64,000 nt of DNA from Synechococcus sp. UW69 (GTDB lineage Bacteria > Cyanobacteriota > Cyanobacteriia > PCC-6307 > Cyanobiaceae). This document shows positions 1-64,000 of this stretch, one piece after another (within the stretch, counting starts at the first letter, position 1; each line of letters starts with the position of its first letter). The notes below the pieces were generated by a model. It had not been told where the DNA came from, searched no databases, and was given only the letters and a program-made list of their open reading frames with translations. The translations under genes and the position numbers were made by a program. The stretch spans positions 186,001 to 250,000 of the forward strand of contig NZ_UCNW01000011.1 in assembly GCF_900474185.1 (NCBI RefSeq), read 5' to 3'.

Positions 1-45
1 GACTTGGAAGTCCAGATTCCATGAGCTTTGGCATCAATCATCCAC

Positions 46-71
46 AAAAAAAGGGGCCCCGAAGGGCCCCT
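46..71 (-). terminator. Intrinsic terminator of the class II aldolase gene
   Basis: On the minus strand a GC-rich hairpin (arms AGGGGCCC and GGGGCCCC around TTC) is followed directly by seven T residues. It begins about 20 bases after the aldolase stop codon, so it very probably ends that transcript. Confidence 0.85.
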
Positions 72-91
72 GCTGGAGATTGATCTCTGAA

Positions 92-1165
92 TCAGGCGGC
101 GACAGCAGCCTTGGGATCGAGAGCACCCTTGGCGTACAGGCCGGCGAAGTGGGTGATGCTCTGCTGCTGGATCTTGCTGGCATTGCCGGCAGCCCAGAAC
201 TGCTGGTAGCGGTCGAGGCAGACCTGCTTCATGTACTTCCGCGCCGGCTTGTTGAAGTGGCGGGGATCGAAGTTGGCAGGGTCAGCCATGGCTGCCTCAC
301 GCACAGCGGCGGTGAAGGCCAGACGGTTGTCGGTGTCGATGTTCACCTTGCGCACACCATTGCGGATGCCCTCCTGGATCTCTTCAACGGGAACGCCGTA
401 GGTCTCGGGGATGGAACCACCGTGCTTGTTGATCATCTCCAGCCATTCCTGGGGAACGGAGGAGGAGCCATGCATCACCAGGTGGGTGTTGGGGATGGCT
501 TTGTGGATCTCAGCGATGCGGCTGATGGCCAGCACTTCACCCGTGGGCTTGCGGGTGAACTTGTAAGCGCCGTGGCTGGTACCGATAGCGATAGCCAGAG
601 CATCACACTTGGTCTTAGCGACGAAGTCAGCTGCCTCAGCAGGATCGGTGAGCAGCATGTCTTTGGACAGCTCTCCCTCGAAACCGTGGCCGTCTTCGGC
701 TTCACCCTTACCTGTTTCCAGGGATCCCAGACAACCCAGCTCACCCTCAACGCTCACACCGACGGAGTGGGCGAAGTCAACAACCTGCTTGGTGACGTTG
801 ACGTTGTAGTCGTAGCTGGCGGGAGTCTTGGCGTCGGCTTCCAGGGATCCGTCCATCATCACGGAGGTGAAACCGTTGATGGCAGCGGAATAGCAGGTGT
901 CAGGAGCGTTGCCGTGGTCCTGGTGCATCACCACAGGGATGTGGGGATAGGTCTCGGTCGCGGCCAGGATCAGGTGACGAAGGAAAATTTCGCCGGCGTA
1001 GCTGCGGGCACCGCGGGACGCCTGGAGGATCACGGGGCTGTCGGTCTCGTCAGCCGCTTCCATGATGGCCTGGACCTGCTCGAGATTGTTCACGTTGAAC
1101 GCAGGGATGCCATAGCCGTTTTCGGCGGCATGGTCGAGCAAAAGCCGAAGCGGAACGAGCGCCAT
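92..1165 (-). CDS. cbbA: Class II fructose-bisphosphate aldolase
   Basis: The 357-residue protein cleaves fructose-1,6-bisphosphate and, in the Calvin-cycle subtype, also condenses sedoheptulose-1,7-bisphosphate. The zinc-binding HQDHG motif (about residue 80), GELGCLG (about 140), HGSSSVP (about 230) and [14 protein letters not shown] (about 275) are all intact. Length matches the long cyanobacterial class II family. It lies just downstream of a class I aldolase on the same strand, separated by about 125 bases that include an 11-bp inverted repeat, so the two are probably separately terminated. In cyanobacteria the class II enzyme is usually the main photosynthetic one; that assignment here is by family knowledge. 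Confidence 0.95.
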
Positions 1166-1239
1166 AGGAAAAATCTGATACGGAACCTTGACGGAAAGAC
1201 TCCGCCGGGCGACGACTTTACCTATTTGTGTTCAAATTG

Positions 1240-1277
1240 TCACCAAGCCCATCCAAACAAACGACAGGGCTTGGTGA
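1240..1277. repeat. 11-bp inverted repeat between the two aldolase genes
   Basis: TCACCAAGCCC at 1240-1250 is the exact reverse complement of GGGCTTGGTGA at 1267-1277, with a 16-base loop. It sits about 15 bases after the class I aldolase stop and could act as a terminator or RNA-stabilising hairpin for that minus-strand transcript. The tract after it is not strongly T-rich, so a terminator role is inferred. Confidence 0.6.
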
Positions 1278-1291
1278 AATTCGATTCATTA

Positions 1292-2359
1292 TCAGTAGGT
1301 GTAACCGGCGACAAACAACTGTTCATCCGACGAAGGCTGAGAGCCAGCCACGTATTTGCCGAGTGAGGCTTCAGAGTTGGCTTGGGCCCTTGCAGACAGT
1401 GCTTTCTGGCCAGCTTCGGTGTTAGTACCAGCCCAACCTTTGAGGCAAGAGTGCTGCAGGGCACGGCCATAGGAGAAGCCGAGGTTCCACTTGGCCTTGC
1501 GCTCAATGCTGTTCATGTGGTTCAAGTACACCGAAGCAGCTTCCTCACTCAAGCCTCCGGACAGGAACACAATGCCGGGCACACTGGCAGGGACACTGCG
1601 CTCGAGGGTTCGCACTGTCATGGCTGCGACTTTTGCAGGGTCTGCCTTGTCTGGGCAGTCCGCGCCCTGAACCGTCATCGAGGGCTTCAGCAGGGTTCCT
1701 TCAAGCAAGACACCGTTGGCGTAGCAAGCGTGATACACCTCCTGAATGACGTGTTCCTGAATTCGAGCGGTGGTTTCGATGCTGTGGTTGCCATCCATCA
1801 GGATTTCAGGCTCCACGATGGGAACAAGGCCGGATTCCTGAACCGAGCGGGCATAACGGGCCAAACCCCAAGCATTTTCGCGAACAGAGAGGGCTGAAGG
1901 GCAGCCATCTGCCGTGATTTGCAGCACAGCACGCCACTTGGCGAAGCGAGCGCCCTGGGCGTAATAGTCAGCAGCACGCTCGACCAACCCATCAAGACCA
2001 GTGCAGAGCGTCTCGACGGCGTTGGCACCACCCAGAGGCCTCAGGCCCATATCGACTTTGATGCCGGGAATAATTCCGAGCTTGCCCAGCTTGTTCACCA
2101 TGGACTCGCCGTCAGCATGGTTTTGGAAGAGGGTCTCTTCGTAAAGAATGGCTCCGCTGATGAAATCTCCGAGCCCCGCTGTGGTGAAGAGCATCCCCCG
2201 ATAGGCCTGTCGATTGGCTTCGGTGTTCTCCACTCCGATGGAGCCAAGACGCTTGCCGATCGTCTTGGTGGACTCATCAACAGCAAGAATTCCTTTGCCA
2301 GGTGAGGCAAGGGATTGTGCGGTTGCAATCAGTTCGGAGGAATAATCAGACAGTGCCAT
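1292..2359 (-). CDS. Class I fructose-bisphosphate aldolase
   Basis: A Schiff-base aldolase of 355 residues. The N-terminal GILAVDES motif, ARFAKW with the active-site lysine, LEGTLLKPSM with the Schiff-base lysine, FLSGG and a C-terminal tyrosine are all visible. I chose ATG at 2359 (MALSDYSSEL) because aldolase homology starts there; an in-frame start 22 codons further up adds unrelated residues. Class I enzymes need no metal and are found beside class II enzymes in many marine Synechococcus, so this is a second, probably conditionally used, aldolase. A partial copy of its 5' end lies at 3516-3662. Confidence 0.93.
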   Translation of the reverse strand: MALSDYSSELIATAQSLASPGKGILAVDESTKTIGKRLGSIGVENTEANRQAYRGMLFTTAGLGDFISGAILYEETLFQNHADGESMVNKLGKLGIIPGIKVDMGLRPLGGANAVETLCTGLDGLVERAADYYAQGARFAKWRAVLQITADGCPSALSVRENAWGLARYARSVQESGLVPIVEPEILMDGNHSIETTARIQEHVIQEVYHACYANGVLLEGTLLKPSMTVQGADCPDKADPAKVAAMTVRTLERSVPASVPGIVFLSGGLSEEAASVYLNHMNSIERKAKWNLGFSYGRALQHSCLKGWAGTNTEAGQKALSARAQANSEASLGKYVAGSQPSSDEQLFVAGYTY

Positions 2360-2602
2360 TTGACTTATCGGAATTGAGGGAGTCTCGGGGCCTCGAAGGA
2401 CAACCTGGCCTCTCTGATTACGCATTTGAGTAATATTTGCTACGAGCTATTTGTATTTTTTGGTTTTTGAGGGCGTGCGAGATTGGATCAGTTGTGCGCA
2501 TGGGTTGTGCCCATGGATGGTGCGATTTCAGGCTTCAGATGCGCACTATTGCTGGATGCCTCACCCTTTTGGATCGATCGTCGTTCAATGCTCCTCTTCA
2601 AC

Positions 2603-2640
2603 AAAAAAGGCTGACTCTGAAAAGATCCAGCCTTTTTTTT
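2603..2640 (-). terminator. Probable bidirectional terminator
   Basis: AAAAAAGGCTG (2603-2613) pairs with CAGCCTTTTTT (2628-2638), giving a T tract on both strands. It lies about 30 bases after the stop of the minus-strand lipoprotein gene. The remaining sequence from 2360 to 2671 holds no convincing gene and includes the upstream region of the class I aldolase. Confidence 0.75.
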
Positions 2641-2671
2641 CGAACCAAGCCTCAATCTTGAGCAGACCGAT

Positions 2672-3421
2672 TCACAGCTGAGAGAGGGCCTGCCACTGAT
2701 TGGGCAGAATTTTGGCAACTAATTCGAAGCTGCCATCACCGAGAGGCTTTGCAACGTATGCGACGCCCATGGGTGCGGGATAAATTCCATTGGTTGGAAC
2801 GATCGGCATCGTCACACCCTGGAAAGGGTCATCATGTCCAACGAGGAATGTATTTTCCCCGGCTTCAGGCTTCGCGGACATCAAGGGAGCAATGCGCTTC
2901 GCATACTCTTTGTAATCCTCAGGAGTGCACTCAACACAAGGCAAGAAATTCAGATTTGAGTTCTTGGTGTAGGTGCCGAAAGCCAACTCAGCTGTGTTGT
3001 ACGCACGGCAGTAATCACTTGAGATGACATCTCCTACAGGAATACCTGCAGCCTTGATGCCTTCACCAATTCTTTTAGCATCAGCTTTGCCTTCATCACT
3101 CAAGCGTCTCTGAGTGGTGCAATCCAAAAGATTCAGCTCAGGGCTGACCTGATCGCCCCAGTCCTTCGTGGTTTTGGCATGACGGATGTAGATGACATAA
3201 CCGCCATCCCTGAGAGCACTGGCGAGATCTTTACCCTCAACTTTGTTGACGAAATCTTTGTTGTTCTGTTCTCCAGAGAGGGTGGTGTCATTTTGCTCAT
3301 AGGCTTCAACCTCACTGGTTTTCACATCAGGCTGTTCCTTGGATGAATCCTCGCCGACCGATCCAGAGGAGCATGCCGCCATCAGGAGAAGAGCAGCAAT
3401 GCAAGTTACTTTTTTAAGCAT
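2672..3421 (-). CDS. Histidine-phosphatase-family lipoprotein
   Basis: The 249-residue protein begins with a lipoprotein signal ending in the lipobox LLMAAC, so the mature protein should be lipid-anchored at Cys17 outside the cytoplasm. A low-complexity acidic linker follows (to about residue 65). The catalytic domain has the RHG-type motif IRHAKTTKDWG around residue 80 and the second active-site histidine in LVGHDDPF near residue 195. The family removes phosphate through a phosphohistidine intermediate; the substrate cannot be told. It has its own terminator and is flanked upstream by the aldolase fragment. Confidence 0.8.
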   Translation of the reverse strand: MLKKVTCIAALLLMAACSSGSVGEDSSKEQPDVKTSEVEAYEQNDTTLSGEQNNKDFVNKVEGKDLASALRDGGYVIYIRHAKTTKDWGDQVSPELNLLDCTTQRRLSDEGKADAKRIGEGIKAAGIPVGDVISSDYCRAYNTAELAFGTYTKNSNLNFLPCVECTPEDYKEYAKRIAPLMSAKPEAGENTFLVGHDDPFQGVTMPIVPTNGIYPAPMGVAYVAKPLGDGSFELVAKILPNQWQALSQL

Positions 3422-3515
3422 TGATCAAAGAGCTATGTACTTATTAAAGCGATTGAAAAAATGCGAGACATTTTCAAAGACACGCCAAGGCGTCTCCGTT
3501 GATACAGGATTGAAA

Positions 3516-3662
3516 TCAAGCGGGTTGCTGGCTGTCCAAGCCCACCCCGATGGGAGCAAGACGCTTATCAAGCGTCTCGCTGGATTCATCAACAGCCAAG
3601 ATCTCGTTCCCAGGAGCGGCAAGGGCTGGCGCAGTAGCCATCAGTTCCAAGGTGTAATCCAC
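3516..3662 (-). pseudogene. Truncated 5' fragment of a second class I aldolase
   Basis: Reading the minus strand from a GTG at 3662 gives 48 codons ending in TGA. The peptide contains DYTLELMATAPALAAPG, EILAVDESSETLDKRL and PIGV, lining up almost residue for residue with the first 45 residues of the intact class I aldolase at 1292-2359. All catalytic lysines would lie beyond the point of truncation, so it cannot be an aldolase. The level of divergence suggests an old tandem duplication or a remnant left by recombination. Whether the short peptide is translated is unknown. Confidence 0.8.
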
Positions 3663-3780
3663 TAGAACCGTCGAGTCGGTTCAAGCAACATCAGTTTTTC
3701 AATCTGAACTGATGAAAAAACACACGCAAGTTAAGTGCAGGCCTATAAATCAGGCCAAGAGATTGCATCATTTGAAGCGA

Positions 3781-4860
3781 TCAAGTGTGAGATAGCGATG
3801 CTTCAACCCGATCGCATACGTCGCGGCTCACCACTCCTTCAGCCAAACCAGGAATCATCGGATTGCCGCTGCGAATGCTGTCAGCCCACCAACCCAACAC
3901 TCTGGCAACGGGCGCAATCCGACCATCACTCCAGGTTTGTGTAAACGCGAGGTCCGCATCTAGAGGCACCTCTCTTAGGCCCTCACCCAACGGTGCATGC
4001 TGAAGTTCGAATCCGTGCACATAGTCTTTCTGATTGCTGCTGCTGAGCACCAGGGACCCGTCTGATCCAGTGATGTCGAGGCAGTACCCACGTCCGCAGC
4101 GGGACACCGAACTCAAGCTGACCTGGGCTGGCACCGGCACGTCCGGTCGGCCTTGCCATTGCAGATTGGCCTGAATCAATGACACATCCGGTGCATCAAC
4201 AGAGGCCAAGCCCCCATTGGGATGAGGTCTCTGAGCAATCGAAACGCTGTTCAAAGCTTGAACAGACCCCAGGGGACCAACCAACCAGGCGAGCATGTCG
4301 AAGGCATGGGTTCCCAAAGCGCCAATCACACCGCCGCCTTGATCGGCCTGGGAATACCAATTCCAGCTGCGCCGGGGATCGGAACGGCTGCCCATCAACC
4401 AGTCGAGTTTGACCAGCCAGGGAGTACCAACAGCACCGGCCCGAAGCAGACGCTCCGCCTGCATGAACAAGGGGACGGCTCGATATTCGTAATCAACACC
4501 AACCGATAGAGCCCCTGCCATCGCGAGCCGCTGAAGCTCCCGGGCTTGATCGGCATGCAAGGCGATGGGCTTCTCCAACAGAAGATGCTTACCGGCCTCA
4601 AGGGCTCGACGAGCCAACTCGAAGCGCGGTGCAGGCGGTGTGGCAATCACAACGCCTTCGACTGCAGGATCCGCAAGCAGAGCGTCCCAGTCGCTGTATC
4701 CCTTCAGCCCATGCACGGCCGTGGCGGCATCCAGCCGCTCCTGACGTGGGTGCCAGAGGGCGACCGCCTTCAGATCGGGAGCTGCGGCAAGCGCCGGTAG
4801 GTGCACCTTCTCACCAAAGCCGAGACCGGCAATAGCAACACCAATGGGTTGTGGAGGCAT
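3781..4860 (-). CDS. Gfo/Idh/MocA-family NAD(P)-dependent oxidoreductase
   Basis: About 359 residues. The N-terminal Rossmann fold starts with GVAIAGLGFGEKVHLPAL, and the family EKP motif appears as LLEKPIALHADQA near residue 90, followed by the C-terminal sheet domain. The substrate is usually a sugar or inositol derivative but cannot be identified here. The chosen ATG at 4860 lies one base after the stop of the upstream gene and places the Rossmann fold at the N terminus; a longer reading adds 12 residues that overlap that gene. It appears to be the last gene of an accD-secreted protein-oxidoreductase run. Confidence 0.88.
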   Translation of the reverse strand: MPPQPIGVAIAGLGFGEKVHLPALAAAPDLKAVALWHPRQERLDAATAVHGLKGYSDWDALLADPAVEGVVIATPPAPRFELARRALEAGKHLLLEKPIALHADQARELQRLAMAGALSVGVDYEYRAVPLFMQAERLLRAGAVGTPWLVKLDWLMGSRSDPRRSWNWYSQADQGGGVIGALGTHAFDMLAWLVGPLGSVQALNSVSIAQRPHPNGGLASVDAPDVSLIQANLQWQGRPDVPVPAQVSLSSVSRCGRGYCLDITGSDGSLVLSSSNQKDYVHGFELQHAPLGEGLREVPLDADLAFTQTWSDGRIAPVARVLGWWADSIRSGNPMIPGLAEGVVSRDVCDRVEASLSHT

Positions 4861-4861
4861 C

Positions 4862-5233
4862 TCAGCTGGAGAGGGGTTCGGTGCAGACAGCCTCAATCAC
4901 AGAGGTGATCAACCCGTCGTCCCCGGCAGGCTGCCATTGGGCACGAAACCGCGGCAAACCATTCACCTGCTTGTCGCGAAAGAGACCTTGCGCACAGTCC
5001 AGTTGCATCACATAAAGCTCCCCAGCAGGCTGGTTGCCATCGTCAGTTGCCGCTGGTGTGAAGCGGCTCAGCACCGTTCGGAAGCCATCCCGATCGATCC
5101 GGACACTGCCGCGATCCCACCACTGCTGGCCAGCGTCGGTGGAAGGAACCTCGATCCATTCGACAGGAGCGGCCAAGACGGGTGCTGCCCAGCAGATCAA
5201 ACCCAGAATCAGGGCAAGTCCGAACCTGATCAT
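4862..5233 (-). CDS. Secreted conserved hypothetical protein
   Basis: A 123-residue protein with a clear signal peptide ([21 protein letters not shown], cleavage after about residue 21-22). The mature part has about 100 residues and two cysteines that could pair. I do not recognise the family. Its start codon overlaps the accD stop in an ATGA arrangement, so it is probably translationally coupled to accD, and the oxidoreductase begins one base after its stop. Confidence 0.7.
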
Positions 5234-6111
5234 GCGCTGGTGAGCTCCATCGGTTTGCAGCCATGCAAGCGCAGCAGATTGGCCAGGGTGGAGCGCAGCT
5301 GGGTGCGTGGAACGATCGTGTCCACGAACCCGTGCTCCTGCAGATATTCAGCCGTCTGAAAATTGTCCGGTAACTTCTCGCGCAGGGTCTGCTCAATCAC
5401 GCGACGCCCAGCAAAGCCAATCAGCGCTTTCGGCTCCGCAAGGATCAAGTCTCCCAACATGGCGAAACTGGCCGTCACCCCCCCGGTGGTGGGGTGGGTG
5501 AGCAAGGGCATGTAGAGCAGCTCGGCTTCGCGGTGGCGTTCCAGTGCTCCGGAGATCTTCGCCATCTGCATCAGGCTGAGCATCCCCTCCTGCATCCGGG
5601 CACCGCCGGACGCACAGACGATCAGAAGCGGCAGCTTTCGGGCTGTGGACTCCTCGATCAGACGGGTGATTTTTTCCCCGACCACGGATCCCATCGACCC
5701 ACCCATGAAGCGAAAATCCATCGCCGCCAACCCCATGGGGATGCCTTCAACCCGGCACAGCCCCGTCACCACGCCATCCCGCAGCCCAGTCGAGGCCTGA
5801 CTTTCCCGCAGTCGGTCGGCATAGGCGCGCCGGTCTTTGAATCCCAGTGGATCCACCGGTGCCAAATCAGCATTCAGCACCTGGAAGCTGTCGGGATCGG
5901 CAATCAGTGCAATGCGTTCAGCACTGTCGATCCGGTGGTGGTAGCCGCAGTTAGCGCAAACACTTGCATTCAGCTTCAGGTCTTTGAGATAAACGACCTG
6001 ACCGCACTCAGGACATTTGCTCCACAGACCATCGCCTTCATCGGGTTCCTGCTTGACGTTGGCAACGAACTGACCCTTGCGGCGATCAGCAAACCAATCG
6101 AACAGAGACAC
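5230..6111 (-). CDS. accD: Acetyl-CoA carboxylase carboxyltransferase subunit beta
   Basis: This subunit, with AccA, transfers carboxyl from biotin carrier protein to acetyl-CoA in fatty acid synthesis. The 293-residue sequence has the diagnostic N-terminal zinc ribbon, two CxxC pairs (CPEC and CANC, residues about 34-56), then the crotonase-like domain with [17 protein letters not shown] and [11 protein letters not shown] (oxyanion region) near residues 130-175. Length is typical. The stop overlaps the next gene's start. The upstream leader contains two hairpins that are better explained as a plus-strand element (see 6172-6236). Confidence 0.95.
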
Positions 6112-6171
6112 ACAGGGCTGTCAGCTCTCTCCATTAAAAGCTGCCCGGGGGAAGACCTTCCAGATGGCTCA

Positions 6172-6236
6172 CAGCAGAGCGAACCACCCTCTGCTGCCCC
6201 AGAACGTGATCCATGTTCTGGGGCAATGTTTTTTCG
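6172..6236 (+). ncRNA. Candidate small RNA or leader: two hairpins ending in a terminator
   Basis: Hairpin 1 has arms CAGCAGAG (6172-6179) and CTCTGCTG (6189-6196). Hairpin 2 has 10-bp arms GCCCCAGAAC (6196-6205) and GTTCTGGGGC (6215-6224), followed by AATGTTTTTT. The T tract exists only on the plus strand, yet no plus-strand gene lies upstream because accD runs the other way. That fits either a short plus-strand RNA starting near 6110-6160 (TTAAAA at 6144 could be a -10) or an attenuated leader of the ferritin gene at 6298. The structure is seen; the role is inferred. Confidence 0.45.
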
Positions 6237-6297
6237 TTTTTGAACCCGACAGATGCTGTCTTTAGCCTGCCGATAACGAGATTGAGCAACGTCAGGC

Positions 6298-6840
6298 ATG
6301 AGCTCCCACACAGCTGCCATCAATACCCACTTATCCCTTGAATTCCAAGCCAGCCACACTTACCTGGCTATGTCGATCTGGCTGCGGGAAAAAGATCTGA
6401 TCGGTTTTTCCAGCTACATGCTGAACAAAAGCGTTGAAGAGCGTGGACATGCCTCCAAGCTGATCTCGTATCTGGTGGACAGTGATTGCGAGGTTCAATT
6501 GCCAACGATTGAGTCACCGCAACGGGATTGGGATTCCGTCGAAGCACTCTTCGACATGGTTTACAGCATGGAGAAAGACGTCACACGCTCGATCAACGAC
6601 ATCTACAACCTCTCAGAGAAGCAAGGAGATCGCACCGCGACAGCCATGCTGGATTGGTTTATCGAAGAACAACTACAGGAAGAATCAGAAGCTCGTTTTG
6701 TGATCAAACGGTTGCGCCTGGCCGATTCGAACAGCGCAGCGCTGATTCTTCTGGATCAACAATTCCTCGATGGGACGCTGCTGGCCAATGTGAAAGCAGG
6801 CCGAGCCTTTGATTCCCAGGGAAGTAGCGCAGGAGCTTAA
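6298..6840 (+). CDS. Non-haem ferritin
   Basis: Stores iron as ferric mineral in a 24-subunit shell. The 180-residue four-helix protein carries the ferroxidase ligands: Glu15, Glu48 with His51 (SVEERGHA), a Glu near 92 and the EEQLQEE stretch near 123-129. Tyr22 and Tyr40 are also present; a tyrosine at about 40 is a feature of the characterised Synechococcus ferritin SynFtn. The ATG follows a plus-strand terminator-like hairpin by about 60 bases, so read-through or iron-linked control of the leader is possible. The gene converges on pilD with 12 bases between stops. Confidence 0.9.
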   Translation: MSSHTAAINTHLSLEFQASHTYLAMSIWLREKDLIGFSSYMLNKSVEERGHASKLISYLVDSDCEVQLPTIESPQRDWDSVEALFDMVYSMEKDVTRSINDIYNLSEKQGDRTATAMLDWFIEEQLQEESEARFVIKRLRLADSNSAALILLDQQFLDGTLLANVKAGRAFDSQGSSAGA

Positions 6841-6852
6841 GCCCAGATCGGT

Positions 6853-7650
6853 TCAGCCACCCAGCAGCATCACCCATTCGCTCCACCACCACAGCGGACC
6901 CGTCAACCAGACCAACCAGATGCCGAGAGCAATAAACGGACCGAAGGGGAAGGGTTCCCTAGGGCCAAGATGCCCACTCAAACGAGCTGCACCGCCAACA
7001 GCGGCACCCGACGCAATCGCAATGGCCATCGCGGCTGCGATACCCCCAAGTCCCAGCCATGCCCCACCCAGCGCAGCCAACTTGGCATCACCCAGGCCCA
7101 GCGCAGGTTGACCCAAAAGCCGTTCGGCTAGGGCACTGAGACCTTCCAACAGCAGCAAAGCCAGTACAGCTGCGATCAGATGGGTTGCAAGAACGGAGAC
7201 CCCACCAACGCTGCTGACGAACAACCCCAGCACCACACCCCAGCGACACAGGGGCTCCGGCAACCAAAGGTGGTCAAGATCGATCAACACCAGAGGCAGC
7301 AGCAGAGCGATCAGAGGAAGACCAGCCCAGGGGAGCCAGAGATCGGGGAGCCCGGCACCAGCACCAGGCCACACCAATACAGCTGTCATCCATAAGCCGG
7401 CACTCAGGGCCTCCACCGCTGGATAGCGCCAGCTAATCCGGGCATGACAGTCGCGACAGCGCCCTCTCAGCAGAAGCCAACCGAGCACCGGGAGATTGTC
7501 ATACCAGCGGATGGAATGGCCACATTTGGGGCAGTGGCTGCCGGGAAACACCACCGATTCCTGACGGGGCAAGCGCCACACCACCACGTTGGTGAAGCTG
7601 CCAACGCAGGCGCCAAGCAAAACGATCCAAAGCAAGATCAACCCTTCCAT
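6853..7650 (-). CDS. pilD: Prepilin peptidase (A24 family)
   Basis: Cleaves and N-methylates type IV prepilins at the inner membrane. The 265-residue protein starts with a membrane segment and ACVGSFTNVVVWRLP, then the double-cysteine zinc region (CPKCG about residue 40, CRDCH about 66). The aspartate active-site motifs follow: IDLDHLWLP (about 140) and GLGDAKLAAL (about 190, the GxGD signature). Eight or so hydrophobic spans are visible. The start overlaps the upstream small gene by 13 bases. Pilin genes are not in this window, so the substrate set is unknown. Confidence 0.93.
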   Translation of the reverse strand: MEGLILLWIVLLGACVGSFTNVVVWRLPRQESVVFPGSHCPKCGHSIRWYDNLPVLGWLLLRGRCRDCHARISWRYPAVEALSAGLWMTAVLVWPGAGAGLPDLWLPWAGLPLIALLLPLVLIDLDHLWLPEPLCRWGVVLGLFVSSVGGVSVLATHLIAAVLALLLLEGLSALAERLLGQPALGLGDAKLAALGGAWLGLGGIAAAMAIAIASGAAVGGAARLSGHLGPREPFPFGPFIALGIWLVWLTGPLWWWSEWVMLLGG

Positions 7651-7940
7651 CGGGTCCGGCCACGGCTCGTGCGGCCACGGATCAGATCGATCGCGATGAA
7701 CTCTTCATCCGGCAGCAGGACGGGCGTCTCGAAGACCACCCGACCGTCGGGCTGCTGCGAATCAACAACAACCCCAAGAGGCTCATGCCCCGCAGGTGTG
7801 CTGGAGAGATAAGCGAAGTAGACCCGACGGGCTTGGGCAATCAGCGAACGGCTGTCAATGCGATCCCAGCGTGGAGCCGACGGCACACCCGAAGCTCCAC
7901 GAATTTCGAAGGAGGGCGTTGACAAAGAAATAGAGCCCAC
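7638..7940 (-). CDS. Conserved hypothetical protein upstream of pilD
   Basis: About 100 residues from a GTG start. It is soluble, rich in Arg, with a short beta-rich segment (GVVVDSQQPDGRVVFETP) and an Arg/Gly tail. Its 3' end overlaps pilD by 13 bases, suggesting co-transcription. No family was recognised. Confidence 0.55.
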   Translation of the reverse strand: MGSISLSTPSFEIRGASGVPSAPRWDRIDSRSLIAQARRVYFAYLSSTPAGHEPLGVVVDSQQPDGRVVFETPVLLPDEEFIAIDLIRGRTSRGRTRWKG

Positions 7941-7992
7941 CTGATCACTCAGATGGACTCATTGTAGAGATGAATGTTGTATCGAGAAGCGA

Positions 7993-8895
7993 TCAGCTGA
8001 CCTTCTTCTTCTCCTCGATCATGCGGTGAATGATCGGAGTGAGAATCAGTTCCATTGCAAAGCCCATCTTGCCGCCGTTCACCACGATGCTGGTGGGGCT
8101 GGACATGAAGGAATCGTGGATCATGCTCAGCAGATAGCCAAAGTCGATTCCCCACTTCTCGCGAGCACCCTTGCGGAAGTGAATGATCACGAAGCTTTCA
8201 TCAGGCGTCGGGATATTCCGGCAGATGAAGGGGTTGGAGGTGTCCACCGTGGGAACCCTCTGGAAGTTGATGTCGGTCTGACTGAACTGGGGGCAGATGT
8301 GGTTGATGTAATCCGGCATCCGGCGCAGGATCGTGTCAACGATCGCTTCAGCGGAATAGCCGCGCTCAGCATTGTCACGATGGATCTTCTGAATCCACTC
8401 GAGGTTGGTGATCGGCACCACGCCCACCAGCAGGTCAGCCAGGGCCGACACGTCGTATCCCTCTCCCTTCACGCCACCGTGAAGGCCTTCGTAGAACAAC
8501 ACATCAGTGCCTGAGGGGATGTCTTCCCAAGGCGTGAACTGACCCGGCTCGAGGTTGACACCAAGACGGGCGTTGTGTTCGGCAGCTTCTTCGGGGCTGT
8601 GGAGGTAGTAGCGCTTCTGACCGGCACCGGTCTCGCCATAGGTGCGGAATAGCTCCTCAAGCTTGTCGAACAAGTTGGCCTCAGGGCCGAAATGAGAAAA
8701 GTTTTCACCCTTGGCCAGGGCATCCGCCATGGCCTTTTTCATGGGCATCCGCTCGTAGCGGTGGTAGCTGTCGCCTTCCACCACTGCAGGGGTAATGCCC
8801 TCCCTCGCAAAGATGTGCTCGAAGGCGCGCTTGACGGTGCTGGTTCCAGCTCCGGAAGAACCAGTAACAGCGACAACCGGATGACGCTTCGACAT
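7993..8895 (-). CDS. prk: Phosphoribulokinase, short (proteobacterial-type) form
   Basis: Phosphorylates ribulose-5-phosphate to the CO2 acceptor of Rubisco. The P-loop is TGSSGAGTST near residue 11, followed by EGDSYHRYER and FYEGLHGG, typical of the class I octameric family. At 300 residues it lacks the extra C-terminal length and redox cysteines of the plant/beta-cyanobacterial enzyme. Alpha-cyanobacteria are known to carry this kind of short PRK, which supports the marine Synechococcus assignment. It stands alone between leuB and the pilD pair. Confidence 0.95.
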   Translation of the reverse strand: MSKRHPVVAVTGSSGAGTSTVKRAFEHIFAREGITPAVVEGDSYHRYERMPMKKAMADALAKGENFSHFGPEANLFDKLEELFRTYGETGAGQKRYYLHSPEEAAEHNARLGVNLEPGQFTPWEDIPSGTDVLFYEGLHGGVKGEGYDVSALADLLVGVVPITNLEWIQKIHRDNAERGYSAEAIVDTILRRMPDYINHICPQFSQTDINFQRVPTVDTSNPFICRNIPTPDESFVIIHFRKGAREKWGIDFGYLLSMIHDSFMSSPTSIVVNGGKMGFAMELILTPIIHRMIEEKKKVS

Positions 8896-8959
8896 CGACG
8901 CGGGGACTAGAGGCCCGGCGATCTTGCCAGATCAGGGCCCAATTACACCAATCCGAAGT

Positions 8960-10033
8960 TCAAAGAGCTTTGAGCAATTCCTCACCCATTGCGCGACAAC
9001 CCAGTTGTGTGCAGCCTTCTGCCATCAAATCACCGGTACGAAATCCGCCGGCCAGAACGGCATCAACAGCGGCTTCGAGATCATCGGCAGCAGCACTCTG
9101 CTTCAAACCAGTGCGCAGCATCATCGCCGCCGAGAGCACCATGGCCATCGGGTTGGCCTTGTCCTGACCAGCGATATCCGGGGCCGAACCGTGCACAGGC
9201 TCAAACAGTCCAGGCCCTGCGCTGCCGAGGGAGGCCGAAGGCAGCATCCCGATCGAGCCGGTGAGCATCGCCGCCTCGTCGCTGAGAATGTCTCCGAAAA
9301 GGTTTCCCGTGAGCAGCACATCGAACTGACGGGGATCACGCACTAGCTGCATCGCTGCGTTGTCCACGTACATGTGGCTCACATCAACACTGGCGTAACC
9401 GGGCGCCAGGGCATCCACACGATCACGCCAGAGCTGGCTCACGTCGAGAACGTTCGCCTTGTCCACCGAGCACAGCCGTCCACGCCGCTCCTGGGCGATC
9501 TCAAAGGCCACCTTTGCGATCCGATCCACTTCCGAGGCGGAATAGGTCATGGTGTTGAAGCCACGCTCCTCTCCCTCGGTCTCGATGCGTCCCTTGGGCT
9601 GACCGAAGTAAATCCCACCAGTGAGTTCACGCACCACCATCAGATCCACACCCTCAATCACCTCTCGCTTGAGGCTGCTGGCATCAATGAGGGCCGGAAC
9701 AATTTTGACCGGGCGAAGATTGGCGAACAGCTCCATGCCGGATCGCAAACCGAGCAGACCGGTTTCCGGACGCTTTTCGCGGGGAAGACTGTCGAAACGA
9801 GGGCTGCCGATGGCTGCCAGCAAGACAGCATCCGCTGACCGGCAGGCGTCCAGGGTGCTGGCGGGAAGTGGCTCACCGGTGGCATCAATGGCGCTGCCGC
9901 CGATGGGCTGTTCCTCGAAGCTCAGCGCAAAACCATGGCGCTCACTGACAACCTCCAGCAGCTGTCGGGCGACAGCGGTGATCTCCGGGCCGATCCCATC
10001 ACCTGGCAGAAGAACAACGCGGTGCTGAGCCAT
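8960..10033 (-). CDS. leuB: 3-Isopropylmalate dehydrogenase
   Basis: NAD-dependent oxidative decarboxylation in leucine synthesis. The start at 10033 gives [13 protein letters not shown] at the N terminus, as expected; upstream residues in the open frame are unrelated. Later motifs are [15 protein letters not shown] and [17 protein letters not shown], the metal and NAD-binding region. The length of 357 residues is typical. It lies 32 bases downstream of lpxD on the same strand. Confidence 0.95.
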
Positions 10034-10065
10034 GACGGTGCGGTGCGGCAGGTCGACCGCTGAGG

Positions 10066-11109
10066 TTACTGAGGGGAGTCGCGTTTGAGCTCGCGCAAGG
10101 TCTTCGCCATCTCCGGCAGCTTGCTGAAGGCGGCAGAGCAACGCAACCAGAGACGATTCGGAATCGCGGGGTAACCGCTCACCACCTCACCGGGAGCCAC
10201 CTCACCGTGGATGCCGCTCTTGGAGCTGGCAATGGCACGGTCGCCCACCACGGCTCGATTGGCGACACCCACCTGGCCCGCCAGGATCACCCCCTGACCG
10301 ATCCGGGCTCCTCCAGCAATTCCAACCTGGGAGGCGAAGGCACAGCCAGGGCCTGTCGTTACGCCGTGGCCGATCTGGACGAGGTTGTCGATCTTGGTGC
10401 CGGCACCAATCCGGGTCTCCCCCACCGATGGACGGTCGATGGTGCTTCCACAACCCACCTCAACGCCATCCTCGAGAACCACCTGACCGGTCTGCGGCAT
10501 TTTTCGCCATCCCTTCGCCGTCGGCACGAAGCCGAAGCCCTCGGACCCGACAACGGCGTTGGAATTCACCACGCATCGCTTTCCAAGACGGCTTCCAGGG
10601 TGCAGCACCGCATTGGCGTGCAGCTCACAGCCATCACCCACCACCACATCGTCGTAAATCACAACCCCGGGATGAAGGATGCAATCGGAGCCGACACGAC
10701 TCCCCTCGCCGATGCAGACCCGCGGCCCTACAGCACTACCTGGCCCCACCACCGCCCGTTCATCAATAACCGCCGAGGGATGAATCTCCGCCAACGGCCG
10801 GCGACGGGGATGCAACTGGTCGAGGGCTTCAGCAAAGGCCAGACGGGGGTCAGCGAAGACGGCAAAGGCAATGCCGTGCTCGGAAGCAAGATCAATCAGG
10901 TCCTGTTGGTCGGGCAGCAAGAGAGCGCCCGCTCCACTGGCGCCAAGCGCAGCAGTTAAGGCGTTGCCCTTCTCCAGGAAGCTGAGTTGCGAGGACGAGG
11001 CCTGGTCGAGCGAAGCGGCACCCTCCAGCCATGGATCCAATCCGAGCTGGCTCCAGCGCAAGCCTGCATCACCGGTCTGCAGAACCTTGATCAGGGTGCT
11101 GAAACGCAT
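10066..11109 (-). CDS. lpxD: UDP-3-O-(3-hydroxyacyl)glucosamine N-acyltransferase
   Basis: Adds the amide-linked acyl chain in lipid A synthesis. The 347-residue protein has an N-terminal uridine-binding domain, then a left-handed beta-helix of hexapeptide repeats from about residue 105 to 310 ([28 protein letters not shown] with the catalytic His, [10 protein letters not shown]). ATG at 11109 (MRFSTLIK) is preferred to a GTG three codons earlier. It is first in a run with leuB, following proB by about 35 bases. Confidence 0.93.
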
Positions 11110-11144
11110 GGCCGCCACGACAGTCGCGCGGATCGTAGACGTGG

Positions 11145-12218
11145 CTAACGACCGCGTAACACCAGAACATCGCGATGCACCACCACCGGGGAAGCCTCAC
11201 CCGGAGATACGGCGTTCATGGCGGCCCGCAGCTGGTCGCTGTCCATCGAACAGAGACCACGGCCCAAGTCCACACCATTGGGGTCAAGCAACTGAACAGG
11301 CTGATTGGCAGCGAAGTGGCCGCGCACCGCCGTCACACCCACGAGCAGCAGGGACGCGCCACGGTTTTTTAGAGCGTCGCAAGCCCCCGCATCCAGCTGC
11401 AGTTCACCCTCAGGCCGGAGCACGTGGGCCAGCCAACTGCGTCGATTGCCCAGGGGTTCGGGGTGGGGATGGAACACCGTTCCACCTCGTTCCCCCTGCA
11501 GCAAGGCCTCCAAGCGAGAAGGATTACGGCCATCGGCGAGCTGCACCGTGATGCCACTGGCGGTGGCGATTCGGGCTGCCGCCAGCTTGGTCGTCATGCC
11601 CCCAGTGCCCCAGCGACCACCATCCCCAGCCCCCTGTTCCAATTGGTCCAAATCCCTGGGGTGGCGAACATCCGAGATCGGCTCGGCGTCGGCATCGACC
11701 CGGGGGTCCGAGGAGTACAGCCGATCAACATCCGTCAGCAAGATCAGTTGCTGCGCTTCAACGGCTGCGGCGACCAGGGCCGACAAGGTGTCGTTATCAC
11801 CGAAACGCAACTCCGCCGTCGACAAGGCATCGTTCTCGTTGATCACCGGCAGCACCCCCCAGCTCAGCAACTGCCTCAAGGTGCCCGAAGCATTCTGATA
11901 ACGACGTCGATCGACCAGATCGGAGCGGGTCAGCAGCACCTGCGCCACCGAACAACCATGACGGGCCATGGCGCGTTCATAGAGAGCCATCAGCACTCCC
12001 TGGCCGATGGCCGCAGCAGCCTGCAGGCCCACAACCGTGTCCGGTCGGCTGGACTTGGCCAGCTTCTGGCATCCCAGCCCGACGGCACCACTGGTGACCA
12101 GCACCACTTGATCCCCACGGGCCATGGCCGCTGCGAAGCAACGGGCGTAGCCCTCAATGGTTGCAGCGGTCTCACCCCTCAGGAGGCTGGTGCCGATTTT
12201 CACGACCCACAGGGTCAT
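11145..12218 (-). CDS. proB: Glutamate 5-kinase with PUA domain
   Basis: First step of proline synthesis. The amino-acid kinase domain shows VVKIGTSLL at the start, [14 protein letters not shown] near residue 42, INENDALS near 132, and [31 protein letters not shown] (about 198) is the nucleotide-site loop. The final 80 residues form the PUA RNA-binding-like domain found in most bacterial ProB. Start overlaps the upstream phosphatase stop (ATGA). Confidence 0.94.
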
Positions 12219-12736
12219 GCTGAAGACGCCCCCATCCAGCGCGCCAAGGCGCGTTCAAGCCGCTGTACACGGTCATGGCGACAGGGCTTGCCGTCATCCC
12301 GAACAGGCCGGACCAACACCGTGTAGAGCCCCATGCGGTTGCCGCAGAGCACATCTGTGAACAGGCGGTCACCGATCATTGCGATCGCGGTCGGTGGCAC
12401 CGCGAGATCGCGAACAACGAAGCGCAGTGCTCCACGGCGCGGCTTTCCAGCCCCGGAGGTGAAGCTGACCCCCAGCTGATCAGCCACTGCGGCGATCCGA
12501 TCGCGGGAGGGGTTGTTACTGAACAGGTGCAATTGCATGCGGCGGCCTGCATCGACCAACCAGTCGTGTACCGGGCCTGGCAGGGTCACATCACGACCGG
12601 GCAGAAGGGTGCGGTCGACATCAATAACCGCAGCCCGCAGACCATGGGCAGTGAGATGGGGCAGCGAGAGCTGGGCAATGGTGAGCCGTGGATCCCAATC
12701 AGGAGTCAACCAGTGCTGTCCCGTTAATCCGGCCAT
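12215..12736 (-). CDS. YqeG-type HAD phosphatase
   Basis: A 173-residue HAD-superfamily hydrolase, subfamily IIIA. Motif I is DVDRTLLPG (about residue 39), motif II is the Ser in LHLFSNNPS, then a lysine in GAGKPRRG and motif III/IV IGDRLFTDV. YqeG members are phosphatases related to plastidial phosphatidylglycerol-phosphate phosphatase PTPMT/PGPP1; that role is possible here and would match pgsA at 20543, but it is inference. Coupled to proB and overlapping the DUF3727-like gene by 13 bases. Confidence 0.82.
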   Translation of the reverse strand: MAGLTGQHWLTPDWDPRLTIAQLSLPHLTAHGLRAAVIDVDRTLLPGRDVTLPGPVHDWLVDAGRRMQLHLFSNNPSRDRIAAVADQLGVSFTSGAGKPRRGALRFVVRDLAVPPTAIAMIGDRLFTDVLCGNRMGLYTVLVRPVRDDGKPCRHDRVQRLERALARWMGASSA

Positions 12737-13278
12737 TCACGCTCCTCCAGTTCCGCCTCAATCAAAGGTTGAACACGGTCCAGCTCATCGTCGCTCAACA
12801 GCACCGCCTGGCCGTCCACCATCCGCACCAGAACGAGGAACGGGTCGAGCGGAATGTAGAGGCCGTATTCCTCCGCTTCGACCATGAAGCTCACCAACAG
12901 CTCAAAGGTCTCGGCGTCCTCGTCAACGTCGTCGTCCTCTTCCAGCTCATCGAGATCATCTTGATCCGGCTCATCCAATTCACCACTCACCGTGAGGGTG
13001 ATCGCCGATCGCACCAAGACCAGGTCGTGCTCCTGGAGCACCACATCAGCCACCGAAAGAATTGGCTCACTGCTGGCGACTTCCGTGATCGGCACCGGCT
13101 CAGCATCGTCATTGAGCCGAAACAGGGAAACCGGCGTGTCAACCGGTGACAGCAAGGCGTAGTCCTGCCCCTCGAGGGGAATCAGATGTTCCAGGAAACA
13201 CAGCAGGTCATGGCCCTCGCGATCGCGGACCAGCAGGGTGGGGTGATCGCTGCTCTTTCCGGGTCCCGACTCAGACAT
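12724..13278 (-). CDS. DUF3727-like conserved cyanobacterial protein
   Basis: About 184 residues from ATG at 13278 (MSESGPGK); a longer frame adds 35 unlikely residues overlapping ruvX. The N-terminal half (LLVRDREGHDLLCFLEHLIPLEGQ and following) resembles the DUF1292/YrzB-like fold of DUF3727 proteins. A strongly acidic Asp/Glu stretch follows (about residues 100-130) and then a second small domain. Function unknown; it is conserved in oxygenic phototrophs by my recollection. Confidence 0.65.
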   Translation of the reverse strand: MSESGPGKSSDHPTLLVRDREGHDLLCFLEHLIPLEGQDYALLSPVDTPVSLFRLNDDAEPVPITEVASSEPILSVADVVLQEHDLVLVRSAITLTVSGELDEPDQDDLDELEEDDDVDEDAETFELLVSFMVEAEEYGLYIPLDPFLVLVRMVDGQAVLLSDDELDRVQPLIEAELEEREWPD

Positions 13279-13298
13279 CGACGCGACTCTGACTGGGC

Positions 13299-13775
13299 TC
13301 AGGATCCACCATCGGCCGCCCCGGCGCCCGACCTTGAAGCACTCTGTTGGGCCGGTTTGAGCTCCGGACCCTCCGCCAGCCATTGCTCCAGCAGCAGGGC
13401 AGCGGCAGCACTGTCCAGACGTCCGCTGCGGTCCCCCGTCAGCCCGAATTGTTCCCCGGCCGCCCAGGTGCTGCTGTGCTCATTCACCCAAGCCAGGGGC
13501 AGGTCGAGGGCAGTGGCCAGTCGGAGGCCGTAGCGCCGACAGTGTTCCGCCTGGGCCGTGGGCTGGCCTGCAGCATCCAGGGGCAATCCGACCACGAGGC
13601 CCTGCACCGAACGTTCACGGCAGTGGGCACGCAGAACGATCAGATCGGCATCAAACCGACCTCGACGCAGGGCAGCGAGGGGCGTCACGCTGATGCCGAG
13701 AGCATCGCAACCGGCCAGACCGATGCGCCGCCGGCCCACATCCAGGCTGAGGATCGAACAGGGTCGCGGCCGCAT
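13299..13775 (-). CDS. ruvX: Putative pre-16S rRNA nuclease / Holliday junction resolvase (YqgF)
   Basis: The RNase H-like protein starts LSLDVGRRRIGLAGCD with the first catalytic Asp, has LVVGLPLDAAG near residue 62 and ends its core with a Glu in VNEHSSTWAA and LDSAAAALLLEQWL containing the final Asp. E. coli YqgF is linked to 16S rRNA 5' maturation. I chose ATG at 13775, overlapping the upstream stop by one base. About 158 residues; the Gly/Ala/Ser-rich tail is not part of the fold. Confidence 0.88.
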   Translation of the reverse strand: MRPRPCSILSLDVGRRRIGLAGCDALGISVTPLAALRRGRFDADLIVLRAHCRERSVQGLVVGLPLDAAGQPTAQAEHCRRYGLRLATALDLPLAWVNEHSSTWAAGEQFGLTGDRSGRLDSAAAALLLEQWLAEGPELKPAQQSASRSGAGAADGGS

Positions 13776-14806
13776 CAACGCCGATCGCCAAGGCTTGGTG
13801 TGGGAAGGGGTGTGCCCTGGGGCCGCAGACGACCCAGCACCTGATCCAACGATCGTGTCAGCTGCAGGTTGCGCTGGGGTGACTGACGACGCCACATGCT
13901 GCGTCCCAGCAACAGCTGCTCATCACCGCGGGTCCAACCCTCCGCCTCCAGAATCTTGCTGAGGGGTGCATCGTCAAAAGCCGTGAGCAGCCCGCTGGGG
14001 CGGCCGCGTTGAAGGATCCCGTTCAAGACGCTGGGAAGGGCCTGATCCAGCCGAGGATCCCAGGCAATGTCCCGCATCAGCTCCACAAGACCGGCCTCTC
14101 CTGCATCGGGGAGTCGAATGCAGCCCGCCAGAACAGCGTCTCCGGCCATGAGCACGCCGCAGCCGGGTCCGCTCCTGTCCAGCAGATCTAGCCAATGACG
14201 GTCTGTGATCTGTCGGAGATGGCTGTAGCTGCCGCCCTGTTCGATGGGCCACAGCAACTGGGCGGTGCGGCGGTTCAGTGCCGCCCAACGCAGACCCGCA
14301 GGCAGCTGATCGCTGCCCATTGACTCAACCTCGCCACCAGGTGGACACCAGCACTGATACGGGCGAAGCGGTTGAAAGCCGAGTTCCCGCAGCAGGGCGA
14401 TGGCCTCGGCATCCGTTGCAGGGCAACGGATCACCCAACTGCAGATCTGGGCCGTCCAGGAGTGCAGGGCCTGCTGAAGCAGGGCCTGCTGGACCATCCG
14501 ATGACTGTGATCATCAACCGGGCCAAGCAGCTCCGGCAATTGGAGGATCCAGCAGCTGCCACGACGGTTGAACGGCCGGGCAACAACGCTGGCCACTGGG
14601 CGGTCACCATCGAGGGCCAGCAAGCAACGCGGCGAGCGACTGGGGAGCAGATCAGGGAAGCGCTGCTCCACTGAAGAGAGCCATTCACCGATCAAAAAGC
14701 CCTGAAAACGCGACAGCTGCTCAACCGGCGCATCTTGAACCCACCGCGCCAGATGGGCCGGATTAAGGGGCTCAATGCGAATTGAGGTTGTCTTGGGCTC
14801 TGTCAC
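13775..14806 (-). CDS. GNAT-like acetyltransferase, cyanobacterial
   Basis: 343 residues. The first half has an acetyltransferase-like layout (PRCLLALDGDRPVASVVARPF, then WVIRCPATDAEAIALLRELGFQPLRPYQCW), and the second half looks like a repeat of the same fold (GVLMAGDAVLAGCIRLPDAGEAGLVELM). This suggests a tandem GNAT protein. The substrate cannot be told. It runs directly into ruvX with a one-base overlap. Confidence 0.6.
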   Translation of the reverse strand: MTEPKTTSIRIEPLNPAHLARWVQDAPVEQLSRFQGFLIGEWLSSVEQRFPDLLPSRSPRCLLALDGDRPVASVVARPFNRRGSCWILQLPELLGPVDDHSHRMVQQALLQQALHSWTAQICSWVIRCPATDAEAIALLRELGFQPLRPYQCWCPPGGEVESMGSDQLPAGLRWAALNRRTAQLLWPIEQGGSYSHLRQITDRHWLDLLDRSGPGCGVLMAGDAVLAGCIRLPDAGEAGLVELMRDIAWDPRLDQALPSVLNGILQRGRPSGLLTAFDDAPLSKILEAEGWTRGDEQLLLGRSMWRRQSPQRNLQLTRSLDQVLGRLRPQGTPLPTPSLGDRR

Positions 14807-14844
14807 CGGACACCCTCCAACCCCAACTGATCACAATGTATCGC

Positions 14845-16005
14845 TCATTCCAGCCCTGGCCGCACCAACACCAGTGGGGTGCGCTCATTGGCATTGCCAG
14901 CGGGATTGGGACGCAGGGCCCTCCCCAGCAATCCCTCGTCACAACCGGGACTGGAGGCCAGAACCTTCACGCGGCCGAGGTCGTTGACGTCCACGATGGC
15001 GACGTCAACACCGAGTTCGGCAGAGGCATCACGACAGAACTGCTCGGCACGGGATGGACCGAGAACAATGGTTTGGTCATAAGGGGGCGTGGTTCCTGTG
15101 ATGTCATCAATCAAACGGGCCTGATCACCAGCAAGGCGATAGAACCCTCCGGAAATACCAACCAGCTTCATCAACAGCCCCCCCAGCAAGGCAGCAAGAA
15201 CCCGGGTCGGCCCCACCAGATCGATCAACGTCTGCATCCCGCAAGCTGTCGCGAGGCTGCTGGTGGGGTGGAACACCCGGCAAGCCAGACGCGCGACCAT
15301 TCCAGGCTCGACTTCACTGGGGTGGCGGTAGCGCCCCTGGATCACCGCAACGGGGGTCTCCCCGATGGTGAGGATGTCACCGGGCTGAATCAGGTCAGCG
15401 GCATAGGTGCGCAAGACCGCAATGGCATCATCCAACGGACCGAGCAAGTGGGTTCGCAGCGGCAGTACACGGCATCCCTCTCCTTCTCTGAAGCGGGCTT
15501 GATCGGGCTGCAGTGGTTCAGGACGCCGAAGTGGAACCAGCACACCCTGACGGCGCTGCAACCGACCAAATGGTCCGTAATTCAGCCAGTGAGCATCAAC
15601 CCAGAGGCTGTCGACCCGAGCGGAGGGAGAAGGACCGGTGATCTCGATCGAGACCTTGGCGCGTGTGCTCTTACGGCCCTTGACGATGTACGCCGGCCAG
15701 TAGCCATCTTCCCGGGTTTCCTCATCGGGATGGTCAGCAATGATCCGCGTTTTGACCTCCAGACCGGCGGGATCTGACGAGCCCAGAAGCACGGGTTCGA
15801 CCCGCAGTTCCGGCACAAAAACCTCCATGCGTGGATGGGGGTTGCTGATCTCCAGCACACCTTCAACGCGGAGACGGCCGCCCAGTTCGTCCACGCGCCA
15901 GTCCAGGGGAGTCATCCGCAACGGAGACGCTGGCCGGAGACGATGACGGAGCTCAAGCCAGGCCACACAAAGTCCAAGGCCAAGCGGAGCAAACAGCAGC
16001 GACAC
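14845..16005 (-). CDS. CofE-like (F420-0:gamma-glutamyl ligase-type) protein
   Basis: 386 residues with an N-terminal membrane segment and a cyanobacteria-specific N-terminal domain to about residue 175. A region resembling CofE follows: RTYAADLIQPGDILTIGET, VAVIQGR, and VGISGGFYRLAGD. Cyanobacterial proteins of this kind are commonly labelled F420-0:gamma-glutamyl ligase although the organisms make no known F420. The real substrate is unknown, probably another glutamylation or amidation at a membrane. Confidence 0.65.
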   Translation of the reverse strand: MSLLFAPLGLGLCVAWLELRHRLRPASPLRMTPLDWRVDELGGRLRVEGVLEISNPHPRMEVFVPELRVEPVLLGSSDPAGLEVKTRIIADHPDEETREDGYWPAYIVKGRKSTRAKVSIEITGPSPSARVDSLWVDAHWLNYGPFGRLQRRQGVLVPLRRPEPLQPDQARFREGEGCRVLPLRTHLLGPLDDAIAVLRTYAADLIQPGDILTIGETPVAVIQGRYRHPSEVEPGMVARLACRVFHPTSSLATACGMQTLIDLVGPTRVLAALLGGLLMKLVGISGGFYRLAGDQARLIDDITGTTPPYDQTIVLGPSRAEQFCRDASAELGVDVAIVDVNDLGRVKVLASSPGCDEGLLGRALRPNPAGNANERTPLVLVRPGLE

Positions 16006-16069
16006 AGCGGATCCGGCTCAACGACCGGGACAACTGGCCGGCAGCGTAGGCGGCGTGGCTGTGGGCGTC

Positions 16070-16636
16070 TCAGTTCGCGGTGACTTCGATGTTCACTTCG
16101 TTGAAACTGCCTTCCTGATCAATCCGGCCCAAATCAGGAGCCGGAAGTCCGGTGGATGCGCTGATGGCTTTATTGATCACCCCCAGAGGGACCTGGCCGT
16201 TCTGATCGAAGACAACCCGGCCATCCGTGCCAATCACGACCACTTGAGGAATGGCTCCAGACCAGTAGGTGGCGGGGTCACCCGCCCCAAGCGCTTCTCG
16301 TCCCTGTAGCGGGTCGGTTGGGAGAGGCAGCAAATCGATGTTGCGTCCCCAAAGCCGTTGCAGCTCCGACACCACCGGGGCGAAGCGTTTGCTGACGGCG
16401 CTGTCGTCGAGGTAATAAACGATCACAGCTGTCCGTCCCTCCGCGAGGGAGTCCTCCAGGGTGTTGGGAGGAGGAACCAAAGAGCCGTTGCCGGCATAAA
16501 GGGCATAGATGTTGCCGTCGTAGCTGTCGCTGTTCAACACAGCGGACGCTGGGGCGACATGGAGCAGCAGCGCGATCGACACGGTGATCAGACAGCGCAC
16601 CAAAGCAAGCATCAAGCCGAAGCAGCGGATCGCCAT
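16070..16636 (-). CDS. Thioredoxin-like thylakoid/lumen-directed protein
   Basis: 188 residues with an N-terminal signal or anchor (LITVSIALLLHVAPASA, to about residue 32). The mature part has a thioredoxin-like fold: TAVIVYYLDDSAVSKRFAPVVSELQRLWG, IPQVVVIGTDGRVVFDQNGQ with the cis-Pro. There is no CxxC motif. Cyanobacterial homologues have been linked to photosystem I accumulation; I recall this family only approximately, so that role is tentative. Confidence 0.6.
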   Translation of the reverse strand: MAIRCFGLMLALVRCLITVSIALLLHVAPASAVLNSDSYDGNIYALYAGNGSLVPPPNTLEDSLAEGRTAVIVYYLDDSAVSKRFAPVVSELQRLWGRNIDLLPLPTDPLQGREALGAGDPATYWSGAIPQVVVIGTDGRVVFDQNGQVPLGVINKAISASTGLPAPDLGRIDQEGSFNEVNIEVTAN

Positions 16637-16651
16637 TGTGGACCCGGAGCC

Positions 16652-18301
16652 CTAACTGCGGCCGAGGCTGCGACCCATTCCCTGGGCAATGCCACGCCCA
16701 ACAAGTCCGATGGCCCGGCCCAGCACCTGGGTTAGAAGGATCACGGCAAGATCGCCAATTCGACGCACCACAGCCTGCACCTGCGGTGCGAGGGCATCCC
16801 TGGCCTCCAACAGCAACGCCACCTGTCGCTGCCACCAACCGAGCTGATTCAACTCGTTGTCACGGGGCTCCGTCAGCAGCAGCGGTTCGATGCGACCAGC
16901 CCGAAGCTGAAACAAGGTGCGCTGACTCTCATAGAGCTGGATCGGGCGCTCGACCCAGTCGGCCCAACGCAGCTGGGTGTTCAAGCGATTTCTGAGGCGA
17001 TCGAGTTCTCGGGTCGCCAGGAGGGGGTCGCGTAGGAGATAACGACGCAGCTCAGGCCAGTCACCACAAGCATCGAGGAGTTCTGCCCCAATCAGTTCAG
17101 CCGTTCTGACCAGCCAATTGCTAACCAGCGTTTCGAGCTGCAGGAATGCCCTGGGGTCATCCGCCGGCAACAGCAACCCGTTCACCAGCATCGGTTGATC
17201 CGCCACCAGCGGAGCCAGCATCCCCGTTGGATCAGGCATCTCTCCATCCGCCCCGGTGAGATCAGCACGGCTCAGCAGTGACGCCACGACCGGTTGCAGC
17301 TCCCCATTGCAGGGGATCTGGACATAGCTGCCCGCCAGGGCGGTGAGCGCTTGCTGGCGTAACTCCGGCTGCAGGGCATCCCAGGCCTGCGCCATCGCCG
17401 TACCGTCCTGGCGGGTGCGCAGACGCTGCAAAACCTGATCGAGCTGTTGCAGCAAGGCCAGCAGCAACTCCCGGCGCCGCTCTGGATGCAATCCCTCAAT
17501 CGCTAGAAGACGACCGGTGGAATTGGTCAGTCCAGCCTGAACCGAGCCATCAATGCGGTCGCGGATGGCATCCCAGACAGCAACGGCATTGCGTTCTCTG
17601 AGACTGATCGCCGTGGTCGTCGGTGATCCAGGGGAAGATGACGCCGTTGAGGTCAGGGGTTCTGCATCCTCGAGACCGAGCTGGAGTGGCCCCCAGAGCC
17701 AGAGCAGCAGCCCTTTGGCGAACTGAAGTTCGCGACGACGACCCGTCAGCAACGCGAAGAGCAACGCCTGCTGCGGGGGCGGATTCAGCATGACTTCCAC
17801 CAACTCGAGCTCGCGGCTCACCTGCTGCAACCCACTCACCAACAGCCACTGCCCAAGGCCCATGGTCTGGTCTTGGCGCCTCCCCTCCGAAGGGGCCTCA
17901 AGACGAATATCCCGCCCCCCCTGCAGCAGGATTTCAATCGAGTTCTGCAGGCTCTGCGAATCGGCATTTTGAAGCAAGCCAGCCGCTGGCAGACCCAGCA
18001 GCTGCTCCCGCGACAACCGGATCTCGCCAGGCAACAGCAGCAGAACCGGGGCCGGTTGCCAGCGCTCCTGCAATGCGAACAGCTCCTGTTGAATCGCCGC
18101 CAACGAGGCCACGCGGTCGACCGACCAAATCACCAAGGCCGGAGACCCCGTCAGTCGCTCTGGGCGAAGAACAACCTCCCAATCGTCATGGGCGGACGTG
18201 AGTTTTAGCGCCAGCGACTCTCCGAGCAGATCCGGAGCGAGCAGCAACATCCGCACCGGTGAAGGAGAGGCCAAGCGCTGAACCCATGCAGTTGGGCTCA
18301 A
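16652..18301 (-). CDS. DUF3685-type conserved cyanobacterial protein
   Basis: 549 residues from a TTG start. The N-terminal 125 residues look like a receiver-like fold (RMLLLAPDLLGESLALKL, LVIWSVDRVASL, APVLLLLPG) lacking an obvious phospho-Asp motif. The large helical C-terminal part (residues 150-530) ends in a hydrophobic segment (IGDLAVILLTQVLGRAIGLV). The arrangement fits DUF3685 proteins, restricted to phototrophs. Function unknown. The gene is 15 bases from the thioredoxin-like gene and 16 bases after the Fur-family gene. Confidence 0.65.
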   Translation of the reverse strand: MSPTAWVQRLASPSPVRMLLLAPDLLGESLALKLTSAHDDWEVVLRPERLTGSPALVIWSVDRVASLAAIQQELFALQERWQPAPVLLLLPGEIRLSREQLLGLPAAGLLQNADSQSLQNSIEILLQGGRDIRLEAPSEGRRQDQTMGLGQWLLVSGLQQVSRELELVEVMLNPPPQQALLFALLTGRRRELQFAKGLLLWLWGPLQLGLEDAEPLTSTASSSPGSPTTTAISLRERNAVAVWDAIRDRIDGSVQAGLTNSTGRLLAIEGLHPERRRELLLALLQQLDQVLQRLRTRQDGTAMAQAWDALQPELRQQALTALAGSYVQIPCNGELQPVVASLLSRADLTGADGEMPDPTGMLAPLVADQPMLVNGLLLPADDPRAFLQLETLVSNWLVRTAELIGAELLDACGDWPELRRYLLRDPLLATRELDRLRNRLNTQLRWADWVERPIQLYESQRTLFQLRAGRIEPLLLTEPRDNELNQLGWWQRQVALLLEARDALAPQVQAVVRRIGDLAVILLTQVLGRAIGLVGRGIAQGMGRSLGRS

Positions 18302-18317
18302 GGTAACGAGCTTCTGC

Positions 18318-18791
18318 TCAATCCTCCAGTGCGCGCCTGCCGTTCAATTGCAGCGTGTACGACTCGATATGAAAGCCGGTGCGCTGTTCAATCTGACGCA
18401 ACAAATCTGGCGGGAGAACGACATCGATATCTTCGATCGAACCGCTGTCCAAACAGGTGAGATGGCTGTGGGGATCGCTCCTATAGCCGTATAAGCGACC
18501 ACTCGCACGATCCAGACACTCGATCACGCCTGCCGACTGCAGGGCTTCGAGGTTCTGATACACCGAGGTATGGCCGATGCTGCGGCCCCTCAGATTCAGT
18601 TGTTCAAAAATATCTCGAGCACTGAGGTGGCTTTTTTCACTCCAGAGCAGGTCCAGCACCATGCGTCTTTGGCGGCTGAGGCGCATTCCCAGCCGTCGGC
18701 ATTGCTCAAACACCTGCTGCAAGCTGCCCGGAGGGGACAGCGTGCTGGTCTGAGTGGCGGCTGCTCTTACCACAAAAGGTGCCTGCTCCAT
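18318..18791 (-). CDS. Fur-family transcriptional regulator
   Basis: A 157-residue metal- or peroxide-responsive repressor. The winged helix covers residues 30-100 with RRMVLDLLWSEKSHLSARDIFEQL and the recognition helix HTSVYQNLEALQSAGVIE. The dimer domain has HSHLTCLDSGSIEDI. The usual first structural-zinc CxxC appears as CLDS, with only one Cys, and no C-terminal CxxC is present, so it lacks the structural zinc site. Its class (Fur, Zur, PerR) is not assignable by eye. ATG at 18791 is preferred to a TTG one codon earlier. Confidence 0.88.
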   Translation of the reverse strand: MEQAPFVVRAAATQTSTLSPPGSLQQVFEQCRRLGMRLSRQRRMVLDLLWSEKSHLSARDIFEQLNLRGRSIGHTSVYQNLEALQSAGVIECLDRASGRLYGYRSDPHSHLTCLDSGSIEDIDVVLPPDLLRQIEQRTGFHIESYTLQLNGRRALED

Positions 18792-18814
18792 CAACCATAA
18801 GGCCCAAGACCAGC

Positions 18815-19582
18815 TCAGGCGATGTCTGCAGCCACTGCGGTGACGTCCTGAAGCCTGGCAGCACCGATCGCTGCGATGGCTTCGCCTAGGGCGACACGAC
18901 CGTCATACAAAGCTCGCCCAACGATTACCCCGGAAACACCGAGGGGCTCGAGCGGCAAGAGCGCCAGGAGGTCAGCCATGCAACCGATGCCACCCGAGGC
19001 GATCACAGGAACAGCGCTGCATTGCGCCATGGTTCTCAAGGCATCCAGGTTGGGGCCGGCGAGGGTTCCATCGGTGGCGATGTCGGTGGTGATGATCGCA
19101 GCAATGCCGGCAGCACTGAACTGTTGAGCCAGATCGGTGGCCAGAACATCGCTCTGCTCGATCCATCCCCGGGTCGCCACCCGGCCGTCGTTGGCATCGA
19201 TGCCGACCACGATGCGGCCGGGATGGCGTTGGGCCAACTCCTGGACCAACTCCGGCTGTTCGATGGCCACCGTGCCGAGGATCACCCGGTCCAGGCCACA
19301 GGCGATCAACTCTTCGGCGCGTTCGAGGGAGCGCACGCCACCACCGAGCTGAACAGGAATGTCGAGGGCGGCGGTGATGGCCCGCACCGCTGCGTCATTG
19401 ATCGGCTCACCCCGTTTGGCGCCATCGAGATCCACCAGGTGCAGCCGTGTCGCCCCCTGGCTCTGCCAGCTGAGGGCCTGAGCAACGGGATCCTCACTGA
19501 AGCGCGTCACTTGGTCGTAATCCCCTTGGTGAAGCCGGACGCAGGCTCCATCGAGCAAATCAATGGCGGGGATGATCTCCAT
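18815..19582 (-). CDS. hisA: Phosphoribosylformimino-AICAR ribotide isomerase
   Basis: Histidine biosynthesis. The TIM barrel starts MEIIPAIDLLDGACVRL with the catalytic Asp, contains HLVDLDGAKRGEP, GGGVRSLERA, and the second catalytic Asp in TTDIATDGTLAGPNLD, and ends with ASGGIG. The start at 19582 gives the standard 255 residues; an upstream extension in the same frame overlaps the divergent gene. Confidence 0.95.
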   Translation of the reverse strand: MEIIPAIDLLDGACVRLHQGDYDQVTRFSEDPVAQALSWQSQGATRLHLVDLDGAKRGEPINDAAVRAITAALDIPVQLGGGVRSLERAEELIACGLDRVILGTVAIEQPELVQELAQRHPGRIVVGIDANDGRVATRGWIEQSDVLATDLAQQFSAAGIAAIITTDIATDGTLAGPNLDALRTMAQCSAVPVIASGGIGCMADLLALLPLEPLGVSGVIVGRALYDGRVALGEAIAAIGAARLQDVTAVAADIA

Positions 19583-19653
19583 CGGGGTCGGACCAGAGAC
19601 CCACCATCCTGCAGCGCCACGCTTCAATGGCTGCGCTTTTCGGGCCCAAGTGC

Positions 19654-20574
19654 ATGAAGATCCTGGTGATGGGGGGAACCCGCTTCGTGGGCAGGCCCCT
19701 GGTAGCCCGCCTGCAGGCCCAGGGCCATGCACTCACCCTGTTCACCCGCGGCAAGAACCCTGTCCCCACCGGCGTGGAGCACCTCTGTGGCGACCGCAGC
19801 AGCGATGAAGGATTGAGTGCGCTTCAGGGCCGCAGCTTCGATGTGATCGTCGACAGTTCCGGCCGCAAGCAAGAAGACAGCAGCCGGGTTGTGGACATCA
19901 CCGGGGCCCCATGTCATCGCTTCGTTTACGTGAGTTCGGCCGGGGTCTACGCCGACTCCGACCAGTGGCCCTTGGATGAGTCCAGCCCCACCGACCCGCA
20001 GAGCCGTCATGCTGGCAAGGCCGACACCGAAGCCTGGCTGCGGCGTGAAGGCATTGCCTTCACCAGCTTCCGGCCGACCTACATCTACGGCCCTGGCAAC
20101 TACAACCCCGTCGAACGCTGGTTCTTCGACCGCATCGTTCACAACCGACCGATTCCGCTCCCCGGCGACGGCAGCACCATCACCCAACTGGGCCATGTAG
20201 AGGATCTGGCTGAAGCGATGGCCCGTTGCATCGAGGTGGATGCTGCAGCCAACCGCATCTACAACTGTTCCGGTAAACAGGGCATCACCTTCCGGGGCCT
20301 GATTCGCTCAGCAGCGGTGGCTTGCGGTCGTGATCCCGACGGCCTCGACCTGCGCAGTTTCAATCCCAGCGAGCTCGACCCGAAGGCCCGAAAGGCCTTC
20401 CCTTTACGGCTCAATCACTTCCTCACCGACATCACTCGGGTCGAACGCGAACTGGCCTGGCAACCAAGCTTTGACCTGGCCAAGGGCCTGGCCGACAGCT
20501 ACACCAATGACTATGCCCTGAACCCAACCGCTGAGCCGGACTTCAGTTCTGACGTGGCGCTGATCGGGGAGTGA
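19654..20574 (+). CDS. NAD-dependent epimerase/dehydratase (CSP41-like SDR)
   Basis: An atypical short-chain dehydrogenase of 306 residues. The nucleotide motif is ILVMGGTRFVGRPLV, there is an early CGDRSSDEG, and FVYVSSAGVYADSDQ replaces the usual YxxxK context, as in the CSP41 RNA-binding family of phototrophs. Downstream, RPTYIYGPGNYNP is typical of epimerases. I start at MKILVMGG (19654); an in-frame ATG nine codons earlier is possible. The 3' end overlaps pgsA by 32 bases on the opposite strand. Confidence 0.82.
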   Translation: MKILVMGGTRFVGRPLVARLQAQGHALTLFTRGKNPVPTGVEHLCGDRSSDEGLSALQGRSFDVIVDSSGRKQEDSSRVVDITGAPCHRFVYVSSAGVYADSDQWPLDESSPTDPQSRHAGKADTEAWLRREGIAFTSFRPTYIYGPGNYNPVERWFFDRIVHNRPIPLPGDGSTITQLGHVEDLAEAMARCIEVDAAANRIYNCSGKQGITFRGLIRSAAVACGRDPDGLDLRSFNPSELDPKARKAFPLRLNHFLTDITRVERELAWQPSFDLAKGLADSYTNDYALNPTAEPDFSSDVALIGE

Positions 20575-21079
20575 TGTAGGCGAGAGCTGAACTCAGAGCC
20601 AGGGCGAGGGATGGCCAGAACAGCCACCAGCCCAGGCTCGGCAGCCAGGGAGAACCGATCCAGCCGGAGGGCCAGAGCATCAACAACAAGCTGACGAACT
20701 GAAGAATCGTCTTGGCTTTTCCCGACAACGATGCAGGCGCCCCATCACTGGCCTGGGCTCGCCATCCCGAGATCAGTAATTCACGGGCAAGCAGCAACCA
20801 GACGGCCCAGAGCGGGAGCACCGCGGACGACGCCAACCAGAGCAACGGAGCCGCGATCAGCACTTTGTCGGTCAGGGGGTCCAGACGCGCACCCCAGCTG
20901 CTTCCACCCCCAGCCCGGCGCGCGAGCCAGCCGTCGGCCGCATCACTGAGACCCGCCAGCAGCAGCAACCACCAGGCCCAGCCCTGCCAGCCCAGCTGCA
21001 ACGCGATAACGAGAGGTAGACCGGCAACCGCTCGCGCCACGGTGAGTCCGTTGGCGATCGAACGCAAAGGCAGAGACAA
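20543..21079 (-). CDS. pgsA: CDP-diacylglycerol-glycerol-3-phosphate 3-phosphatidyltransferase
   Basis: Makes phosphatidylglycerol phosphate, the only phospholipid route in cyanobacteria. The CDP-alcohol phosphatidyltransferase signature is complete: DAADGWLARR, then GARLDPLTDK (residues about 46-72). Four to five membrane segments are visible in 178 residues. It starts MSLPLRSIANGLTVAR. It ends convergently over the last 32 bases of the SDR gene. Confidence 0.93.
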   Translation of the reverse strand: MSLPLRSIANGLTVARAVAGLPLVIALQLGWQGWAWWLLLLAGLSDAADGWLARRAGGGSSWGARLDPLTDKVLIAAPLLWLASSAVLPLWAVWLLLARELLISGWRAQASDGAPASLSGKAKTILQFVSLLLMLWPSGWIGSPWLPSLGWWLFWPSLALALSSALAYITPRSAPRQN

Positions 21080-21110
21080 CGCTCAGAATGCGGATAGCTC
21101 AACTCCGATC

Positions 21111-21584
21111 ATGGTCCTGCAGCTCACGGTGGCTGATGTGATGACGCAGCCCGTTCTGACTGTCACGCCCGAGACCCCATTGCAGCAGGCTGTCCAAATG
21201 ATCAGTGACCACCACGTCAGCGGTTTGCCGGTGGTGGATACGGAAGGGCGTCTGATCGGCGAACTGACAGAGCAGGATCTGATGGTTCGGGAGAGTGGCG
21301 TTGATGCCGGCCCTTACGTCATGCTTCTGGACAGCGTGATCTACCTGCGCAATCCCCTGAGTTGGGACAAGCAAGTGCACCAAGTCCTCGGCACGAGCGT
21401 GAGCGATCTCATGCGCAAGGACTCCCATAGCTGTGGGACCGACCTACCGCTCCCAAGGGCAGCATCCCAGCTCCATGAACGGGGAACGCAACGCCTGTTC
21501 GTCCTGGATGGGAACCAACGTCCCGTCGGCGTGATCACCCGAGGCGATGTGGTGCGTGCCCTCGCCTCCCATAACGCGGGCTGA
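21111..21584 (+). CDS. CBS-domain-pair protein
   Basis: 157 residues made of two CBS motifs: residues 5-60 (VADVMTQPVLTVTPETPLQQA and HVSGLPVVDTEGRLIGELTEQDL) and residues 98-150 (VSDLMRKDSHSCGTDL and QRLFVLDGNQRPVGVITRGDV). Such standalone pairs bind adenosyl ligands and modulate partner enzymes. The partner is unknown. The start ATG at 21111 is 31 bases from the divergent pgsA start. The stop lies one base from the stop of the convergent next gene. Confidence 0.88.
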   Translation: MVLQLTVADVMTQPVLTVTPETPLQQAVQMISDHHVSGLPVVDTEGRLIGELTEQDLMVRESGVDAGPYVMLLDSVIYLRNPLSWDKQVHQVLGTSVSDLMRKDSHSCGTDLPLPRAASQLHERGTQRLFVLDGNQRPVGVITRGDVVRALASHNAG

Positions 21585-21585
21585 A

Positions 21586-22749
21586 TCAGAGGGCCGGCCG
21601 AATCCCGATCGCAATGGGTTGAATCGAACGGAAACTGACGAAGTCACCCACCTTGAGCTGGGCGAGCGGATCGCCATTGAGCCCATTGCGGACATCAAGG
21701 TTATGGACCCCTCCGAAAGGCCCCCTCAGACTGAGTTCATGGTCTTGTTCGGAGATTTTCACAACTTCAGCGGTGCCGGTGGCCATCGCCACCCGGGCTC
21801 CTTTGCGCACCTCACCGAAATCCTCAGACAAGATCACGTCTTGGCGTGTGAACGTGAGGGTGTTCACAGAGCTTTTGCGCAGATCCACCACCAGCCCGTC
21901 GAGGATGTCGATGATGACCTCATCACCGTTGCTGAGACCGGCTGTTTTGAGCTCGCCACCCATGGTGATCAATAGGTTGTGCCCGTAGGGGCTCTGCACT
22001 TCCATCACCTGCTGGCCAGGCTTGAACTGCAGCAGCGTTCCCTGCACCTGCGAGAGCTCAAATGCCTCCAGCAGCTCGGCCTTCAAGCTGGTGGTGCGAG
22101 CAGGAACGGCACTCAACAAGGGTTGTTTCTGTGACGACCCTGCCTTTTGAGCGGGTGAAGAGACCCGATCAATGCCCACGGCCACGGGCTGAATCAAGCG
22201 GAAATCGACCAGATCGCCTGCCTTAAGCGCAGGGAAGAGATCACTGCCACTGGGCATCACAACATCCAGGTTGTGGATGCCGCCGAGCGGTCCCACCAGG
22301 CTCAGGCTGCGGTCGGTCGCCGACACCTTCAACACCCTTGCTGTACCTGAAGCCAGGGCCACCCGCATGCCTTTCTTCAAGGGACCCATGTCCATTGGCA
22401 TGTAGATGTCTTCGCGATTGAAGCTCAGCGTTGTTTCTTTGCTGCGATCTAGATCAACCACCAGGCCGTCCAACACGGAAACATCCACGCGATCTCCCTT
22501 GCGAAGGCGAAGCGGCGCCATGTCGATTCCGACCGTGACAATTTCCTTATGACCTTCTGGATCGATCACCTCGATCACCTTCTGCTTCGGCAGCACGGCA
22601 TTGACCACACCACGCAGATGGGTGACTTCAAAACCGGCCAGCTGCTCGGCCGTGAAGCCAGCCCTGGAGGGCATGTTGAACGCGAGAGCAGACACAACAG
22701 CAGCCGCCCCAGCGGCCAAGACACGGCTGATTGAGGAGCAGCGGGTCAT
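21586..22749 (-). CDS. Secreted protein with two tandem ~150-residue repeats
   Basis: 387 residues. A signal peptide (to about residue 30, ending NMPSRA) is followed by two copies of the same domain. Copy 1 (about 43-195) and copy 2 (about 233-385) share VLDGLVVDL/ILDGLVVDL, TTLSFNREDIY/NTLTFTRQDVI, GPLGGIHNLDV/GPFGGVHNLDV and IQPVAVGI/IQPIAIGI. The linker between them is low-complexity. Beta-rich and periplasmic by prediction, function unknown. A divergent start pairs it with the L,D-transpeptidase gene, which hints at an envelope role. Confidence 0.75.
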   Translation of the reverse strand: MTRCSSISRVLAAGAAAVVSALAFNMPSRAGFTAEQLAGFEVTHLRGVVNAVLPKQKVIEVIDPEGHKEIVTVGIDMAPLRLRKGDRVDVSVLDGLVVDLDRSKETTLSFNREDIYMPMDMGPLKKGMRVALASGTARVLKVSATDRSLSLVGPLGGIHNLDVVMPSGSDLFPALKAGDLVDFRLIQPVAVGIDRVSSPAQKAGSSQKQPLLSAVPARTTSLKAELLEAFELSQVQGTLLQFKPGQQVMEVQSPYGHNLLITMGGELKTAGLSNGDEVIIDILDGLVVDLRKSSVNTLTFTRQDVILSEDFGEVRKGARVAMATGTAEVVKISEQDHELSLRGPFGGVHNLDVRNGLNGDPLAQLKVGDFVSFRSIQPIAIGIRPAL

Positions 22750-22834
22750 CGTTCAGGCACGGGCAAAGCGACGGGATGACGCTAGCCCCTTTCGAATAGG
22801 TCAAAATGCCTGCGGTCGCCTGTTGCGCAAACCG

Positions 22835-23296
22835 ATGCAGCTACGTTCACTCCTCCTGACGGCGGCGTTGGGCCTTGGCGCGATGGCCGTGGTTCCGGCG
22901 CAAGCCGAAACCTCCATCCAGATCAGCCTCAAAGACCGATATCTCACCCTCCTTGATGACGGCAAGGTGATTGGCAAGTACCCCGTGGCGATCGGCGCAC
23001 CGGAATCACCGACTCCGGCGGGAAGCTATTCGGTCACCAAAATGGACCCGCAGCCCGTGTATCACAAGAAGGGCAAGGTCATTGCTCCCGGTCCGAAGAA
23101 CCCCGTGGGAGTGCGCTACGTGGCTTACGTGCAGATCGGGACAGGCGAATACGCCATCCACGGCACCGCATGGCCCAACTGGGTGAAATTAAGAGCCGCA
23201 GTCAGCCTTGGCTGCATCCGCATGCTGAACACCGACGTGATTCAGGTGTACAACCGGATCAAGGTGGGTACACCTGTGGTCGTCACCAGCAACTGA
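22835..23296 (+). CDS. L,D-transpeptidase (YkuD domain)
   Basis: Cross-links or anchors peptidoglycan in the periplasm. A signal peptide occupies residues 1-24 (ending VPAQA). The YkuD catalytic motif is present: IHGTA (His about 115) and SLGCIRM (Cys about 134). The length of 153 residues is a minimal secreted LDT with no LysM domain. I start at MQLRSLLL (ATG 22835) because it gives a proper signal peptide. Confidence 0.92.
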   Translation: MQLRSLLLTAALGLGAMAVVPAQAETSIQISLKDRYLTLLDDGKVIGKYPVAIGAPESPTPAGSYSVTKMDPQPVYHKKGKVIAPGPKNPVGVRYVAYVQIGTGEYAIHGTAWPNWVKLRAAVSLGCIRMLNTDVIQVYNRIKVGTPVVVTSN

Positions 23297-23321
23297 TCTC
23301 CTTTATTCCCTTTCAAGTTCG

Positions 23322-23591
23322 ATGCTGCGCTTCCTACTGATTGCTTGTGTGGTTGCGGTTGTTCCCCTGCATGGGCATGCCAACCCGACGGAGGAAACCA
23401 AAGAAAATGACTTCCTTGACCTTGTTGATGGCGACGGAAACGTGCTGATCCAGGCCCGAGGTGTTGCTGCTGTCAATGCCGAAGCACGGGCCCAAGGCCT
23501 TTCGTTTCCGGCCCTTGGATATTGGTCACCAGAGGGTCACTGCTTTGTGAAACCCGCCCCTGGAGATTGCAACGGCGTGTTCAAGCGCTGA
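23322..23591 (+). CDS. Small secreted hypothetical protein
   Basis: 89 residues. The signal peptide runs to about residue 20 (MLRFLLIACVVAVVPLHGHA), and the mature 69 residues include two cysteines (HCFVKPAPGDC) likely to pair. It begins 25 bases after the L,D-transpeptidase stop and may be co-transcribed. Function unknown. It marks the right edge of the core block before the small-ORF island. Confidence 0.65.
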   Translation: MLRFLLIACVVAVVPLHGHANPTEETKENDFLDLVDGDGNVLIQARGVAAVNAEARAQGLSFPALGYWSPEGHCFVKPAPGDCNGVFKR

Positions 23592-23868
23592 TCGGTTTTG
23601 AGGATCGAAGACGCAAAACAAAGGGAATAGCATTGACCGCGAAATAGCATTGAACCGGCGAAGCTTTCAGGAATAAACCTGGTTTATATGCGCTCCTGGA
23701 ATACCTTCTCAGAGATTATTTAAAAGCGAAAGCAAGATCCCGAAAAGCGGCGACGTCAAAACAACAAAAAACCTTCATCTCTGACGGTGACGAGCCAAAG
23801 GAATCACCCCTCAGGCGACAAATCAGACTGATGCAATACTTGTCTCTAGGAGAAAGGAAGGCCAGGAG

Positions 23869-24090
23869 ATGTTCAAATTCAAGCTCAACACTCATCCAAA
23901 CAAAATCAACAAGAAAGAGCTGTGTGAATTGGCCCTCTCCGACAAGGAAAATCAGCTGAGAGAAGGATTTTTCCAGCAAGCTTTATGCCCCGATCTGACG
24001 AAAGGCTCATCCCCAGATACCAACCCAAAAGCAGCTCGGTCACAACTGTCTCCTCAAGGTCTTGGATGCCGCCATACAGCCAACACTTGA
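23869..24090 (+). CDS. Hypothetical small protein with a strong ribosome site, possibly frameshifted
   Basis: 73 residues from an ATG preceded by AAGGAAGGCCAGGAG, the best Shine-Dalgarno in this area. The first 45 residues are Lys/Asn-rich and plausible (MFKFKLNTHPNKINKKELC); the last 25 look unnatural. The +1 frame stays open from 24062 to 24574 with plausible composition, so the true product may be longer and disrupted. No family recognised. Confidence 0.35.
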   Translation: MFKFKLNTHPNKINKKELCELALSDKENQLREGFFQQALCPDLTKGSSPDTNPKAARSQLSPQGLGCRHTANT

Positions 24091-24610
24091 AGCTGTAAGG
24101 ATCCTTGGAGCGTGGTGCTGCGACAAGTTGTCCCAGCAGGAGCTGGGCAATGCAGGGAGTCTTGAGGCATGGTTCCGACGTGACCACATGACGTGGTCAC
24201 ACATCACTCGGCCCAGCGCAGTAACAGGCTTTGTTATGCCATGTCACTCAATCGTGGTGGAGCCCTCTGGATCAACATCGGCAGGCCGACCAAAGAAAAA
24301 GGCCGAGGCACCACCCCCGACCCTCCAGCGCACGGTCTCTGCACCGTACAAGTTGAAGTCTGTAGCGCACTACTACAAAAGCAACCAGGCTTTACCTCTC
24401 TTTAGGTACCCAGCCCATCTCCCTCTACCAGGTCGTTGCCAAGAGTTTGCGCCAATTCTTTGGGTCCTGACCCTGTCGAGCCAGAAGGCGAAGATCGCTT
24501 ACTCGGAGATGCTTAAGCAGTCGCTCCACTCAATCCCATCTGCTCTGATGCGGCTTAGACAACAGCTGAGTTGAATGACTGATTCAGCCTGGGAAGCAGG
24601 ACTCACGGCC
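24091..24610. other. Gene-poor stretch with one uncertain open frame
   Basis: The only long frame is plus-strand 24062-24574 (170 codons from TTG). It includes a Lys-rich patch (GRPKKKAEAPPP) but resembles nothing I know, and a second overlapping plus frame is equally open. I see no RNA gene or repeat here. Confidence 0.3.
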
Positions 24611-24613
24611 TTC

Positions 24614-24641
24614 AAGGGGGCGAGCGAAACGCCCCCTTTCC
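24614..24641. terminator. Terminator-like hairpin
   Basis: AAGGGGGCG (24614-24622) pairs perfectly with CGCCCCCTT (24630-24638) around GAGCGAAA. A short T run follows on the plus strand. It lies 12 bases beyond the stop of the minus-strand ORF at 24653, so it may serve either direction. Confidence 0.55.
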
Positions 24642-24652
24642 TACTGAGACGT

Positions 24653-25024
24653 TCAGTCCGTCTCGACAATCACTGCTGAAGCAGCACCCTCGCCTGCCAT
24701 CTCTTTCAGAGAGTCAGCCGCGCAGAGGGAAGACAATGCAATGACGACCAATGCAGCACTGTTGATCACTTTGAGCACAACTGGCAGATGGAGGTTGACC
24801 ATCTCGCGGACGTTTGTCATGGAAAAGTTCACAGCGAACATATTGATGATGCACCCTTTGTCAACCCAATAAGGGTTACTGCGGGTGTCGCAGGTCATGA
24901 CCTGAACGTGACTGCCTGAGGTGTTCCGCTTGGATTGGTTATCGGAATATTCCTGCTTCAGAGGCCTCTCAATTAACCGCCCTTGCAGTATCTGACCCTC
25001 TCTGGAGACAGCGGTGGATCCCAT
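24653..25024 (-). CDS. Hypothetical protein with one membrane segment
   Basis: Up to 123 residues, with internal starts at residues 62 and 69. The C-terminal part has one hydrophobic span (VINSAALVVIALSSLCAA) and an acidic end. Two cysteines lie in the N-terminal half. Its 5' end overlaps the 3' end of the next minus-strand ORF (24973-25155) in another frame. The two could be one two-span protein split by a frameshift near 25010-25030. No family recognised. Confidence 0.4.
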   Translation of the reverse strand: MGSTAVSREGQILQGRLIERPLKQEYSDNQSKRNTSGSHVQVMTCDTRSNPYWVDKGCIINMFAVNFSMTNVREMVNLHLPVVLKVINSAALVVIALSSLCAADSLKEMAGEGAASAVIVETD

Positions 25025-25155
25025 CCATTTCTTGGGGTCAATACGCAGATCGCCGATGGAATGGTCTGAATCAGCAAGCAGAACGCGATGACCAACAGCG
25101 CAAAGCCTGTGCCGGGAGCATGGATGTTGGCCTGGAACCAGGGTTTATTTGCCAT
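24973..25155 (-). CDS. Small single-span membrane protein
   Basis: 60 residues beginning MANKPWFQANIHAPGTGF, followed by one clear hydrophobic span (ALLVIAFCLLIQTIPSAI) and a charged tail with Cys-Lys-Gly-Gly at the end. The N-terminal half looks protein-like; the tail may belong to a frame disrupted near 25020 (see the neighbouring ORF). Function unknown. Confidence 0.45.
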   Translation of the reverse strand: MANKPWFQANIHAPGTGFALLVIAFCLLIQTIPSAICVLTPRNGWDPPLSPERVRYCKGG

Positions 25156-25303
25156 GTCGCCAGTGTGGCTTTGCTCAGAGTTTCTTGTCGGATCGAATCG
25201 AGGATCGCAACAACGACCGTTGCCTTCCCCTTGCACACCTCGGAGCGACCTCAGCATCACCCCCCGCCGAGCACTGCCAGCTTGATCGCCAACTTCAATG
25301 GCC

Positions 25304-25331
25304 GCCTTCGCTTCGCTAGCGAAGGCTTTTT
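25304..25331 (+). terminator. Plus-strand intrinsic terminator with no gene upstream
   Basis: GCCTTCGC (25304-25311) pairs with GCGAAGGC (25319-25326), followed by TTTTT. No plus-strand gene precedes it, since the nearest coding ORF runs on the minus strand. It may end a small RNA antisense to the start of the 24973-25155 gene. Confidence 0.7.
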
Positions 25332-25407
25332 ACTGGAAGACCGTATTAACCGTACGCATAAATACTTACGCAGCCTGCTAGACCTGAGTCACGTCATGAG
25401 AGGCGGT

Positions 25408-25438
25408 AGCCCCGGCATCGAACACCGGGGCTTTTTTC
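25408..25438 (+). terminator. Second plus-strand intrinsic terminator; possible short RNA ahead of it
   Basis: AGCCCCGG (25408-25415) pairs with CCGGGGCT (25425-25432) and is followed by six T. It is only 77 bases after the previous terminator. A possible -10 (CATAAAT, near 25358) would give an RNA of about 75-80 bases. No ORF fits in that interval, so a small RNA is the simplest reading. Confidence 0.7.
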
Positions 25439-25842
25439 TGCACACAAGCCACGGTGCATAGGGCAAAGCCTTGAACATGAGTGCGGGGCGTAGGGATACC
25501 GCCCCACCGTCTTCAGCCCACCGGCCAGTGCTTCCACTCAGCAGCTTCGGGGATCTCGTATGCAGCTCGTCGATCCCTGCAGCTCTTCCCAAGGGATAGG
25601 CCATGGAGGCAGGCGGCAGGGAACGACATCGAAGCGCTCGCATCTCCTGCCACCAAACTCAAGTGGGTCACCCCTAAACCAGACCCAGCACTTCTGAGGC
25701 CAGGCGGACTGGCATCAAAGGGGCTCAATGAAGAGCGGTTGAAATTCGCAAGGTCATTGGGTGCAGCTCAACAGCTGACCAAAGGGCGGCTGCCTCGCCT
25801 TGATCCAAAATTCAGGGTCGGTATAAAACGCTCGGTGCAGAC

Positions 25843-25871
25843 AAAAAAACCACTCCAGATGTGGAGTGGTT
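25843..25871 (-). terminator. Minus-strand intrinsic terminator with no gene upstream
   Basis: Read on the minus strand, AACCACTCCA pairs with TGGAGTGGTT around a two-base ATC-like loop and runs straight into seven T. The minus strand between here and 26145 has no ORF, so the transcript ended here is probably non-coding or starts beyond the secreted-protein gene at 26145. Confidence 0.75.
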
Positions 25872-26045
25872 CTCAAAGCCGTAGCAATCCCCATCACCCG
25901 GCCATCTGCACCAAATCTTGATGCGTTGGAAGAATAGTACTCATAGATGCCCTAGATGTGGTGTTCTACAAAGTCACTTAATGCTGTGGTGTAGTTGCAT
26001 AACGATTGTCTTTCCAAAGACTGCGACCCTGCATGTAGCGGCTAT

Positions 26046-26101
26046 TGGGGGTAGTCTGAATGCCCCCATCACCCGGCCCGCTCCAGCAGCGGGCTTTTTT
26101 G
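26046..26101 (+). terminator. Tandem hairpins ending in an intrinsic terminator
   Basis: A first hairpin pairs TGGGGG (26046-26051) with CCCCCA (26063-26068). The second pairs GCCCGCT (26076-26082) with AGCGGGC (26088-26094) and ends in TTTTTT. This is a complete plus-strand terminator lacking an upstream gene. Confidence 0.7.
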
Positions 26102-26144
26102 TTGTCTGGCCACTACATGTGGTGGTGTGTGTGTGGGGGCTCGG

Positions 26145-26501
26145 TTAACGCGGATCGCCGTTGTACACGACCTCCAAAACAGAAGCTCCGTCATCAGAGA
26201 TCAGGATTTCAGTTTCAACCGTTGGTGGCTCAGCTGCCTCTTGCCAGCCTGGAGCGCCACCATCAAAGACGAACAAGAAGCCGTCGCTGGCATTCTTCAA
26301 GCAGTCGCCCCCTCCCTTGCCTGTGGCGTACATACATTTCGCTGCTCTGTAGTTGCTTAGTCCACCGTTAATGGATTCAGCGCGCATCCTGGCGGTGTTG
26401 ATTGCACTTACGTTTTCCTTCGAAACTTTTTGGGCAAGAGCGGGAGACACAATTAATGCACTCACCAGAAGTCCCATTGGCAGGCTGACGACTCTTTTCA
26501 A
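26145..26501 (-). CDS. Small secreted hypothetical protein
   Basis: 118 residues with a clear signal peptide (VSLPMGLLVSALIVSPALA, cleavage near residue 23). The mature part includes two cysteines (KCMYATGKGGGDC) in a pattern shared with the disrupted neighbour at 26606-27003 (KCMDAAYAAADKETC). Both look like members of one small family of secreted two-cysteine proteins. Function unknown. Confidence 0.65.
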   Translation of the reverse strand: MKRVVSLPMGLLVSALIVSPALAQKVSKENVSAINTARMRAESINGGLSNYRAAKCMYATGKGGGDCLKNASDGFLFVFDGGAPGWQEAAEPPTVETEILISDDGASVLEVVYNGDPR

Positions 26502-26605
26502 GGTAAATCAATTAAAAGCGCTAACACTGCCTAGCAAAAACTGCAAAGCCACACAGGGTCGAGATTTGAATTCGTTCTTTTAGGACCAACAAGGGGATCG
26601 TCCTT

Positions 26606-27003
26606 TCAGGCTGCGAACGCTTCCTCTCCAGCACCATCGGCTGCTTGCTCAGCACCAAACTCCCCTCGCAGAACACCTTCTGCCTTTCGCATCATCTTGT
26701 GGCAAGTCTCTTTATCAGCAGCGGCATAGGCAGCATCCATACATTTCACGTACTGCTCCTCAGGGGTCACAAGCCGTTTGCCGTTGGGCGGAGTATCGGC
26801 CTGATTCCCCTGACTCGCTGTAGTTGGAATTACTCATCTCAAGCTGGGCAGTGGTCAGCTGCATCAAACAAAACCCCGCCAACGCCATTGTCATTCCAAT
26901 AGATCCCGCCAGCTTCTGCTTTGGGGGGAGTAGAGATAGCGACACCGAGAGCAACAAAGGCGCCAGCTACGCCGGCCAGAAAAGGCAGTGTGAAATTTTT
27001 CAT
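26606..27003 (-). pseudogene. Frame-disrupted small secreted two-cysteine protein
   Basis: The minus strand starts with a convincing signal peptide at 27003 (MKNFTLPFLAGVAGAFVALG, then AISTPPKAEA) but its frame ends at 26839. A different frame then reads LVTPEEQYVKCMDAAYAAA and DKETCHKMMRKAEG to a TGA at 26606 with no start of its own. A third frame is open between them. The simplest reading is one secreted protein of about 130 residues broken by at least one indel; two overlapping short genes are the alternative. Confidence 0.45.
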
Positions 27004-27125
27004 GATGATTCTTATTGGCTTTTTTGATAGGTTTTCCCCTGTATTCACACCATTGCCGTATCAATAGGGAATGACTTCCCCCATCTGAGGGATTGATTCA
27101 TTTGGACCGCTCCCCTATTTCAGGG

Positions 27126-27386
27126 ATGTCATCTCTCGAAGCTCTGGAAACACTGGTGGTAGGTCACCAGAGGGACATGATTCAACTACCCAACCTGGAA
27201 CTAAAGCCAGAACGACACGAACTTGTGAAGCTGATGTGTGCTCCTTTCAGACAACACCCCGATTATCAGAAGACCAAGGTTGACTTCCATCAGTTTGTGA
27301 ATCGGATGGAAAATCGGAACGTCCTGAACTGTCTTGCCGCCATGAGAGGGAGCCAGTCACCTGCCCCATGCTGGTCAAGCCAGTGA
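27126..27386 (+). CDS. Hypothetical protein, soluble
   Basis: 86 residues from ATG 27126 (MSSLEALETLVVGHQ). Charged helical composition (LELKPERHELVKLMCAPF) and an unusual Ser/Pro/Cys tail. No family recognised. An in-frame start 11 codons earlier is possible. Confidence 0.4.
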   Translation: MSSLEALETLVVGHQRDMIQLPNLELKPERHELVKLMCAPFRQHPDYQKTKVDFHQFVNRMENRNVLNCLAAMRGSQSPAPCWSSQ

Positions 27387-27664
27387 GATTGACTGATGTA
27401 CTGGTGAACAATCCAACCAAGGCTGAAGTCACCGCGGTGTGGATTCAATCTTTTGGACTGCTGAGGAAGGTTGTATACGGTTATCAACGCGCAACGGCGA
27501 GAACAAAACGAGGTTGCCTGCCACCAAGCCAGCAGTGACAACCACAGCAACGAGGACCTCTAAACCTTCTGACGTCTTGGCTTGCATGCCTTCAGCATGC
27601 CTCCTTGTTTTGCAGAGGGCGAAGCAATGTCTGCTTTTCAACTTGACGAAGGGAACGGGGTCCG

Positions 27665-27934
27665 TTGATACGTCATCTGCAAATCGAGGAGGGTTACGAC
27701 GGAGATGTAGCAGCCTCCTACCGCGTGGCGTTGACCACACAGTTCCACGACGACACAGGCGATGTCCCGCCCATCAAGTTCGAGACCGGGCACCAGGGGA
27801 GAGAGGCAGAACACCTGACTCGTTTTATTTGGGACAGAATTGTGCGCCTCCTTGTGATGGGCAAAGAGTTGGAAGCCAACTCCCTTTTGGAGGAGTTTGA
27901 CGAGCCACCTCTATGGGACGACCCACTCGACTGA
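27665..27934 (+). CDS. Hypothetical acidic protein
   Basis: 89 residues from a TTG start. Composition is that of a real soluble protein, with an acidic C terminus (LLEEFDEPPLWDDPLD). The tiny membrane-protein ORF at 27938 begins three bases after its stop, suggesting a two-gene unit. Function unknown. Confidence 0.5.
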   Translation: MIRHLQIEEGYDGDVAASYRVALTTQFHDDTGDVPPIKFETGHQGREAEHLTRFIWDRIVRLLVMGKELEANSLLEEFDEPPLWDDPLD

Positions 27935-27937
27935 GCC

Positions 27938-28030
27938 ATGGGAACTCCACTAACACAGTGGCTCCAGTTGGTTGCCTGGGTGCTGCTAGCAACAACATTG
28001 ATTTGCTTGAGCGCAACAGGGGTCTTCTGA
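27938..28030 (+). CDS. 30-residue single-span membrane protein
   Basis: ATG at 27938 opens a 30-codon frame: a short polar N terminus (MGTPLTQW) then one unbroken hydrophobic helix to the end (LVAWVLLATTLICL and so on). It starts three bases after the stop of the preceding gene, so translation could be coupled. Proteins of this size in cyanobacteria are often subunits of photosynthetic complexes, but no known subunit matches. Confidence 0.45.
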   Translation: MGTPLTQWLQLVAWVLLATTLICLSATGVF

Positions 28031-28158
28031 ATTGAGAAGCTGGATCCGTATTTGCTAGCAGTCACTTGCCGTCACTGTGGTTCGGCCTGCAGGCGGCTAT
28101 CCACCTCACAGTTGAATGCAGTTCTTGCGACATTTGTGAAGTCAATATTTTTCAAAAG

Positions 28159-28323
28159 ATGTCAACCGAAATCCGTAACTGGGCCGTCGTTGCTGCAGCA
28201 ATGGAAGCCCGAGGTGCAACCAACAGCGACATGTATCGTCGTGCCAAAGCTCTTGCTGCGGGCGAATCCGACCCAATGCCAACAAGCTATCCGGCGGCAC
28301 CTTTTAGCATTTCTGCAGCCTGA
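28159..28323 (+). CDS. Small conserved-looking hypothetical protein
   Basis: 54 residues from ATG 28159 (MSTEIRNWAVVAAAMEARG). Helical, with a Pro/Ser-rich end. Just upstream (28034-28140), CxxC-coding stretches occur in two different frames (VTCRHCGSAC and VECSSCDIC). They suggest a broken zinc-ribbon gene, but no intact ORF joins them. Confidence 0.45.
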   Translation: MSTEIRNWAVVAAAMEARGATNSDMYRRAKALAAGESDPMPTSYPAAPFSISAA

Positions 28324-28344
28324 TTAGTCGTTAACAGCCAAGCG

Positions 28345-28365
28345 GCCCTGGCTTCAATCCAGGGC
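28345..28365 (+). terminator. Hairpin after the small ORF, weak terminator
   Basis: GCCCTGG (28345-28351) pairs with CCAGGGC (28359-28365) around CTTCAAT, 22 bases after the stop. The T-richness after it is modest, so termination efficiency is uncertain. Confidence 0.4.
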
Positions 28366-28388
28366 TGTATCTAGCCTCACTTTTTCTG

Positions 28389-28613
28389 ATGACCAACCAC
28401 CATCTATCAGTGGAACAAAGGTTCCATCTAGAAGCCGCATTCAGGGAGATTGACAGTTGTAAGGACATTGAAAAGTTACGTGCACTCACGAAGCAGATCA
28501 TTACCGCACAGGAGAATGAGAAGGCCTTTGCCCGCGAGGCAATGCAACAAATCCGGAAAGAGATGGAGACTGCCGCTCAAAAGCGATTCGGCTTCGACTG
28601 GGGGCAGCATTGA
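28389..28613 (+). CDS. Hypothetical helical protein
   Basis: 74 residues, almost entirely alpha-helical by composition (EQRFHLEAAFREIDSC, IEKLRALTKQIITAQENE, ending KRFGFDWGQH). It looks like a genuine small soluble protein of marine picocyanobacteria, but I cannot assign a family or role. Confidence 0.55.
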   Translation: MTNHHLSVEQRFHLEAAFREIDSCKDIEKLRALTKQIITAQENEKAFAREAMQQIRKEMETAAQKRFGFDWGQH

Positions 28614-28999
28614 GCGCTTGGATTGGCTTGATCGAGTGAGTGTGTATCGCCAGCTTCCGTGGTGGACTTTGTAGACAAATAGACCAAGCCTGAGTTCTCA
28701 AACACCTGTCGGCACAGTACATGGCGCTTCTGACGAAGGCATCATCGTGGGCTCCCGATTGATGACATAACGATGACCACAAAGCAATGCCAACGCCACG
28801 CAGAGAGAGGGTTCAGTTCGTTGGTATGCGTCAAGCGATGACAAGCTGGCCGAGGATCCTGCAACAACAAGACCTCAGCCCTTCAAGTGTTCAATGAGAT
28901 ACCAAAGTTAGGTATCACCACGAACCTACTTAAACAAGTATGTAAACAATCGATTCGAGAAGAAATAGATCCTTAATCTCCATCGTCCAAGCGATTCGA
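28614..28999. other. Gap without a recognisable gene
   Basis: Only short, poor-quality frames on either strand, and no terminator or strong inverted repeat. The last 100 bases are AT-rich and could hold the promoter of the 29000 gene. Confidence 0.4.
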
Positions 29000-29194
29000 A
29001 TGAATCCAGCTAAGTACCTGCCGCCCAGGGGCTCGATCATGATTGTCAATCAGAAGCCGAAGAGGAGGTGGCAAACCGCTATCAAAGCAAGAGAGCAACA
29101 GCTCATTCGGTTAGCAGAAGAAGCACTTGCCTCAAGACAGGAGAGGAAAGTGGTGAATTTCTTGGGCTACGAGGATGTCGATGTGGCGGCTTGA
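29000..29194 (+). CDS. Hypothetical basic small protein
   Basis: 64 residues from ATG 29000, with an alternative ATG at 29039 giving MIVNQKPKRRW. The basic first half is followed by a helix (QQLIRLAEEALASRQERK) and an acidic end. Function unknown. Confidence 0.45.
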   Translation: MNPAKYLPPRGSIMIVNQKPKRRWQTAIKAREQQLIRLAEEALASRQERKVVNFLGYEDVDVAA

Positions 29195-29553
29195 GACCAT
29201 CGATATTTCAGCCCACAGAATCAAAGCGGAAGCGAGTCGAGCATCCTGCTCGCCTGCGTTCGTTCCCGTCAGGTGCATCAACCGCGCGGAGACGTGACTT
29301 TCTTGGGGTTAACCCGGGGTATTGAGTGAAGGCATTGCATTGGCCTATGGAGCGCATGCAAAGGGGCTGTCCCCTCTAAAACCAACCTTGCTGTTCAAAA
29401 CTCAGCCCTACGAACGGCGAGCTTTCCACGCAACGACACGGCGCAGACTCAAAGCCCTGCCAGATCGGGCGCCAACGTTCATCAGTATTTCCACTCAAAA
29501 GTGTCGCGACCGATACAAAATGACCTACGCTTCCCCTCAATAGAAGATCTTCA
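29195..29553. other. Gap without a recognisable gene
   Basis: A plus-strand frame at 29322-29543 has implausible composition. I see no RNA structure or repeat. Confidence 0.35.
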
Positions 29554-29700
29554 TTGAACGAATCCCAATTCGACTTGGCCGCTGAAGAGAAGAACCGTCA
29601 GCTAGCCATGGGAATTTCGTTCAGCACAGCAGCCATCGGGGTCTTCATCCTCCTGGCCTACCGCGTTGGAACGTGCTGCTCCTGGTTTACCCCGGCCTAG
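29554..29700 (+). CDS. 48-residue single-span membrane protein
   Basis: A frame from TTG 29554: a polar, acidic N terminus (NESQFDLAAEEKNRQLAMG), one hydrophobic span (ISFSTAAIGVFILLAY) and a short tail with a Cys-Cys pair. The charge pattern fits an N-in anchored peptide. The TTG start lowers confidence. No match to known small photosystem or cytochrome subunits. Confidence 0.4.
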   Translation: MNESQFDLAAEEKNRQLAMGISFSTAAIGVFILLAYRVGTCCSWFTPA

Positions 29701-30048
29701 AAGCCAAAGACGACTGGAAAGAGCAGACATCGCGAACGATGTAGCTCTCCAATCAGGTATGTAAACCCAGTGAAGCGCAGGAGAAACCAGAGGCGATACG
29801 AATGTTCTTTTGCTTGGTTGCCACCAAAAAAACAAGAAGAAAGCACATCAACAACCACCCGTCAGCGACCCGAAAGAGCGCACTGGCTGACGACCCTTTG
29901 ACAATGAGCTGTTGAACCGATTTCTTTTGCATCAAATCGGTCGACAGTGGAGTTGAGGTAGCTCATAGGTCTTCCTCATGCGTCGTGAGAAGGAGAGGCA
30001 GGGGTGGGACCTTGCCTTTTTACTGTCCACCTCTTGGCTTTTGACCAG
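29701..30048. other. Gap without a recognisable gene
   Basis: Open frames on the minus strand here (29602-29835, 29753-29935) overlap the 48-residue gene or each other and look like chance. No terminators were seen. Confidence 0.35.
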
Positions 30049-30210
30049 ATGACATTTCAGTGGCTCAAGGAAGCTCGCAGGATCGGCAAACGCCTTGCAC
30101 CTGTTGACAAACCAACCGACATCCAACGCAGCGACGAGACGCACGAAGTGATTTGCGGCATTGCCGGCTGTGTCATCAAGAGGAAAAAATTCAACCGCTT
30201 CTCCTCGTGA
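30049..30210 (+). CDS. Hypothetical basic protein, low confidence
   Basis: 53 residues from ATG 30049 (MTFQWLKEARRIGKRLAP), basic, with one Cys pair (CGIAGC). A longer minus-strand frame covers the same bases (29932-30291), so the coding strand is not certain; I prefer the plus strand on composition. Confidence 0.3.
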   Translation: MTFQWLKEARRIGKRLAPVDKPTDIQRSDETHEVICGIAGCVIKRKKFNRFSS

Positions 30211-30438
30211 ACTTCTAGACCACACATCAACCGACACCGGCTGACCAAGCTCGCCCACGCGTACGAGATGGCACCTGCATGCCATCAACAATCACGCTGG
30301 GATCAAAATCTGCCCACAATCAGCCCACAGATTGAATCAGCGGTTCATAAGCCCCGATGCAGTTCAGAGGCGTGCACTCAAGAAGGGCGAAGTTTGTTTG
30401 AGCTCATTCCTGATGCACACAGCTCATTAATACGACTT

Positions 30439-30639
30439 TCAGACGCCTGGGTGTTCGTGCAAAACGACTGCCAACTCTGACTCAGACAGGGCAGCAGGCT
30501 CATGGTCCTGAGTTTCCCCAGAGGAAGGGGCGTCTGGGAGGCGAAAAGCTTTCTCGAGGTCTGTCTTCGTGGCACCAAAGGGGTAGGTCATAAAAAAGAG
30601 GACCGCCCACGGCCCCCTAGGAACGACTAGACGACGCAT
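30439..30639 (-). CDS. Hypothetical small protein
   Basis: 66 residues; an internal ATG at 30591 (MTYPFGATKTDLEKAF) gives a more natural 50-residue acidic protein. No family recognised. It is divergent from the 33-residue membrane ORF at 30687, with an inverted repeat between them. Confidence 0.35.
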   Translation of the reverse strand: MRRLVVPRGPWAVLFFMTYPFGATKTDLEKAFRLPDAPSSGETQDHEPAALSESELAVVLHEHPGV

Positions 30640-30650
30640 CCCTGCGCCTC

Positions 30651-30680
30651 CGTTACATTAGTCAACATAGTTTTGTAACG
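30651..30680. promoter_or_regulatory. Inverted repeat upstream of a micro-membrane-protein gene
   Basis: CGTTACA (30651-30657) and TGTAACG (30674-30680) form a perfect 7-bp inverted repeat with a 16-base spacer, ending six bases before the ATG at 30687. The spacing of one-and-a-half to two helical turns fits an operator; a leader hairpin is the alternative. Confidence 0.4.
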
Positions 30681-30686
30681 AGAGCC

Positions 30687-30788
30687 ATGGCTGTCAGCAC
30701 CCAAGACCTGCTCGTCCTGTTCGGCAGCTTTGGAATGGCCCTCTTTGCCTTGAACATCTACAAGCTCACGAAGCCAGCCAACGGCTGA
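30687..30788 (+). CDS. 33-residue single-span membrane protein
   Basis: ATG at 30687 opens 33 codons: MAVSTQD, a hydrophobic helix (LLVLFGSFGMALFALNIY) and a Lys/Pro/Asn tail (KLTKPANG). Size and layout match the many low-mass thylakoid subunits (Psa, Psb, Pet and Ndh types), but I cannot match it to any. The inverted repeat just upstream suggests dedicated regulation. Confidence 0.5.
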   Translation: MAVSTQDLLVLFGSFGMALFALNIYKLTKPANG

Positions 30789-30821
30789 TGAGCCGCAGGG
30801 GTTGCAACTCCAACAGAGACT

Positions 30822-31064
30822 TCACCTGCGCGGAAGGCTGACCTGATACATCGAATCCTCGGCAGGCTTCCATTGAACGAGATGGAGGCGATTAATTTGA
30901 TTACTCTCCAAACAATCCCAGATTGTGGCTCCAGAAAGTGTTGCCATCGACCAGAGATCTCCCTGACTTTTCATCTGCTTGCGATTGCGATCTTTCCACT
31001 CAGTCCAAATAATTTGTGGATATGAGCCGACGTGCTCACTCAGAATCACTACCGTGAATTCCAC
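30822..31064 (-). CDS. Hypothetical protein
   Basis: 80 residues from a GTG start (MEFTVVILSEHVGSYPQIIW). Mixed alpha/beta composition with several Trp. A plausible genuine small gene of unknown function at the right edge of the island. Confidence 0.5.
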   Translation of the reverse strand: MEFTVVILSEHVGSYPQIIWTEWKDRNRKQMKSQGDLWSMATLSGATIWDCLESNQINRLHLVQWKPAEDSMYQVSLPRR

Positions 31065-31121
31065 CGAACCCGAACCAAAAATCGTCCAGAATTATAAGTT
31101 GTTGAACCTCATTTCTTAGCT

Positions 31122-31376
31122 TCAGGAGGCTGGTTTGCGCCAGATCCGCCAGACGAGCCAGCCGGTCACCCCAAGCCAAAGAAATGCCACGGCCGACAGG
31201 ATGGGGACGACGATGAGATAGCTCCAAACTCCCAGGGCCACCCAAGCGAGAAGGGACGTGATCAACGCTTTCTGAAAATTGTTGGCCTCGGCGAGACGTT
31301 GCTGAAGTCGAGTTACCACGCTGCTTTCCGATGCTCCATCCCTTCCTCTAGCCACGGATGCACTCTGCGACAGCAA
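31122..31376 (-). CDS. Small two-span membrane protein downstream of the PPTase gene
   Basis: 84 residues. A helical N terminus (VVTRLQQRLAEANNFQKALI) precedes two hydrophobic spans (about 42-78), ending WRIWRKPAS. The first ATG overlaps the phosphopantetheinyl transferase gene by 29 bases. A GTG at 31319 would give a non-overlapping 65-residue product. Function unknown. Confidence 0.6.
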   Translation of the reverse strand: MLSQSASVARGRDGASESSVVTRLQQRLAEANNFQKALITSLLAWVALGVWSYLIVVPILSAVAFLWLGVTGWLVWRIWRKPAS

Positions 31377-31917
31377 CGCTGAAGCCCTCCTGCTTCAACA
31401 GGCTGAGCGAATAGCGCAAGCCATGGAGCCGTGCCGCGGCCCCGTCCGGCGCAATCCTCACGTTGGCGAGGCCTCCAGCGAGCCCCAGCCCCGCTGCCTT
31501 CAACACGGCTTCCTTCGCCGTCCAGGCCTGAATCAGCGTCCAATGCTCCAAACAGTCCGTTGCTTCAGCGGCAGAGGCAAACAGACGTTGCGTCAGGAGA
31601 TCGGGCGCCACGCGCAAAGGCCGGTCCAGCACTTCCACATCAACGCCAATCGGACCGGGCCCCAACACCCCGATGGTGAGTGACCTGGTGTTGGAAATGC
31701 TGTGGTGCAAGGGGTGATCACGCACCTGGGGCTTTCCGTAGATCGTGCGGCCGATGTCATCCACAGCAACGACGTGTCCTGCATCGGCGAACAGCCGGCA
31801 GGTGAGTGTGTCACTCAACGCCCGCTGCACGGCTCGCGTCGAGGGCTGGGGCAGACGCGCCACCAAGACCCGCCGTTGCGTGCCGGGAATGGGCCACCAG
31901 GACCACTCGGTTTCCAA
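31348..31917 (-). CDS. 4'-Phosphopantetheinyl transferase, Sfp/HetI type
   Basis: Transfers the phosphopantetheine arm of CoA to carrier proteins such as acyl carrier protein. The core is complete: IGVDVEVLDRPLR (Mg-binding Asp and Glu, about residue 100) and WTLIQAWTAKEAVLKAAG (about 140). At 189 residues it is slightly short for Sfp. The TTG start lies four bases after the upstream stop. Cyanobacteria usually have a single Sfp-type enzyme serving ACP, which is the likely role. Confidence 0.88.
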   Translation of the reverse strand: METEWSWWPIPGTQRRVLVARLPQPSTRAVQRALSDTLTCRLFADAGHVVAVDDIGRTIYGKPQVRDHPLHHSISNTRSLTIGVLGPGPIGVDVEVLDRPLRVAPDLLTQRLFASAAEATDCLEHWTLIQAWTAKEAVLKAAGLGLAGGLANVRIAPDGAAARLHGLRYSLSLLKQEGFSVAVAECIRG

Positions 31918-31920
31918 AAC

Positions 31921-33411
31921 TCAATCCTGCTCAACCGATAGGGGCACCGGCGGGAGGGGCGGTAGATCAGGTGGCGGCGGCGCCTCCTGAAGGAGATCAG
32001 AGGTCAGTGCATCCGCAGGCTCCGCCAGGAGAACCTCTGCGGGATTGGCCGTGGGCTCATCGAGGACGATCGGCGGCGGCAGATCGGGGGGTAACGGCGC
32101 GAAAGGCTGCGGCTCGATCCAACTGTCATCCGGATCGGGCTCGGCAGGTTCCAGCTCCCGAATCAAGGCAGGCTGCTCCCGCAAGACCAACGGATCCGCC
32201 GTGATGGGGGGTTCCCGCAAAGGAGCTCGATCCACATCAACCCCAGCGTCGCCGGCATCGGCAGGGGCCCCAGGCTTGATGGGGGTTGATGGTCCCCAAA
32301 TCATCCTGGCCAAGGGTTCGACACCCTGTTCCATCACCCTGTTCAACCCCGCCAGGGCGCGATCAGCGAGATGGTTACCGAAGGACGACACACAGTCGGC
32401 AGGGCCATTGCAGGCCTCATCCATCACCAGTTTTGGCGTCAGACCAGCGATCAGGTTGCCCTGCAGAGGGATCTGGCGCGGGCTCAACCGCAGCATGTAG
32501 GGCACATGCACAAAGCTGGTCGCCCCACCACTGATCCAGTTCGCGTCCTCTTCGGTGAATCCTTTGACCCCAGGAATGATGAACCGACTCTTCGACGCAT
32601 GATCCGGCATGTAAGCCGCGAGGTAGCCCCTGCGATGGGCCAGCTCCTTGCTCTGTTCGAGGGTCAGACCGTCACGGCTCATCAACACTTCCATGCGACC
32701 GTCCTGCCGCAGTCCCATCACCATGCGGATCCGCGGGAGGTAGTAACGGATTCGCTGGCCCATGCTGATGCTGTAAGCCCCCTTGTAGCTCTCGGGTGGC
32801 GCCTCGAGGTCGTTGTAGAGACTGTGGAGGCCACCGATGAAGGTGTCGTAGGTCTGGCTGCGGGTATCGGTCAGCTCCCCATAGCCGAAATCAATGCTGC
32901 CGTCATGGCGGATGCCGACATAGGCACGCTGCCGTGAGGCCGTGCGGTTCCGCCCACGCCAGACCTTGCTACCGAATTTGAGATCGCCTAGAGGCACAGT
33001 GATCTCACGGCCAGCATTGTCCACATGGCGCTCATACATGGGGCCTGAGACATAGGCCAGAGCAGCGCTGTCCTCGTAAGCGTCCTGTTCACGATCCCAG
33101 CCCTCCAGCAACCCGAACCGCACCCGTCTTGGATCGAGATCTAGGGCGTAGACCTCGTCGTCTGGGATGTAGCTGAAAGGCTCAGCATCCAGCCGTCTCT
33201 GTTGAGCAGGGCTGACATCCCGGGCACCGCGATCGGAGCGCTCGGGAGCGACAGGCGCCAGAGCGATCAAGCCGCCAAAAACTACGAACGGCATCGCCAG
33301 CAGCAGCCATCTCTTGCGGAGCTGCCTGCTCCGCTTGGGTCGGATCCGCAACTCAGCAGGCTGAGTCACGCGATCCTTCGCTCTCGGTGGTGGGGGAGTT
33401 GTTCGAACCAA
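31921..33411 (-). CDS. Membrane-anchored protein with proline-rich C terminus
   Basis: 496 residues from a TTG start. A basic N terminus leads to one membrane anchor (LLLAMPFVVFGGLIALAPVA, about residues 35-54). The extracytoplasmic domain (about 75-375) has YAAMPD-like and LRQDGRMEVLMSRDG stretches faintly reminiscent of phosphodiester-glycosidase folds. The last 120 residues are Pro/Asp/Glu-rich. The gene overlaps the upstream phosphoesterase gene by 46 bases. Function unknown; the fold remark is a weak impression only. Confidence 0.6.
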   Translation of the reverse strand: MVRTTPPPPRAKDRVTQPAELRIRPKRSRQLRKRWLLLAMPFVVFGGLIALAPVAPERSDRGARDVSPAQQRRLDAEPFSYIPDDEVYALDLDPRRVRFGLLEGWDREQDAYEDSAALAYVSGPMYERHVDNAGREITVPLGDLKFGSKVWRGRNRTASRQRAYVGIRHDGSIDFGYGELTDTRSQTYDTFIGGLHSLYNDLEAPPESYKGAYSISMGQRIRYYLPRIRMVMGLRQDGRMEVLMSRDGLTLEQSKELAHRRGYLAAYMPDHASKSRFIIPGVKGFTEEDANWISGGATSFVHVPYMLRLSPRQIPLQGNLIAGLTPKLVMDEACNGPADCVSSFGNHLADRALAGLNRVMEQGVEPLARMIWGPSTPIKPGAPADAGDAGVDVDRAPLREPPITADPLVLREQPALIRELEPAEPDPDDSWIEPQPFAPLPPDLPPPIVLDEPTANPAEVLLAEPADALTSDLLQEAPPPPDLPPLPPVPLSVEQD

Positions 33412-34040
33412 GGAATGATGGAGCCGTCAGCAACCAGCCATTGCCGGTAACGGTCGCCGCAGTCATGGCCTCCCGTCAACTGTCCGAAAGCGGGAATTAC
33501 AAGACGCGGACCATCCGGATCAAAGGCGAAGCAGGGCAAACGCAACTGATCAGAACGGCTGCGAAGCCGGGTCATGGGATGCAAATGGCCACACACATTC
33601 AACAAACCTGGCTCCGGAACCCGTTCAGGGGCATGACTTAACCAGAAATTGCCAAGCCGCTGTGATGGCTGCTGGGGCATGCCTTCAATCCAGCTACCGC
33701 AATCATGGTTCCCACCGATCAGCACAACCGGACAACCACAGAGATCAGGCAATGCCAACAACGTGTCCCGCAGCGGAGCTGTGATGCCAATCCGGGCGTG
33801 CACCAGATCACCCAGAACAAACAATCGCTCAGGCGCCCAGGCGTGACACAGGGCCAGCAGTGGATTCAGGGTTCCTTGATCACCGTCACTGGGCATGGGA
33901 ACGCCATGGGCCTGGAACACCTCGGCTTTGCCGAGATGCAGATCGGCCACGAACAGCTCACGACCCTCAGCCCGCCATAACGCCCGCTGGGGCAAAAACG
34001 TCAGGGAGCTCTTGCCCCAGGCCCACTCCAATGGGGTCAT
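33366..34040 (-). CDS. PdeM-like metallophosphoesterase
   Basis: 224 residues with the full calcineurin-like set: FVADLHLGKAEVF, FVLGDLVHARIG, LIGGNHDCG, SHAPER and CGHLHPMTRL. This matches the ligase-associated DNA damage response endonuclease PdeM family. In other bacteria pdeM sits with a helicase, a nuclease and an ATP-dependent ligase; none is adjacent here, so the role in repair is not supported by context. Confidence 0.85.
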   Translation of the reverse strand: MTPLEWAWGKSSLTFLPQRALWRAEGRELFVADLHLGKAEVFQAHGVPMPSDGDQGTLNPLLALCHAWAPERLFVLGDLVHARIGITAPLRDTLLALPDLCGCPVVLIGGNHDCGSWIEGMPQQPSQRLGNFWLSHAPERVPEPGLLNVCGHLHPMTRLRSRSDQLRLPCFAFDPDGPRLVIPAFGQLTGGHDCGDRYRQWLVADGSIIPWFEQLPHHRERRIA

Positions 34041-34093
34041 GAATGGTTCAGATGTCGGATCTGTAGCGCTGGCTGCATCTGATTCCCGACGTC

Positions 34094-34309
34094 GTGCCTC
34101 AAGCTTTGGAGACCTCAGGGAGACTCATTGTGGCGCGAAGCGAGGGTCCACACCAGCTCGCGATTTCAACTCTTCGAACACTCGAACAACGGTTAAGGGT
34201 TCTGGAGGAGGCGGGCCGTTACGAATGTGCTTATGCCCTGAGGATGGAAGTTGCCGACTGGTTACTCGGAGCCAGAGATGCCAATCTGACTGCACCACTC
34301 CATCCCTAA
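34094..34309 (+). CDS. Hypothetical helical protein
   Basis: 71 residues from a GTG start. The central part (TLRTLEQRLRVLEEAGRYECAY and following) looks like a real helical hairpin. It is divergent from the PdeM-like gene and precedes a mini-ORF and the ion channel gene on the same strand, so it may be the first gene of that unit. Confidence 0.5.
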   Translation: MPQALETSGRLIVARSEGPHQLAISTLRTLEQRLRVLEEAGRYECAYALRMEVADWLLGARDANLTAPLHP

Positions 34310-34316
34310 GCCTTCG

Positions 34317-34397
34317 ATGACCATTGCCCTGCTGATCGCGCTAGCGGGTTCCCTGGCTGCAATGGCCGTGATCGTGCGTCGATTGGAACAGCGCTGA
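34317..34397 (+). CDS. 26-residue membrane mini-ORF overlapping the channel gene start
   Basis: ATG 34317 opens 26 codons: one hydrophobic helix (MTIALLIALAGSLAAMAVIV) and a basic end (RRLEQR). Its TGA overlaps the channel gene's ATG (TGATG at 34395-34399), which is the classic layout for translational coupling. It could be an accessory subunit or simply a coupling leader. Confidence 0.45.
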   Translation: MTIALLIALAGSLAAMAVIVRRLEQR

Positions 34398-35470
34398 TGC
34401 CAACCCTTCGACGCTGGTCCTTCGTACTAGCGCTCGCCTGCATCAGCAGCGCAGTTCCAGCGCAGGCCGAGCAGCTGAAGGTTGGGATCAGTGGCTCACC
34501 TCCTTTCGTGATCAAGGACGGAAGTCACTTCAGCGGCATCAGCCTCGAAATCTGGAGGCGCGTCGCCGAAGACAACAACATCAGCTACAAGCTGATTCAG
34601 CAACCGACGCCCAAAGCCGGTATTGAAGCGGTGGACGACGGAAGCATCGACGTGCTCGTCGGCCCGATCAGCATCACCTCCCGCCGACTTGCCATCCCAG
34701 GGATTGACTTCACCCAGCCCTACTTCCTTAGCAAGGAGGGCATCCTTCTTCCCCTCAAAACACCCTCCATTTTCAGTCGCGTTCAGGTGTTCTTCGGCTG
34801 GGCCGTGATCTCCTCGGTTTTGGTGCTGATCAGCGTGCTGTTTGTGGTTGGCAGCCTGATCTGGATGGCCGAGCGGCAGAAGAACAGTGAACAGTTTCCC
34901 CGCGACTGGCTTCCCGGCATCAGCAGCGGCATGTGGTTTGCCCTGGTGACCTTGACGACGGTGGGCTATGGCGACAAAGCGCCCGTAACGCGCACCGGCC
35001 GTGGCATCACGGGAGCCTGGATGGTGATCTCGCTGATTGCGGTGTCCTCCCTGACCGCCAGCCTCGCGTCGGCGTTCACGTTGTTTCTCTCAGGCGCCAC
35101 AGAAACAGCGATCGACAGTCCTCAACAGCTCAGCAACCGACGGGTCGCCGTCGTTGAAGGCACCGATGGAATGGAATTAGCGGAAAACCGGGAGATGCGC
35201 GTTGTCCCAGCTCCCAACCTCGCCAGCGCCGTTCAGTTGGTGATGTCACGCAAGGCCGATGCCTTGATCTTCGATCGACACTCGATCCGCTATCACCTCA
35301 AAAACAACCCGGATCTTGCGGTGCGTTTGGCACCATTCAACGTGTCGGACGAAACCTACGGATTCGTGCTCAAGCCAACGAGCCCGCTGCGGACGCCCAT
35401 GGGTGTGTCGATTTTGAAGCTTCAACAAAGTGGAGAGGCAGAGAACATCGCCAACAAGTTTCTGGATTGA
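34397..35470 (+). CDS. Prokaryotic glutamate-receptor-like potassium channel (GluR0 type)
   Basis: 357 residues. A signal peptide (to about 24, ending PAQA) is followed by ligand lobe S1 with ITSRRLAIPGIDFTQPYF, where the Arg matches the amino-acid carboxylate contact. A first membrane helix (about 133-157), a pore loop with the potassium filter TTVGYGD (about 192-198) and a second helix (about 210-232) precede lobe S2, with FDRHSI holding a possible ligand-contacting Asp. Domain order and the filter match Synechocystis GluR0, a glutamate-gated potassium channel. The ligand here is not known. Confidence 0.9.
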   Translation: MPTLRRWSFVLALACISSAVPAQAEQLKVGISGSPPFVIKDGSHFSGISLEIWRRVAEDNNISYKLIQQPTPKAGIEAVDDGSIDVLVGPISITSRRLAIPGIDFTQPYFLSKEGILLPLKTPSIFSRVQVFFGWAVISSVLVLISVLFVVGSLIWMAERQKNSEQFPRDWLPGISSGMWFALVTLTTVGYGDKAPVTRTGRGITGAWMVISLIAVSSLTASLASAFTLFLSGATETAIDSPQQLSNRRVAVVEGTDGMELAENREMRVVPAPNLASAVQLVMSRKADALIFDRHSIRYHLKNNPDLAVRLAPFNVSDETYGFVLKPTSPLRTPMGVSILKLQQSGEAENIANKFLD

Positions 35471-35478
35471 TCCTTTGC

Positions 35479-35658
35479 TTAGCCCAGCGGACGATGACGA
35501 CGCAGGGCCTCTTCCAGCAGATAAGCGGCCAAATTTCCACAACTGCGCCCCTCGGCGAGAGCATGCCGCTTGAGGTCATCCATCACCCCCCGAGGCAGGG
35601 TGACATTGATGCGCTCCGAACCAGCCGCATCCGCCACCGCAGCCGTGCTTGGGGCCAT
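35479..35658 (-). CDS. Ribbon-helix-helix (CopG-type) DNA-binding protein
   Basis: 59 residues from ATG 35658. The RHH core is SERINVTLPRGVMDDLKRHA followed by RSCGNLAAYLLEEALRRH. A GTG at 35715 would add 19 residues with a regular heptad pattern. The palindromic sequences at 35713-35757 lie over or just before its start, as expected for an autoregulated RHH repressor. No toxin gene is adjacent; the divergent gene is the PPC-glutaredoxin fusion, a possible target. Confidence 0.75.
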   Translation of the reverse strand: MAPSTAAVADAAGSERINVTLPRGVMDDLKRHALAEGRSCGNLAAYLLEEALRRHRPLG

Positions 35659-35712
35659 GGCCTGACCCTCGATCCGCTGCTGCAACTCCTGAACCAGGTC
35701 TTGAAGGAGGGA

Positions 35713-35757
35713 CACGATAACGTGAACATATTCACTCAATATAAGCACAATATCGTG
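35713..35757. promoter_or_regulatory. Nested inverted repeats, candidate RHH operator
   Basis: Outer arms CACGATA (35713-35719) and TATCGTG (35751-35757) enclose a 14-base near-palindrome GTGAACATATTCAC (35722-35735) and an AT-rich spacer with TATAAG. The block lies in the divergent promoter region between the RHH gene and the PPC-glutaredoxin gene. Confidence 0.5.
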
Positions 35758-35799
35758 TGAAACAGGATTGCGTAATCTTGAGCACCCTTTTGAGGCGCC

Positions 35800-36402
35800 A
35801 TGCATTCCCTGCCGCTGAAGCTTGCTCCCGGCAGTGATCTGCGCCTCAGCCTTGAAGAGCTGGCCCAGCGGGACGGCATCAGCGGCTTTGTTCTCGGAGT
35901 GGTCGGCAACCTCACCAAGGCGTCGTTTCAATGCCCCGGCCAAGCCGACCCCACCGTGCTGGAGGGCGACCTCGAAGTCATCACCCTCAATGGGACCTTC
36001 TCCCCTGAGGGCGTTCATCTGCACCTGAGCCTGTCGGATGGGGCCTGCCAGGTCTGGGGAGGCCACCTGGAGCCAGGGACCATCGTGCAGAAAGGCGTCG
36101 ACCTGCTCATTGGTGTGATTGAGCAACGCGAAGGCAGCCCTGCGCCGCAATCCTCGACACCACGGCTGGAGATCGCCGTTCTTCCCGGATGCCCCTGGTG
36201 CAGCCGTGCCCTACGCATCCTGAGAACCCTGGACCTGCCGCACACCGTCACCACCGTCAACGACGACGCAGCCTTCCAGGCCGTGCAACAACGCAGTGGA
36301 ATGACCACCTTCCCCCAGGTGTTCATCGACGGATCCGTGATTGGTGGCTACGACAACCTCGCCGCCATGCAAGCCGCCGGTGAACTCGACGCCCTCCGCT
36401 GA
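35800..36402 (+). CDS. PPC/DUF296 domain fused to glutaredoxin
   Basis: 200 residues. Residues 1-110 form a PPC (DUF296) domain: GFVLGVVGNLTKASFQ, LEVITLNGTFSPEGVHLHLS, and GGHLEPGTIV. Residues 120-200 form a glutaredoxin: VLPGCPWCSRALRIL (CPWC redox pair), TFPQVFIDG with the cis-Pro, and GGYDNL. PPC domains occur in plant AT-hook proteins and as single bacterial domains of uncertain function. The fusion suggests redox-linked signalling, but that is inference. Confidence 0.85.
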   Translation: MHSLPLKLAPGSDLRLSLEELAQRDGISGFVLGVVGNLTKASFQCPGQADPTVLEGDLEVITLNGTFSPEGVHLHLSLSDGACQVWGGHLEPGTIVQKGVDLLIGVIEQREGSPAPQSSTPRLEIAVLPGCPWCSRALRILRTLDLPHTVTTVNDDAAFQAVQQRSGMTTFPQVFIDGSVIGGYDNLAAMQAAGELDALR

Positions 36403-36634
36403 ACCGCCGGAACAGCCACCCCCGGAGCAGCCGCCGTTCTGGTCTCTGAAACCCTGGTGGTGCCAGCCTTGGTCCATCGTCTCCACAGGGGTGCTGGTGG
36501 TTGGCGGGTCCTGGGGACTCCTGCATCGCCTGTGGATCAGCCTTCCCCTGGCCCTGGGCGTGTTGGCCTGGTGGCTGCTGTTTCTGGTGCTCGTCCCGGC
36601 CGCCTACCGATCCGCTGCGGAACCGCACGGATGA
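36380..36634 (+). CDS. Small membrane protein, DUF6737-like
   Basis: 84 residues from a GTG at 36380 that overlaps the previous gene by 23 bases. A Pro/Glu-rich N terminus precedes FWSLKPWWCQPWSIV and two hydrophobic spans (about 30-48 and 52-75). I recall cyanobacterial proteins of this layout as DUF6737, without known function. The overlap suggests co-expression with the PPC-glutaredoxin gene. Confidence 0.6.
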   Translation: MNSTPSAEPPEQPPPEQPPFWSLKPWWCQPWSIVSTGVLVVGGSWGLLHRLWISLPLALGVLAWWLLFLVLVPAAYRSAAEPHG

Positions 36635-36838
36635 GGTCTTCAGCCTTTCGCTGCATCGACCAGCAGCTGTTCGCACGGGTTGCCGCAGAGGCTTTGAGGA
36701 CGCAGAAGATCAGTTCCACACCCTGGTGGCCCTAGACGCAGAAAGCGTGATTTTTGAACTGAAACAGGGGTCCTATTAGCCCTCGCAGGACAAGGACGTC
36801 CTCAGCCGCTTCCCCCTAAGAGGGCACACCGGAGGCCG

Positions 36839-37039
36839 TCACGCCTGGCGTGACGCTGCGCGGGAACGCTGCTTCTCCTCGAGCAGTTCTCCCTCCAGCT
36901 GTTCAATTAAACGGCTGACCAACGCCTGGAATTCCGGTTGGCAGCCACGAAACGCCGCCTTGTGACGGATCGGCTCGTTGCGCATGCGCAGATCGGTCAG
37001 CATCAGCTGAAGCGAATCAATCCGAGCGTTGGAATTCAT
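36839..37039 (-). CDS. Hypothetical helical protein
   Basis: 66 residues (MNSNARIDSLQLMLTDLRMRN), with a long amphipathic helix (ALVSRLIEQLEGELLEEKQR). It looks like a real small soluble protein; function unknown. It is 43 bases downstream of the carotenoid-isomerase-like gene only in position, since that gene ends further right on the same strand. Confidence 0.5.
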   Translation of the reverse strand: MNSNARIDSLQLMLTDLRMRNEPIRHKAAFRGCQPEFQALVSRLIEQLEGELLEEKQRSRAASRQA

Positions 37040-37082
37040 GGACTGAGAGGACGTTCCGAAGGGAGGTTATGACGCAGCTGTT

Positions 37083-38618
37083 TCAAAGCTCCAGCTCTCG
37101 CAGCAGACGGTTCTGCGTCTCCCGACCGAGAACGGCATGGGCCGCCATGGCACCACTCGCCGCGACGGGAGGGATTCCTATGCCGGGGAAGGTGCTGGCC
37201 CCACAAAGCCAGAAATTGGCAAGGGGCGTCGACACCCCAGGGAACAACCCTGCAGCGGCTGAAAGCGAAGGGCCATAACTGCCTTGATGCACATTGAGGA
37301 AATGGCTGTGGGTCAGCGGCGTTCCCTCCATGATCAACTCGCAGCGGTCGCGAATGTCGGGGATACGTCGTTCCAGCACGCGCCAGAACACAGCGCATCG
37401 CTCCTGTTTCATCCGCTGATACGCCTCACTGTCGCGCTCCAGATCAGCCCAGAGCTCCCACGGCTCGCTGGCCGGGGTGTAGGCATGCAGCACATGGCGA
37501 CCCGGCGGAGCCATGGAAGGATCCAACACCGACGGGATGGACAACACCACGGCATTGCGTTCGGCGTCGATCCCACGCTCCCAGTCATCAACCCAGACGG
37601 TGTGGATCGGCAGATCCTCCAGCCCCGTGGCATCAAAGCCCAAATGCAGATGTAGAAAGCCATTGCAGGCCGGCGTCGCCTGGCGTTGACGCTGCCACTT
37701 CGGCGCGACGGAGTCCGGCAGCAGCGCAAGGGTGGACCAGATATCGGCATTGCAGATCACCTGCCGCGCCGCGATCGACGTTCCATCCGCCAGCGTCGCA
37801 CCCACGACGCGGTCCCCCTCCACCTGCAGCTGTTGCACAGCCACACCCGTGTGCAAGTTGCCCCCATGGGCCTTCAATCCACCCACCAAGGCCTCAACCA
37901 CCGCAGCACTTCCACCAACGGGGTAGTCGAGATGGGCCTCCGGTTCGAACCACTCGCCGAACAGCGTGGCCATGGCAGCCGCATTGGTGTCTCCCATCGG
38001 CATGCCACTGATCAGGAAGGAGAGGAGATCCACCCAATGGCGCAGGAAGGGATCGGTGAGGTGACGATCGACCAGGGGGCCGAAGGAACCGGAGAGATGA
38101 CGCATCGCCGTGAGGTGCGGCAACAAGCGCCCGCCGCGCTTCAGCAATTGCGCCATGCCATCCACCCCGGGTCGCAGGGCCAGCAGGGGCAGGGCATCTG
38201 CGGCGGCAGCAATCGGCCGAAGGGCTTCGACAAAACGCCGCCATTCCGCGGCCACCTCGGGACCGCGCAGGCCGCGAACCACAGCCTCAAAATCGTCATG
38301 CCCCACGGCGATGCGCAGATCACCTTCCGGCAACAGCACATCCCAGGTTCGATAAGGGATCACCTCCAAGGTCTGGCCTAAAGCGCGCAGCACCTGAGCC
38401 AATGGATTGCTGCTGGGCCAGCGACCCAGACCACTCCAGAGGGATGGACCGGATTCAAAGTGATAACCCTGGCGTTGAAACCCATGGGCGGCCCCACCCG
38501 GTTGGTGATGGGACTCCAGCACCAGCACGTCGCGACCAGCGCGGGCACAGAGGCCAGCGGCACATAATCCGCCGATGCCGCTACCGATCACAAGGATGTC
38601 GACGTCTCTTTTGAGCAT
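37083..38618 (-). CDS. Carotenoid isomerase / phytoene desaturase-like flavoprotein
   Basis: 511 residues from ATG 38618. The FAD-binding start is VDILVIGSGIGGLCAAGLCA and LVLESHHQPGGAAHGF, and the C-terminal flavin motif is NFWLCGASTFPGIGIPPVAASG. The CrtI/CrtH family isomerises or desaturates carotenoids. Marine Synechococcus have several paralogues, so whether this is the prolycopene isomerase CrtH or a related retinol-saturase-like enzyme is not decidable here. Its start faces the rhomboid gene. Confidence 0.8.
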   Translation of the reverse strand: MLKRDVDILVIGSGIGGLCAAGLCARAGRDVLVLESHHQPGGAAHGFQRQGYHFESGPSLWSGLGRWPSSNPLAQVLRALGQTLEVIPYRTWDVLLPEGDLRIAVGHDDFEAVVRGLRGPEVAAEWRRFVEALRPIAAAADALPLLALRPGVDGMAQLLKRGGRLLPHLTAMRHLSGSFGPLVDRHLTDPFLRHWVDLLSFLISGMPMGDTNAAAMATLFGEWFEPEAHLDYPVGGSAAVVEALVGGLKAHGGNLHTGVAVQQLQVEGDRVVGATLADGTSIAARQVICNADIWSTLALLPDSVAPKWQRQRQATPACNGFLHLHLGFDATGLEDLPIHTVWVDDWERGIDAERNAVVLSIPSVLDPSMAPPGRHVLHAYTPASEPWELWADLERDSEAYQRMKQERCAVFWRVLERRIPDIRDRCELIMEGTPLTHSHFLNVHQGSYGPSLSAAAGLFPGVSTPLANFWLCGASTFPGIGIPPVAASGAMAAHAVLGRETQNRLLRELEL

Positions 38619-38662
38619 CCATGAAGCACGCGCGTCATCATTGTGGTCATTGGCGCAAGACG

Positions 38663-39202
38663 ATGCGCAATCGACTACTGCTTCCCGTGCTGATCCTGAC
38701 GGTGGCCTGGGGTCAGGAGCTGATCGACCAGCTGATCTTTGCGGGGCAGTGGAATCTGCCAATGGGACCGGATCAACCCTGGTGGGGGGTCCTGACCTCC
38801 CCCATCAGTCACGCTGGTTTTGGACATCTCATCTCCAACAGCCTGGCCTTTCTGCCCCTGAGCTGGCTGGTCCTCAGCAGGGGAATACGCGATTACCTGA
38901 GCGTCTGGCTTTCCGTGCTGGTGATCAACATTCCGGTCGCCCTGTTCTGGCCCACACGGAGTCATGGTCTCTCCGGGGTGGTCTATGGGCTCCTGGGCTA
39001 CCTGCTGCTGATCGGCTGGCTTGAACGTCGCATCCTGTCCATCGTCCTGGGGCTTGTGGCGTTTTGGCTCTACGGCTCAGCCCTGATCGCCTTGATCCCC
39101 GGCGTTTCAGCCGCCGGCGTGAGCTGGATCGGCCACAGTGCAGGCTTCATCGGCGGATTGGTGGCCGCTCTAGCGATGTATCGCGAGCCCTCTGCCGATT
39201 GA
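38663..39202 (+). CDS. Rhomboid-family intramembrane serine protease
   Basis: 179 residues from ATG 38663; an ATG at 38621 is also in frame but lies two bases from the divergent start. Six hydrophobic spans are visible. The catalytic serine motif is HGLSGVVYG and the catalytic histidine is in SWIGHSAGFIGG. Rhomboids cut membrane proteins within their spans; the target is unknown. Confidence 0.85.
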   Translation: MRNRLLLPVLILTVAWGQELIDQLIFAGQWNLPMGPDQPWWGVLTSPISHAGFGHLISNSLAFLPLSWLVLSRGIRDYLSVWLSVLVINIPVALFWPTRSHGLSGVVYGLLGYLLLIGWLERRILSIVLGLVAFWLYGSALIALIPGVSAAGVSWIGHSAGFIGGLVAALAMYREPSAD

Positions 39203-39204
39203 GG

Positions 39205-39996
39205 TCAGGGGTGAGACAAGACAGCATCGAGAAACGCCAGGGGGCGATGCATGGTGGCGGAATAACCCAGCAGACTTTGATCGCGATGGCTGTAAATCAC
39301 GCTGTCATCAGCATCAAGCAGCACCGTGGCACCGCGCTGGGTGATGTAGTCATCGCAAGGCACATAGGTGCGCCAGTGCCGGAGCACTTCGTTCATGTTG
39401 CGCAGACGCTTGGTTGCAAGTTCAAAAGGTCGCTGAAAGCCATCACCACCGGCCCGGCGGAACAGACCTCCACGAAAGCGGGGCAGAGGAAACGCCTCGA
39501 TCCACTCCTCGTCATCGAAGATCTGGGCAGCTGAGCGATCACCGGTGTAACCACGCAGCACCTCACGCAGGGTGCCTGGAGATCCCACACCGGCACACAT
39601 CAGCAGAAAACCAGGCCATGGCCCACCAGGCAGATGCAGCCCGGACTCCAAGCCAAGGGAGTGATGCAACACCGGTGAAGAATCCACGATCAGCTGCTGC
39701 AGGGGAAACGCCGTGAAGGCAGCGAAGCGCTCAGCGCCAGCAGCGTTGCCAATGCCGAACAACTGAACCTTGACCCCGGCCGCCGCCAACTGGGGAAGCC
39801 TCGGCACCAACGCCTGGGCATATTCGATCGAGTCGAAGTCACCCAGCTGGCCGAGCACAACAACAAGACGCTTGCTGACGCCTTCCATGCCTGGGATTTC
39901 AGCGAGACGATCAAGCAGTGGCTGAATGGGGATCATTGCCGTCGCGACAACCCGGTAGACAAAAAGGGCTGTTGTCAACGGAATCGTGGCAAACAT
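39205..39996 (-). CDS. AhpC/TSA-related thioredoxin-fold protein
   Basis: 263 residues, or 243 from an internal ATG at 39936. A thioredoxin-like core is seen: LVVVLGQLGDFDSIEYAQAL, then GVKVQLFGIGNAAGAERFA and LQQLIVDSSPVLHHSLGLES. It resembles the cyanobacterial proteins labelled AhpC/TSA-type antioxidant (PRXL2-like). There is no cysteine at the usual peroxidatic position in this stretch, so peroxidase activity is doubtful. Confidence 0.6.
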   Translation of the reverse strand: MFATIPLTTALFVYRVVATAMIPIQPLLDRLAEIPGMEGVSKRLVVVLGQLGDFDSIEYAQALVPRLPQLAAAGVKVQLFGIGNAAGAERFAAFTAFPLQQLIVDSSPVLHHSLGLESGLHLPGGPWPGFLLMCAGVGSPGTLREVLRGYTGDRSAAQIFDDEEWIEAFPLPRFRGGLFRRAGGDGFQRPFELATKRLRNMNEVLRHWRTYVPCDDYITQRGATVLLDADDSVIYSHRDQSLLGYSATMHRPLAFLDAVLSHP

Positions 39997-40326
39997 CGGC
40001 GAGCATTGTGTTCAGCACCATTCCCTCCCGCAGCAGGCGGGGGTGTTCAAGAGACAGCAAACCATTCCAGATCCGCCAAGCATTGACGGCATGGCAATTC
40101 AACGAAAAGAGCTGTGATTTGTGCTGAATGAATGCATTAATTAGGTGAAACGGGTTGAACCAGTCTGTTCGCAATCGATTCGTCTCATTCGCGCATCAGA
40201 GACACGAGAATCAACCAAGGTCATCACTCCAGATCACACTGGTCCGATTCGAACGCGTTTTCAACGACAGATGACTCGTCTTCGAAACAGCGTGATTGAA
40301 TCGAACTCATCAACTTGAATTTATAA
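39997..40326. other. Gap upstream of the broken amine oxidase gene
   Basis: No gene is supported. It becomes AT-rich towards 40326, fitting a promoter region. A small GC hairpin occurs at about 40026-40042. Confidence 0.4.
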
Positions 40327-41631
40327 ATGTCAAAGCAGTGGGATGTGGTCGTCATTAGTGGCGGACTTGCTGGCATTACAGCTGCACGCGACCTCCAGCA
40401 ACGCGGACTTCGCACCGTGGTCATTGAGGCCAATGATCGCCTTGGCGGCCGCACCTACACCATCGAGGACGAAGGCTGCACGGTCGAACTGGGCGGAACA
40501 TGGATTCACTAGACCCAACCATTCATCTGGGCTGAAAAGGAAAGGTATGGGCTCAAGATTGAGGAGACTCCCGGCTGTGTGGCTGAACACATCGCCATCC
40601 ATCGCGGAGATCGTATTGAAGCCCTGGGCGAACACGAAATTGCCGAATTCATGGACGGGTTTGATCAATTTTTCTCCGAAGCGATCCAGGTTTGGGAACG
40701 CCCCTATGACGCTCATCACACCTGGAAAGCCATCCAAGAGCGTGACACGATCTCCGTTGCAGATCGCCTGGCGTCACTCAATCTGACGCCGCTTCAACAA
40801 GCCTCTATCGGAGGATTCCTTGAGATCCTCTCCATGTCTGCACCTCATTCAGCATCGTATGTGGAAATGATGCGTTGCTACGCCCTATCCGGGTGGAACA
40901 CTGTTGTCTTCAAAGACACAGCTGCACGCTACAAGTTTGCCAACGGAACAGGTGCTTTGGTGGACGCCATTGTGCGCGATGGAAATTTTGATGTCATCAC
41001 CAATGCACATGCAACAACGATCACTCATGGCCCCGATGGCGTGAGGGTTGAAACCAGTGAGGGGAACATCTATCAGGGACGAGCCGGAGTCATCACGCTT
41101 CCCATGAATGTGATGAATACGGTTTCCTTCAATCCACCTCTTTCTGCTATTAAACGAGAAGCAGCTGACCTCAAACATGCCGGGGGTGGATCCAAGGTTT
41201 TCTTTGTCGTAAAAGGCGATCCCGGCGCCGTGATGACCTTGGCTCGCAGTGCGGACTCAGCGCTGATTGGCAGCTTCACCTACCACCGCGGGGAGCATCA
41301 ATCCCTGCTGGCGGGCTTCAGCTTGGAACCCGATGCACTGGATAAATCCGTCGAGGAGTGGCAATCGATCTTCAATGCTTACCTGCCTGAGCTCGAGATC
41401 ATCCGCACCTTCGGACACCCCTGGGGAACGGACCCCTTATCTCAGGGCAGTTGGTGCAACTACCGCCCAGGCACCGTGACGCGCTTCGCCGAAGCTCTTC
41501 CCCTCCGAGAAGACAACCTCTTCTTTGCCTCCGGAGACCATGGCGATGGATGGCGGGGCTTCATGGAAGGAGCCATCGCCAGTGGATCACAAACAGCGAT
41601 AGCCGTTCTGAAAACGTTAGGCCAAGGCTAA
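40327..41631 (+). pseudogene. Flavin-containing amine oxidase interrupted by an in-frame TAG
   Basis: The frame reads from ATG 40327 through an FAD motif (VVVISGGLAGITAARDL, IEANDRLGGRTYT) to GGTWIH, then TAG at 40510-40512. It continues in the same frame as TQPFIWAEKERYGLKIEE to a normal end at 41631 (FASGDHGDGWRGFMEGAIASG). Together they give a full-length protein of about 434 residues. In the family the interrupted position is normally Trp (WIHWTQP), so TGG to TAG is the likely change. The first Gly of the nucleotide motif is also Ser (AGT). Both fit G-to-A mutations. Confidence 0.85.
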
Positions 41632-41695
41632 CTGCACTATGGGTACAAAAGAAAACAGACAACGAGTAAAAATCTATGCCAAAGGCAATAAGCCA

Positions 41696-42064
41696 TCAAA
41701 TAAGTCCAATACTAGCGAATAGGCCTTTGCTCAGAATCATTAACAGGCAAATTGAGGTTCCAGCCACCAAACTAAAATTAACTAATTGGAAAATTACCGG
41801 GCTTTGCAGCGATTCCAACTGCGCCGTCGGCTTTTGATCTTGACGAGATCCCTCCCAATAGGCGAAGACCAAACCCTTCTTGGCCACAAGCTTGTCACGA
41901 GTATTTAGCGAGCCGTAGCCAAACTCACTAATCATTTGCGATTGCTGCTTAATTTTTTTACTCTCGGCCACAAAAACAGACTGTATCCAATTACTATGCG
42001 CGCGAATACCAATCGCAATCCAAAAGATTACTGGAATGCATACAAGGAGGTTTAGATAGTCCAT
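41696..42064 (-). CDS. Hypothetical two-span membrane protein
   Basis: 122 residues from ATG 42064 (MDYLNLLVCIPVIFWIAIGI), with a second span near the C terminus (FQLVNFSLVAGTSICLLMIL). The 70-residue middle is polar. An ATG at 42193 would add 43 polar residues. The DNA is clearly more AT-rich than the flanking core, as is everything to about 44.0 kb. The sequence from here to 42428 holds no other gene. Confidence 0.5.
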   Translation of the reverse strand: MDYLNLLVCIPVIFWIAIGIRAHSNWIQSVFVAESKKIKQQSQMISEFGYGSLNTRDKLVAKKGLVFAYWEGSRQDQKPTAQLESLQSPVIFQLVNFSLVAGTSICLLMILSKGLFASIGLI

Positions 42065-42428
42065 TGAAGTAAAAGCATATTCTGACCATTGATTTCTTGA
42101 GCGGTTATTATTTTGATCGCAGTCGCGCTGATATATCTTCCATTCCTGTGATGATTTTTGGCGAAGACGGCCAAGAATGGATGCAATATGCACATAAATT
42201 TGCTACTCAGAAAGGGCAGCTTGGTTAAGCCTATACGGATCATTCGGGAAAATGCCCCTAAAGCACCACACAAAAAACTAAACTCAACTGGATTTGATTG
42301 ATTATTACTTACTGCTTACTCACGGGGCATTTAATTACCGGGTAGCAATTTCATTGCCAACCACGGCATTTAGCCTGGCATTGAAGTTTCTATAGTAATT
42401 TCAGACTTCTTTCACTTGAAACGAAAGC

Positions 42429-42725
42429 CTATTTCTTTGTTGCAGATGACTGATCGACCGAAGCAGATTGTTCTTTCACAGTTGCGGACGGCTTCTTTTG
42501 ACCCTCTGAAGTCTCACTCTTTGTTGCAGATGATTTTTTCTCAGATACAGATTTCTCTTGTTTGACCACTTTTTCCTGTTTGACTGGTGGCTTCTTTTTG
42601 GGTTTCAGCTTGCTTGTATCCAGAGCACTTTCACCAAATGATTTATAACCCAGCAAGACCAGTCCGCCGACCACAGGGATCGAAGCAATACCACCCATGG
42701 CAATTTCAAATCCACTTAGAGCCAC
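42429..42725 (-). CDS. Membrane-anchored Lys/Ser-rich protein
   Basis: 98 residues: one hydrophobic N-terminal span (MGGIASIPVVGGLVLLGY) followed by a 65-residue tail of Lys, Ser, Glu, Val and Thr with near-repeats (KKPPVKQEKVVKQEKSV, SSATKSE, SSATKK). The tail is almost certainly disordered and basic. It could tether nucleic acid or an acidic partner at a membrane. Function unknown. Confidence 0.6.
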   Translation of the reverse strand: MALSGFEIAMGGIASIPVVGGLVLLGYKSFGESALDTSKLKPKKKPPVKQEKVVKQEKSVSEKKSSATKSETSEGQKKPSATVKEQSASVDQSSATKK

Positions 42726-42767
42726 GTTTCATTTAAGCAAATACAATTGCAATACTGCACGATAAAA

Positions 42768-42789
42768 GCGTTTTAGGATTTCAAAACGC
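42768..42789. repeat. 7-bp inverted repeat in the region before the linker gene
   Basis: GCGTTTT (42768-42774) and AAAACGC (42783-42789) with an 8-base spacer lie between the divergent Lys/Ser-rich and phycobilisome-linker genes, about 140 bases before the latter. An operator or weak bidirectional hairpin is possible. Confidence 0.35.
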
Positions 42790-42929
42790 ACTATGGGCAA
42801 GTATCAAATGGTCAAAGTTTAGACTCTTTTTTGCATGGCAAATGTTTTGATCCTTCATTTTACTGTCACTTATTGTCTTGCCTATTATTCTTTGGATGTA
42901 ATTCTTACATTAAAGAATTTCCAGGTTAA

Positions 42930-43682
42930 TTGGCCTCCCTTTCTTCCAGGGCTCGTTTACGATTCAATCTATCAAGCCAAAACTCCCGGGTTGACGCTAT
43001 ATCAGGTCGCTTACCTCAGCGTCGATCAGATCTATCGGCAGAATTAGCATCTGAAATAATCGGGAAGTGCTACCGCCAGATTTTTTTTCATGCGATGTCT
43101 TTTGATCGCGATCCTTTTCTAGAATCTCAATTTAAGTCTGGCAGCATCACAGTAAGGGATTTCGTAAGGGGCTTGCTCCTCTCAGAGCGTTTTTACAATG
43201 GATATGTTGCATGCAACAATAACGAGAGAATTGTCGAGCAGGTTTTAGGGCGGGTTTTGGGCCGTCCTGTTTATGGCTCAGACGAAAAGGGGTCTTGGTC
43301 TATTGTTATTGCTGAGCAAGGATTTTCAGGATTTGTTGATGCTGTTCTTGCCTCTCCTGAGTATTTTGAGAGATTTGGAAATGATGAGATACCTGAACAA
43401 GTTAATCGAACCTTGCCAGGCCGTCCTCAGGGTGAGATGCCCATCTATCAGCGCCTGCCCCGCTATGGAGAGAGTTGGCGCGAGCGCTTGATTCGTGATG
43501 GGTTGATGTTGTCTATAGATGCTTTCAATAAAATTAGTCGTCCAATGACGGTATCCCGTCAGATTTACGAAAAGCCAAAGGGTCGTCTTCTCAAGCTTTG
43601 GCTTCTTTTCTTAATTGTTGGTGGCGCTGGAAGCCTTTACTTGGTGCTTTTAATCTTCAGCCAGATGTTTACGATTCGCTGA
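42930..43682 (+). CDS. CpcL-like phycobilisome linker with C-terminal membrane anchor
   Basis: 250 residues from a TTG start preceded by CCAGG. Residues about 37-165 form a phycobilisome linker domain (IIGKCYRQIFFHAMSFDRDP, SGSITVRDFVRGLLLSERF, VEQVLGRVLGRPVYGSDE, FVDAVLASPEYFERFG). The C terminus has a single membrane helix (LWLLFLIVGGAGSLYLVLLI). This is the layout of CpcL/CpcG2, which anchors phycocyanin rods to photosystem I without a core. The gene is AT-rich and lies far from any pigment gene cluster in view. A 4Fe-4S ferredoxin gene follows 24 bases later. Confidence 0.8.
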   Translation: MASLSSRARLRFNLSSQNSRVDAISGRLPQRRSDLSAELASEIIGKCYRQIFFHAMSFDRDPFLESQFKSGSITVRDFVRGLLLSERFYNGYVACNNNERIVEQVLGRVLGRPVYGSDEKGSWSIVIAEQGFSGFVDAVLASPEYFERFGNDEIPEQVNRTLPGRPQGEMPIYQRLPRYGESWRERLIRDGLMLSIDAFNKISRPMTVSRQIYEKPKGRLLKLWLLFLIVGGAGSLYLVLLIFSQMFTIR

Positions 43683-43706
43683 AATTTTCATGGAAGCTTG
43701 GTACAG

Positions 43707-44009
43707 ATGTACATAGAAAGAAATCTGGTTGATGCAGCTTTTTCATCACATCCTGGGCAGCTTCGTACGGGATCCGAACCATCTTTAGGCGGAGGACTTC
43801 GCGACAAAGCAGTTTGGGTTGAGGAAGTTGACTGCATTGGCTGCCGTTATTGCGCACATGTAGCGTCCAATACTTTTGTGATGGTTCCAGAAACAGGTCG
43901 CTGTCGTGCGATTCGCCAAGACGGTGATTCAATTGATCGAATCCAGGAAGCGATTGACACCTGTCCTGTCGATTGCATTCATTGGGTCGATTTTGAAGAC
44001 CTCAACTGA
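43707..44009 (+). CDS. 4Fe-4S ferredoxin, plant/cyanobacterial DnaJ-Fd-like type
   Basis: 100 residues from ATG 43707; a TTG three codons upstream is possible. The cluster ligands are VDCIGCRYCAHVASNTF and CPVDCIHWV, giving C-x2-C-x2-C and a distal C for one 4Fe-4S cluster. The 30-residue N-terminal extension is unusual for a minimal ferredoxin. It follows the CpcL-like linker closely on the same strand, so the pair is probably co-transcribed and may act near photosystem I; that link is inference. Confidence 0.85.
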   Translation: MYIERNLVDAAFSSHPGQLRTGSEPSLGGGLRDKAVWVEEVDCIGCRYCAHVASNTFVMVPETGRCRAIRQDGDSIDRIQEAIDTCPVDCIHWVDFEDLN

Positions 44010-44101
44010 AGAGCTGATGTTTATTTCAACGCTCAATGCTTCCGGTTACGACTGCCGGTAGCTGGTCGGTAAAGGTTGGCTAGTAAACCCAAATACTTAA
44101 A

Positions 44102-44178
44102 ACAGGCTGGCGGAGTTGCTCAGCACCAGTGAGAAACGCTGATCTGACTCCTCCCCTTCAAAAGAGGAGCCAGGCTGT
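44102..44178 (+). ncRNA. Candidate structured RNA
   Basis: An intergenic stretch with nested pairing: outer arms ACAGGCTGGC (44102-44111) and GCCAGGCTGT (44169-44178) with one mismatch; inside, GGAGT (44112-44116) with ACTCC (44147-44151), and TCAGC (44120-44124) with GCTGA (44138-44142). A further CCTC/GAGG hairpin lies at 44150-44167. It is not a tRNA. The rest of 44010-44485 has no ORF. The strand is chosen because the next gene, at 44486, is on plus; it could be a leader element or an independent RNA. Confidence 0.35.
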
Positions 44179-44485
44179 GCATGCGGTGTCTGCGTGGGAA
44201 AGATCGCTGACACTCAGCGCCCAATGACCATGCAGGGGCCAATGGATGGAGGTGTGGACCCTCCAACAACACCATCACCCGGCTATCGGTTCAATGCTGT
44301 TCCGATGAGGCGAAAGCAGCGACCATATGAGCCGCAGCCATGTTGTGGCTTAACTCGCCTTCAGTGAATCATGCTGGTCGGACCCCCAGACCTCTCATTG
44401 GCAAGGCGTCAGATTGGGCGGAAGGGTTCCATAAGACCTTGCCTTGCACACGCCCTGAGAGAATCAAAATAAAGGGAGAAAGCAG

Positions 44486-44857
44486 GTGGGCAAAAAGTCT
44501 GGCTTCACCAGTGCAGAGATCGAGGAGATCAAGCGTCTGTATCTGAAGGAAGGTCGATCGATTCTCCAGATCCCCAAGATCCTTGGCAAAGGCAGCGAAA
44601 ACTCAGTGCGCAACGCACTGCATAAGGCACGAATCAAAAATGCACCCGAAGAACGTATCAAGCTTGATCGGTTCAAGCCAGAGCAAATCTATGGAGAGAT
44701 CACTCTCTTAAAACGACTCACAAAATCAAAAAAGCTGAGATTTCACGCAAGATGCACATGTGGTTATGAATTTGATGTTGACCCTTTTCGGCTAACATTG
44801 CCAGAGCATCACAAAGACAGAATTTCTGCATGCCAACGGTGCAGCAAAGAGAAATAA
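44486..44857 (+). CDS. HTH plus zinc-ribbon DNA-binding protein, phage-like
   Basis: 123 residues from a GTG preceded by AGGGAGAAAGCAG. The N-terminal helix-turn-helix (IEEIKRLYLKEGRSILQIP and GSENSVRNALHKA) resembles the DNA-recognition modules of HNH/homing endonuclease relatives in phages. The C-terminal half has a four-cysteine zinc ribbon (CTCG about 92, CQRC about 116). No HNH catalytic residues are seen, so it may be a nuclease-less relative or a regulator. Confidence 0.6.
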   Translation: MGKKSGFTSAEIEEIKRLYLKEGRSILQIPKILGKGSENSVRNALHKARIKNAPEERIKLDRFKPEQIYGEITLLKRLTKSKKLRFHARCTCGYEFDVDPFRLTLPEHHKDRISACQRCSKEK

Positions 44858-45072
44858 TCTCCAATACCTCGCGCTTTTCACGACAACTGAGACGACAGTC
44901 GATAACAAGCAATAAACCCTTTTCCCTGTCAGGCCAAGGCCAGACGACGGCGCCTGTATCAAGCCGAGGCCATTTTAACAATGGCTAAAGAACGAAGTAT
45001 CCAGTGGAACCTTGCGGGCCTTCAGCGACGATGTAGAACTTGAAAACATTTTTATTCACTCCCTACTAAGCC

Positions 45073-45240
45073 ATGGAACTCACCTTCTTGGGCAACAAAT
45101 ATGCAAAGTCAGAGAAAGCAACTACCAGGCCAACAATCCAACTCAAATACATGGGTAAATCCTATCGGGCCGATCAAGTCAATTCGGTTCGCAATTCCGT
45201 TGTTCTGACTTATCGCGGCGTCTCCTATTCCAAGGCCTGA
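45073..45240 (+). CDS. DUF4278-type small protein
   Basis: 55 residues, from ATG 45073. The end VVLTYRGVSYSKA and the start MELTFLGNKYAKSEKA both match the LTYRGxxY repeat style of the cyanobacterial DUF4278 family, with KYMGKSYRAD in between as a third, weaker copy. Function unknown. Too short to be found by usual length cut-offs. Confidence 0.6.
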   Translation: MELTFLGNKYAKSEKATTRPTIQLKYMGKSYRADQVNSVRNSVVLTYRGVSYSKA

Positions 45241-45341
45241 ACAGGCTCAGGTTCCACCCCTGCCCTGTCGCCGCCGGCCTCAGCCCTGATGGGGCAGCAG
45301 AAACTACGGCAAGAAGATCAAGCATCAGCAAAAATGGCGGG

Positions 45342-45578
45342 ATGAGATTTCTGATCACAGCCCTTGTCGCGTCATGGGCATTGGTCTTGCCGGTGCGGAG
45401 TGCGGAACCGATTCCCCTCGTGGTGGTTCCCTTTGACGCAGCATGGGGATCGCGACGTCTTCCCGTGCAGCCAGCAGCGCTTCTGCCCCCACCGCCAGTC
45501 CCCGAAGCGAAGCAGGACACGGAATCCAAAACTGAACCGAGACATCAGGGTCAGCGCTGGTGCCGTGGCCGTTGCTAA
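45342..45578 (+). CDS. Small secreted proline-rich protein
   Basis: 78 residues with a signal peptide (MRFLITALVASWALVLPVRS, cleavage near 20). The mature part includes a Pro run (AALLPPPPVPEAK) and a basic Cys-containing tail. First of three consecutive small secreted proteins on this strand. Function unknown. Confidence 0.5.
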   Translation: MRFLITALVASWALVLPVRSAEPIPLVVVPFDAAWGSRRLPVQPAALLPPPPVPEAKQDTESKTEPRHQGQRWCRGRC

Positions 45579-45643
45579 TGCCACCACCGCTGTCGCTCAA
45601 ACGCGTTTTGTGTAAACCGAAGACATCACTTCTGACTCCCGTC

Positions 45644-45862
45644 ATGCGACACACGGCTCTGTTGATGGCCGTAATCCTTTGGGGCTCCACGGCTCTCGCA
45701 GGCGGGAATCGGGCCACAGCCCAGGGCCCCTCAGAGCAGTTCGCCACCGCAGAGGCCATGCGCGTGGTCCCAAAAGGGGCAACGATCACCGACACAACCT
45801 GCAAAAGCATTGATGTGGGATTCAGCAGCCGCTATCAGTGCACCATCACTTACAGCCCCTGA
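45644..45862 (+). CDS. Small secreted two-cysteine protein
   Basis: 72 residues from ATG 45644: signal peptide (MRHTALLMAVILWGSTALA) and a 53-residue mature part with two cysteines (TCKSIDVGF and RYQCTITYSP) that could form a disulphide. The product resembles a small beta domain. The next gene begins eight bases after the stop. Confidence 0.6.
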   Translation: MRHTALLMAVILWGSTALAGGNRATAQGPSEQFATAEAMRVVPKGATITDTTCKSIDVGFSSRYQCTITYSP

Positions 45863-45870
45863 GCAGATCA

Positions 45871-46140
45871 ATGAAAGGCTTGCTTGCTCCGTGTTGGGCC
45901 TTGCTGCTGCTTGGAGTACCGGCCGCGGGACGCGCCGCATTCGATGAGTGCCAGCTGATGGATCAGGTGCTGAATCGCCTGGGCAACGCCATGGCAATCA
46001 ATCGAGCAATCATCGCTGAGAGCAGTGACAGCAAAGCTGTTGCTGTGGCGAGCGAAGCTCTTGCCCAGCAGAACGAGAGCTATCGACGCACAAAGCGCCA
46101 GCGCTCCAAAGCAGGCTGCGAAGGCTGGGAACGGGACTAA
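45871..46140 (+). CDS. Small secreted helical two-cysteine protein
   Basis: 89 residues from ATG 45871. Signal peptide (MKGLLAPCWALLLLGVPAAG to about residue 22) followed by a helical domain bounded by two cysteines (DECQLMDQVLNRLGNAM near the start, KAGCEGWERD at the end). Probably in an operon with the preceding secreted protein. Function unknown. Confidence 0.6.
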   Translation: MKGLLAPCWALLLLGVPAAGRAAFDECQLMDQVLNRLGNAMAINRAIIAESSDSKAVAVASEALAQQNESYRRTKRQRSKAGCEGWERD

Positions 46141-46180
46141 CTGATGCCAGGCAAGCTGGTGGAACGATGATTGAGAGACC

Positions 46181-46390
46181 TTGGCCGTCACCGTCTGCCA
46201 GAACTGCGGAAGCCGTCGGTTTCGTGCCGATCGATCCATGGCCGGACGGCTGGTCTGTCAGAACTGCGGTCTTGCGGCAGGGAGCCGAGCCACGCGCCCA
46301 ACGCCGCTGAGCAATCGGCGCAGCAACAGAAAGTTCTGGCTGGTCATCCTGCTGCTGGCGATCATCGTGCTTGTGGTGATCACGTCATGA
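46181..46390 (+). CDS. Zinc-ribbon membrane-anchored protein
   Basis: 69 residues from a TTG start. Two CQNCG motifs (about residues 6-10 and 26-30) form one zinc ribbon, followed by a basic linker and a C-terminal hydrophobic span (FWLVILLLAIIVLVVI). The layout suits a tail-anchored cytoplasmic zinc-ribbon protein. The 3' end overlaps pepN by 11 bases convergently. Confidence 0.65.
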   Translation: MAVTVCQNCGSRRFRADRSMAGRLVCQNCGLAAGSRATRPTPLSNRRSNRKFWLVILLLAIIVLVVITS

Positions 46391-48983
46391 GCAACTGAAC
46401 AACCTCGGCCGTGTTTGCAGAGAGGGGCTCTGACGCCAGCTGTTCGATGGCCTGACGCATCACCTTCTGGCGGTCGGATCCGTAACTGTTGCAGCGGCTG
46501 AACACCTTGGCCATCCGTGAAGCTGTGATCGGATTCCGGGAATCAACCGCTGCGATTTGCTCAGCCATGAACCGATAGCCACTGCCATCGGTGGCATGAA
46601 ATGCCTGCACATTGGCCGTGAATCCGCCCAGGACGGCGCGCAAGGAATTGGGAGCGAGCGGATCGAAGCGTGGGTGCTCCAAAAGCTGCTGAACCCGCTC
46701 CAGAGCATTCGACCTGGGGGCCGACGCTTCCATCGCAAACCAAGCGTCAAGGATCACGGGTTTGTCCTTCCAACGGTCGTAAAACAAGGCCATCGCCTGC
46801 TCACGCTCAGCACTGTCGAGCGTGAGCAACGCGCGCAGTGCTCCCCGCGCAAGGGTCATCGAAGGCCCGGAGACCGCCGCTAGTGCCTCAGCCTGAACCA
46901 TTGCGTCCCCAGCAGCTGCAAGCCAGCGCCAAGCCAAAGCCGTCAGTGCACGGCCGCCCTGACCGGCTGGCCAAGCCATGGCCCAGTCAGCCCGCGCCAA
47001 GTCCAGGAGTCGTCGCAGGGACGACTGCAATCGAACACCCATCTCCTGGGTCCACTCCCGGAACGCCTGATCCAGCGAAAGGGGGTCCACTGGCGATTGC
47101 AATGCCTCCAGTTCCGCCATTCCTGGAAGTGCAAGCAGCGCCGCCAGGTCCATGCCATCACCACCGTCGTAAGCGGAGATCCTCTGATCCAGAGCCTGAA
47201 TCAGAGCCTCCTCCACGGCACGTTTCGGCTGGTTTTCAGCCCGTGCCAGAAGCACCTGACGTGCCAAACGCTGAGCCGCATCCCAACGGCAGAAGGGGTC
47301 ATCATCGGAAGACAACAGCTGCAGACACTCCTCCAGCGACTGGTCCAACCGCACATGGACCGGCGCCGAGAACCGCCGCAGCACGGATAGGGCAGGGGCG
47401 TTGTCACCGGGCTGGCCCTGCAAGGTGATGCTGGCTCGCTCACCCTCCATCACGAGCAGCTCTTCCTCACCAACACGGCCCTGATCTCCGACCAGCGCGA
47501 TGGCGATCGGCAACACAAGCGGCAGTTTTTCAGCTTGTCCCGGCGTGGGGGGCGTCGTCTGGTGCAAGTCGACGGTCAACTGGCCAAGTGAGGAATTCCA
47601 GTGCCGTTCAACCCTGAGTTCCGGTGTTCCAGCCTGGTGATACCAGCGCTGAAACCGCTCCAGATCAAATCCCAGGGGTTCTCCCTGGCTGGTCGCCCCA
47701 TCGGCGATTGCCTGAACAAAGTCCTCCGTTGTGGCGGCCGTGCCATCAAAACGTTCCACGTAAACCTCCATTCCCTTCATGAAACGCTCAGGCCCAAGCA
47801 AGGTGCGCAGCATGCGGATCAGTTCCGCGCCCTTTTCGTAAATGGTTGTTGTGTAGAAGTTATCGATCGCCTGGTATTCCGATGGCTTCACGGGATGAGC
47901 TGTGGGGCCTGCATCCTCTCGAAATTGGGTATTACGCAACATGGCAACATCCTCAATGCGCTTAACCGCTTCAGAATGCAGATCTGCAGTAAAACATTGA
48001 TCACGAAAAACCGTTAGACCTTCTTTAAGCGAGAGCTGAAACCAATCCCTGCATGTAATGCGATTTCCACTCCAATTATGAAAATATTCGTGCGCAATGA
48101 CGCTTTCGATTCTTTCGAGCTCGGCATCGGTTGCAGTCACCGCATCGGCGAGAACAAGCTTTGAATTGAAGATATTCAGACTCTTATTTTCCATTGCGCC
48201 CATGTTGAAGTGACGCACCGCGACGATGTTGTACTCATCAAGGTCGTATTCGAGGTTATAAACAGATTCATCCCATGCCATGGATCGCTTCAGCGACGCC
48301 ATGGCATGGGCCGTGAAGGGTTCATCACCCTCCTCAACATGCAATCTCAGGGTGACCTGCCGGCCCGACGTCGTTGTGTACTGATCACGAATCTCCCTCA
48401 GGTCTCCGGCCACCAGGGCGAACAGGTAAGAGGGTTTGGGGTAAGGATCGTCCCAGGTCACAGCATGACGATCAGCGCCAACGCGCTCGGTCTCTATTGC
48501 ATTGCCATTGCTGAGCAGCACAGGACAAAGGCTGCAGCTGGCCTCAATCCGCACCCTCCAACGACTGAGCACATCCGGACGATCAGGATGCAGGCTGATG
48601 CGTCGAAATCCTTCGGCCTCGCACTGAGTGCTTAGGAGACCACCGCTGGCATACAACCCCTCGAGAGAGCTATTGGAGTAAGGATCCAGACGGCAGCAGG
48701 TCTCCAGCACAAACGGCTGGGTCGGAACATCTGCGATGGTCAGAAGTCCGTCAGCAAAGCTGTAATCCTCAGGCTTCAAAGGCGTCTGGTCGATCGCGAG
48801 GGATTCGATGGCCAGATCGACGCCGCACAACACGAGGGGCTCACTGGAACGACGCGGTTGAAGGCTGAGCCTGGAGTTAACAACGACATGGTCGCTCTGA
48901 ATGTTCACATCCAGGGCAATGTTGGGAAGATCAAAGGCCCATGGCGTGTAGTCCGCTAAACGAATCGAAGCAGCTGCAGTCAT
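46380..48983 (-). CDS. pepN: Aminopeptidase N (M1 family)
   Basis: Removes N-terminal amino acids from peptides in the cytoplasm. The 867-residue sequence has the substrate motif MGAMENKSLNIFN (about residue 258) and zinc motif HEYFHNW with the distant Glu in SLKEGLTVFRDQ (about 293-320). The C-terminal helical domain is full length. Length matches E. coli-type PepN. Confidence 0.95.
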   Translation of the reverse strand: MTAAASIRLADYTPWAFDLPNIALDVNIQSDHVVVNSRLSLQPRRSSEPLVLCGVDLAIESLAIDQTPLKPEDYSFADGLLTIADVPTQPFVLETCCRLDPYSNSSLEGLYASGGLLSTQCEAEGFRRISLHPDRPDVLSRWRVRIEASCSLCPVLLSNGNAIETERVGADRHAVTWDDPYPKPSYLFALVAGDLREIRDQYTTTSGRQVTLRLHVEEGDEPFTAHAMASLKRSMAWDESVYNLEYDLDEYNIVAVRHFNMGAMENKSLNIFNSKLVLADAVTATDAELERIESVIAHEYFHNWSGNRITCRDWFQLSLKEGLTVFRDQCFTADLHSEAVKRIEDVAMLRNTQFREDAGPTAHPVKPSEYQAIDNFYTTTIYEKGAELIRMLRTLLGPERFMKGMEVYVERFDGTAATTEDFVQAIADGATSQGEPLGFDLERFQRWYHQAGTPELRVERHWNSSLGQLTVDLHQTTPPTPGQAEKLPLVLPIAIALVGDQGRVGEEELLVMEGERASITLQGQPGDNAPALSVLRRFSAPVHVRLDQSLEECLQLLSSDDDPFCRWDAAQRLARQVLLARAENQPKRAVEEALIQALDQRISAYDGGDGMDLAALLALPGMAELEALQSPVDPLSLDQAFREWTQEMGVRLQSSLRRLLDLARADWAMAWPAGQGGRALTALAWRWLAAAGDAMVQAEALAAVSGPSMTLARGALRALLTLDSAEREQAMALFYDRWKDKPVILDAWFAMEASAPRSNALERVQQLLEHPRFDPLAPNSLRAVLGGFTANVQAFHATDGSGYRFMAEQIAAVDSRNPITASRMAKVFSRCNSYGSDRQKVMRQAIEQLASEPLSANTAEVVQLLMT

Positions 48984-49172
48984 GGGCTAACGACGCAAGG
49001 ACACATCAATCCTGACGGACAGAACCCACAACTGAGGGCCTTCAGCCAAAAGCTGAACCTTCAGACCACCAGGTATAGAACTAAATATTATCGATCAATC
49101 CCAAGATCGGAATCTTTCATAGCTTAGAAAATCGAGATATTTGTCACTACAAGAGAGGGAGAAGAGCTCTTC

Positions 49173-49583
49173 CTATTTCTTGGCGGGCTTCAAGGACGCG
49201 GCTGCTTTCTCAAAGCGTGCTTTCTCTGCGGCAGGAACTGATTTGGGACAGAACTTCAAAGCGCCGCCTACGACCATAAAGCCAGCATTGTTAAGGAACT
49301 GCTTCTCAGGCAAAGGAGTCTTGGAGCCGGGAAGCAAACCGCCATGCTTGCCGTAGATCACATGCAACTGAGCGGCAAGAGCAACCGCAAGAGACTTGCT
49401 GAAATCGATCTTCTGGGCCCTCGCCTCACAGAAGGTGGCGATCGACATCACCCCATACGTATTGACTTCCATGGCCGTAGCAGGGGTGGGCTTGGCCTTT
49501 GACGCCTGAGCCTGAGACGTGGCGGGAAACAGCAACGGAGCTGCCATCAACAGGGCAGCGGTGGCTAACGAACGACGAATCAC
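49173..49583 (-). CDS. Secreted conserved hypothetical protein
   Basis: 136 residues from a GTG at 49583 preceded by GAGAACCAAG. The signal peptide ends near residue 26 (PATSQAQA). The mature part has two cysteines (FCEARAQ and LKFCPKSV) and a Lys/Ala-rich tail. Probably helical and periplasmic; no family name recalled. Confidence 0.6.
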   Translation of the reverse strand: MIRRSLATAALLMAAPLLFPATSQAQASKAKPTPATAMEVNTYGVMSIATFCEARAQKIDFSKSLAVALAAQLHVIYGKHGGLLPGSKTPLPEKQFLNNAGFMVVGGALKFCPKSVPAAEKARFEKAAASLKPAKK

Positions 49584-49689
49584 CTTGGTTCTCGGACGGC
49601 TCACTTTTTTGCAACTTACCGCCCAAGCAAAGGCTTCACGAGGGTTGGGCGCGGTTGTTGAACTGGGACAACAGCAGAACGGAATACCC

Positions 49690-50298
49690 CTATTCGTCCT
49701 CGATCGGCGGCAGGGAATCGGAAAGTCGAATCTCGTGATGGTGCTCAACGATGGAGAGATCACCGTTCTCCCAGCTGTAAATGGCGCGATAGCGGTAGCG
49801 GTCCTGATCCACAAGCCGAATGTGCTCAAGGATGTCCCATTGCTGATAGTGGGATTCGAGGATGGTTTCGTGCTCATCCACTTGCCGGATCCTGGTTCTC
49901 ACAGGGTCTCCAGTGAGATAACCACGACTTCGTTGGAGCTGATGGCCCCAAAGCGTGGCCTCCATCACCCCATTGCGCTCAAACCAAGGCTTCCGTGCAA
50001 AAAATTCGTCGGAATGCTGGTCCTCCTGGTCGGACCACCAGCTAAATCTGTACCGACTCTCGCCGGCCTCGGGGTGGGCGAAGGCCTCCATCTTGAGGTT
50101 CATATCCAAATGCAGCACCTGGTCGTCACTGAAGGTGTACTGCCGTCTGGAACGCCAGACCCCCAAATTGCGGTTGAACCAGCGACGCAGGCTGCTGTCG
50201 ACCTGAATCGTCGGCTGGACAGCCACTCCAGCGGGAGCGGTCAGAGGAACACGGTTTTGCGCGGAAAAAAGCGACATGGACCGCGTCGATGACGCCAT
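49690..50298 (-). CDS. CpeS/CpcS-like lipocalin-fold protein (putative bilin lyase)
   Basis: 202 residues. WFNRNLGVWRSRRQYTF, RNGVMEATLWG and DRYRYRAIYSWENGDLSIVEHHHEIRL follow the order of the chromophore lyase CpeS/CpcS family: a short helix with a Trp-Arg motif, then a beta barrel. Such lyases attach bilins to phycobiliproteins. The match is by pattern, not by key residues, so a related lipocalin-like function remains possible. It is divergent from sasA. Confidence 0.5.
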   Translation of the reverse strand: MASSTRSMSLFSAQNRVPLTAPAGVAVQPTIQVDSSLRRWFNRNLGVWRSRRQYTFSDDQVLHLDMNLKMEAFAHPEAGESRYRFSWWSDQEDQHSDEFFARKPWFERNGVMEATLWGHQLQRSRGYLTGDPVRTRIRQVDEHETILESHYQQWDILEHIRLVDQDRYRYRAIYSWENGDLSIVEHHHEIRLSDSLPPIEDE

Positions 50299-50384
50299 GG
50301 AGTGTTCTCCATCGTCTTAGCTCTGATGGCGGTTCAGTCAAAAACCCATAAGGTAAGCATCGGTTTTTGTGATCTTGAGTCCGC

Positions 50385-51536
50385 GTGGTGAAGGACGGTC
50401 CCAAGACCCATCAGCCGTTGAAGCTATTGCTGGTGGCAGCGCGACACCACCTGTCTGGCCAGGATCTTCGTTCCGTGGTGCAGTTTCTGGAACGGGAAGA
50501 CCTGGGCTTCGAAGTCACCCTGCAGGTCGCTGATCCCTCACACCAACCCGAACTTCTGGAACTGCATCGCCTTGTGGTGACGCCAGCCCTCATCAAACTT
50601 GCTCCAAACCCGAAACAGGTTTTTGCAGGAAGCAACATCCTTCAGCAACTCAAAGGGTGGGTACCGCGCTGGAAACAGGATGGGGTGGTAAGCGGTCTCG
50701 GCCTCAGCCTCAGACCCACGGAACTTGATGGGAGTCGGACCCAAAAGGAACTCCAACTCGAGGATCAACTCTTGGTGCTGCGTCAAGAGAACGAGACACT
50801 GATCGATCGCGTTCATGCCCAGGAACGCTTGTTGCGCATGGTGGCCCATGAACTGCGCACACCGCTCACGGCAGCGGCGTTAGCCCTGCAAAGCCAGCGC
50901 TTGGGACAGATCGACATGGATCGCTTTCAGGATGTGATCACCCGCCGCCTGCAGGAGATGGAGGCGCTGTCAAAGGATTTGCTCGAAGTGGGAACCACCC
51001 GTTGGGAAACGCTGTTCAACCCGCAACGGCTCGACCTGGCCAGCGTTTCTGCCGAGGTCATTCTCGAGCTCGAAAAATTGTGGTTGGGCCGAAACGTCGA
51101 AATACAAACTGATATCCCCGCTGATCTTCCCAAGGTCTTTGCCGACCAGCGCCGCATGCGTCAGGTGCTGCTGAATCTCCTGGAAAATGCCCTGAAGTAC
51201 ACCGGGGATGGAGGGCACATCTCACTCACCATGCTGCACCGCACCAGCCAGCGAGTGGAGGTCAGTGTTTGTGACAGTGGTCCCGGTATTCCGGAAGCGG
51301 AACAACAGCGAATTTTTCTGGATCGGGTTCGTCTACCGCAAACCTCCGACCAAACCACCGGGTACGGCGTGGGTCTGGCGGTCTGCCGCCGCATCGTCGA
51401 AGTGCACGGCGGCAAGATCTGGGTTGTCTCAGACCCTGGAGAAGGAGCCTGCTTCACCTTCACGGTGCCGATCTGGCAAGGACAAGGTGTCGAATGGGGA
51501 CAGGCTGTCTTGACGGAGGGTCCGACCAAGCCCTAG
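50385..51536 (+). CDS. sasA: Adaptive-response sensory kinase SasA
   Basis: Circadian clock output kinase that phosphorylates RpaA. Residues 12-100 form the KaiB-like thioredoxin-fold domain ([36 protein letters not shown]) that binds KaiC. The histidine kinase core follows: H box [17 protein letters not shown] (about 155), N box [14 protein letters not shown], and G boxes [15 protein letters not shown] and [14 protein letters not shown]. At 383 residues it is typical. The start is GTG. KaiABC are not in this window. Confidence 0.95.
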
Positions 51537-51583
51537 TGTTCACAAGTGATCAGGAGCACTGACTGCTCGCTCATCACGGCCTC

Positions 51584-51656
51584 GCCCCCATCGTCTAGAG
51601 GCCTAGGACACCTCCCTTTCACGGAGGCGACAGGGGTTCGAATCCCCTTGGGGGTA
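51584..51656 (+). tRNA. tRNA-Glu (anticodon TTC)
   Basis: The 73-base cloverleaf has acceptor arm GCCCCCA with TGGGGGT, an anticodon arm CCTCC-CTTTCAC-GGAGG with TTC, and a T arm AGGGG-TTCGAAT-CCCCT. It closely matches cyanobacterial and chloroplast tRNA-Glu, which also feeds tetrapyrrole synthesis. CCA is not encoded. Confidence 0.97.
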
Positions 51657-51663
51657 TAGACAA

Positions 51664-51686
51664 CATCGCGAATTCAATTCGCGATG
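51664..51686. repeat. Perfect palindrome just after tRNA-Glu
   Basis: CATCGCGAATT (51664-51674) and AATTCGCGATG (51676-51686) are exact reverse complements around one C. It begins eight bases after the tRNA. With no T tract it is not a classic terminator; it could be a processing hairpin or a protein-binding site. Confidence 0.55.
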
Positions 51687-51701
51687 AGTTGAGCAGCGAA
51701 T

Positions 51702-52241
51702 TCAGCCGTTTCTTCGTTGCGCTTCCTTCACCACAGCGCTCAGATTGCTGGAAAGATCATCGCGCAGTCGCTCTTCAATCAAACCAATCGGCATGCCTAG
51801 GCAGCCTTGAACCGTCAGCTCGTAGAGCAGTGAGCTTCCGTCTGGACGTTGACGGATCTGCCACGAACCTTCGAACCGCCTGAAATCACCTTTCACCATG
51901 CGGAACTGCAGCAGTCCGTCGTGGCGATACTCCGTCAACTCCAACTGAACCTGGGCTGAGAACCGAAGCCCCAGGAGCTGCTGACTGCCCACCTGCTGAA
52001 GCCGTACCGTCTGGCCTTGGCGCTGGATCAGCTCGCTGGAGCTGAGGTTGGGGATAAACCGGGACAAATTCTCGTAATCCGTCAGCACATCCCAGAGGAG
52101 CTGAACAGGCATCGAAGATTTCAGTTCCGCAGCGAGACGACGCGCACCCTGGGGCAGCCGCTCCATGGTCTGCTCAATCGCAGTCGCTGAATCGCTGGAG
52201 GTTTGAAGCCCACGTCCAAACATTGTCTGGGGGAGAACCAA
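51702..52241 (-). CDS. SRPBCC/START-like (cyclase/dehydrase) protein
   Basis: 179 residues. The core has the polyketide-cyclase/START-like pattern: VQLLWDVLTDYENLSRFIPN, LGLRFSAQVQLELTEYRHDG and FRRFEGSWQIRQRPDGSS. These proteins bind hydrophobic ligands in a helix-grip fold. The ligand is unknown. It lies beside petH, divergently, as often seen in cyanobacteria. Confidence 0.8.
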   Translation of the reverse strand: MVLPQTMFGRGLQTSSDSATAIEQTMERLPQGARRLAAELKSSMPVQLLWDVLTDYENLSRFIPNLSSSELIQRQGQTVRLQQVGSQQLLGLRFSAQVQLELTEYRHDGLLQFRMVKGDFRRFEGSWQIRQRPDGSSLLYELTVQGCLGMPIGLIEERLRDDLSSNLSAVVKEAQRRNG

Positions 52242-52357
52242 AAGAGGCGCCGAAGCGAGAGACCGAACCTGGGGATCTTAAGGAGGTCGCCTGAATCACA
52301 TCGAATTCTGTTCCAAAGAGCAACCTTTTTGTGTGAAATCGAAGGCCACGCCTATAG

Positions 52358-53575
<1,218 letters not shown>

Positions 53576-53599
53576 TCGATCGCCTTCAGATCGTTTCCG

Positions 53600-53628
53600 G
53601 TCCACCCCTCGGGGTGGACTTTTTTTTT
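53600..53628 (+). terminator. Intrinsic terminator of petH
   Basis: GTCCACCCC (53600-53608) pairs perfectly with GGGGTGGAC (53611-53619) and is followed by nine T, 25 bases after the petH stop. The best-formed terminator in the window. Confidence 0.93.
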
Positions 53629-53729
53629 CGGTTGAAAACAAAAGCTGAGATCAACACGGAAACAAAGCAGCAAGTCCATGTCTGTTGCCACTTCCGTGCC
53701 TAAACCAGCGTCAGAAGCCTGGACGCTCC

Positions 53730-55253
53730 ATGGTCGCCACGATGACAAACCCCCTACGGGTTGGACTGCGACAGGAGCGCGTGATCGCGCCGCAGTGTCT
53801 GGTGATTTTCGGCGCGAGCGGGGATCTGACCCACCGCAAACTGGTTCCAGCCCTTTTCGAGCTGTTCAAGCAACGGCGACTTCCCAGTGAGTTTGCCCTT
53901 CTTGGCTGTGCTCGACGGCCGTGGAGTGATGAGGAGTTCCGCGGAAAGATGGCGGAAGCGCTCTCCAGCACCATCAAGGACGACCCCCAGGCCTGGGAGC
54001 AATTCGTCAGCAAACTCTTCTACGAGCCGGTCGACCTTCAGCAACCTGAGGATGTTGTTCGGCTCGGCGGACGGCTCGAGCAGATCGATCAACAGTGCGC
54101 CACCCGCGGCAACCGCACGTTTTACCTCTCTGTGTCGCCCAAGTTCTACGGCAGTGGCTGCCGCTCACTCGCCGACGCAGGCCTGTTGAAAGATCCCAAA
54201 CGCAGCCGGGTGGTGATCGAGAAGCCATTCGGTCGCGACTACGGCAGTGCCCAGGCCCTCAATCGTGTGGTCCAGACCTGTGGGCAGGAGAACCAGATCT
54301 TTCGCATCGACCATTACCTGGGCAAGGAAACCGTCCAGAACATCATGGTTCTGCGATTTGCCAACACGATCTTCGAGCCGATCTGGAACCGCAATTACAT
54401 CTCCAGTGTTCAGATCACCGCAGCTGAAACCGTCGGGGTGGAGGAGCGCGCCGGGTACTACGAATCGGCAGGTGCTCTGAGGGACATGGTGCAGAACCAC
54501 CTGACACAGATGCTGGCGATCACCGCCATGGAACCTCCAGGTCGCTTTGATCCGGAAGCCATCCGCAACGAAAAAGCCAAGGTGCTCCAGTCCGCCCGAC
54601 TCGCTGACGAGCTCGAGCCCTGGAACTGCTGCATCCGCGGCCAGTACGGTCCCGGTGGTTCAGCGGAATCACCCCTGGCTGGTTACCGCCATGAACCCGG
54701 TGTCGATCCCAACAGCACCACCGAGACCTACGTGGCGATGAAACTGTTCATCGACAATTGGCGCTGGCAGGGCGTTCCGTTCTATGTGCGCACCGGCAAA
54801 CGCCTGGCCAAGCGCATGAGTGAAGTGGTGCTCACCTTCCGCGAGGCGCCGGTGCATCTATTTGATGCGGCCACCGGAGGTCCCACCGCCAATCAGCTCA
54901 TTCTGCGCATCCAGCCGGATGAAGGAGCTGAATTCCGCTTCGAGGTGAAATCACCAGGGTCTGGGATGCGGAGTCGCCCCATCGACATGGAATTCTCCTA
55001 TGACGAATCGTTCGGAGAACCCTCCGATGAAGGCTATGTGCGGCTCCTCGCTGACGCCATGCTCAGCGATCCCACCCTGTTCACCCGCAGCGATGAAGTG
55101 GAAGCCGCATGGCGTCTGTACACCCCTCTGCTGGAGCTGATTGAAGACAGCCCCTGGCAGCTGCCGGTCCATCCCTATGAATCACGCACCTGGGGGCCTG
55201 CCGCAGCGGATGCCCTACTGGCGAAAGACGGACTGCTCTGGCGACGCCCATAA
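53730..55253 (+). CDS. zwf: Glucose-6-phosphate 1-dehydrogenase
   Basis: Entry enzyme of the oxidative pentose phosphate pathway. NADP motif GASGDLTHRKLVPALFEL (about residue 28), active-site RIDHYLGKETVQN (about 190) and the Lys in the substrate loop are intact. I start at ATG 53730 (MVATMTNPLRVGL, 507 residues); ATG 53742 is close and possible. It heads a zwf-opcA-cobB run, the known cyanobacterial order for zwf-opcA. Confidence 0.95.
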   Translation: MVATMTNPLRVGLRQERVIAPQCLVIFGASGDLTHRKLVPALFELFKQRRLPSEFALLGCARRPWSDEEFRGKMAEALSSTIKDDPQAWEQFVSKLFYEPVDLQQPEDVVRLGGRLEQIDQQCATRGNRTFYLSVSPKFYGSGCRSLADAGLLKDPKRSRVVIEKPFGRDYGSAQALNRVVQTCGQENQIFRIDHYLGKETVQNIMVLRFANTIFEPIWNRNYISSVQITAAETVGVEERAGYYESAGALRDMVQNHLTQMLAITAMEPPGRFDPEAIRNEKAKVLQSARLADELEPWNCCIRGQYGPGGSAESPLAGYRHEPGVDPNSTTETYVAMKLFIDNWRWQGVPFYVRTGKRLAKRMSEVVLTFREAPVHLFDAATGGPTANQLILRIQPDEGAEFRFEVKSPGSGMRSRPIDMEFSYDESFGEPSDEGYVRLLADAMLSDPTLFTRSDEVEAAWRLYTPLLELIEDSPWQLPVHPYESRTWGPAAADALLAKDGLLWRRP

Positions 55254-55308
55254 CTGACCTGTTTCTCAGCTCTCCACGTCCCGCTCCACTCCCTGCTGCT
55301 CCGTCACG

Positions 55309-56595
55309 ATGTCCCCTCAGCTCACCCTCCAAACCCCGCTTGAACTGGCACCTGCGGAGGTGCCCCACTACCTCGAGCAACTCTGGTCCCCGGAGCAGCA
55401 GGGCAGCACGGGCACCGGTGCGAACACCTTCTGCCTGCTGATCTGGCAACCCGCCTGGGCCGAGCAGCAATTGATCCGGTGTGGCCGCCTGCCTGGGCCC
55501 ATCACCGGACAGCAGTCCGCCCCCTTGATCGCTGCGGGTCGCCAAGCGGTGATGGATGCCGACCTCCCCCTCAGCACACCTCCCCTCGATGGGGCTGTGG
55601 TGAAGGCGATGGCTGATTTGGGGGGACAGGCCAGCGCAGAAGACCTGCGTGGGCAATACATCGATCCGGCCCTGAGTGCACTGATGCCTCGTCGCCTGAT
55701 CACCCTGGCACCAACGATTGATACGGAGCAGTCGTTGGAAACACTCGTGGCCGCCTACTGCCCGCTGCCTGAAGAAGGGGGTGGCACCACCGCGTGTGGG
55801 GATGTTGTGGTTCTGCGGGGCGGCCATGGCGCCCTCAATGAAGGACTCTCAATTCTCGAACCGCTGCTGCCTTCATCGATGCCTGCCTGGGTCTGGTGGA
55901 ACGGATGCATGGATGAAGCGCCGGACCTGATGCAGCGGCTGACCAGCGCGCCCCGTCGTCTGATCATCGATACAGCGATGGGGGATCCGCATCAGTGCCT
56001 TGACCTGCTGCGCTCCCGCGTGGAGAACGGCCAGGCGGTGAACGATCTCAACTGGCTGCGATTGCGCAGCTGGCGCGAGACCCTCGCCATGGTGTTTGAC
56101 CCGCCGCAACAGCGTGATGCCTTAAGCCACATCACACGCCTGGACATCGATGTGGAAGGGCATCATCCCGCCCAAGGGCTGCTGCTTGCCGCCTGGATCG
56201 CCGATCGGCTCGGTTGGACGTTGGTCTCTTCCGCCGCGACCGACGACGGCACATCAGCCCTGTTCAAGCGTTCCGATGACACGGAGGTGCGCTTTCAACT
56301 AATGGCTGTACCGACGGGCCAGCCCAACGTGCATGCGGGACAGATGGTGGGGCTTCGACTGATTGCTGAGCCGGAGAACGGCCAAGGCGTTTGTGTGATT
56401 CTCTGCGCTGAATCAGGGGGGTGCATGCGTTTGGAAGGTGGCGGCATGGCCAACCTCGAGCTGCATGAAGAAGTTGTTCCCGTTCAGCACGACACCCCGG
56501 AAATGGATGTCGCCCGACTGCTCGGCGGCGGTCACGACAGCACCAACCCCCTCCTGGCCGCTGCTGCACCACTGGCTGCCAGGCTGCTGGGCTGA
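55309..56595 (+). CDS. opcA: Glucose-6-phosphate dehydrogenase assembly protein OpcA
   Basis: 428 residues, 55 bases after zwf. OpcA promotes oligomerisation and redox-regulated activation of G6PDH. Recognised by position and by family-style stretches (LRSWRETLAMVFDP, ITRLDIDVEGHHPAQGLLLA). It has the usual cyanobacterial length and no catalytic motif of its own. Confidence 0.93.
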   Translation: MSPQLTLQTPLELAPAEVPHYLEQLWSPEQQGSTGTGANTFCLLIWQPAWAEQQLIRCGRLPGPITGQQSAPLIAAGRQAVMDADLPLSTPPLDGAVVKAMADLGGQASAEDLRGQYIDPALSALMPRRLITLAPTIDTEQSLETLVAAYCPLPEEGGGTTACGDVVVLRGGHGALNEGLSILEPLLPSSMPAWVWWNGCMDEAPDLMQRLTSAPRRLIIDTAMGDPHQCLDLLRSRVENGQAVNDLNWLRLRSWRETLAMVFDPPQQRDALSHITRLDIDVEGHHPAQGLLLAAWIADRLGWTLVSSAATDDGTSALFKRSDDTEVRFQLMAVPTGQPNVHAGQMVGLRLIAEPENGQGVCVILCAESGGCMRLEGGGMANLELHEEVVPVQHDTPEMDVARLLGGGHDSTNPLLAAAAPLAARLLG

Positions 56596-56609
56596 GCCGC
56601 GTCTAAGCC

Positions 56610-58037
56610 ATGGCCGCCGTCATCGCTGCACCAGCCAGTGGCAGCGGCAAAACCCTGCTGAGCCTGGCACTGTTGAGCTGGGCGCATCAGAACGGACGAC
56701 GAATCCAACCCTTCAAGGTTGGACCGGACTATCTCGATGCCCAGCTGCTGAGCCAAGCCTCCGGTCAGGCCTGTCGCAACCTCGATCTCAATTTGTGCGG
56801 GGAAGACTGGGTTCGGCGGGCATTTCACGGTTACGGCGGAGTCGCTGACCTAACCCTCGTGGAGGGAGTGATGGGCCTGTTCGACGGCATCGGCAGCAGT
56901 GAAACGGGAAGCACCGCCGACGTGGCCCGCCTGCTGGGCTTGCCGGTGGTGCTGGTGCTGGATGCCGGGGGGCAGGCCGCCTCCCTCGGCGCCCTCGTTC
57001 GCGGATTCCGCGATCACGATCCCAACCTGGCAATCGCCGGAGTGGTACTGAATAAGGTCAGCAGCCCCAGGCACCGGGAGCTCCTCGGAGAGGTACTTGA
57101 CCGCATGCAGGTGCCCTTGCTGGGCTGTCTACCGCGCACCGAGGCCCTTGCACTGCCGGGCCGTCATCTCGGTTTGGCCCCTGCCCATGAAATGGAAGCT
57201 CCCGAACAACGACGCCAAGCCTGGGCCGCTCTGGCCAGCGAGCATCTGAACATGGAACGCCTGGAGCCCTTGCTTCTGGCACCCCGCCAAGGGCCGCACC
57301 CTCTGGCCGACATCCCAGCGGTGAAGGGGCAACCCCTTCCTGTGGCTCTTGCCAGTGATGCTGCCTTTCACTTCCGCTACCAGGAAACCTGTGAACTGCT
57401 GGAGCAAATGGGCATGCCCGTGCTCCGTTGGAGTCCCCTTGCCGATGCGCCCATCCCTGCCGAAGCCAAGGGGCTGATCTTGCCGGGCGGCTTCCCAGAG
57501 CAGCATGCAGCCCAACTCAGCGACTGTGAACAAAGCCTGACGTCTCTTCGACAGTTCGTGCAGCATCGGCCTGTCTACGCCGAATGCGGTGGGATGCTCA
57601 TGCTCGGACAGAGGCTTCAGGACCTCGATGGCAACGGGCACAACATGACGGGCATTCTTCCGTTCAAGGCCCAGCGTGGCCGGCTGCACGTGGGCTACCG
57701 CCGCCTGCAGGCTCGGCGGGACAGCCCTGTCGTTCAGAGCGGTCAAAAGCTCGTTGGTCACGAATTTCACCGTTGGGAGCTGCACACCAATCGGCAGCCC
57801 TCCGACCGATCAGTGCTGTGGGACATTGAGGGATGGAAAGTCCATCGACATTCGGAAGGATGGGTCGATCAGACGGTTCACGCGAGCTGGGTACACCTGC
57901 ACTGGGCCAGCTCTACGACGATTTGCTCCCGATGGCGCGCCGCGCTCGAAGCCGGGGAGAAGCGATCGCCAAACGGTTTGTCAGCCGCCAGCAACACCAA
58001 CGGATACAACCGTTCGTCGAACGCTGGCGCTGGGTAA
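56610..58037 (+). CDS. cobB: Cobyrinate a,c-diamide synthase
   Basis: Amidates cobyrinic acid using ATP and glutamine in (pseudo)cobalamin synthesis. P-loop APASGSGKTLLSLAL at the start, DTBS-like switch KVGPDYLDAQ, and a glutamine amidotransferase domain with VYAECGGMLMLGQ (Cys about 329) and KLVGHEFHRWEL. It starts 14 bases after opcA. The last 35 residues beyond HASWVHLHW are atypical and overlap the next gene by about 100 bases. Confidence 0.92.
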   Translation: MAAVIAAPASGSGKTLLSLALLSWAHQNGRRIQPFKVGPDYLDAQLLSQASGQACRNLDLNLCGEDWVRRAFHGYGGVADLTLVEGVMGLFDGIGSSETGSTADVARLLGLPVVLVLDAGGQAASLGALVRGFRDHDPNLAIAGVVLNKVSSPRHRELLGEVLDRMQVPLLGCLPRTEALALPGRHLGLAPAHEMEAPEQRRQAWAALASEHLNMERLEPLLLAPRQGPHPLADIPAVKGQPLPVALASDAAFHFRYQETCELLEQMGMPVLRWSPLADAPIPAEAKGLILPGGFPEQHAAQLSDCEQSLTSLRQFVQHRPVYAECGGMLMLGQRLQDLDGNGHNMTGILPFKAQRGRLHVGYRRLQARRDSPVVQSGQKLVGHEFHRWELHTNRQPSDRSVLWDIEGWKVHRHSEGWVDQTVHASWVHLHWASSTTICSRWRAALEAGEKRSPNGLSAASNTNGYNRSSNAGAG

Positions 58038-58285
58038 TCGAGGGACGCGTCCAACGGGTGGGATTCCGCGCCAGCTGCAGTCGGCGCGCCCTGGATCTCG
58101 GGATCAGCGGATGGGTTCGCAACCAAAGCGATGGCAGTGTCGAAGTGCAAGCCGAAGGCCCACCACTCGCCTTGTCTGAACTTCGGGCCTGGTGTGAGGT
58201 CGGACCTCCGGGCGCGCGAGTGCTTCGGGTGAAACCAAGCCAGCTCCCTGTCACAGGCGATGACTGGTTCGAAGTGCGGTACTGA
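57932..58285 (+). CDS. Acylphosphatase
   Basis: 117 residues from ATG 57932, inside the 3' end of cobB in another frame. The C-terminal 85 residues are an acylphosphatase: VIEGRVQRVGFRASCSRRAL with the catalytic Arg, and GWVRNQSDGSVEVQAEG with the catalytic Asn. The canonical VQGVGFR reads VQRVGFR, one change. The basic N-terminal 30 residues are an extension. Hydrolyses acyl-phosphate bonds; cellular role unclear. Confidence 0.85.
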   Translation: MARRARSRGEAIAKRFVSRQQHQRIQPFVERWRWVIEGRVQRVGFRASCSRRALDLGISGWVRNQSDGSVEVQAEGPPLALSELRAWCEVGPPGARVLRVKPSQLPVTGDDWFEVRY

Positions 58286-58370
58286 AACGTACAAGCGAAA
58301 ACATTGGGAAGGACACTGCCACGCTCAGCCCACCTAGCTACGGCTGAAGCAGGACCTTCGCGCCTGACGC

Positions 58371-58745
58371 ATGCTCCGCTTCGGATTTGTCCTCTTGATC
58401 ACAGCACTGCCCCTGCTCGGCATGGAGGCGATGAGCACGCGACGGGAGACGACGAAGCAGGTGTTCGATTCAGCGACAGAGGCCCTCGAGGCCTGTCAGA
58501 GCTGGAGGCACAGGGAAGGACAGTTTTCGGCGTTGATTCCTGCTGCTGCACCGGTGTCAGATCAGGCACGCGAAGTACACACCGACATCCGCAGCTGTGA
58601 AGCCGATTTAGACCGTGCACTGATTCTGGGGCGCCGCTACAGCGTTGTGGCCAACGTTCACTACAACAAAACACTGCGGTCTCTGCACCGCCCGATCAAT
58701 CGCACCTTTCCTTACCTGCTGACAGGTGGCAAAACTGACGACTAA
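58371..58745 (+). CDS. Secreted hypothetical protein
   Basis: 124 residues with an N-terminal signal (MLRFGFVLLITALPLLGMEA). Two cysteines (EACQSW and RSCEADL). Helical composition. The 35-residue membrane ORF follows 15 bases later. No family recognised. Confidence 0.6.
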   Translation: MLRFGFVLLITALPLLGMEAMSTRRETTKQVFDSATEALEACQSWRHREGQFSALIPAAAPVSDQAREVHTDIRSCEADLDRALILGRRYSVVANVHYNKTLRSLHRPINRTFPYLLTGGKTDD

Positions 58746-58760
58746 AGAACCTGGCGTTCC

Positions 58761-58868
58761 TTGAGCAACTTCCTTGATACCAAAGACAAAGCCTTCTGGA
58801 GAGCCATTCTCGGCGTTGTGAGCCTAGGGGTGAGTATTGGCCTGGCCGCGTTGATCCTGCGACTCTGA
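58761..58868 (+). CDS. 35-residue single-span membrane protein
   Basis: TTG 58761 opens 35 codons: a short charged N terminus (SNFLDTKDKAFWR) and one hydrophobic helix to the end (AILGVVSLGVSIGLAALIL). It is close behind the secreted-protein gene. Likely a real tail-anchored micro-protein, function unknown. The rare start codon is the main doubt. Confidence 0.5.
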   Translation: MSNFLDTKDKAFWRAILGVVSLGVSIGLAALILRL

Positions 58869-58916
58869 GCAAGGCGCTTGTCGAACATCAACGATCGAGG
58901 TTCATAACCTGAATGA

Positions 58917-59603
58917 ATGGCGGAACCCAGGATCTGGACGGAGCTGCTGACCTACGGGATTGGCGTGGCACTCTCGCCCATTCATATCGTTCTGATGCTG
59001 CTACTGCTGCTGGGGGAGTCGCCCCTGCGGCGTGGTGGGTTGTTTCTGGGTGGGTGGCTGCTGACCAGCGCCCTGGCAGTTATCGGGCTGCTGACTCTTG
59101 GACATGGACTACTCCTGGACATGACCCAGGGATCCGACCACCGAACAGGCCTTGATCTGATTGGCGGTGGAGCCTTAATCGCCCTGGGCGGGCGTGAACT
59201 GGTTCGAGGCGTGCTGGAAAACGGAGCAGCCCCGTCCTGGAGCAGTGCCGTGGATCGCTTTGCAGCAATGCCACTTCCCTTGCTGTTACTAATCAGCAGC
59301 GTCACAGAAGTCATCAGTCCCGACGACCTGCTGCTGTTCGCCAAGAGCGCAGCCGTGATTCTTGCCGCACAGTTGCCTTTGCGTGAAGAAATTGCCTGCA
59401 GCGCAGGGTTCAGCGCCGCGGCCAGTGCCCTACTTGTGATTCCATTTTTGGCTGTGTTAGCCGGACGTCAGCGGGTCCTGCCGCTTCTGCAAAACGGCAA
59501 AGCAGCCCTTCTCCGACGCGGAGAACTGGTGGTGGGAAGCCTGAGTTTCGGGCTAGGGGCCTATCTGGGCTGGCAGGGCATCAGTGGGCTGATGATCAGC
59601 TGA
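58917..59603 (+). CDS. GAP-family (LysE-like) membrane protein
   Basis: 228 residues with six hydrophobic spans. The start LLTYGIGVALSPIHIVLMLLLLLG and SPDDLLLF near residue 137 are typical of the SfLAP/GAP (peptidoglycolipid-addressing) family related to LysE exporters. The exported substrate is unknown. Convergent with the helicase gene, stops two bases apart. Confidence 0.75.
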   Translation: MAEPRIWTELLTYGIGVALSPIHIVLMLLLLLGESPLRRGGLFLGGWLLTSALAVIGLLTLGHGLLLDMTQGSDHRTGLDLIGGGALIALGGRELVRGVLENGAAPSWSSAVDRFAAMPLPLLLLISSVTEVISPDDLLLFAKSAAVILAAQLPLREEIACSAGFSAAASALLVIPFLAVLAGRQRVLPLLQNGKAALLRRGELVVGSLSFGLGAYLGWQGISGLMIS

Positions 59604-59604
59604 T

Positions 59605-61056
59605 TCATTTGGGTTCTCTCGCGTTGTCGAATTCGCGCTGCCATGAGGCGCGCAGGTCAGACGACGTCTCCCCGCCGAGCAACCAGACCCCCGTGCGAGC
59701 ACGGGACACAGCGACGTAACAGAGCTGCTGACGAATCGAGGGATCCGCCCGGAACACATCTGGCGCCACAAAAACATCCCCAAAGCTGCTGCCTTGGCTG
59801 CGGTGCACCGTGAGCACAGCTGCAGGACCAAGCGAAGCGAAAGCATCGCGAATCAAAAAGTACTGACGCCAGATCGCTCGCCCGTTTTTTTTACCGGCAT
59901 CACGGGCCTGCTTGCGCAGGCGGTGCATCACCGCATCAAGCTCCTGACGACCGGAACTTCCGATCGGAGGCTGCAGGCGCAGGGTGAGTTCCAGATCCCC
60001 GGCATTCACCGTCGCAGACAGCGTCTCGATCACAGGCACGGGACCGTCGGCTGACGACAGGCCGAAATCCGCCAGATCACAGGCCTCCGGCTTGATGTCA
60101 CGCACAGTCACTTCGCGGTTGGAACCCAACACCATGTCGGGTTCTTCGCCGGCCTCTTCACCATCCCTTGAGGCCGGTGCCATCACCGCAGTGCGACTGA
60201 TCAACACCTCACCAGGCAGCACCGGCATCTGATCCGCCATCTCCCCATGAATGGCACGGCGCGCATGGGGCACAAGACGATCCAAGGTGCGGTTCGTGTA
60301 GCAGAGGATGCGTGCAGCATCGGGGTTGTCTTGCACCGAGGCTTCACGCAAGGCACGCCGGGCCTGATCCAGCCACTCCCGTTGGATCAAGCTGCACACC
60401 TGGCCCTGCGGTGATCGAATCGGCGGCATCAGCGGCGGCATCTGGCAGGGCAAGCGACCCTCCCGGAGACCAGAGGCCAGCTGGAGCACGGGTCCTTGAT
60501 GACGAACCACCTCGGTCAACGTGGCGGAACAAGACCGTTGCATCGCAAAAACGGGACTGTTCTCCTCTCCCACCGGTGGCAACTGGGCGGGGTCACCAAC
60601 GAACACCAAACGGGTCTTGAACGGATGGGCGCACTGGAGGGCAATGCCCAGCAGGGTGCTGTCGACCATGGAAGCTTCGTCAATCAGCACCAAACCCAGG
60701 TTCTCCAGGGCCATGGCCGTCTGCTCTGTGGGTTCGCAGAGTTCAGCGTCAGCGGATCGCTTGAGCTTCAGCCGCAACAAACGATGGATGGTGGAGGGAT
60801 ACCAGGTGGGTTGGAGACCCTCCAACTCCAGCGCCTGGCGTAAAACGCCAACCGCTTTGTGGGTTGGGGCCACAACGGTCCAACACAATCCGCTGGCTTC
60901 CACCTGCCTTAACAGCCGCATCGAGAGGAAGGTCTTGCCGCTGCCGGCGAAACCACTGAGCACAAACGGCGTGCCATCAACGGGCTGATTGAGCCAGGAC
61001 GCAAAGGCATCTGCCGCCGCCTGCTGATCAGCGGTGAGCTCAGCGGCTGCGGTCAC
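59605..61056 (-). CDS. RecD/Dda-like superfamily 1 helicase
   Basis: 483 residues. Motifs: LSGFAGSGKTFLSMRLL (Walker A, about 34), TIHRLLRLKL, LIDEASMVD (Walker B, about 125), FVGDPAQLPPVG (about 152), LTEVVRHQGP and, near the C terminus, LTVHRSQGSSFGDVFVA and YVAVSRARTGVW. This set fits a 5'-3' Pif1/RecD/Dda-type helicase. No RecB or RecC gene is nearby, so it probably acts alone. The stop overlaps the PAP2-like gene start by four bases upstream. Confidence 0.88.
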   Translation of the reverse strand: MTAAAELTADQQAAADAFASWLNQPVDGTPFVLSGFAGSGKTFLSMRLLRQVEASGLCWTVVAPTHKAVGVLRQALELEGLQPTWYPSTIHRLLRLKLKRSADAELCEPTEQTAMALENLGLVLIDEASMVDSTLLGIALQCAHPFKTRLVFVGDPAQLPPVGEENSPVFAMQRSCSATLTEVVRHQGPVLQLASGLREGRLPCQMPPLMPPIRSPQGQVCSLIQREWLDQARRALREASVQDNPDAARILCYTNRTLDRLVPHARRAIHGEMADQMPVLPGEVLISRTAVMAPASRDGEEAGEEPDMVLGSNREVTVRDIKPEACDLADFGLSSADGPVPVIETLSATVNAGDLELTLRLQPPIGSSGRQELDAVMHRLRKQARDAGKKNGRAIWRQYFLIRDAFASLGPAAVLTVHRSQGSSFGDVFVAPDVFRADPSIRQQLCYVAVSRARTGVWLLGGETSSDLRASWQREFDNAREPK

Positions 61057-61565
61057 CCCAGCCCCGCTCCAAGACGGGCCACCAGATGCAGCGGTGATCC
61101 CAGATACACCAAGCCGGGCAAGGCGATGGCGGGGCCCATCAGGCTGCCCACCAGCACCTGCAGCCGACTGTGGCCCAGGCTTTCCTTAAGCGGCTTCGCA
61201 TGGGGCTCCGGCCAAAGCGAATCAGGCAGGCCGTTGACCCGTTCCGCCGTCAGCCCGGCAGCGCGACGAATGCCGCTGGCGTCGTACATCACGACAAACG
61301 CCACCATCGCCGCGAGGGCGAACAGGGGGTGATCAAAACCAAGGGTCCATCCAACACACGCCGCCGTCCCTGTAACCAGGGCGGAGTGGCTGGAGGGCAT
61401 GCCACCGGTTTCAATCAGCACCGCCGGACGCCAACGGCGGTGCAGCAGCAACTCAAGGAACAGTTTGGACAACTGAGCTACACCGCAGGCCATCAAGCCC
61501 CAGGTCAGCGAACTGTTGTCGAACACCTCCTGCACAACAGCGTGGGAGGGAATGGCTTCGATCAT
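61053..61565 (-). CDS. Divergent PAP2-family membrane protein
   Basis: 170 residues from ATG 61565, which overlaps the crtE stop (ATGA). Contains the phosphatase-like motifs [13 protein letters not shown] and [14 protein letters not shown], and four membrane spans. The family (YuiD/DUF212-like) may dephosphorylate lipid diphosphates. Next to crtE, whose product is a C20 diphosphate, this position is suggestive. Confidence 0.85.
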
Positions 61566-62452
61566 CGGTCGCGGCTGGTGATGAAGTCGGCCAATGCGAG
61601 CAGGGGAACCGCCTTCTCGGCCCAAGGCTGGAGAGCTTCTTTCGCTTCATTGACCAACGCGTCAGCCCTGTGGCGGGATTCCTCTAACCCCAGAAGCTTG
61701 GGATAGGTGGTCTTATCGGCGATGAGATCTTTGCCGGCGGTTTTGCCCAACACCTCGCTGCTGGCGGTGATGTCGAGAATGTCGTCAATGATCTGGAACG
61801 CCAAGCCAATCCCCCTCGCGTAGACGCGTAGGGCCTTGATCAGCGCTTCATCGGCGCCGCCAATCATGGCCCCAGTAATGACACAAGCGCTCAACAGAGC
61901 TCCCGTTTTGTGGAGGTGGATGTACTCGAGGGTTTCAAGATCCACCTCCTTTCCTTCGCTTTCCAGATCCACCACCTGGCCGCCCACCAGACCTGGCGCA
62001 CCGGCCACCAACGACAGTTCTCCCACCACCTTGAGCAGACGCTCAGCAGGAACATCCGGACTGCGCAGTGCCACCATTTCAAAGGCTCGGGTCAGCAGTG
62101 CATCACCCGCGAGGATGGCAACGGCTTCGCCGTACACCTTGTGATTGGTGGGACGACCACGCCGCAAGTCATCGTCATCCATGGCCGGCAGGTCGTCATG
62201 GATCAGCGACATGGTGTGGATCATTTCAAGCGCCACCGCAGTCGGCAGAGCCTGCGATGCGTCCCCCCCGGCCAACTCGCAGGCGGCGAGGCAAAGAATT
62301 GGACGCAACCGCTTTCCACCGGCAAGCAGCGAATACCGCATCGCTTCCCTTAAGGACTCCGGCCTCTCAGGACCTAGGGATCCATCAAGTGCCGTTTCCA
62401 CCCGCTCTTTGGCCTTGCCGAGATAGGCCTTGAAATCAAACTCGGCGCTCAT
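61562..62452 (-). CDS. crtE: Geranylgeranyl diphosphate synthase
   Basis: Builds the C20 precursor for carotenoids, chlorophyll phytol and quinones. The 296-residue chain has [10 protein letters not shown], the first Asp-rich motif [18 protein letters not shown] and the second [10 protein letters not shown], with [20 protein letters not shown] after it. Short residues before the first Asp motif (a Met-His-Thr context) fit a GGPP or farnesyl length; GGPP is the usual assignment in cyanobacteria. Confidence 0.93.
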
Positions 62453-62479
62453 GGGTGGACCCTGGCTGGCGGGATTCTC

Positions 62480-63169
62480 TCAGGCCGAGTCCTTGATGCC
62501 GAGTGGGACCCAATCCATGGGGTGGGGTGTTCGCATCTCGCGTCCCTTCCCTGGCGCCGTGGTGATGGCGAGGTCATAGGAGACCGAATAGCGGGGTCCT
62601 CCCCCTTCATAGGGGAGCACCCGATGCCGAAGATCCGAAGGGAACAACAACAGCCGGTGGGGCGTCGGCGCGAAAACACCACCGGAGACGGCGGCATCGC
62701 GATAGGGAATCGCCATCACATGGCTGAAGTAATCGTCGGGAGCCTCAAATTCAAGCTCCCCACTCTCGTTCGCCGGATCTGCCAACACATAAAACACCGC
62801 ACTCAACTGAGCATTGCGATGGCTGTGCAAATCAATTGTTCCGCCATCTCTGGCACAAACCACAGGCCAGGCTTTTTGGATGTGCGCCACAAGGCCGTGA
62901 TCGTTCCCCAGGAGCGCACGGAGATAGTCCGACACGTGAACAGATAACTGAGCGTTCAGCCACTGGAACGCATCCATACGATGCAACTGATCCAGGCCGG
63001 CGTGGCCCAACAAATCTCCCGTGAGGTTGTTGCGATCGCTGAACTCAGGGTGCTGATACACCTGCGCGTCGAACTGCTCAAGCTGTTGCTGCATGGCTGC
63101 GGCCGTCGCGACATCCGGTTCAAGATCCGCCTGCAGAACGGGTGTTGGAAACAGCCAGTGCAGCGCCAT
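62480..63169 (-). CDS. 2OG-Fe(II) oxygenase-like protein (TIGR02466 type)
   Basis: 229 residues. The iron and 2-oxoglutarate pattern is visible as IDLHSHRNAQLSAVFYV, then LLLFPSDLRHRVLPYEGG and RYSVSYDLAI. It starts MALHWLFPTPVLQADL, as in the putative TIGR02466 family also known from cyanophages. The substrate is unknown. It lies between folD and crtE. Confidence 0.8.
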   Translation of the reverse strand: MALHWLFPTPVLQADLEPDVATAAAMQQQLEQFDAQVYQHPEFSDRNNLTGDLLGHAGLDQLHRMDAFQWLNAQLSVHVSDYLRALLGNDHGLVAHIQKAWPVVCARDGGTIDLHSHRNAQLSAVFYVLADPANESGELEFEAPDDYFSHVMAIPYRDAAVSGGVFAPTPHRLLLFPSDLRHRVLPYEGGGPRYSVSYDLAITTAPGKGREMRTPHPMDWVPLGIKDSA

Positions 63170-63177
63170 TGAATCGA

Positions 63178-64000
63178 TCAGGGCACGAGATCGTCCAAAT
63201 CATGGTCAATGTTGTGGCGTCTGCACCACGCCACCACGGTGTTGACCAGAAGCATCGTGACCGTCATCGGTCCGACACCTCCTGGGACAGGTGAGAGCGC
63301 ACCGGCGATCGACTCGATTTCATCAGCGCGAACATCACCGCATAGACCGCCTTCAGGCTTGCGGTGAATACCGACATCCACCACAGCCGCACCCGGCCGC
63401 ACGTGGTCTGCCCCGATGAACTGGGGACGCCCTGCCGCCACAACCAGAATCTCAGCCTCCTGGGAGTGCGCCGCCAGATCTGCCGTGCGGGAATGGGCAA
63501 TGGTGACGGTCGCGTTGGCCGCCTGAAGCATCAAGGCCATCGGTTGTCCCACAAGAATGCTTCGACCGATCACCACAGCGCGCTTGCCCGCCGGGTCGAT
63601 TCCATTGCTGCGCAGCAACGCCATCACTCCTGCGGGGGTGCAGCTGCGCGGGCCCGGTTCCCCCTTAAGCAGCCGGCCGAGATTGAGCGTGTGCAGACCA
63701 TCTGCATCCTTCTCGGGATCAATAGCCATCAGCAGTGGCCCCTCATCAAGGCCTCCAGGGAGCGGAAGCTGGAGCAGGATCCCATCCACCTCCGGGTTGG
63801 CATTCAGCCGTTCAATGGTCTGAAGCACGACCGCAGCAGGAGTGTCGCCGGGGAGGTGATCGCCAAAGCTGGCCACACCAATCCGAGCACAAGCCTTTTC
63901 TTTGTTGGCGACGTAGACGGCGCTGGCCGGATCCTCTCCGACACGCAGCACCGCTAACCCTGGCGGTCGCCCCACCTCAGCCAGACGCTGTTCGATCAGG
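63178..64000 (-). CDS. folD: Methylenetetrahydrofolate dehydrogenase/cyclohydrolase, 5' end cut by window
   Basis: Interconverts one-carbon folates. The visible 274 residues begin inside the N-terminal domain ([21 protein letters not shown]), have YVANKEKAC with the catalytic Lys, LLQLPLPGG, the cofactor motif [17 protein letters not shown], and [13 protein letters not shown] near the end. The start codon lies beyond base 64000. Confidence 0.95.

Follow-up and report, generated by a model that had tools for sequence, protein, structure and literature searches.

Here, we describe a pair of adjacent genes that couples a phycobilisome (PBS) linker with a predicted membrane tail to a small ferredoxin, found in a 64,000-nucleotide stretch of the genome of Synechococcus sp. 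UW69 (hereafter, the window). The linker, which we name CpcL2 (42930..43682, + strand), belongs to a real, conserved, and patchily distributed module, and its association with the ferredoxin, which we name Fed7b (43707..44009, + strand), is supported as real and conserved, with a ferredoxin dedicated to the linker: the two genes are adjacent in 21 genomes from two genera and in two orientations, the window genome included. On balance, we favor the interpretation that the two genes belong to an island for acclimation to low iron, acting as an antenna and redox module on the photosystem I (PSI) side. The feeding of PSI under iron shortage in marine Synechococcus is usually discussed in terms of IsiA and flavodoxin; the locus described here would add a possible phycobilin route with a matched regulatory ferredoxin, and offers defined genes to test. 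It may also help to explain why some Synechococcus ferredoxins rise and others fall in low iron, a paralogue-specific behavior that has been reported, with the paralogues not named in the available text (PMC9723758).

Architecture and conservation of the linker

The CpcL2 open reading frame encodes 250 amino acids from a TTG start codon and ends in the residues MFTIR. Residues 39-157 match the Pfam family PF00427 (PBS_linker_poly; e-value 7e-33), hydropathy peaks at 2.53 around residues 225-243, and AlphaFold2 models residues 219-248 as a helix, the predicted transmembrane (TM) helix. By blocks, the pLDDT in this part of the model is 81 and 87 (residues 221-240) and 72 (residues 241-250), with an overall mean of only 67.6. 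The three lines of evidence bear out, at the level of prediction, the original prediction of a linker domain with a C-terminal membrane helix. The hydrophobic tail is present in all 17 aligned CpcL2 sequences from the same genus, one of which (G011) has undetermined residues there. A fold search with CpcL2 returned CpcG chains first, with Synechocystis CpcL (8hfq_n) at rank 9.

Altogether, 32 genomes carry CpcL2: 17 of the 34 genomes of the same genus (the window genome and 33 others) and, by the matches listed for a family-wide sample of 400 genomes, 15 of a second genus, denoted g57. These counts leave out a truncated linker at a contig end (L125 in genome G068, matching G334) that is possibly CpcL2 and has no downstream DNA. 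Conservation beyond chance is also indicated by the dN/dS ratio, which for CpcL2 is between 0.016 and 0.25 in 9 of 10 genome pairs, the remaining pair being not computable; for Fed7b, 5 of 6 pairs give values between 0.04 and 0.22, and the sixth, of very close genomes, gives 0.74.

The segment had also been described as AT-richer than its surroundings, which holds insofar as the GC content at 42-44 kb (0.402 and 0.459) is the lowest among the 64 one-kb bins of the window; however, the background is itself uneven, with 45 bins at 0.57-0.66 and 19 below that main range, for example, 0.50-0.55 over 23-31 kb. The accompanying suggestion that the AT-richness hints at transfer finds no support, because low GC is a family-wide property of CpcL2, which is AT-richer than its own fetched locus in 26 of the 27 genomes measured among the 32 carriers, and because the sister genome G008 holds the same four genes (CpcL2, Fed7b, and the small genes f1 and f2 described below). 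Recent transfer into the window genome is, therefore, not needed to account for the composition.

Pairing of the linker with the ferredoxin

As originally predicted, a ferredoxin with one 4Fe-4S motif follows the linker after 24 bases. Comparison with orthologues favors the ATG at 43707 as its start, although a TTG at 43698 is also possible; the protein matches Fer4_13 (e-value 5e-15) and contains the motif C-x2-C-x2-C...C-P-x2-C, and no terminator-like site was found in the gap between the linker stop codon and this ATG. The expected synteny of the pair across Synechococcus genomes was likewise recovered: Fed7b adjoins CpcL2 in 11 of the 17 same-genus carriers and in 10 genomes of g57. Within g57, Fed7b lies downstream of CpcL2 in G216 (UW140) and G228 (UW105), and the two genes are arranged tail-to-tail, 4-5 nt apart, in eight genomes (G319, G324, G329, G339, G349, G353, G357, and G365). 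CpcL2 without an adjacent Fed7b was found in 11 genomes, 6 of the same genus and 5 of g57 (G164, G185, G276, G344, and G373).

Descent of CpcL2

The label CpcL/CpcG2, under which the linker was originally placed, fits its predicted membrane-tailed architecture but not its descent. Like CpcL (CpcG2 of Synechocystis and PCC 7002; CpcG3 of Anabaena), CpcL2 combines a PF00427 domain with one C-terminal hydrophobic tail. Phylogenetic trees were constructed from 86 of the 215 collected linkers and then from 88 rows, with 23 of the 32 carrier genomes representing CpcL2 and with Synechocystis CpcL outside the sampled set. In both trees, the window linker falls inside one 23-row CpcL2 clade (support 99/90 in the 86-row tree and 99/93 in the 88-row tree), which is joined at 100/100 to tailed linkers encoded within the PBS clusters of the same family (here named CpcL1) and is separate from the Anabaena-type CpcL, identified by PDB entries 9wd5, 9w4j, and 9w7k. 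A single clade comprising all 52 tailed linkers was rejected by the AU test (p = 2.9e-5). The PBS-cluster linkers form a clade of their own with support of 95/77 in the 86-row tree but only 71/16 in the 88-row tree, and the rooting is unsure, with long branches leading to the window genome's own CpcG and to G022. Judged by these trees and the AU test, CpcL2 does not share descent with the characterized Anabaena-type CpcL and is CpcL-like by architecture rather than CpcL by descent.

The window genome also encodes a CpcG that lacks a TM segment and, within the PBS cluster, the tailed linker CpcL1. From its position in the PBS rod cluster, we take CpcL1 to be the CpcGII of marine Synechococcus, a member of the same family as CpcL2. 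Unlike CpcL2, it is situated among other PBS linkers, and no ferredoxin partner was seen beside it. According to the available text of Six et al. (2007, PMC2246261), CpcGII was undetected by mass spectrometry in the strains tested and had earlier been seen in a PBS fraction of WH8102. A hydrophobic C-terminal segment (peak 1.68-2.16) was observed in all 11 same-genus copies of CpcL1 examined (L010; in the window genome, G000:C6 near 136841-137461).

CpcL2 itself probably corresponds to cpcGIII, as named by Six et al. (2007), a match drawn from the strains rather than from aligned sequences. According to that account, BL107, CC9902, CC9311, and CC9605 have cpcGIII as a third gene of the cpcG type that is not linked to the other PBS genes, and the same strains are reported to possess isiA, isiB, and a specific ferredoxin (Dufresne et al. 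2008, PMC2441476), features that recall CpcL2. In the available text, the gene named cpcGIII in 2007 is given no function and is described as a rod-core linker only, with the tail, the ferredoxin partner, and the iron context absent from the account (PMC2246261).

Fed7b is a second, divergent Fed7-type ferredoxin

By sequence comparison, Fed7b is a second, divergent paralogue of the Fed7 type. It has in common with Fed7 of Synechocystis (Sll0662) a single [4Fe-4S] motif and the spacing of five cysteines (46/49/52/89/93, against 53/56/59/96/100 in Fed7), and differs in being a second paralogue located beside a linker and in possessing an extra conserved cysteine, C69 when numbered from the TTG at 43698. 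The accessible portion of the Fed7 literature (Cassier-Chauvat and Chauvat, PMC4284462) describes this protein in Synechocystis as a low-abundance stress ferredoxin that functions downstream of ferredoxin-thioredoxin reductase (FTR) rather than as a bulk PSI acceptor, has FTR and a DnaJ protein as interaction partners, is induced upon iron starvation, and is required for tolerance of iron limitation; a change of C100, the counterpart of C93 in Fed7b, abolished the contact with FTR. We found no published link between Fed7 and phycobilisomes.

The window genome encodes a housekeeping paralogue as well (G000:C4:58449), which sits in a DUF2997-DUF1257(ycf35)-ferredoxin cluster, the fed7 cluster of the same authors (PMC4284462); DUF2997 and ycf35 accompany the housekeeping paralogue and are absent around Fed7b itself. 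At least one ferredoxin match was detected in 376 of the 400 family genomes and two in 23, and one copy adjoins CpcL2 in 17 of these 23. Both copies in G369 are of the housekeeping type, near-identical, and on two contigs, and the second matches in G154, G304, G337, G346, and G390 are partial, at a contig end, split, or weak (51%); in none of the 23 was a clear second-type copy located apart from the linker. Only the linker-side copy was seen in G012, G016, G357, and G365, all of which are incomplete genomes.

A ferredoxin tree built from 48 distinct cores (77 columns, midpoint root), in which few forks are resolved, contains a branch supported at 100/97 that parts 26 housekeeping copies from 21 linker-side copies and one copy of G022. 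The extra cysteine follows the same division, with G[RK]C in 22 of 22 second-type copies and GRS (serine) in 26 of 26 housekeeping copies. G022 is incomplete and yielded a single copy of the ferredoxin, located about 2 kb from a flavodoxin gene and about 0.5 kb from f2, which is itself 1.3 kb from the flavodoxin.

The N-terminal extension to which the original prediction drew attention is indeed present; it is, however, common to the housekeeping copy and so not special to Fed7b. Within the N-terminus, the residues S-A-A-F-T-A are doubled in the Fed7b of five g57 loci (L210, L212, L213, L214, and L217), and A-F is near invariant in 17 Fed7b rows and is also found in housekeeping copies.

Gene neighborhoods

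Two genes divergent from the linker, which the original prediction omitted together with the iron-stress context, encode short proteins that are probably located in the membrane, as judged from their hydrophobic segments. The nearer one, named f2 (42429..42725, - strand), has an N-terminal hydrophobic segment and a Lys/Pro-rich tail, and is present in 14 of the 17 same-genus linker loci. The other, named f1 (41696..42064, - strand; 122 aa), has two hydrophobic segments and occurs in all 17 linker-bearing genomes of the genus against 1 of the 17 others (G007), that is, in 18 of 34 overall. It lies inside the linker locus in 14 of the 17, of which G010, G012, and G015 have it about 5-6 kb away; in the remaining three (G020, G022, and G023), it is elsewhere in the genome, at most about 2 kb from flavodoxin and petF in the case of G020 and G023. 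The f1 protein of the window, read from its conserved start, has no Pfam match, and its AlphaFold2 model is of low confidence (mean pLDDT 59). A match to EXPERA (e-value 0.002, below the cut-off) came from a longer open reading frame, is lost once the protein is read from the conserved Met, and was rejected. A homologue of f1 with 46% identity was seen 2.8 kb from the linker in the g57 genome G344.

The flanks of the linker loci (up to about 10 kb, or less where contigs are short) were fetched and the neighbors compared with Pfam, which gave matches to Flavodoxin_1 and the PSII/CP43 family. Of the 17 same-genus carriers, 6 have an isiA-type gene at 1.2-1.7 kb from the linker, 10 have flavodoxin in the flanks, and 13 have one or both there; other recurrent neighbors are a petF-type ferredoxin, an HTH protein, and a metallothionein. 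The gene that we read as isiA encodes a CP43-family protein of 344 aa and is separate from the 488-aa CP43 matches. In the window genome, isiA is located about 117 kb away on the same contig, and both flavodoxin genes are on other contigs. The isiAB iron-stress genes, thus defined, often share neighborhoods and strains with CpcL2; isiA encodes a chlorophyll ring protein, whereas CpcL2 adds a phycobilin linker.

Co-occurrence was assessed in the 19 near-complete genomes (98% or more) of the same genus, the genus covered by the isiA search. The linker is present in 9 of the 12 such genomes with isiA and in none of the 7 without it (p = 0.003, uncorrected for kinship), and across the 19 its presence follows that of f1 (p = 1.2e-4) and that of a second flavodoxin (p = 7e-4), again uncorrected for kinship. 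Correction for kinship leaves only 3 pairs, of which about 2 agree and none opposes, too few to reach significance. G010 and G015, both incomplete genomes, have the linker, and isiA was not found in them.

The surroundings are different in g57, where the tail-to-tail pair lies among menE (below the NCBIfam cut-off), menC, and menA and near ndhH, as read in G357; clustering found the men/ndhH surroundings in five or six of the seven fetched tail-to-tail loci. The PSI-side setting anticipated in the original prediction is recovered as an isiA-type gene, flavodoxin, and petF in one genus and as ndhH and the phylloquinone men genes in g57. In the G357 locus (L213:4234-11827) and its relatives L210, L211, L212, L214, L216, and L217, the pair was observed among menE-like, menC, menA, and thioesterase genes.

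A putative low-iron antenna and the alternatives

In the interpretation that we favor, CpcL2 would use its PF00427 domain to thread a short phycobiliprotein rod and its C-terminal helix to pin that rod to the thylakoid, so that the rod would feed PSI (or an NDH-1/PSI complex) instead of the core and PSII, working alongside the IsiA chlorophyll ring. A bigger PSI antenna would be useful in low iron because the iron-rich PSI is scarce and each center needs more antenna. Fed7b may sense or relay the redox state of the PSI acceptor side, via FTR as for Fed7, and thereby adjust or protect the CpcL2 antenna, with f1 and f2 as possible small membrane partners. Within this scheme, anchoring of the rod at the membrane is predicted; we infer its delivery to PSI by analogy with CpcL and from gene context, as well as iron induction of the module; and Fed7 biology together with the extra cysteine suggests, again by analogy, that Fed7b may be a redox relay or switch for the antenna. 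According to the available text of PMC9319322, CpcL-PBS-PSI complexes could be isolated from PCC 7002 when it was grown in low iron but not when it was grown in normal medium. The original idea of an antenna-PSI electron-transfer module stands in its PSI-side gene context and dedicated ferredoxin; because the ferredoxin is of the Fed7 type and not a bulk PSI acceptor, "electron transfer" may here mean redox signaling. We found no expression records for the genes of the module, and the published low-iron studies consulted, in their available text, used strains lacking isiA or did not name these genes.

We advance only tentatively a broader scenario, in which a second phycobilin antenna, anchored in the membrane and dedicated to PSI under iron limitation, would have arisen in marine Synechococcus independently of the CpcL of other cyanobacteria and would be governed by a cysteine-modified Fed7 paralogue of its own as redox switch, with two previously undescribed small membrane proteins as assembly partners. 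No publication joining a CpcL/cpcG linker, isiA, and Fed7b in marine Synechococcus was recognized in a search that most subscription papers lay beyond.

The module could instead respond to light quality or quantity, with CpcL2 rods serving PSI in certain light colors, as CpcL does in chromatic acclimation type 1, with Fed7b protecting against photooxidation, and with the iron genes adjacent only through residence in flexible islands. The patchy distribution of CpcL2 (5 changes on the CpcG tree) and its absence from 3 of the 12 near-complete genomes with isiA would be in keeping with such a role, which we nevertheless regard as unlikely: chance co-residence in islands would not readily produce the recurrence of isiA, flavodoxin, and petF in the neighborhoods, or put f1 within about 2 kb of both flavodoxin and petF, as in G020 and G023, or, as in G022, bring Fed7b to about 2 kb from flavodoxin. 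Less likely again is a module for NDH-1-linked cyclic electron flow, in which CpcL2 would bridge PSI and NDH-1 and Fed7b would serve the complex. CpcL-PBS is needed for an NDH-CpcL-PBS-PSI complex (available text of PMC9319322 and PMC10322944), and the g57 pair has ndhH close by and is flanked by men genes, which serve the synthesis of the PSI cofactor phylloquinone; yet ndhH is a near neighbor in one lineage only, perhaps as a mere matter of position. This role could overlap with the low-iron explanation, as part of it. Fed7 is not known to be the NDH-1 donor, which also counts against such a module.

An ordinary extra rod-core linker, placed by chance beside a ferredoxin gene with no relation to it, appears improbable, more so than either of these alternatives, even though the published name for the gene, if correctly matched through the strains, is that of a rod-core linker (cpcGIII) and CpcG chains outrank CpcL in the fold search. 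Such a linker would not be expected to carry a predicted membrane tail in every orthologue examined or to adjoin Fed7b in 21 genomes and two arrangements; moreover, none of the 23 genomes with two matches, out of 400, shows a clear second-type ferredoxin apart from the linker.

Upstream sequence and additional small genes

A candidate shared regulatory element, GTATCAAATG (42801..42810, + strand), lies 129 bases before the linker start. Of 29 genomes, 19 carry the motif GTAT[CA]AA[AT]T upstream of the linker, 18 of them at positions -120 to -134, compared with 0.3 genomes expected from shuffling with kinship ignored, a control that is post hoc because the motif was picked after viewing the alignments. 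Of the five TATCAAATG sites in the window genome, one precedes the linker and another, on the opposite strand, precedes isiA; ATTTGATA occurs in the isiA upstream regions of 6 of 19 genomes, at -262 to -273, and an element resembling GTATCAAAT is common to the linker upstream region and some isiA promoters. We treat the element as a candidate lead and not as a binding site. A sigma-70-like promoter match upstream of the linker (42859..42888, + strand) is not above chance, with 3 matches found against a shuffle mean of 2.2, and no classic Fur box was recognized by eye in the isiA, flavodoxin, and linker promoters.

Several additional small genes were observed. The second flavodoxin of the window genome (L273:3355-5174, contig C9) is accompanied by three small genes, f5, f6, and f8, some of which also accompany it in other genomes; f8 encodes a 45-aa protein with one hydrophobic stretch. 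Metallothionein-like open reading frames are located just past the ferredoxin in five genomes and past f1 in G008 (L075-L079 and L074); those of G013 and G016 appear altered, and at least four (G008, G019, G029, and G031) appear intact. Finally, between the module and an M1 aminopeptidase gene, the window contains short open reading frames without clear families (45073-46390), among them one that encodes a zinc-ribbon-like protein (46181-46390).
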